Positions 1 to 21,934 of a stretch of DNA of 21,934 nucleotides are shown here, piece after piece. Positions within the stretch are counted from its first letter, which is position 1. Every line of letters begins with the position of its first letter. The notes beneath the pieces were generated by a model that searched no databases, was not told where the DNA came from, and saw only the letters and a list, made by a program, of their open reading frames with translations. A program made the position numbers and the translations under genes. This DNA is from a virus: positions 1 through 21,934 of IMG/VR virus record IMGVR_UViG_3300036864_000137. One strand, given 5' to 3'.

Positions 1-19
1 AAACAGTGGCAAGGCTACG

Positions 20-241
20 ATGAGTAGCCGCGGCTTTCCCCGCAAGCCGGCCGAGCACGACCACCTCCTGACCTTGCGGGAGGCTCAAGAGCTCTACGGG
101 ATCAGCAAGTGGGTTCTCTACAGTCAGGCTGCGGCGGGCAAGATTCGAGCTGTTCGGCGAGGCAATGAGGGTCGTGTCTATTACCTAGAGAGCGAGGTCC
201 GCGCACTGCTCAATAGCCCTTGGCTTCCCTTGGCGGTCTGA
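20..241 (+). CDS. Excisionase-like helix-turn-helix protein
   Basis: A 73-residue protein with a helix-turn-helix of the MerR/excisionase (HTH_17) kind over about residues 16-65. The pattern is LTLREAQELYGISKWVLYS for the helices, then a basic wing (KIRAVRRGNEGRVYY) and a closing helix (ESEVRALL). Proteins of this family bind DNA and often serve as recombination directionality factors or repressors. Its place just upstream of, and co-directional with, the tyrosine integrase supports an excisionase role, but this is inference. The frame is open back to the left edge of the window and no clear ribosome site precedes the ATG, so the true start could lie outside the window. It could equally be a small regulator of the integrase. 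Confidence 0.75.
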   Translation: MSSRGFPRKPAEHDHLLTLREAQELYGISKWVLYSQAAAGKIRAVRRGNEGRVYYLESEVRALLNSPWLPLAV

Positions 242-334
242 TTTAACGTGCAGCAATCCGCCAGCCTTAATCCAGCGTTTATCCATGTCGTGCGCGGTCA
301 GAGATTGGTCCCCGTGTGATGGACAGAGTTGACC

Positions 335-1207
335 ATGGGATACTTGCGTTCGCTTCGGCGCCTCGGTCGTCGTCCGAATACGGAGCGGGCTTACACCTTC
401 GAGCTCCTCGACTTCGGAGAATGGCTAATCGAAAGCCACGTCCAGGGGTTACCCGAACTCAGCCGAACGCACATCGAGGCCTGGCAAGATCAGCTCCAGC
501 TGCGCAAGAAGCCGCGCACCCAGCAGGTAGCCGCCACCGCGCTCCGAGGCTTGCTGAAATGGGCAGCCGACCAAGAGCTGCAGCTTTCCAGCCCGACTGT
601 CTGGCTGCGAGTCGTCAATCCGCGGGTTCCGCCAGTCAAGCCGCGGCCCATCCCGGGGCACGACCTGGCGTTGATCAAAGAGGCGCTAGACCCGACGGAG
701 CCCCTATCGATCTGGCGACTCCGAACCCGGGCTCTGTTCTGGGTGATCTTCTCCTCCGGCGCGCGGATCTCCGAGGCCCTCTCACTGACTCGCGGATCGA
801 TCAAGGACGGGACCGCGACCGTTATTCAAAAAGGCGGGAGGCCTCACGACCTGGTCATCAGCGTGCTAGCCCAGCGTGCTCTGGCCGACTACGAGGAGTG
901 GCGCCCGGATTTAGGCCAGGCACTCTTCACCTCGCTCGAGCTGCGCCGTTTCGGTGCACCCCTCGGGAAGAAAGAGGCCCAGAACGGATGGGATCTTCTG
1001 TGCAAGGATCTGGGGATCGAGCGTTTCACCAGTCACCAGATCCGGCATTCCTGCGCCTCCAGCCTGCGCCGGCAAGGCGTAGATATTGTGCTGATCGCGA
1101 AGCATATGGGACACCGCAATCTGCAGACCATCCAAGGTTACACCGAGGTCGAAGTTGACGAACGACGCCGGGCCGTTTCGCTGCTCGATGGACCTCCAGC
1201 CGCCTGA
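335..1207 (+). CDS. int: Tyrosine recombinase / phage integrase
   Basis: A site-specific recombinase that would integrate and excise the phage. From an upstream TTG at 329 it reads 292 residues. The catalytic set is complete in that numbering: Arg146 (SSGARISEAL), Lys168 (IQKGGR), His236 and Arg239 (SHQIRHSCAS), His262 (KHMGHRN) and nucleophile Tyr271 (IQGYTEV). The N-terminal 95 residues form a SAM-like core-binding domain (TERAYTFELLDFGEWL). The length is that of compact XerC/D-like integrases without an arm-binding domain. I place the start at ATG 335, two codons into the TTG version, because ATG is the better codon; neither start has a strong ribosome site. The gene faces the late operon tail-to-tail. 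No attachment core could be assigned because only one end of the element is visible. Confidence 0.95.
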   Translation: MGYLRSLRRLGRRPNTERAYTFELLDFGEWLIESHVQGLPELSRTHIEAWQDQLQLRKKPRTQQVAATALRGLLKWAADQELQLSSPTVWLRVVNPRVPPVKPRPIPGHDLALIKEALDPTEPLSIWRLRTRALFWVIFSSGARISEALSLTRGSIKDGTATVIQKGGRPHDLVISVLAQRALADYEEWRPDLGQALFTSLELRRFGAPLGKKEAQNGWDLLCKDLGIERFTSHQIRHSCASSLRRQGVDIVLIAKHMGHRNLQTIQGYTEVEVDERRRAVSLLDGPPAA

Positions 1208-1218
1208 AATAGAAGAGC

Positions 1219-1247
1219 CCCCGACGCTGGGGGAGTCAGCGCCGGGG
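1219..1247. terminator. Bidirectional hairpin between integrase and late operon
   Basis: CCCCGACGCTG (1219-1229) pairs with CAGCGCCGGGG (1237-1247) over 11 bp with one A-C mismatch and a 7-base loop. It lies between the convergent ends of the integrase (stop at 1207) and the last late gene (stop at 1268). Read on the minus strand it is followed by CTCTTCTATTT, a moderate T-rich tract; on the plus strand no T tract follows. It therefore best fits a terminator for the late operon and may also protect the integrase message. Confidence 0.5.
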
Positions 1248-1267
1248 AAGGAAAAGGAGGGAAGCGG

Positions 1268-1495
1268 CTAAGAAGTTGAGGGAACGTTTCTCGTCTGGAA
1301 GACGGCGAAGCCGGCGATCACGCCGAGGACGACCGCACTGCCTGCGATGGTGATCCATTCGGATTGCGTGATCGATGAGCCCCCGTCGGAACTGGCGTCG
1401 ATCGCAGCGCGAAATGCCGTGACCGCGGCCCCTGCCGCTGCCGTTGCGAAGGCAGCCACAGCCTTGCGCGCTTCGGTGAACAGATATTTGAACAT
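1268..1495 (-). CDS. Holin-like small membrane protein
   Basis: A 75-residue protein with two hydrophobic stretches, about residues 11-31 (Ala-rich, KAVAAFATAAAGAAVTAFRA) and 47-67 (WITIAGSAVVLGVIAGFAVF), separated by a short polar loop. Its ending (FAVFQTRN) recalls the small actinophage holin-like proteins whose second helix follows an EW motif and ends in a PN-like turn; SEWITIAG here fits that pattern. It is the last gene of the late operon, next to the endolysin and spanin-like genes, where a holin is expected. The ribosome site GGAGG sits 5 bases before the ATG. The family assignment is from memory of the pattern, so holin is a likely but unproven role. Confidence 0.6.
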   Translation of the reverse strand: MFKYLFTEARKAVAAFATAAAGAAVTAFRAAIDASSDGGSSITQSEWITIAGSAVVLGVIAGFAVFQTRNVPSTS

Positions 1496-1531
1496 GGAGA
1501 CCTCCGTGTTTATGTGGCGGCGGGCTATGAA

Positions 1532-1618
1532 CTACTCGAGCTCGTCCTCGTCTTCGGCGAGGCAGAGCGTGCATGGGTCACCGTCGGACGCGTGGCAGGG
1601 ACAGGAGCATTCGTCCAT
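1532..1618 (-). CDS. 28-residue Cys-rich microprotein
   Basis: A very short gene encoding 28 residues. The N-terminal half is MDECSCPCHASDGD, then PCTLC, then an acidic tail ending EDEDELE. Five cysteines (4, 6, 8, 16, 19) and His9 form a CxCxCH...CxxC pattern that could hold one zinc ion. The case for translation is the ribosome site: GGGAGG lies 5 bases before the ATG, as good as any in the operon. It lies between the 4-TM membrane protein and the holin-like gene, all on the minus strand. Small proteins with CPCH and CxxC pairs occur in actinophage genomes, but I know of no function. The acidic tail is unlike the basic neighbours. I see no other gene in this gap. Confidence 0.6.
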   Translation of the reverse strand: MDECSCPCHASDGDPCTLCLAEDEDELE

Positions 1619-1639
1619 GACGACCTCCCGGGGTGGGGA

Positions 1640-2038
1640 TTACAGGTCGCGCAGGTCTTGAATGGTCGCCACGATGAAGGTGATCGGGATTAGTGCGATC
1701 CCATAAGCAAGCCACCTGGCTCCCGTGAAAATGCCGATCCCGGCCAAGAAGAGCATCAAGGCGTTTAGGGTCCGGACCGACACTAAACGGACCAAGAAGT
1801 TGAGTGCACGCTGTGAGTCCCCGTTGCGGCCAGTGCCCAGATAGAACTGGCGGCGCGCCTCGACCCGGACTAGGAAGACGACCATCAGGATGAGCGCAAT
1901 CGACGCCGTCAGCGTGAACGCGAGCGAGATGCTCACTAGCGGAAAGAGCAAGAGGCAGGCGAGGATGATTGCGCCCTGGAAGGCAAGCGATCGGAGTGGT
2001 AGTCCGGCAAGACGGCGCTTGAGAGTTCGCATATTCAA
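1640..2038 (-). CDS. Predicted four-helix membrane protein
   Basis: A 132-residue protein with hydrophobic segments at about residues 18-38, 40-58, 90-105 and 108-125. The central loop is polar (RVEARRQFYLGTGRNGDSQRAL). The N terminus is basic (MNMRTLKRRLAG), suggesting it is inside. The TTG start at 2038 overlaps the TGA stop of the gene before it (TTGA), and GGAG lies 5 bases upstream; an ATG two codons later (2032) has poorer spacing. I do not recognise the family with certainty. Its position in the lysis cluster makes it a candidate second holin, antiholin or other envelope protein, but no sequence motif proves this. Confidence 0.7.
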   Translation of the reverse strand: MNMRTLKRRLAGLPLRSLAFQGAIILACLLLFPLVSISLAFTLTASIALILMVVFLVRVEARRQFYLGTGRNGDSQRALNFLVRLVSVRTLNALMLFLAGIGIFTGARWLAYGIALIPITFIVATIQDLRDL

Positions 2039-2256
2039 TTTGGCTCCACATGTCGGCGATACAGGATGTCCGCTATCCGCTCAACTCGGCGGACTCGATG
2101 GTCGAGCGCTCTTACCTGGCGCTTGGTTTCTTCGAGGCCGTTGTCGATGACCAATTTCTCGCCAGCTTCGGCCTGATAGCTCAGTTGATCGTGGAGCTGC
2201 CGCTTCTCTGCGTTCTCGGGCAACCTGCGCTCCTTCTTCCGCTTTTTCCAGAACAT
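2035..2256 (-). CDS. Small basic coiled-coil protein
   Basis: 73 residues beginning MFWKKRKKERRLPENAEKR. It is strongly basic at the N terminus and then helical (LEETKRQVRALDHRVRRVERIADIL), with heptad-like spacing of Leu, Val and Ile that suggests a short coiled coil. There is no signal peptide or lipobox. The ATG overlaps the stop of the preceding gene as TGATG, and its own TGA overlaps the next start as TTGA, so it is translated as part of a coupled chain. The same frame stays open further upstream, but that part is antisense-quality sequence over the spanin-like gene, so the ATG at 2256 is the sensible start. The function is unknown; it may partner a neighbouring membrane protein. Confidence 0.7.
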   Translation of the reverse strand: MFWKKRKKERRLPENAEKRQLHDQLSYQAEAGEKLVIDNGLEETKRQVRALDHRVRRVERIADILYRRHVEPN

Positions 2257-2537
2257 CACGTACCAATCCTGGCCTGAACGACTGCGATCAGCTTCTCGTT
2301 GCTGTCGGTGAGCGTTCCGTTCTGCTTGACCAAATCTGAATTGACCGCCGCAAGCTCCTGGGCTCGGTTCTTCCAATCGTCCCGAGATTCGCGCACTGCG
2401 GCGATCACCTCGTCCTTGAGCGTCAGCTGCGCCTTGTGGCTCCAGGTCCAGCCCCACCAACCGGCTGCGCCGCTGAGAATGGCGGCGAGCGCCATGCCGA
2501 GCGGGCTGAGCTTCTCGGCGGCCTGGAGGGCATCCAT
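2256..2537 (-). CDS. i-spanin-like (Rz-type) membrane coiled-coil protein
   Basis: 93 residues with one N-terminal transmembrane segment (about residues 13-32, GMALAAILSGAAGWWGWTW). A long periplasm-directed helix follows (LKDEVIAAVRESRDDWKNR, then ELAAVNSDLVKQNGTLTDSNEKL). One membrane anchor followed by a coiled coil is the architecture of inner-membrane spanins, which in double-membrane hosts act after holin and endolysin. It follows the amidase and nuclease genes, and its ATG touches the preceding TAA directly (TAAATG). No embedded or adjacent Rz1-like lipoprotein was found on this strand, so the pair is not demonstrated. It could also be a general membrane-anchored phage protein. Confidence 0.5.
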   Translation of the reverse strand: MDALQAAEKLSPLGMALAAILSGAAGWWGWTWSHKAQLTLKDEVIAAVRESRDDWKNRAQELAAVNSDLVKQNGTLTDSNEKLIAVVQARIGT

Positions 2538-2912
2538 TTACTCGGACTCGGCAGCCCACTCTGGCTTGGGGCCGTGGCCTGTATAGGGCTTGAGGAAGCC
2601 GGCGGCGAGTAGATCACCGATCAGCTCGCGGCCATCTGCTGCAGTGATCGCCTCGAGGAGATAACGCCCGTACTTTTCAGTCCGATCCTTGATGGTCGCC
2701 ATGACATAAGGTCCAGGATGCTTGGTCAGCCAAGCCACGATTTCACCGCGAGCTTTCTCACCGAGACCATCAGGCCGGCCGAGTTCAGGCGCGTCGACGC
2801 CATAAAAGCGGCAGTCGAGGTTGACCTGATGGATCTGAAGGCCAAGATCGAGGTCGATGCGAATTGTGTCGCCGTCGTGGATCTCGAGGATCTTGCCGGT
2901 GTATTCGTACAT
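2538..2912 (-). CDS. Staphylococcal-nuclease-like (SNase/TNase) protein
   Basis: A 124-residue SNase-fold protein of the thermonuclease family, Ca2+-dependent phosphodiesterases that cut DNA or RNA. The family motifs are present in order: DGDT (Asp13, Asp15), the CRFYGVDAPE block with Arg35, Asp40 and Glu43, and KYGRYL with Arg83. Residues 35, 40 and 43 match the numbering of the classic enzyme. No signal peptide is seen, so the protein is expected in the cytosol unless it leaves with the lysis proteins or the virion. It lies two bases after the amidase stop. It is shorter than the secreted bacterial enzymes but has all catalytic residues, so activity is likely; the phage role is not known. 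Confidence 0.9.
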   Translation of the reverse strand: MYEYTGKILEIHDGDTIRIDLDLGLQIHQVNLDCRFYGVDAPELGRPDGLGEKARGEIVAWLTKHPGPYVMATIKDRTEKYGRYLLEAITAADGRELIGDLLAAGFLKPYTGHGPKPEWAAESE

Positions 2913-2914
2913 CT

Positions 2915-3775
2915 TTATCGGCGGAACAAGAGCCTAAGTAGGTCGATCAGAACGTCCTGCCAGGAAGCTGGCCGGCGAGCGTCCGCCTCCGCCTTGGCCG
3001 CCGCAGCAGCATGAGCTGCTTCTGCTGCTTGCTTCGCTGCCTGTGCTGCCGCGTCCGCCTTGGCCTGCGCGTCGGCTGCAGCTCGCGCTGCTGCAGCATC
3101 GGCCTCAGCCTTCGCCTTGGTCGCGAGGTCAGCCGCCTCCTTGGCCGCACGAGCGGCCGCCTCTACCGCCGGGTCGACGAACTTCACGCCGAACGCCGCG
3201 CAGATCCCCTCGGCGATCGCCGACGCGATCCGGCCCTGCTGGAGGTAGAGCAGGTTGTGATCGGGGGCTCCCGCGGCGCCCTCGCCGCACTCGATCAGGG
3301 CGAGCGGCCCCTCTTGTTTCGACCAGACGTAGTAGAAGAGGGTGTTCGGGTTCTCCCAGGTTGTCCGGTTGAGGCCGAGCCGAGGGCTGGAATAGTTGGG
3401 CAGGCCGACTCGCGCCGCGTAGGTCTGAGCGAGCGCTCGCGCCAGCTTGATCGAGGTCGCCACGTCGCGGTCGACCGAGGGATCGGGGACGAAGACGCCG
3501 AACCCCGAGTGGCCAGTGTTCGACTGGTAATGGATGGCCAGGGTAAGGTCGAAACGCGGGTGCGCCGCGTCGCAGTTGAGATTGGCGTCACGCTCTACGA
3601 CTGAGAAGGCGGGCGCTCCGGTAGCCGTCTTCTGAGCGCGGAGCAAAGCCGCGACGCCGCCCCGCATCGTGACCGTCCAGCCCGCCTCGCCAGGAGCTCC
3701 GGTCGAGCCGCGCAGATCGAGACGACAGTTGCTCTGAATATGCTGGTGCCCCGCTTGTAAGCACACGGTTGTCAT
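2915..3775 (-). CDS. Endolysin: N-acetylmuramoyl-L-alanine amidase (Amidase_3) with Ala-rich tail
   Basis: 286 residues. Residues 1-200 are a zinc amidase of the Amidase_3 type, which cuts the bond between MurNAc and L-Ala in peptidoglycan. Zinc ligands are His10 (LQAGHQH), Glu30 (GAPGEAGW) and His82 (TLAIHYQSN); the catalytic Glu162 is in ALIECGEG. Residues about 203-268 are an Ala/Lys/Glu-rich helix (repeated AAxAKAEADA patterns). The last 15 residues form a short amphipathic, basic end (DVLIDLLRLLFRR). A strong ribosome site (AAGGAG, 5 bases) precedes the ATG, suggesting high expression. There is no export signal, so it needs a holin. The tail could be a spacer, a multimerisation helix or a membrane-active segment. 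Confidence 0.9.
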   Translation of the reverse strand: MTTVCLQAGHQHIQSNCRLDLRGSTGAPGEAGWTVTMRGGVAALLRAQKTATGAPAFSVVERDANLNCDAAHPRFDLTLAIHYQSNTGHSGFGVFVPDPSVDRDVATSIKLARALAQTYAARVGLPNYSSPRLGLNRTTWENPNTLFYYVWSKQEGPLALIECGEGAAGAPDHNLLYLQQGRIASAIAEGICAAFGVKFVDPAVEAAARAAKEAADLATKAKAEADAAAARAAADAQAKADAAAQAAKQAAEAAHAAAAAKAEADARRPASWQDVLIDLLRLLFRR

Positions 3776-3828
3776 GAGTTCTCCTTTGGGTTGGACCGAA
3801 CGCAGCCGAACTAGGAAATCGCCAGGAA

Positions 3829-4161
3829 CTACGCGCCCGCCATCGCGTTCCAGTCAGCCGCAATCTGCGCCTGGATAGCCGCATCAGTCGAGCCGTTGTC
3901 GAGGCCCTGCGACGCGAGCAGGCTCGCCCAGGCGTAGACGAGCTTGTCGGGATCAGTCGTCCCAAACTGGTTCGTCGTCACCATTCCGAGTGGCGGATTC
4001 TGCACAACCTGAAGTGCGTATGCGGCCCGCGCCGCGTGTCCGGTCGTGGTCGGATTTTCGGTGTAGACCGTCACAGCGACCGCACGCATCGCCGCGGCCA
4101 CCCGCTGTTGGAAGTTCACATTCGCCCCCGCGGCGAATTGTCCCTGCAAGTCAGCCGCCAT
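3829..4161 (-). CDS. Conserved-type phage protein of unknown function
   Basis: 110 residues, soluble and mostly helical (QQRVAAAMRAVAVTVYTE, then ARAAYALQVVQNPP), ending with IQAQIAADWNAMAGA. It resembles a small phage protein family seen near tail fibre genes, with a QRV...A..v..E start and a final W-N-A motif; I recall the pattern but no function. The start lies three bases after the stop of the fibre-like gene upstream, so it belongs to the tail operon. A 53-base gap follows before the endolysin start, the only real spacing in this part. Confidence 0.65.
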   Translation of the reverse strand: MAADLQGQFAAGANVNFQQRVAAAMRAVAVTVYTENPTTTGHAARAAYALQVVQNPPLGMVTTNQFGTTDPDKLVYAWASLLASQGLDNGSTDAAIQAQIAADWNAMAGA

Positions 4162-4162
4162 C

Positions 4163-4804
4163 TCAGATGTTCAGCCCGAAGCTTCGAACGAACGTGTTGG
4201 TCCCAACGAAGCTCGCCCCGCCGTTGACCGAGATCCCGATGACGGTCTGCGTGGTCGAGTTGAAGCCGGCCGAGGCGTTAGGCACCAAGCCGAACCCACT
4301 CGCGCCCGTGCTGACTAGACCGGTGGCAGCCAAATGATGGTGGCAAGTGGCTATTCCTCCCAATACCGCCGAAGTGCCGGTACCTACCGATTTGAAGAGC
4401 AGGGAGACTAGGAATTGACCGGAATCGACCGCTGCAGTGCCGGCCCCAAAAGTGAAGGCCACAATGGCTGCATCACTAGTCGTTCCCAGGGTTCCCATCC
4501 GAACGGTAATGACGAAAGCTGCCGTCCCCGCTGCCGTCTTGGTCATGTCAAACACGCACTCGTATATCGTGTTTTGTCGCCAGGCCCCGGCCACGGGGAT
4601 TGTGATGTTGGAGCCGCCGAGATAAGTGTCTACGTTGTAACCGACCGCCGAGCCCTGAAACCCAAAGCTCAGCCCGGCCCCGATGTACTGCCGAAGCTGC
4701 GAGGCCGTGATCTGGACGGTCGAGTTGGACTGATCCGCGACGAAGAGATCGGCTGAGACTGGCACGATGCCTGCAGTCAGTTCGGAGATCTTCTTGATTG
4801 CCAT
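4163..4804 (-). CDS. Tail fibre/virion surface protein with KISEL N-terminus
   Basis: 213 residues. The first 40 (KKISELTAGIVPVSADLF, then TVQITASQLRQYI) are a short module common at the N terminus of phage fibre or appendage proteins, thought to attach them to the virion. The rest is Gly/Ser/Thr/Ala-rich, with alternating hydrophobic residues typical of beta-sandwich or jelly-roll fibre tips (about 50-213). The neighbour upstream has the same N-terminal module, so the two are partial paralogues with different C-terminal domains. Spacing to that gene is 3 bases. A host-recognition role is inference. Confidence 0.65.
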   Translation of the reverse strand: MAIKKISELTAGIVPVSADLFVADQSNSTVQITASQLRQYIGAGLSFGFQGSAVGYNVDTYLGGSNITIPVAGAWRQNTIYECVFDMTKTAAGTAAFVITVRMGTLGTTSDAAIVAFTFGAGTAAVDSGQFLVSLLFKSVGTGTSAVLGGIATCHHHLAATGLVSTGASGFGLVPNASAGFNSTTQTVIGISVNGGASFVGTNTFVRSFGLNI

Positions 4805-4807
4805 GCG

Positions 4808-5323
4808 CTAGATCCCTATGTCCTTGAGCCAGAGAAGCCCCGGCGCCGTGGTGGACATGGCGACCGTCAAGGTCCCGGTCCCGCCGAGGCGGACTGCGCG
4901 GAGCTTGTAAATTCGGGAACCAGCGCCGGGAACATGCTCAAATTTCACCAAGGCAAAAGCGCCGAAGGAGCTTGGACAAATCACATTCGCCGTTTGGAGC
5001 TGGTTATTCGAGCCATCGGCCAGGACAAGGGCGCCGTTGTCGTTGGCGACGCTAGAGAGAATGCCGGAGACGAAACCGATGACTTCATAGCGCCTACCGA
5101 CGATGGTCGTGAACGTCACCGTCAAGCCGGTCAGGTCGGTCACCGTAGTGATGCCGCCTTGGTTGGCAGTGACCGGGGGAGCCTGGGCTACGGTGCCGAG
5201 TGGGAAGTGGGCGGCCAGTTGGGCACCCGTGATCTTCCTGGTCGTCCCGCCATCGTTGACCGCGTATTCCTGAGTATCCGTGAACGCAGCGACGGCAGGG
5301 AGGCCACTGATCTTCGTCCCCAT
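4808..5323 (-). CDS. Tail fibre/virion surface protein, paralogue of its downstream neighbour
   Basis: 171 residues starting MGTKISGLPAVAAFTDTQEY and then TTRKITGAQLAAHF, the same kind of N-terminal attachment module as the next gene. Residues about 50-171 are predicted mainly beta (LTGLTVTFTTIVGRRYEVIG, then YKLRAVRLGGTGTLTVAMS), like a small jelly-roll or TNF-like tip domain. The ATG overlaps the preceding stop as TAATG. The receptor-binding or decoration role is inferred from position after the tail proteins and from the N-terminal module. Confidence 0.65.
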   Translation of the reverse strand: MGTKISGLPAVAAFTDTQEYAVNDGGTTRKITGAQLAAHFPLGTVAQAPPVTANQGGITTVTDLTGLTVTFTTIVGRRYEVIGFVSGILSSVANDNGALVLADGSNNQLQTANVICPSSFGAFALVKFEHVPGAGSRIYKLRAVRLGGTGTLTVAMSTTAPGLLWLKDIGI

Positions 5324-6528
5324 TAGGCGTTCGTCACCGCCGCCTGCGCGTAGGCGCTGAAGACCTCCATTTGGTTAGACCCCTGTGTGTCGATTTGGAT
5401 GCTGACTGTGTAGGTTCCGTCGGGCAGGGAGATGCCCAGTGCACTTGAAAGGTCATAGGTTCCGCGAGCGCCCGAGGTCGTCGCTGTACCCGCGGGCGTT
5501 TCCTGCCATGCGCCGGTGAAGATGCCGCCCGAAATCACCGCCCGAACCGCGCGCCTCGGCGTTGAAACATAGTTCGACCAGGCATAGGCCTTGCAGTCGA
5601 TTTGTCCGACAAGCTGAACCGTGTTGGAAGTTCCAGCCGCTGCGCTGATGGCGAAGGTCGCTTGAGCAATGGTGACAATGCCGCCACCGACCGGCCAGCG
5701 GATGTGTCCAGCGGAACACTTGCCGTAGATCACTAACCCGAGCGGTATGACTGTCGGGGCACTCACGGCCACGACCGGCGCGGGTGCGGTTACGGTCGCC
5801 CACTCCGCGAGCGTCTCGGGGGTGTCCCCGAACTCGATCTCATAGACCGGTTTGTCCGGCTTATCCGGGAACGTCACCGTGGCCTGTGTGATCTGGAACT
5901 GCGCGTCGTCGTAGCCCTGAAGCGCGGAGGTCACGCCGAAGACATTCCCCGGACGGAGTCCAGGGTGCCGAACGGTCACGTGTCCAAAGGTTGTGTCTGG
6001 GCCATCCGCATTCGTCTGCGTCTTGACACTGAGGCCGCCGTATTCATAAGAGAGCGCGGCCTCGATCAGGATCGGAGTCCCGGCCTCGAAGTCGGTTCCG
6101 TCCTCAAGCAGGAGCTCGGTTCCGTCCTCCAGCAACAGAGACGAGGTGCCATCGACCGGGTTGTCCGAGAGATCGAAGGGGGCCGTACTCTCGACGAGGG
6201 CATCTGTGTTCGTCGCGCTTGCCTTCCACGAAACGGTCAGCGCGTCCTCCTGATAGCTCTCGGCCGTCGCCAGGCGTCCGCTCCAGGTCGGGTTCTGCGT
6301 CTGGACCGCAGCCCCGATGTCGAGCGCGCCAGACGGGGGATTGTCGAGGGCGAAGTCGATTGTGTTCAGCTTCAGCGTCACGCCGTCGTCCGGGACGTAG
6401 GCCGTCAAATCGGTTAGTGCCGTGTGCCCGTCGAGGCCGAGGAACTGCGCCCCCGTCTCGAGCACGATGGCATCGCCGGCCTCAGTCCCGAGGATGTCGG
6501 TGACCTCAACCGAGAGCTTGAACGCCAC
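5323..6528 (-). CDS. Distal tail / minor tail protein
   Basis: 401 residues, directly downstream of the tape measure gene; its GTG start abuts the tape measure TAG. The sequence is predominantly beta and acidic, without a transmembrane segment. Residues about 130-148 hold a short duplication (LLLEDGTELLLEDGTDF). Genes in this position encode distal tail, baseplate hub or fibre-base proteins in siphoviruses, so a minor tail role is likely from context. I do not recognise a named domain. The C-terminal third (from about residue 260) looks like a separate beta-sandwich and might carry the binding function. Confidence 0.65.
   Translation of the reverse strand: MAFKLSVEVTDILGTEAGDAIVLETGAQFLGLDGHTALTDLTAYVPDDGVTLKLNTIDFALDNPPSGALDIGAAVQTQNPTWSGRLATAESYQEDALTVSWKASATNTDALVESTAPFDLSDNPVDGTSSLLLEDGTELLLEDGTDFEAGTPILIEAALSYEYGGLSVKTQTNADGPDTTFGHVTVRHPGLRPGNVFGVTSALQGYDDAQFQITQATVTFPDKPDKPVYEIEFGDTPETLAEWATVTAPAPVVAVSAPTVIPLGLVIYGKCSAGHIRWPVGGGIVTIAQATFAISAAAGTSNTVQLVGQIDCKAYAWSNYVSTPRRAVRAVISGGIFTGAWQETPAGTATTSGARGTYDLSSALGISLPDGTYTVSIQIDTQGSNQMEVFSAYAQAAVTNA
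6092..6139 (-). repeat. 24-base tandem duplication in the minor tail gene
   Basis: Two adjacent 24-base units (6092-6115 and 6116-6139) differ at only a few bases and encode the doubled LLLEDGTE / LLLEDGTD stretch of the minor tail protein. The reading frame is kept. It looks like slippage or a loop-lengthening duplication. Confidence 0.7.
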
Positions 6529-7890
6529 CTAGCGCCCCGTGTGCACGGCGAGCCGCGCCGCGAGGTCGTTCGCCAGCTTGTCGAGCTTGGCGCCCTCGGC
6601 GTAGACGAGGCCGTCGAAGTGGACGTGGTAGATGTACGTGTTGGAGGGTGCCGCTACTGCTGCCACCTGTTGGCTGCTCGGAATCCGCCGCACCTCCTCG
6701 CCGCCATGGGCCATGATCAGCTGCGGCGCCCCGATCGGACCTGGCACGATGCCGCCCCACTTGAAGCCGGGGACGTGGAGGTTATGGAGCGCGCCGGTGA
6801 TCCCGGAGATGTTGAAGCTGGCGAGCGAGAGAAAGAGCTGGACGAGGTTGCCCAGGTTGCGCCCCAGCCAATCGAGGATCGGACGCAGGTGATCCATGAT
6901 CCAACCGCCGAATTCCTTCAAGCCGGCGAAGGCTTTATCGACCGCGTCGTGGAACCAGCCGACGTTCTTGTAGGCCCACACCACACCGACGACAAGGGCT
7001 GCGATGGCCAGGATGACCAGGCCGATCGGGTTCGCGCTCAGGGCTACGTTGAGGAGCCACTGCGCACCCGTCCAGGCCAAGGTCGCCGCGCGCACGATGC
7101 CGGATTTGATGGCCGCGAAGGCAGCGGTATTGCCGAAGAGTTTGACGCCCTCAATCGTCGGCCCGAGAACAAGCCCGAGACTGTAGAAGCCAGCTGACAA
7201 CCCCGGAAGCATGGCTAGAAAGGGTTGGGCTGGTCCAAGAGCCGCGCCGATTGATTCCTTCCACTCATCGATCGAATCGCGCATCTTGTCGATCGATCCC
7301 GATGTCGAGTTGCCATATGTCACGGCCTGACCGCCGAACTTCTGCTGGATGGCGGCGAAGAGTTCGGCTTGAGATGCGCCCTTCTGAATCGTGATGCCGT
7401 AGCGTCCGAGAACGTTCACGTTCTCGTCCGTCGCCTTGCCCAGAAGTTTCGACGCCGTCTGCAGGTCGATGTGCGCACCGCGCGCAAGATCCATGGCGAG
7501 CGGTAGGCGACGCATCGCCTCATCGACGGAGCCCGTTTGCGCGATCAGGAGTGAGAGGGAATCCCGCGTCTGATCATCGGTGAAGGCGAGAGCCTGATTT
7601 TTCTTGATCAGGTCGTCGATGACACCGCCCGTTTGATCCATATCGACGCCGGCATTCTTCATGGCCTGGCGAAGACGATCAACAGACGCAGCATCGTCGG
7701 CCGCAGCTTGGGCAGAATCCGACAAGAAGCCACTGACTGTAGTTGTGGCTAGGCCCACGGTTGACCAGACGGCCAACAGGCTTACGGCGCTACCCTTCAA
7801 TTTCGCGAGTTTGCCTTCAGCCGACGTAATGCCAGGCCCGGTCTGATCCTGCGCGGACAGAACTATGTTCAGTGCTGCGTCGCTAGCCAT
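6529..7890 (-). CDS. Tail tape measure protein (short)
   Basis: 453 residues. Order: an N-terminal polar helical part (ALNIVLSAQDQTGPGITSAE), a long helical middle (about 50-230), hydrophobic helices at about 255-315 (WLLNVALSANPIGLVILAIA, then ALVVGVVWAYKNV), and a C-terminal Gly-rich segment (GGIVPGPIGAPQLIMAHGGE) typical of tape measure proteins. These proteins set tail length and help DNA entry. It is short for the family; the usual rule of about 0.15 nm per residue gives a tail near 65-70 nm. A strong ribosome site (GGAGG, 4 bases) precedes the ATG. Its start overlaps the end of the frameshifted tail chaperone frame by 8 bases, as is usual for this gene pair. Confidence 0.92.
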   Translation of the reverse strand: MASDAALNIVLSAQDQTGPGITSAEGKLAKLKGSAVSLLAVWSTVGLATTTVSGFLSDSAQAAADDAASVDRLRQAMKNAGVDMDQTGGVIDDLIKKNQALAFTDDQTRDSLSLLIAQTGSVDEAMRRLPLAMDLARGAHIDLQTASKLLGKATDENVNVLGRYGITIQKGASQAELFAAIQQKFGGQAVTYGNSTSGSIDKMRDSIDEWKESIGAALGPAQPFLAMLPGLSAGFYSLGLVLGPTIEGVKLFGNTAAFAAIKSGIVRAATLAWTGAQWLLNVALSANPIGLVILAIAALVVGVVWAYKNVGWFHDAVDKAFAGLKEFGGWIMDHLRPILDWLGRNLGNLVQLFLSLASFNISGITGALHNLHVPGFKWGGIVPGPIGAPQLIMAHGGEEVRRIPSSQQVAAVAAPSNTYIYHVHFDGLVYAEGAKLDKLANDLAARLAVHTGR

Positions 7891-8484
7891 CCTTCCTCCG
7901 CTTCAGGATTTCCCGCCCGTCGTCTTCCGCTCGCCACATCTCTCGGAGGTCGTCAACGACGTCAGCCGGTGCCGCCATCAGTTCATCCCAGGTCCAGCCA
8001 GCGCGCGTCATTGTCGCCAGGTCGTTCAGGCGTCCGCCGTGGTCTCCTCCGCTCCCACCGTAGGCAAAGGCGGCGAGGGCGGCTGCGTAAAACCCGGCTT
8101 GGGCTTCACCATCCTCCGCACCAGTTCCATTTGGATCTTTTCCGCCGTCTCATCGAGACCATTGATGTGCTCGTCGTCGATGGGAGCGGGGATGCAATCG
8201 CCATCGTGAGGATGTTCTTCCCTGATGCAGAACTCTGGGCCGCCCCAAGCCTTGATGGTCCGCTTCAGCAGTTCGAGATTGGATGCCGCATAGGCAGGTT
8301 CGCCAGAAGGTTCCTGATGGCCGTTACTACGAACGGCGGCAGCAATCACTCCCGAGAGGAGCTTCTCTTTGATGGCCTCGCGGTCGCCGTAGTTCAGGCT
8401 GGTGAGTAGATCTACCCAGCTTTGCCCTTCCCCTTCTCCATCCGGCCAGAATCGCTCTACGGTTTTAATGACAAAGTGGCTCAA
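7883..8484 (-). CDS. Tail assembly chaperone GT fusion made by -1 frameshift
   Basis: The long form of the tail chaperone. Translation follows the 152-residue frame up to Phe132, slips back one base on GGGTTTT (8095-8089) and continues in the -1 frame. The added 68 residues begin YAAALAAFAYGGSGG and include TRAGWTWDELMAAPADVVDD, ending LKRRKDG with TAG at 7885-7883; total about 200 residues. The extension has the GWTWDEL...P..V..L..MW character of T-type extensions. In lambda and many long-tailed phages G and GT bind the tape measure and recruit tail tube subunits. The position between tube and tape measure genes is the family position. An internal ATG in the T part could also start alone, but this is less likely. 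Confidence 0.85.
8026..8484 (-). CDS. Tail assembly chaperone (G-like short form)
   Basis: 152 residues, the product when no frameshift occurs. It contains SWVDLLTSLNYGDREAIKEK, a pattern typical of tail chaperones, and ends in a Pro-rich tail (PPSPPLPTVGAEETTADA) that lies after the slip site and is probably dispensable. The start is TTG at 8484; GGAGG lies 12 bases before it, a long spacing. An ATG nearer to that GGAGG is out of frame and stops after four codons, so TTG remains the best choice. It is separated from the tail tube gene by a 234-base stretch that carries an opposite-strand gene. Confidence 0.85.
   Translation of the reverse strand: MSHFVIKTVERFWPDGEGEGQSWVDLLTSLNYGDREAIKEKLLSGVIAAAVRSNGHQEPSGEPAYAASNLELLKRTIKAWGGPEFCIREEHPHDGDCIPAPIDDEHINGLDETAEKIQMELVRRMVKPKPGFTQPPSPPLPTVGAEETTADA
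8089..8095 (-). promoter_or_regulatory. Programmed -1 frameshift slippery heptamer GGGTTTT
   Basis: On the minus strand G_GGT_TTT is in the exact X_XXY_YYZ register of the chaperone frame (CCG GGT TTT ACG). The -1 frame is open from here to 7883 and encodes a T-like extension, so this is a canonical slip site. A downstream stimulatory RNA structure was not worked out. Confidence 0.85.
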
Positions 8485-8495
8485 GTTGGTAACAT
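8468..8495 (+). promoter_or_regulatory. Candidate sigma70-type promoter for the antisense lipoprotein gene
   Basis: ATGACA (8468-8473) matches TTGACA at 5 of 6 bases and TAACAT (8490-8495) matches TATAAT at 4 of 6, with a 16-base spacer. Transcription would begin just before the ATG at 8507, giving an almost leaderless message, which fits the absence of a ribosome site there. Such matches arise by chance, so this is tentative. Confidence 0.25.
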
Positions 8496-8506
8496 CCCTC
8501 CTCGGA

Positions 8507-8722
8507 ATGCGCGGGCTACTTTTAGGCGTCTGTGTTGCGGTGACAATGGGATGCGGATCGGGATTCGATACGACCCACTGGTCGTGCTACGACGAACCTC
8601 GCGCTTCACAACCGGGTGGCGCGCCCCACAAGTTCGACGACGAGGGCTCGCACATCTGCTCCAAGGCCGAACTGGATAAGGCCGGAATCGATCCTTCGGT
8701 ACGGCCGGAGGATCAGCGCTAG
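8507..8722 (+). CDS. Predicted small lipoprotein on the opposite strand (candidate moron)
   Basis: Starting at ATG 8507 it gives 71 residues: MRGLLLGVCVAVTMGC, a short basic start, a hydrophobic core and Cys16 in a lipobox-like VTMGC, followed by a polar mature part (FDTTHWSCYDEPRASQPGG, then DDEGSHICSKAELDKAG). The lipobox is not ideal (Thr-Met-Gly-Cys). Two further cysteines could form a disulphide. An alternative ATG at 8468 lengthens the signal region by 13 residues. No ribosome site precedes either start. It is the only convincing plus-strand gene inside the late operon, filling the 234-base hole between chaperone and tail tube, where the minus strand has no credible gene. A lysogenic-conversion protein such as a superinfection-exclusion lipoprotein is possible but unproven. 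Confidence 0.55.
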   Translation: MRGLLLGVCVAVTMGCGSGFDTTHWSCYDEPRASQPGGAPHKFDDEGSHICSKAELDKAGIDPSVRPEDQR

Positions 8723-9705
8723 GGCAGCGCGCTCAGGGCGTTCGCGACCGCTGCACTCAGGTCATAGCCCAATGTCGCGTCATATTGGGCCTTCAGCGTC
8801 CCCGTGAAGATCGTGTTCGTATCGCGGTCCCCGACGTCGTAGGAGGTCCACACGCCAGGCAGAACGATGTCGATCGACTTCGGCGTAGTCGGCGAGCTGC
8901 CGGCGATGTTAGAGCCGGTGATGGTCAGCCGCGCCACGCGCGCCGTCCCGGCGTCGTAGCTCGCCTTCTCGGTCACCGTGGCGGCGTTGCCCTCGAACGT
9001 GCACTCGAGCGTGTAGTTGCGCCGCTCGCGGCCCATGCCGGTGTACTTGGTGCCGACGCCGTCCATGAAGGACTTCGGGTTCAGATTGTTCTCGATCGTG
9101 AGCTTGAAGCCGATGAAGCGTCCGGTCATGTAGGAGGAAGGAACGGCGCCGGCGTTGCCGATCGCCAGCTTGGCGAGGTGCGCAACCGCATCCTCGACGA
9201 TGCGATCGGAGAGCGCGCCGGTAAAGGTCGCAGTTGCCCAGTCGTCGACGACGACGTCGGCCTTGAACTTGAGGCCTTCGTTCAAGGCAGCCGACATCTC
9301 GAACTTGTCCACCATGCCGAAGCCTGACTTCCAGGCCTGCGTGTCGTCGCCCCACTCGAAGGTGGCCGACTTCAGGTCATCAACGGTCGTGGTCGGAACA
9401 AACGTGTAGGTGTAAACCGTCGTGTTGCCGAGGACACCGGTAACGCCGCCCTTCAGCGCAAGCTGGAACCACCAAGCGAGATCCTCATAGGAGACGGTCC
9501 CCTCAAACGGGAACTTGGCGTCGATCAGGCCGGGGAACGACCGGTAGCTGTTGACGAGCGTGCCGCGCTGCTCGTCGTCGATCTGGATGATCTTGGGCTT
9601 GTCCTCCATCATCCCCTTGCCATAGACCTTCCGCGTTGCGGCAACCTGAGTCCCGCGCGTGGTCTCTAGGCCACTCTGTGTCTTACGTAGCGTGACCTCG
9701 CCCAA
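8719..9705 (-). CDS. Major tail tube protein
   Basis: 328 residues, long for a siphovirus tube protein, beta-rich with a central helix (IVEDAVAHLAKLAIG). The N-terminal segment (GEVTLRKTQSGLETTRGTQV) and SYEDLAWWFQLALKGG look like the tail tube family found in actinophages and related phages; the position before the chaperone/tape measure pair supports this. The TTG start at 9705 has GGAGG 8 bases upstream. The gene lies three bases after the small protein before it. The tube subunits polymerise around the tape measure to form the tail shaft. The extra length suggests an inserted surface domain in the second half (about 200-300), which is inference. Confidence 0.8.
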   Translation of the reverse strand: MGEVTLRKTQSGLETTRGTQVAATRKVYGKGMMEDKPKIIQIDDEQRGTLVNSYRSFPGLIDAKFPFEGTVSYEDLAWWFQLALKGGVTGVLGNTTVYTYTFVPTTTVDDLKSATFEWGDDTQAWKSGFGMVDKFEMSAALNEGLKFKADVVVDDWATATFTGALSDRIVEDAVAHLAKLAIGNAGAVPSSYMTGRFIGFKLTIENNLNPKSFMDGVGTKYTGMGRERRNYTLECTFEGNAATVTEKASYDAGTARVARLTITGSNIAGSSPTTPKSIDIVLPGVWTSYDVGDRDTNTIFTGTLKAQYDATLGYDLSAAVANALSALP

Positions 9706-9708
9706 CGG

Positions 9709-9900
9709 TTATTCCTCCTCTGCCTTCGTTACTGGAACGTAGAGGCCGCTGGCGACGAGCTCTTTCGCACGCTCGAGCGACACCTCATCAGGCGCACTCG
9801 GTTCCTCGACGATCTTGAGGTCGGACTGGGGCACGCCGTTGAGGAACAGATCTGCTCGACCGACGAACCTCAGTGAATTCGGAGCTTTACGCGGCGCCAT
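9709..9900 (-). CDS. Small connector-region protein of unknown function
   Basis: 63 residues: a basic start (MAPRKAPNSLRFVGRADLFL), a middle acidic part and a short helix (SLERAKELVASGLYVPV). The A..L...G.Y.PV pattern is seen in small phage proteins of the head-tail joining region. It overlaps the end of the tail-terminator-like gene by 14 bases and runs up to the tail tube gene. No catalytic or binding motif is visible. A structural or assembly role is inferred from position only. Confidence 0.65.
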   Translation of the reverse strand: MAPRKAPNSLRFVGRADLFLNGVPQSDLKIVEEPSAPDEVSLERAKELVASGLYVPVTKAEEE

Positions 9901-10381
9901 ATGTGACGGCCTCCTTCTGAGTGACTGTTAAGAACCATTCCAGGCAGAGCCGATCGGGATAGATGGATTCGACGATGCCTGGCGTGCGACGGAGTTCGGC
10001 GTTTGTCCAGACGCCAGCGAGAACTGTCTTCGCCGCAAAGGCGGCGACATAGAGGGGCACGAAGGCTACGGCCAAGCCCAGGGCTGTCGGGATTTCCGAG
10101 CGACCCAATGCCAGACAGAGCTGCATGCGGATCGTGTGCCTGAAGACGGTCAGATCACCTACTGAGGAGCCATCGGGATTGATCTCGAGGCCATCCCAAA
10201 AGGAAACGTGCGCCGGTCCGTCCTCGTTGAGATTGTTCGGCTCCGGCGGGAGCGAATACGCGACCAGCACGCCGCTGATGCCACCTGCACCCTTATAGAC
10301 GCCAGGTCTGCCGGAAAGTGCCGCCCCGCCCGCGATATTCGCCGTAGCGTCCAGGATCGGTCGAGGATTGCCGCCGGCCAC
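9887..10381 (-). CDS. Tail terminator / tail completion-like protein
   Basis: 164 residues starting with GTG four bases after the stop of the gp10-like gene. The sequence mixes beta strands and a helix (PTALGLAVAFVPLYVAAFAA) and ends with a strand (LCLEWFLTVTQKEAVTYGAA). In HK97-type gene order the gene between the gp10-like connector and the tail tube is usually the tail terminator, which caps the tail and joins it to the head. The assignment rests on position and general fold character; I do not see a diagnostic motif. Confidence 0.6.
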   Translation of the reverse strand: MAGGNPRPILDATANIAGGAALSGRPGVYKGAGGISGVLVAYSLPPEPNNLNEDGPAHVSFWDGLEINPDGSSVGDLTVFRHTIRMQLCLALGRSEIPTALGLAVAFVPLYVAAFAAKTVLAGVWTNAELRRTPGIVESIYPDRLCLEWFLTVTQKEAVTYGAA

Positions 10382-10385
10382 GGAT

Positions 10386-10871
10386 TCAGCGTCTCCTCAG
10401 AGCGTTCCGCAGCATCTCCTGGAACACTGCGAGTACCTGGCCACGCTTTGCCTCCAGCGTGGCCTCCATGATTGGATGACCGCGCGTTCCGCGGCGCGCG
10501 ATGGCGCGGGCAACCAGGAAGGCGCTCGAGCGGCTGCGGATCTGGCCCTTGCGCTTCAGCCAAGCAGCGATGCGCCGAATGGGCGGCATCTTCCGACCCG
10601 GGAACGTGGAACGAATCGAGAAGACCGCTCCTGCCGTACTCGGCTCCAGGATCCCGCGCAATCCCTCTCCAGCGCCGCGAATTCTGTAGCGGATCTGGCG
10701 CCGGACTCGACCTTCCGGACTGTGCACCCGGCTCTGCGCCTCCTGCTTCAGGAGAAGCAGCGCTCGGTGCATGGCCGCCCGCCGACGCGCCTCCAGGTCG
10801 CGACGCAGGACCCCCAGCGTGGCTCCCAGCAGATCTGCGCCCTCTAGGCGAACCTTCAGCTGGACCGGCAT
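10386..10871 (-). CDS. HK97 gp10-like head-tail connector protein
   Basis: 161 residues, very basic. It has the helix-then-strands plan of the HK97 gp10 family: RRDLEARRRAAMHRALLLLK, then QSRVHSPEGRVRRQIRYRI where the family has a P.dTG.LR...-like segment, and a C-terminal helix after RGTRGHPIMEATLEA. The protein would form the ring that closes the neck and receives the tail. Its ATG overlaps the preceding stop (TGATG). The high Arg content (over 20 Arg) is notable and may reflect DNA proximity in the neck. Confidence 0.75.
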   Translation of the reverse strand: MPVQLKVRLEGADLLGATLGVLRRDLEARRRAAMHRALLLLKQEAQSRVHSPEGRVRRQIRYRIRGAGEGLRGILEPSTAGAVFSIRSTFPGRKMPPIRRIAAWLKRKGQIRSRSSAFLVARAIARRGTRGHPIMEATLEAKRGQVLAVFQEMLRNALRRR

Positions 10872-11488
10872 CAGAAGACCTCCGGCCGATCCATGCCGTG
10901 CTTCCTGAGAACGGCGATGGAACGCGGACTCAGGGAGCGCGGAATGTTGTCCTCCGAGAAGGTGCCGATGGCGCCTTGGAGGCCGATCGCTTCGGAGTCT
11001 CCGCTCCCGCGCATGCGCCAGCCTCGGACCACGAGCTCGAGGCAGACCTCTTTGATTTCGTCCGGGGTTGCCGCCCAGCCGAAATCGCCCGTAATCGAAA
11101 TCGTGCGCTTGCCGGCGCCGAAGTAGCCATAGCCGGACGTGGACTGATCAGAGAGTTCGATCCAGCGCGCCGGCCATCCGTTGGGCCTGCCTCCAGGCTC
11201 CAGGAAATAGTCCGTCGAGGCGACCGTCTGCGGAGATCCGTTTGTGCCAGCTTTGACGGTCAGCGTGGTCACGGCGTTCAGCGGCCAGGCCCAGGGCAAG
11301 AAGAGAATCCGGGAGCCGTCGCCGTCAAACGTCCGAGTGACGCTCGTGCTGAGATCGAAGAACTGCCCGGTCAGGCGATCCACATCGCGCGAGGCGCGCG
11401 TGATGAGCGATGTCAAGAACGCGTCCGAGCCGGTGTCCATGTCGACCAGCTGCGCCTTGACCTCGGAGAGGGTCAGATAGTCGCCCAT
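10871..11488 (-). CDS. Head-tail connector protein (gp6-like adaptor)
   Basis: 205 residues with the gp6/Phage_connect-type pattern: an N-terminal helical part (YLTLSEVKAQLVDMDTGSDA, then FLTSLITRASRDVDRLTGQFF), a beta middle (FDGDGSRILFLPWAWPL, VTTLTV) and a C-terminal helix (EIKEVCLELVVRGWRMRG). These adaptors bind under the portal as a 12- or 13-mer. Order (capsid, adaptor, gp10-like, terminator, tube) is as expected. A GGAG ribosome site lies close to the ATG. The length is greater than HK97 gp6 because of a longer middle beta domain. Confidence 0.8.
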   Translation of the reverse strand: MGDYLTLSEVKAQLVDMDTGSDAFLTSLITRASRDVDRLTGQFFDLSTSVTRTFDGDGSRILFLPWAWPLNAVTTLTVKAGTNGSPQTVASTDYFLEPGGRPNGWPARWIELSDQSTSGYGYFGAGKRTISITGDFGWAATPDEIKEVCLELVVRGWRMRGSGDSEAIGLQGAIGTFSEDNIPRSLSPRSIAVLRKHGMDRPEVF

Positions 11489-11494
11489 CCGCTC

Positions 11495-11941
11495 CTAGCC
11501 GATCTCGAGCACGTAGTAGCTGGGGACGCCGTAGTCCGTGTTGGCCCCGATGCCCTGCGTCACCGTGCGGACGCGATAACCGGACGGGAGCAGCAGCGGG
11601 TACGGCAGCGAACCCGAAGAGCGGATGTTGGGAGTCGCCCCGATCTGGCCTGTCAAGGGCAGCGAGGGCGCCCACGAGTAGGCCGCTGTGGTGCTCACTG
11701 CCTGAGCCGCAGACGTGCCTGGCGATTCCAAGATGACGTTGGCTCCGTCATCGATCTGCAGGATCGGGAGCGGAGTCTGCGTAATGCCCTGGACAAGCTG
11801 CACGTTTACGCAGAGCAGCAGCCAGAACTTGCCGGCGGGGACCGCGTCACTGACTTCTGAACCCGCGGCCGGATTGGCGCCGGCAACCCGCTTGTAGACC
11901 CAGATGTTGCTGGGAAGCGGAAGGTCAGCCACGCCGCTCAC
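11495..11941 (-). CDS. Virion structural protein, possible head decoration
   Basis: 148 residues, nearly all beta (KFWLLLCVNVQLVQGITQTP, then PLPILQIDDGANVILES), with LPSGYRVRTVTQGIG near the end. This looks like a small beta-sandwich found in the head region of related phages. The GTG start at 11941 overlaps the end of the gene before by 17 bases; another GTG at 11932 gives a smaller overlap. No transmembrane segment or enzymatic motif is present. Decoration or minor capsid function is inferred from its place between capsid and connector genes. Confidence 0.6.
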   Translation of the reverse strand: MSGVADLPLPSNIWVYKRVAGANPAAGSEVSDAVPAGKFWLLLCVNVQLVQGITQTPLPILQIDDGANVILESPGTSAAQAVSTTAAYSWAPSLPLTGQIGATPNIRSSGSLPYPLLLPSGYRVRTVTQGIGANTDYGVPSYYVLEIG

Positions 11942-12152
11942 CCCGCTTGACCCCGGGCTCGTCCGTGGCTTCCTCGAGGTCGGGACGGAGCGGAGCCTTG
12001 GCCGGCTCGAAGAGATCCGCGCGCTCCTTCACGAAAGGATGGTTGGCGCGGAAAAGCTCGCCTCTTGCCACGAAGACGGGCTTGTCCTGGTACGTGGTGT
12101 GGAAGCTTTCCTTCGCCACCACAAGATCGGAACCGGCTGCTTTCTTAGGCAT
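11925..12152 (-). CDS. Small head-region protein
   Basis: 75 residues beginning MPKKAAGSDLVVAKESFHTT and containing RGELFRANHPFVKERADLFE, then an acidic, charged tail. The G..v.A.HP.VK.R..LF motif is frequent in small proteins encoded just after phage capsid genes. The start is firm: AGGAGG lies 7 bases before the ATG at 12152. That ribosome site sits inside the last codons of the LAGLIDADG gene, consistent with the endonuclease having inserted between the capsid gene and this one. The function is unknown. Confidence 0.75.
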   Translation of the reverse strand: MPKKAAGSDLVVAKESFHTTYQDKPVFVARGELFRANHPFVKERADLFEPAKAPLRPDLEEATDEPGVKRGERRG

Positions 12153-12489
12153 GCATCTGCCTCCTGTTAGGTGATGGTCGAAGACGATGGACAAAGGCGA
12201 GGATCGTCTTGGCTCGCGTTTGGCGACGAGAACCGAGCCAAGGCCAGAAGGCCGCGATCAGTGCTTGGACTGTTTCATGGCGGCCGGCGACCCAGCGAAA
12301 TTCTCGATCCTGTTCGTATTTGTAGATCTTCCCGAAGCCGACGATGCGTCGGAACCGATTGATCACATCCTCGTCATTGGTCGCGAGGATTGCTTGAACC
12401 GTCGGTGCTTTCCCACCAGTGATCGTCAGGCAGCCCTCGCCTTCGAAAAGGCCAGCCGCCCACGCGATGTCCGAAACGGGAGCGAGCAT
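12145..12489 (-). CDS. LAGLIDADG-type homing endonuclease (free-standing)
   Basis: 114 residues from ATG 12489. A single LAGLIDADG-like motif reads AAGLFEGEG (residues 11-19), with Glu18 at the usual catalytic acid position. The rest follows the one-motif pattern: TNDEDVINRFRRIVGFGKIY in the middle and a late helix after WPWLGSRRQTRAKTILAF. One-motif enzymes work as dimers that cut long target sites and spread their own gene. The gene is free-standing, not in an intron or intein, and lies between the capsid gene and a small head gene, where it overlaps the latter by 8 bases. GGGAG is 7 bases before the ATG, but both are inside a hairpin. A TTG at 12516 is a weaker alternative start. Confidence 0.8.
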   Translation of the reverse strand: MLAPVSDIAWAAGLFEGEGCLTITGGKAPTVQAILATNDEDVINRFRRIVGFGKIYKYEQDREFRWVAGRHETVQALIAAFWPWLGSRRQTRAKTILAFVHRLRPSPNRRQMHA

Positions 12490-12502
12490 GAGCCCGCTCC
12501 CG
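12477..12502 (-). promoter_or_regulatory. GC-rich hairpin covering the endonuclease start; possible terminator after capsid gene
   Basis: On the minus strand CGGGAGCG pairs perfectly with CGCTCCCG; inside, a G/T opposition is followed by two more pairs and a TCAT loop. The loop and its closing bases carry the ATG start of the endonuclease, and the 5' arm holds its GGGAG. It begins 19 bases after the capsid stop and is followed by TTTCGG, so it may act as a partial terminator as well as a translation switch. The palindrome is seen directly; its role is inference. Confidence 0.6.
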
Positions 12503-12520
12503 CCTTGTGTTCTCAACCCT

Positions 12521-14071
12521 TTACGTCACTTTAAGGAACTTGAATTGAGATTCTGAAAGCGTCTTGCCGCCGTTGCGCCAGAACGCATACAGAGCGCGCT
12601 GGCCGATCGGGTATCTGCTCGTCGGTCCGAAGATGTGCGAAATGACCTCCATCGACATGCCCACCCGATCAGCGATCAGGTAGTAGCGGAAGTCGCCCAT
12701 GAGCAGGATTCGGTTCCCGGTCGTGACCGCGTTGAGCATCTGCGAGCTCTCGTAGACCGGATAGCCCAGGCCTTCGGCTCCGGTGTTGCCGTTGCCGCCC
12801 GAGCTTGACGGCGAGTTGCGGAGGCCCTGCGGGAAGTAGAGCCACAGCCCCGCCCCGCCCTGGGTGTCGAACTGGCGGATCTTGTTGAGGATCGCCTTGT
12901 TGCCGACGATGGTCGAACGCGGTCGGGCCCGAGGAACGACGTTCTCCTCGAGCTTGTAGGTGTCGCCGATCGCGAACGTTGCCGCCGTCGCGGTCGCCAC
13001 GTCGGCGCCAGTGCTCATGGCGTTCAGTCCGGTCGGCTCGTTGGTGCCTGAACCAGAGAAGAACTTGGCCGATTCCAGGTCGTCCTTGGCGTCTGCAACC
13101 AAGCTGGCCATCTCGCGCTGCAGGCCTGCCCAGTCCTGATCGGACTCGATCGAGAAGGGCACCAAGGCCTGCGCCCGGACCGCGTCCACGGTGGGCTGGG
13201 TCAGGGTCGGCGAGTTGTCGGTTGCCTCGGTTCCCTCAGCCGCGTAGGCCGCAGTGATCGCCCCAGAGGTCGCCCCGCGCCACTGGTTGACGACGATCTG
13301 CTCCGTGCGGCAGATTGCGCGCCAGGGGTTGACGACGCTGTTGGAGGTCGGGATGATCGTCGGATCGAGCTGGTAGGGGATCGGGATGCCGGTCGTGCCC
13401 AGCCCGAGGGCACGCTCAGCAGCCATCGTGCGCTCGTAGGCCCGCTGCTCCTCGGTCGTGAGGCTGACAGCCGCCACGTTGCGCATCTGCGCGATCAGCA
13501 GCTTGACGAAGGCCCGCTTGTAGGACGGGTCGCCAGTGGCGAGCAGGTAACGCGAGAAGGAACCGGACTCGTCGTCCTGCTCCAACAGGCGCTCAACATG
13601 CTCCTTCGCCTGGTCGGACGTGAAGCCGTAGACCCGCGCGTCTCTGCGATCGCGGGTCAGCGGGAAGTCCGCGATTTCGATGGCGCGCTTGGCGCGCTCA
13701 TGGAACTGCTCTCGCGCCCGGCCCAGGTTGCCCCAGTCGGCCCGGATCGTCGAGAGGTCGTAGATGTCGCGCTCGCGGTTGGTGCCCTTGGCGTCACGCG
13801 AACCGAGGATCTGCTCCTCGCGCTCCACGTTGGCAGGGTTCCTAGCCATGCGCTCGAGATCGCGCTTGCGAGCCTCGAGCTCGATGATGCGACCCTCGAC
13901 CGCACCATCGTCGTCCTTGAGCTTCTTGTACTCCTCTCGCACTTCGGGAGGAAACGGAAGGCCTGCGTGGTCCTCATTGACCTTGGCGATCTCTCCACGC
14001 AGCTCGCGCTGGTAGGCCGCCAGGTCCTCGATGGAGCGCAGGCTGTCGAGTTCTACGAATTCGAAAGCCAT
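12521..14071 (-). CDS. Major capsid protein, HK97 fold
   Basis: 516 residues. An N-terminal charged coiled-coil part (about 8-100; DLAAYQRELRGEIAKVNEDH, then RIIELEARKRDLERMAR) acts as the scaffolding delta-domain in this family and is usually removed by the prohead protease. The body from about residue 230 has family hallmarks: RTEQIVVNQWRG, LVADAKDDLESAKFFSGSG, GTNEPTGL, and a C-terminal FGPTSRYPIGQRALYAFWR followed by FKFL. The ATG at 14071 has GAGGAG 8 bases upstream; a GTG three codons earlier lacks spacing to it. The start overlaps the protease gene by 19 bases. A hairpin follows the stop, often seen after capsid genes. Confidence 0.93.
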   Translation of the reverse strand: MAFEFVELDSLRSIEDLAAYQRELRGEIAKVNEDHAGLPFPPEVREEYKKLKDDDGAVEGRIIELEARKRDLERMARNPANVEREEQILGSRDAKGTNRERDIYDLSTIRADWGNLGRAREQFHERAKRAIEIADFPLTRDRRDARVYGFTSDQAKEHVERLLEQDDESGSFSRYLLATGDPSYKRAFVKLLIAQMRNVAAVSLTTEEQRAYERTMAAERALGLGTTGIPIPYQLDPTIIPTSNSVVNPWRAICRTEQIVVNQWRGATSGAITAAYAAEGTEATDNSPTLTQPTVDAVRAQALVPFSIESDQDWAGLQREMASLVADAKDDLESAKFFSGSGTNEPTGLNAMSTGADVATATAATFAIGDTYKLEENVVPRARPRSTIVGNKAILNKIRQFDTQGGAGLWLYFPQGLRNSPSSSGGNGNTGAEGLGYPVYESSQMLNAVTTGNRILLMGDFRYYLIADRVGMSMEVISHIFGPTSRYPIGQRALYAFWRNGGKTLSESQFKFLKVT

Positions 14072-15147
14072 TTGAGCCACTCCTCGTCGGATTTGAATGT
14101 TGGTTGGACGGTTACGACACCTTCGCGGCGCTCCTTCCCGAGGTGCGGCTTGGCCGCGGCGTCAGGCGTGGAGGGTGCGATTACGTGGTGGTGCTCGAGC
14201 AGCTCGCGCATCTTCGGGTCGCTAACCAGGCGCTCGAGCAGGAACTCATCGGTCAGCGAGCGCACGCCGGCGGTTGCACCGGCATAGGCGGGAAACGTAA
14301 CTGGACCGAACTCTTCGACCTGAGTCTCCTTGACGATGCGCTCAGGGAGTCCTTCCGGGTTGTACGCGGAAGCCTTCGGCTTGTTGACGAACTCCTCGCG
14401 CGTCACCCGGAAGCGGAACGAGGCGCCATAGAGCCCCGCAGTCAGTCCTTCCATCACCAATTCGGGGATGCCTCGGAAGAGCGGGACTTCGTAGTAGGCG
14501 CCCGTGTCGTCCTCTTCGAGTTTGGAGATCGCGCCGAGCGGCTTCGAGCCGAGCATCGGATCTCGTCCATGCTGGAAGAGCACGCGCATCACGTCGCGGT
14601 TTTCTTTGAAGGTCTTGGTGAACGCTCCGGGTGCGATCGACTCCATGAAGCGACCCTCGAAGACGGAGTCGATCTCGGTCCACTGGTTGAAGACCGCGAA
14701 GTGCCCGTGCATGGTCGGAGCGCCAGCACCGTCCTCGGCTGCGCGGAGTTCCGGTCCAGGTCGCAGCGCCCGCACCAGGCTGTCCCTCGGTGGCCTCGCG
14801 TTCGCGGAGGAGGCATTCTGGATCGCCGCCAGATGCGCCTCGAGGTGACGCTGAGCGGCCTCGCGGTTGGTCAGCCCTTGCGTCTGAGGCAGCCGCGAAA
14901 GCGAGTTCCGAACCCCATCTGCGTTCGGTGCCGCACCTGGCCGCTTGTGATGCGGCAGAGCCCATGAAGACTGGAGCGCGGCATCGCCCGACTTGCGGCC
15001 GGCGCAGATCGACTCATAGCAGGACGCTGGCGTGTCCGAGCTCGCGCAGTTGCTCATGGCGGCCGGACCGTCCCAAGCGGAGTTATCCACGGCTCGGCTG
15101 TTCAGATGCTCGTGTTCGTCGTCCAGGCAATCGAGGCAGTCAGACAT
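14053..15147 (-). CDS. Prohead maturation protease (HK97/S78-like) with N-terminal extension
   Basis: 364 residues in two parts. Residues about 145-300 are a caudovirus prohead protease: His193 in VLFQHGRDPMLGSKPLG, Ser243 in LYGASFRFR, and acidic residues at 278-279 in VEEFGPVTFPAY give a plausible triad. It would remove the capsid delta-domain during head maturation. Residues about 18-110 are a separate module, with AVDNSAWDGPAAM and Cys34/Cys43/Cys48, then GDAALQSSWALPHHKRPG, then LSRLPQTQGLTNREAAQRHL; I recall this module from other phage proteins but no function. The first 15 residues are Cys- and acid-rich. GGAGG is 4 bases before the ATG, and the gene overlaps the capsid start. Confidence 0.88.
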   Translation of the reverse strand: MSDCLDCLDDEHEHLNSRAVDNSAWDGPAAMSNCASSDTPASCYESICAGRKSGDAALQSSWALPHHKRPGAAPNADGVRNSLSRLPQTQGLTNREAAQRHLEAHLAAIQNASSANARPPRDSLVRALRPGPELRAAEDGAGAPTMHGHFAVFNQWTEIDSVFEGRFMESIAPGAFTKTFKENRDVMRVLFQHGRDPMLGSKPLGAISKLEEDDTGAYYEVPLFRGIPELVMEGLTAGLYGASFRFRVTREEFVNKPKASAYNPEGLPERIVKETQVEEFGPVTFPAYAGATAGVRSLTDEFLLERLVSDPKMRELLEHHHVIAPSTPDAAAKPHLGKERREGVVTVQPTFKSDEEWLKWLSNS

Positions 15148-15184
15148 GATTCCTCCGGGAGCGAAGAGATAGCTGCTGGGTTGT

Positions 15185-15616
15185 CTAGAGCAGCGCTAGG
15201 AATTCGTCGGGTACTTCTGCCGACACCCGCTCGAGCGAGATGTCCATTGAGACTCCGATTCGCTTGCGGATTGGATACCGAATGACCAGTCCGCGATTGA
15301 CGCGGCCATGGATCTCCCACCGCATCCGCAGTCGACGACCTACAGCTTCATGTCGCGGCGGATAGAAGAAGAGCGAGCGTCGACGGACACCGCGGGCGCC
15401 ACTGACGATGACGCTGGAGAGAATCTTCCAGCTGAGTTCGCGACTGGTCCCGACCAGCGCCTTGATCCGCCAGGCCAAGGAGCGCGAAGCCCCGATGGCG
15501 TTGCGGATTCGCCAGGAGATGGATCGCGAAGCTCCGATTCCGTTCTTGATTCGCCACGAGACCGTCTGCGAGGTCCCGACCGCGACTGTCGAGGGGGCTG
15601 CTAGTAAGAGGCTCAT
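15185..15616 (-). CDS. 14-residue repeat protein of unknown function
   Basis: 143 residues built from 14-residue units. Four clear ones fill residues 14-69: GTSQTVSWRIKNGI, GASRSISWRIRNAI, GASRSLAWRIKALV and GTSRELSWKILSSV. After a 23-residue insert (70-92), three degenerate units follow (GRRLRMRWEIHGRV, NRGLVIRYPIRKRI, GVSMDISLERVSAE). Each unit keeps hydrophobic residues at positions 6, 8 (Trp/Tyr/Leu), 10 and 14, suggesting a beta-solenoid or stacked hairpins. The protein is basic, with no membrane segment or enzyme motif. It lies between virion-like genes and the protease. The ATG at 15616 has only a weak AGG upstream. I recall similar Trp-containing repeats in phage genomes, without a known function. 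Confidence 0.7.
   Translation of the reverse strand: MSLLLAAPSTVAVGTSQTVSWRIKNGIGASRSISWRIRNAIGASRSLAWRIKALVGTSRELSWKILSSVIVSGARGVRRRSLFFYPPRHEAVGRRLRMRWEIHGRVNRGLVIRYPIRKRIGVSMDISLERVSAEVPDEFLALL
15410..15577 (-). repeat. Four tandem 42-base coding repeats
   Basis: Four diverged 42-base units encode the four clear 14-residue repeats (residues 14-69) of the repeat protein. The periodicity is exact while the DNA has drifted, so selection on the protein pattern is likely rather than recent slippage. Confidence 0.75.
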
Positions 15617-15658
15617 CGCCTATTCACTAGAACCCGGTTACGTCAGACCACTCCAAGG

Positions 15659-15847
15659 TCATGCCTTCTGCTGAGGAATAACCGAGATAAGCGCGTGCTG
15701 CTCAAAGAAGTGGCCAGCCAATTCGTTCTGTGCCTCTTCGGCCCGCGTGAACATCTTGGTTTTGAAGGGCGGATCGGTACAGGGCAGCGGACAGGTGCCT
15801 TGATAAACCGTGATCTTCCCGGCCAAATCAGAATCGACTTCAGCCAT
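15659..15847 (-). CDS. Small phage protein of unknown function
   Basis: 62 residues, soluble, with two cysteines in a Pro-rich segment (YQGTCPLPCTDPPFKTKMF) and a helix (RAEEAQNELAGHFFEQHAL). Its ATG is two bases after the stop of the preceding gene, implying coupled translation. No recognised domain. The CPLPC pair might bind metal or form a disulphide. It is followed by a 42-base gap before the repeat protein. Confidence 0.6.
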   Translation of the reverse strand: MAEVDSDLAGKITVYQGTCPLPCTDPPFKTKMFTRAEEAQNELAGHFFEQHALISVIPQQKA

Positions 15848-15849
15848 CT

Positions 15850-16551
15850 CTAGAACGCGGTGACCTCACTCCATTCCATGGTGACGGAGAAGTCCCAAGT
15901 TCCCGTTGCCGGGACGGTGGCGCGCAGGATGAAGCCCTCGTTCTGCGCCAACACCAGGGGCCATTCGCCAGACCACGAAGGCGAGAAGAGGTCGAACGGA
16001 ACCGTCGCATATGCCGACGTGGCCGCACCGGGAACTAGTCCACCCGCCGCGCTGACGATTGGATAACCAGTCGCCGTCCCCGGAATGTGGCCCCGCACGT
16101 TCATCATCGCCAACCCGTCGAGCGTGGGTGTTCCACCCGCAGTCAAAGTCGCAGTGCTAGAGATTCTCAGGTCTGTGATAAGCGTGGTCCCGAAAGAAGT
16201 GCGCCGCTTCTGGCTATTGCCGGTTGGGAGGATCGACGTTCCACCCGTATAGTTGCCGGTCCACCCACGGGCCACAATGAAGTCGAAGAGAAAGGCGCCT
16301 GCGGTGAAGGCAGTGAGTGCTCGGGCGTCAAAAGCGAGGCGCCGTAGAAGCATGAAACGCGTAGCATCGCCCCAGCGACAAGCGAAGATCGGGGACGCGC
16401 CGGCAAGGCCCGCCGCCATCGTGCCGCTGATAGCTTCGAGTTGGTACGACCCGAGCACATCCATGGGATGGACGCGCGTCTTGAGCGCCTTCGTGCCCGC
16501 ATCGACATCCGCAAGTGCGCCGCTAACTCCGCCGACTACTTGGATGCCCAT
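15850..16551 (-). CDS. Virion structural-like beta-rich protein
   Basis: 233 residues with GSYQLEAISGTMAAGLAGAS and IFACRWGDATRFMLLRRLAF in the N-terminal third, and a C-terminal beta part (GFILRATVPATGTWDFSVTM). The pattern of an early F.cRW motif, a long beta region and a late strand resembles phage fibre-tip or decoration proteins I have seen, but I cannot name a family. The ATG abuts the preceding TAG. It belongs to the five-gene block between portal and protease. Confidence 0.6.
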   Translation of the reverse strand: MGIQVVGGVSGALADVDAGTKALKTRVHPMDVLGSYQLEAISGTMAAGLAGASPIFACRWGDATRFMLLRRLAFDARALTAFTAGAFLFDFIVARGWTGNYTGGTSILPTGNSQKRRTSFGTTLITDLRISSTATLTAGGTPTLDGLAMMNVRGHIPGTATGYPIVSAAGGLVPGAATSAYATVPFDLFSPSWSGEWPLVLAQNEGFILRATVPATGTWDFSVTMEWSEVTAF

Positions 16552-16851
16552 CTAAATCCAGACCCAACCAACGTTGTAGACGCCGTAAAGAGTTCCAGGA
16601 GCCATCCCATTGATCGGCGGATCGTCCGCGATGCCAGTGATAGTGATCGTGCCGTCCACCTTCCAGACCGCCGACACCTTCAGGTGTTCGACGCGATGCT
16701 CGTCCGCTGAGTGATCAGCTGTGTCTGCCGGAAAGACCCACGCCTCCACCCTCGAGGTGCCGGTAACGCCCGCTGTCGCCACGTCCAGCGACGCGTCCGT
16801 CTTCCCAGGGGAGGCTCCAAAGTCGAGGGACGCCGTGCCGTTCGCGCTCAT
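16552..16851 (-). CDS. Conserved-type small phage virion protein
   Basis: 99 residues. Features: TASLDFGASPGKTDASLDVA, then RVEAWVFPADTADHSADEH, then a final VYNVGWVWI. The ldFGa.PG.tdAs.dV...veAWv...tADHs.dEH...WvW layout is familiar from many tailed-phage genomes, usually unannotated, near tail or fibre genes. The conserved D-H-S-x-D-E-H cluster might bind metal. Its ATG overlaps the preceding TAA (TAATG). Confidence 0.7.
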   Translation of the reverse strand: MSANGTASLDFGASPGKTDASLDVATAGVTGTSRVEAWVFPADTADHSADEHRVEHLKVSAVWKVDGTITITGIADDPPINGMAPGTLYGVYNVGWVWI

Positions 16852-17366
16852 TAGACCGAATCTCCTTCCACGCGGATGCTGGCTGTGTCGTTCGGATCCG
16901 AGGCTGCACCTGCCGTGACCGTGCGGCGGATCCAGATAGCAACGAAGTCGTTCTGTATGTAGGGCGCGCTGGGGAGATCGAGACCGGCGCTCTTGGTGGT
17001 CGGACGGCTGAAGCTCACTCCGACCGGTGCAGTGTTTTCGTTGGCGATCGTGGTCGCAGTCCCGTTCTTGCCGGCCGGGTCGAGGCCGATGTCGATCTCA
17101 TCGCCAGCGGCACTTGTGAGCTGGTCGATCCAGTTCTTGAGCGGGCTCATCAGGCCGTTGGCGTTGGCATCCTCGTTGCGAAAGTAGATGCAGCGATATT
17201 CGGTGTCGCCGGCTGTGGCCTCATCTCCAGTCACATCGTCGAAGAGGTTGTTCAGGCCAGATCCGACCTGGGTCGTTGAACGCGTACCGCCGAGCGAAGC
17301 GTTGGGGTCAGTGTTACCGGCGCCGCCTGACAGATAGAACTTGAGATTGGCGCTGGAGATGGGCAA
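16851..17366 (-). CDS. Conserved-type phage virion protein
   Basis: 171 residues. Recognisable blocks are SSANLKFYLSGGAGNTDPNA, LNNLFDDVTGDEATAGDTEY followed by RCIYFRN, and near the end FVAIWIRRTVTAGAAS. This pattern (kfYlSGG.sN.dp..SLGG, LFDdVtg.e...Gd.eYRC.y..N, iWirRtV) recurs in tailed-phage structural regions; I recall it without an experimentally set function. The start is a TTG directly after the portal TAG, with GAGG 8 bases upstream. Probably a virion surface or fibre-associated protein, normally encoded near tail genes, here next to the portal. Confidence 0.7.
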   Translation of the reverse strand: MPISSANLKFYLSGGAGNTDPNASLGGTRSTTQVGSGLNNLFDDVTGDEATAGDTEYRCIYFRNEDANANGLMSPLKNWIDQLTSAAGDEIDIGLDPAGKNGTATTIANENTAPVGVSFSRPTTKSAGLDLPSAPYIQNDFVAIWIRRTVTAGAASDPNDTASIRVEGDSV

Positions 17367-19085
17367 CTACTCGTCCTCGATGGGAACCGTGCGCGCGAGC
17401 TTGCCCTTCTTGTCGTAGACCATCTTGTTGCCGCGCGACTTCTCAACGTTGACCGTCAGCTCAGCCGGTGGCGGCGCCTGCATCTCGACTCTCACCTCGG
17501 CAGGAGGAGTCTCGATCCTGCTGTTTACCTCCAACTTTTCGGTACGGGCATCGACGTAGTTCTTTACATGTACTTCTGGAGCCTCGGGCCGAGCGTCGAC
17601 GTGATTCTCGACCTTGATTTCGCGCTCCGGAACCGTCACATAGTTGTTGATGATCGGCTGGAGGCTCTCGCGCGCAGGTGGCGACTGTCCATTGCTCGAT
17701 GGCGTCGGAGGAGGTGACTCTGCGGGCTGGAGGATCGTTCCTGGCGGCTGCAGTTGAACCGAAAAGAGGCCGGTGTGAACGAGGCGGCTGAGGTCACCAG
17801 CCGTGACTGCGGTGATGACGGTGTCCGCCCGAAATCCGGCATCGATCAGCGTCCGCATCGCCTGGGCGTTGATCTGCTGAATCTCGGCCGCATCCTTCAT
17901 GTCCTCGCGCAGGAAGGCGATGTCTCGGTCGTCGTACCAGAGCTCGGCTCCGGTTGGGACTCGAACCAGCGGCGAAAATGAGCCAGCAGCGTTGCGCCAA
18001 AGGGAGCGCATCGTGCCGTCGGCGAAGCGCCGGCGCGCCTGTACGTAGACCGCATAGTTCGCCTGTTCCAGGCCTTCCGACAGGCCGACGATCACCGGCG
18101 GCACTCCGGCTGCGGCGGCGATGCGAGTCTCGCCCGCGCCCTGCGTCTCCTTGAAGGAGATCTGGCGCATGTTCGCACCAACGGTGTCGACCCCGATGGC
18201 TCCCGCCAGGAGCAGCGTCTTGTAGGCGTTCCACGCGCCTTCGTGCTTCTGCGCGATCTTCTTCTGCAACTTCTCGATCGCGTCTTGCGGGTACTTCGGA
18301 TCGAAGCGAACCAGCAGATTGGGCGTGGCCCCGTTCTCGAAGAACTGCAGTTTATGTGTCGTGGCTGCGTTGTCGCCCATCACCTCGCGGATGATCGGGG
18401 TCAACCAGGACATCCCGCGGTGCCGGAAGAGCGGATCGGGATACGGCGCGAAATGGGCCACCTCTTCGGGCAGAAGCGGTTCTGGCTCCTGACCTGAGCC
18501 CGGTCCGCCCGGAAAGTACAGATAGCCCAGCAATTCGGAGTCCAGCGCCCAGGGTCCATAGCCGCTTGATTGGCGACTGCCGGCCAGAATCGTCACCCAG
18601 TCCGGGCGCAAGATCTGAACGCGATAGGGATCGCTCGGCCGTCCTACGCCGCGGCGCGTGGCGAAGAAGTTGCCCGCCAGGTCCGCGTGCTGGATTGCTC
18701 GGCCGAGGAGATCGCCTGTCGTCCCGCCTGGCCAGGGATGCTCGAAGACTTCGAGTTCGGATGTTCCGAAGAGTTCCCCAGGGCGTCCGTTCACCATTCG
18801 CCGGAACTGGAACCGCGCCTCCGAGAAGACCATCATGCGAACGGCCATGCAAGCGAAGACGATCGGGTTGTTTCGAAAAAGCTGAACGAAACCGGCAAAC
18901 GTGGGATCCGGGGCTTCCTGCTTCTGGCCCGGCAGCGTCTGCATTCCGAACAGCGGATATGTGCTGCCGCCGTAGATGAACGTGCCGTATACGCTTAGAG
19001 CCTGTTGCACCCAGTCGTTGAACGCCAGCGGCGGGTTGTCGCGCTCACCTCCCAGCCGGCGCCGCAGCTGGTCGATCAGGCCCAC
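17367..19085 (-). CDS. Portal protein
   Basis: 572 residues from the GTG at 19085. The portal family (Phage_portal) is recognised by FVQLFRNNPIVFACMAVRMM, PYRVQILRPDWVTI, HRGMSWLTPIIREVMGDN, FFENGATPNLLVRF, and AGVPPVIVGL...ANYAVYVQARR. The dodecameric ring is the DNA entry point and docks terminase and neck. I prefer GTG 19085 (MGLIDQLRRRLGG, a usual portal beginning) over the TTG at 19124; it overlaps the terminase gene by 10 bases. The last 95 residues are an unusual extension of alternating charged and valine residues (KVENHVDAR, VKNYVDART, EVRVEM, ELTVNVEK) ending MVYDKKGKLARTVPIEDE. This extension probably forms a beta stalk or flexible tail inside or under the ring. Confidence 0.93.
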   Translation of the reverse strand: MGLIDQLRRRLGGERDNPPLAFNDWVQQALSVYGTFIYGGSTYPLFGMQTLPGQKQEAPDPTFAGFVQLFRNNPIVFACMAVRMMVFSEARFQFRRMVNGRPGELFGTSELEVFEHPWPGGTTGDLLGRAIQHADLAGNFFATRRGVGRPSDPYRVQILRPDWVTILAGSRQSSGYGPWALDSELLGYLYFPGGPGSGQEPEPLLPEEVAHFAPYPDPLFRHRGMSWLTPIIREVMGDNAATTHKLQFFENGATPNLLVRFDPKYPQDAIEKLQKKIAQKHEGAWNAYKTLLLAGAIGVDTVGANMRQISFKETQGAGETRIAAAAGVPPVIVGLSEGLEQANYAVYVQARRRFADGTMRSLWRNAAGSFSPLVRVPTGAELWYDDRDIAFLREDMKDAAEIQQINAQAMRTLIDAGFRADTVITAVTAGDLSRLVHTGLFSVQLQPPGTILQPAESPPPTPSSNGQSPPARESLQPIINNYVTVPEREIKVENHVDARPEAPEVHVKNYVDARTEKLEVNSRIETPPAEVRVEMQAPPPAELTVNVEKSRGNKMVYDKKGKLARTVPIEDE

Positions 19086-20506
19086 GCGGCGTAAGGTTCC
19101 CTGACTTGATCTCGGTGCCAGCAAGAGCGGTCATAGGCGACGATCGCGGCGACTGCGGCATCGATCTTGTGCGGCGAATCGGCGCGGTCCTTCGTGATCA
19201 CGATGCCCTGTGGCGTGTCCTTGGCGACGCAATGCCCGATGTGCCTCGCCAGGACTGAGCTCCCGTTGTGCGTGAGGTCGCCCTCGAGGACGCCGACGCG
19301 GAAGCGATCACAGGCTGGCGCCATCCGCTTGCGAAGGTTGGTCTCATACATCACGACCATCTCGTCGCCGTAGGTCTCGACCCAGCGATCGATCTCGGCG
19401 TGCCAGCCGGGCGGGTCGCAGGCCAGCTCGAGGACCTTGAAGCGTTCCATCGCGCGTTCCACCTCCGCTTCAACTTCCTCGCGCGGAACCTTCCAGTCGC
19501 TTGGCGCACCCTCTGGTCGCTCCCAGACGCGGATCGGAGCCACAAAACCATCGAGCGTGGCGGCGACCAGGGCGGTCGCATCCCGGCTGTAGGAACCGTC
19601 GAACCCGAGTACGAGCTCTTCGCCATCCTGAAGCTTGCGATTAGTCCGCCGCGACTCCCAGTACTCAGGAGCGATCCAGGTAGTATCCGTCTCGGCCCAC
19701 ACGCAGCCGTGAAGCTGTAGGACCTCGGCGTCGGTGAGCTCTGGATCCTCAGCCTGCCGGCGAAGGTAAGCCTCCGTGATCCACGATGCTGGGTTGGCCA
19801 GCTTCATGGCCTTGATGTCGCGAGGATCCTTCGTCGGCGCCGTGTACTCCCAGACCAAAGTCGCCGCGCCTGTGTGGCGGTAGATCGTGAGTCCGGGTCG
19901 GCGGTTGATATCGTGTGCTGTCGCCGCGGCGTCGAGAATGCGGCCAAGGATTGAGTCCTTGCGCTGGCTCGCCTCGCCAGCCGTCGTAATCGTGAAGACC
20001 TGCGGAGCCGACCTGGCGCCGCCCGCTGACGTCACGGCTGCGAATGCTCGGCGAAGCGTCGGGGTCAACCATTGCGCGAGCTCATCGGCGATGACGTCGG
20101 TCGGGTTGTAGCCGTGGAGTCTTTTTGGGTCGGACGAGAGGCGATAGATGATGCCCATCCCGTCCTCGCGGACGATCTCGCCCTCGTGGTCGCGGACCCT
20201 GAGCAACTGACTCAGCACCGGACTTCGCCGCACGAATCGCGCAGCTGCATCGAAGAGCCGGCCAGCCTGCTTGTCCGAGCTGGCCGCAAGAAGCACCTCT
20301 GGGCGCCCGTCCGATGTCAACAGCCGATACAGGGCGAGTGCCGAGAGTAGCGCCGTCTTGCCGTTCTTTCGAGGCGCGATGATGACGACCGAGCGCCAGG
20401 TCGCCTTCCCGGATTTGTCGAAGGCGAGCGCCTCGCCAAGCATCTGGTACTGCCACGGCTCAAGGATCAGTGGCTTGCCTTCCCAGCGATCCTCCGACTG
20501 GACCAT
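19076..20506 (-). CDS. Terminase large subunit
   Basis: 476 residues from ATG 20506. It is the packaging motor: an ATPase with Walker A IAPRKNGKTALL (residues 43-54), Walker B DVIADE (137-142) and motif III TITTAGE (172-178). A C-terminal RNase H-like nuclease has acids Asp303 (LGFDGSY), Asp364 (ACDPPGW) and Asp449 (HKIDAAV). The set looks intact. The frame stays open upstream with protein-like sequence (PWTAYAAGSEIDHFAKF, then CREH before the Met) but offers no ATG, GTG or TTG, so the true N terminus may be about 20 or more residues longer with a rare start. The gene follows the small subunit and overlaps the portal. Confidence 0.93.
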   Translation of the reverse strand: MVQSEDRWEGKPLILEPWQYQMLGEALAFDKSGKATWRSVVIIAPRKNGKTALLSALALYRLLTSDGRPEVLLAASSDKQAGRLFDAAARFVRRSPVLSQLLRVRDHEGEIVREDGMGIIYRLSSDPKRLHGYNPTDVIADELAQWLTPTLRRAFAAVTSAGGARSAPQVFTITTAGEASQRKDSILGRILDAAATAHDINRRPGLTIYRHTGAATLVWEYTAPTKDPRDIKAMKLANPASWITEAYLRRQAEDPELTDAEVLQLHGCVWAETDTTWIAPEYWESRRTNRKLQDGEELVLGFDGSYSRDATALVAATLDGFVAPIRVWERPEGAPSDWKVPREEVEAEVERAMERFKVLELACDPPGWHAEIDRWVETYGDEMVVMYETNLRKRMAPACDRFRVGVLEGDLTHNGSSVLARHIGHCVAKDTPQGIVITKDRADSPHKIDAAVAAIVAYDRSCWHRDQVREPYAAWA

Positions 20507-20580
20507 GTGCTCGCGACAGAACTTCGCGAAATGGTCGATCTCACTACCAGCCGCGTAGGCGGTCCAGGGCCGCCGCGGCC

Positions 20581-20871
20581 TTACTGCACGCGCCGTAGCT
20601 TGGCCGCCGGCGAGGGCCCGATATTCGCCGTGATGACGGCGGATGGCTTCGGCCCGCGGTGCGCTTTGCGGAGCGGGAGCGCCAACCTGTCGACGAGCAG
20701 GTCATGCTCGCGCAGCATCTTCACGAGGGGGTGCTCTACGAGCTGTCCGGTCGACCCCGTCGTGACTAGGGGTTTGCCTTCGCGCTCCCATGCTTGACGA
20801 ATTTCGTCACGCCGTTGAACGGCCTCTTCGTATCGCTGCTCGGCGTCGGCTGGCAAATTGATTTCACCCAT
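20581..20871 (-). CDS. Terminase small subunit, P27-like
   Basis: 96 residues from ATG 20871. The helical pattern INLPADAEQRYEEAVQRRDE, then WEREGKPLVTTGSTGQLVEH followed by PLVKMLREHDLLVDRLA, is that of P27-type small terminases (W...G.P..t.gs.Gq...HPl...l). These recognise the packaging site and load the large subunit. The frame is open further upstream to ATG 20997, but that part overlaps the HNH gene; the ATG four bases after the HNH stop is more consistent with coupled translation. No strong ribosome site is present. The C-terminal part (RGPKPSAVITANIGPSP) is basic and Pro-rich. Confidence 0.8.
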   Translation of the reverse strand: MGEINLPADAEQRYEEAVQRRDEIRQAWEREGKPLVTTGSTGQLVEHPLVKMLREHDLLVDRLALPLRKAHRGPKPSAVITANIGPSPAAKLRRVQ

Positions 20872-20875
20872 ACGT

Positions 20876-21574
20876 TCAGACTGCAAGAGGTATCTGCTCT
20901 CCCTCTTGACCAGCGCCGCGAGCAACGTTGCATCGGAGATGTGCTGGCCGGAGATTGGTAAGGTCGTCTGTCCCACCGCTTGAGCGTGGTAGGACATGGT
21001 CGATTGACCCAGACGACGGGTGTGGCCATCTCAAGGTCAGCTTGATGGGCTTTCGGCAAATCCAACACTTCGCCCCGAACATCGCGATGACTTCCGCAAA
21101 ACTGAATGCTTGGTGGAAGCCCCATCGGCGCCGACGTCGGTTCTTCTGCTGACATGCAGGTCGACAGAAGATCTGAGTCAGGCTAGCGATCTGGAATGAA
21201 CGGCCGCATTCTCGGCACTCTCGCTGAGCCGCAGCGATGCGCGCGCGAAAGCGGCACTTTTGGGAGCAGAATCTCCTTCGATCCGACGGACGGCAGGTAA
21301 ATTCAGACTCGCAGGCCTCGCAGCGTCGGGTGACAACGGACCTCCCGGTTCTTTGAGCGGCATCGCTGCAGAGCCGCGAGCAGAACTTCCGCTTGGCGCT
21401 CGGCGCGTCCCAGAAGGTGCTGCCACAACGCATGCAACTGATCTCAACCTTCGCCGTGGGGCGGGGCCGCCTGGGCCTGTGAACGTAGGATCGCTTACGG
21501 CGATATTTGTTGTACGCCCGTTGATACGCTAGGCGCTCCTCGCGGTGCTGGCTGTAGTAGGAGTTCGAGACCAA
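20876..21574 (-). CDS. HNH endonuclease with three N-terminal zinc ribbons
   Basis: 232 residues. Three Cys4 modules come first: C47xxC50...C65xxxC69, C85xxC88...C103xxxC107 and C120xxC123...C137xxxC141. A basic linker (NRRRRRWG) leads to the HNH nuclease: CWICRK, SIDHVLPRSSGGTDDLTN (Asp192, His193, catalytic), then NLRPAHLRCN. HNH proteins next to terminases take part in cos cleavage in HK97-like phages; others are homing enzymes. The TTG start at 21574 has a perfect GGAGG 5 bases upstream. The stop is four bases before the small terminase start, so the gene is translated together with the packaging genes, favouring a packaging role over a pure homing role. Confidence 0.88.
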   Translation of the reverse strand: MVSNSYYSQHREERLAYQRAYNKYRRKRSYVHRPRRPRPTAKVEISCMRCGSTFWDAPSAKRKFCSRLCSDAAQRTGRSVVTRRCEACESEFTCRPSDRRRFCSQKCRFRARIAAAQRECRECGRSFQIASLTQIFCRPACQQKNRRRRRWGFHQAFSFAEVIAMFGAKCWICRKPIKLTLRWPHPSSGSIDHVLPRSSGGTDDLTNLRPAHLRCNVARGAGQEGEQIPLAV

Positions 21575-21934
21575 AAAATCCTCCGAGCAAAATTGGGAAG
21601 CTGAAACCTTCGTTTTCTGATGGCGGAGCGGGCTTCACGCATCCGAAGCGTTTGAGAAATCAACCCCTCCCCCCCATGCGAGGGCAACAACAAACTTGGC
21701 TCAGCGGATTTTCAACTTCCAGAGAATCGCTGTCTCACTCGTGTGAGGCTCGACTGTAAACACGCCTCCAGGGAATACGAATCTGCCTTGGCCGCCAAGA
21801 CTTGAGCGATGCCGGTGAAGAACGCGGTGTGGCCGTGGACATGGAGGAGTTCAGTTCGTGGTCGCCCGACCGGATCAGCCGTCGAGAAGGAGGCGGCCAA
21901 GGGCGTCTAAGCGAGAGGCGGCCTAGGTGGAGGC
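21575..21934. other. Region upstream of the packaging genes with no convincing gene
   Basis: 360 bases up to the window edge. A minus-strand frame at 21712-21900 starts with a TTG, has no ribosome site and shows no recognisable pattern. A short plus-strand frame from an ATG at 21840 runs out of the window. The stretch contains a C-rich run near 21664-21675 and a small inverted repeat CTCACTCGTGTGAG around 21735. Because it precedes the HNH and terminase genes, it is where a cos or pac site and a late promoter would be expected, but I cannot identify either. Confidence 0.4.

What the first reader, a model, noticed from the sequence alone, without database searches (positions are those of the whole stretch)
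12477..12516. Homing endonuclease start codon buried in a GC-rich hairpin right after the capsid gene
The ATG and its GGGAG lie in the loop and arm of a 26-base hairpin with an 8-bp perfect GC-rich stem. Phage homing endonucleases such as T4 I-TevI are known to be silenced by RNA structures that hide the ribosome site. Here the same element could stop part of the capsid transcripts and also lock endonuclease translation, keeping the gene quiet amid highly expressed late genes.
Basis: partly seen in the sequence, partly recalled or inferred. Interest (0 to 1): 0.6.

Follow-up and report, generated by a model that had tools for sequence, protein, structure and literature searches.

The report
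Endonuclease start inside conserved capsid hairpin
In this phage a selfish DNA-cutting gene begins inside a strong RNA hairpin; the hairpin is not the gene's own device but one that most related phages carry just after their capsid gene, so the cutter is probably kept quiet by a structure that was there before it arrived.

Summary
The hairpin is real (minus strand, 12502-12477): an 11-bp stem with a 4-nt loop. The Shine-Dalgarno GGGAG lies in the 5' arm and the ATG at the loop/3'-arm edge of a LAGLIDADG endonuclease gene. The predicted cost of opening its ribosome site (28 kcal/mol) exceeds all 209 control gene starts and all 66 other starts in the endonuclease family.

The hairpin is, however, not an endonuclease device. 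A comparable GC-rich hairpin follows the capsid stop codon in 53 of 71 non-redundant relatives (1.7% in shuffles), including about 75% of those without the endonuclease, the closest relatives (67% capsid identity), and cultured Gordonia, Rhodococcus and Mycobacterium phages. It has no U-tract. The endonuclease family as a whole has more accessible starts than controls. Best reading: an older capsid 3'-end hairpin (U-less terminator or mRNA 3'-end protector) at whose edge a free-standing homing endonuclease settled, so its start is now occluded. A parallel exists in T7-like cyanophages, where relatives of this endonuclease start directly after the capsid gene's canonical terminator. No expression data exist for any of this.

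The parts
12477..12502 (-). Post-capsid hairpin, 11-bp stem, loop TCAT (extended stem with weak pairs 12474-12505)
   Evidence: Fold and inverted-repeat search, strongest stem on this strand of the window, homologous position conserved in relatives
12497..12501 (-). Shine-Dalgarno-like GGGAG in the 5' arm, 7 nt before the ATG
   Evidence: Sequence; predicted fully paired
12145..12489 (-). LAGLIDADG homing endonuclease gene, 114 aa from ATG 12489; start codon in loop/3' arm of the hairpin; its stop overlaps the start of the next gene
   Evidence: PF00961, phrog_5046, 80 viral relatives, I-AniI weakly in PDB, E=0.0005
12521..14080 (-). Major capsid gene (HK97 type), complete; its stop is 18 nt upstream of the hairpin
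   Evidence: PF05065, phrog_10, aligned to its C-terminus with six relatives
11925..12152 (-). Head-tail connector gene; in relatives without the endonuclease it or another head gene follows the hairpin directly
   Evidence: phrog_9538; L082/L083 arrangement

Best explanation
The hairpin is the window's copy of a structure that this group of (mostly actinobacterial-type) phages keeps just after the major capsid gene. It most likely marks or protects the 3' end of the abundant capsid mRNA, as a U-less terminator/attenuator or a barrier to 3' exonucleases, lowering expression of what follows. A free-standing LAGLIDADG homing endonuclease gene was later inserted between this hairpin and the next head gene. 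In this phage its SD and ATG lie inside the hairpin, so read-through transcripts are predicted to be translated very poorly. Shown: the hairpin, its conservation without the endonuclease, and the predicted occlusion. Inferred: order of events, transcript-end role, low translation.
For: Strong stem within 110 nt of the capsid stop in 53 of 71 non-redundant loci vs 1.7% of shuffles; 47 of 63 endonuclease-free loci within 70 nt; other gene ends 0-15%. Closest relatives L082/L083 (67% capsid identity) have a 13-bp hairpin at nearly the same distance from the stop and no endonuclease. Same in cultured Gordonia, Rhodococcus and Mycobacterium phages and in Prauserella and Streptomyces prophages. Stem sequences differ (52 of 53 distinct 5' arms), so structure is what is kept. 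RBS opening cost 28.1 kcal/mol, 0 of 209 controls as high. Parallel in cyanophages: endonuclease ATG directly after the capsid terminator, terminator kept in P-RSP2, which lacks the endonuclease there.
Against: No expression data. No U-tract (1.06 T per 8 nt vs background 1.01), so termination is uncertain. 18 of 71 loci lack a strong stem within 110 nt, including endonuclease carriers L013, L015, L030 and L080, though L015 and L030 have interrupted hairpins. The host is unknown. A stem as strong is expected about once per 22 kb by composition. Order of events rests on distribution, not on a reconciled tree.
Confidence: 0.65

Rival explanations
1. T4-type switch: the hairpin was selected as a regulator of the endonuclease, hiding its ribosome site on long capsid transcripts and released on a transcript that starts inside the hairpin.
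For: SD and start codon fully caught in the stem; precedent in I-TevI, SegB, MobE (PMC2988022, PMC3014915).
Against: Hairpin present without the endonuclease; no promoter-like site found there (sigma-70 consensus only); relatives of the endonuclease do not share occluded starts.
Confidence: 0.1
2. The endonuclease gene is a decaying or silent passenger: insertion and truncation left its start in the capsid hairpin and its end in the leader of the next gene, and it is no longer effectively expressed.
For: Highest opening cost of all starts compared; it lacks the C-terminal zinc-finger-like part found in most post-capsid relatives; its stop overlaps the connector start.
Against: Open frame and LAGLIDADG motif intact; many other family members also lack the C-terminal part.
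Confidence: 0.2
3. The hairpin is a chance inverted repeat without function in this phage.
For: About one stem of this strength is expected in 22 kb of such composition; the 91-nt z-score is only -2.25.
Against: Three quarters of relatives have one at this place with different stem sequences.
Confidence: 0.05

Closest known systems
RBS-sequestering hairpins of T4 I-TevI/II/III, T4 segB and Aeh1 mobE (PMC2988022, PMC3014915)
   Same: A stable hairpin catches the SD (and here the start codon) of a phage homing endonuclease gene.
   Different: Those are endonuclease leaders, several with a late promoter that yields hairpin-free transcripts. Here the hairpin is a capsid 3' element shared with phages lacking the endonuclease, no such promoter was found, and the enzyme is LAGLIDADG rather than GIY-YIG or HNH.
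T7 terminator T-phi after capsid gene 10 (PMC5592923)
   Same: Hairpin directly after the major capsid gene; downstream head genes depend on read-through.
   Different: Here there is no U-tract and no termination data; the polymerase is presumably the host's.
U-less 'I-shaped' terminators of mycobacteria and U-poor terminators of Streptomyces (PMC12288462, PMC12207403)
   Same: Long GC-rich stem within 50 nt of the stop codon, little or no U-tract.
   Different: Described for host genes and disputed in mechanism; here in phage capsid mRNAs and untested.
T4 segD between capsid gene 23 and gene 24 (PMC2988022)
   Same: Free-standing endonuclease next to the capsid gene whose expression would need terminator read-through.
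   Different: segD is GIY-YIG and antisense to its neighbours; here the gene is in sense with its start inside the hairpin.
LittleE gp14 in the capsid-gene intron (Cluster J mycobacteriophages, PMC3706429)
   Same: Relative of this endonuclease located at a capsid gene.
   Different: LittleE's capsid gene is annotated with a putative group I intron and the endonuclease is antisense; the window's capsid gene is whole and Rfam finds no intron.

Membership tests
LAGLIDADG homing endonuclease (PF00961) | LAGLIDADG motif and domain | tested here: met
   Motif AGLFEGEG; PF00961 23.3 bits vs cut-off 23.1; weak I-AniI match; large phage family
LAGLIDADG homing endonuclease (PF00961) | Site-specific cleavage of an endonuclease-free allele and homing | not testable with these tools
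   Endonuclease-free alleles exist (L082, L083), but cleavage needs biochemistry
Intron-encoded endonuclease | Host gene split by an intron core | tested here: not met
   Capsid gene complete to its C-terminus; no Rfam match in the window
T4 I-TevI-type regulatory hairpin | SD/start codon sequestered in a stable stem | tested here: met
   SD unpaired probability 0; opening cost 28.1 kcal/mol, highest of all compared; prediction only
T4 I-TevI-type regulatory hairpin | Internal promoter giving transcripts without the 5' arm | tested here: inconclusive
   No sigma-70-type match near 12489-12516, but other promoter types are not covered
T4 I-TevI-type regulatory hairpin | Hairpin belongs to the endonuclease gene | tested here: not met
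   Hairpin in 47 of 63 endonuclease-free capsid loci; endonuclease relatives lack occluded starts
Canonical intrinsic terminator | GC-rich hairpin followed by a U-rich tract | tested here: not met
   Window tail TTTCGG; 53 loci average 1.06 T per 8 nt, equal to background; not listed by the terminator scan
U-less actinobacterial (I-shaped) terminator | Strong stem within about 50 bp of the stop codon, no U-tract | tested here: met
   Stem starts 18 nt after the stop; median 14 nt in relatives
U-less actinobacterial (I-shaped) terminator | Transcription ends at the stem | not testable with these tools
   Needs RNA 3'-end mapping; host unknown

The most novel reading that the evidence does not exclude
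The post-capsid hairpin is a group-wide, structure-conserved control element of capsid mRNA in these phages, and one family of homing endonucleases repeatedly settles on the downstream edge of such capsid 3' elements in unrelated phages (HK97-type actinophages and T7-like cyanophages), using the phage's own stop signal to keep itself quiet and tolerated.
Probability: 0.3. Interest if true: 0.6.

Novelty: new variant of a known kind. Interest (0 to 1): 0.42.

Why it matters
It turns a single-gene curiosity into a testable general feature: a hairpin conserved in structure but not sequence after the capsid gene, also present in cultured Gordonia, Rhodococcus and Mycobacterium phages, where RNA ends can be measured. 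Because these hairpins lack U-tracts, they are natural test objects for the dispute over whether actinobacterial RNA polymerase stops at U-less hairpins. It also suggests a simple way for homing endonucleases to be tolerated in late operons: sit at the capsid gene's own stop signal.

Tried and rejected
1) A second, weaker hairpin hiding the SD of whatever gene follows the capsid (suggested by eye in L008, L150, L153, L158): rejected, since post-capsid starts are on average more open than control starts (median SD unpaired 0.475 vs 0.37). 2) A pseudoknot between the hairpin loop TCTCCCGG and the SD region CCGGGAGA in L091 and L098: seen by eye in two loci only, not followed. 3) Occluded starts as a trait of this endonuclease family: rejected. 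4) Group I intron: none found. 5) Near-exact copies of the hairpin with embedded ATG in IMG/VR: none. 6) Shared N-terminus MLA(S/P) in L007, L036, L039 as sign of a common leader: in the three loci printed there is no such hairpin. 7) L119, where an ATG with SD also falls in the hairpin: the similarity to the connector begins well after that ATG, where a later in-frame start could serve, so I do not count it as a second case. 8) Capsid search with the single sequence found nothing; the alignment search did.

Full report
WHAT IS THERE. The window is an uncultivated virus record of 21,934 bases from IMG/VR, completeness not given, with a late operon on the minus strand: terL 20506-19076, portal 19124-17367, protease 15147-14053, major capsid 14080-12521, LAGLIDADG protein 12489-12145, head-tail connector 12152-11925, then further connector and tail genes. 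GGGAG (12501-12497) sits in the 5' arm, 7 nt before ATG 12489, whose first two bases are in the loop. The alternative TTG 12516 has no properly spaced SD, and I see no other in-frame ATG/GTG/TTG between the hairpin and the LAGLIDADG motif. Homologues begin at a similar distance before the motif, so ATG 12489 is the likely start.

HOW UNUSUAL. With 80 nt upstream and 40 nt downstream, freeing the ribosome footprint costs 28.1 kcal/mol; none of 209 control starts from neighbouring phage genes is as high (95th percentile 21.9), nor is any of the other 66 starts in the endonuclease family. The stem is the strongest on the capsid-coding strand of the window. Yet about one such stem is expected by composition in 22 kb, so significance must come from position and comparison.

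COMPARISON. A search with an alignment of seven capsids returned 80 viral loci. After removing near-duplicates, and with the loci included, 71 capsid genes with downstream sequence remained. A strong stem lies within 110 nt after the stop in 53 (75%), against 1.7% in shuffles; within 70 nt, in 47 of 63 loci without the endonuclease. Ends of other genes show it far less: portal 1%, terL 5%, connectors 0%, protease 15%. Stems are not alike in sequence (52 of 53 distinct 5' arms, 43% mean identity), so it is structure that is kept. The nearest relatives, L082 and L083 (67% capsid identity), lack the endonuclease and have a 13-bp hairpin at nearly the same distance, followed directly by the connector gene. 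Cultured phages RavenCo17, Eyre (Gordonia), REQ1 (Rhodococcus), Brujita and Mycofy1 (Mycobacterium), and prophage regions in Prauserella and Streptomyces scabiei, share it; prophiGD90-1 and some others do not.

THE ENDONUCLEASE. It is a single-motif LAGLIDADG protein with relatives in many phages. Eight of the 71 capsid loci have a relative directly after the capsid (window, L008, L013, L015, L021, L030, L080, L098). Where those other loci have a post-capsid hairpin, the likely start lies downstream of it. Among 53 hairpins I found no second credible gene start with SD inside the stem. The family as a whole has more open starts than controls (median 11.8 vs 14.0 kcal/mol, p=2.7e-5). So hairpin locking is not the family's habit; it follows from where this copy sits.

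A PARALLEL. In T7-like cyanophages, relatives of the endonuclease (L081/L179, L180, L182, L183-L185, L186) start immediately after the U-tract of a canonical terminator-like hairpin (e.g. GAGGGGGTCTAAGGATCCCCTCTTTTTATG), about 54 nt after a capsid gene (phrog_267 for L081; the others share its C-terminus). P-RSP2, with an 84% identical capsid and no endonuclease annotated there, keeps a terminator-like hairpin at the same place. The same endonuclease family therefore sits at the capsid gene's 3' signal in two unrelated phage groups. T4 segD, next to capsid gene 23 and terminators, is a comparable known case (PMC2988022).

MECHANISM. Most likely the hairpin serves the capsid mRNA. T7's T-phi is the classical precedent for a hairpin after the capsid gene that leaves later genes to read-through (PMC5592923). 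Here the stems lack U-tracts (1.06 T per 8 nt, background 1.01). Mycobacteria are described as using U-less 'I-shaped' terminators within 50 bp of the stop, but a study with the opposite conclusion is cited in the same review (PMC12288462), and Streptomyces terminators are U-poor with long stems (PMC12207403). Termination, attenuation and 3'-end protection cannot be told apart from sequence. For the endonuclease, occlusion follows from the predicted fold; ribosomes finishing the capsid gene stop 18 nt before the stem and, by inference, would not melt it. Whether the gene is quiet but active, or decaying, is open: motif and frame are intact, but it lacks the C-terminal zinc-finger-like part of most post-capsid relatives, and its end runs through the next gene's SD.

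VERDICT. Observation confirmed. Interpretation partly supported: locked start yes (predicted), dedicated endonuclease regulator no. The more general object is the post-capsid hairpin itself. I found no paper describing it as a group-wide feature, but only an open-access library was searched with a few queries, so that absence is weak evidence.

Noticed in passing
window 1218-1248, minus strand: Second-strongest hairpin on the capsid-coding strand (12 pairs), followed by CTCTTCTATT; a candidate terminator for the late operon.
   Followed up: no
window 20876-21574, minus strand: HNH endonuclease gene upstream of the large terminase gene (phrog_1271, E=1e-25).
   Followed up: no
L091 and L098, first 100 nt after the capsid stop: The hairpin loop TCTCCCGG is exactly complementary to the SD region CCGGGAGA of the next gene, a possible pseudoknot or loop-SD pairing.
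   Followed up: no
L008 4945-4985: The endonuclease after the capsid has a 9-bp hairpin GTCGAACCT-GGACAGG-AGGTTCGAC placing the SD in its 3' arm right before ATG, in addition to the capsid hairpin; not a family-wide trait.
   Followed up: partly
L179-L186 and L081, around the capsid/endonuclease junction: In T7-like cyanophages the endonuclease ATG directly follows the U-tract of the capsid terminator-like hairpin, and P-RSP2 without the endonuclease keeps that hairpin.
   Followed up: partly
L024 4571 onwards: One open frame holds two LAGLIDADG domains of this family in tandem, followed by a zinc-finger-like tail.
   Followed up: no
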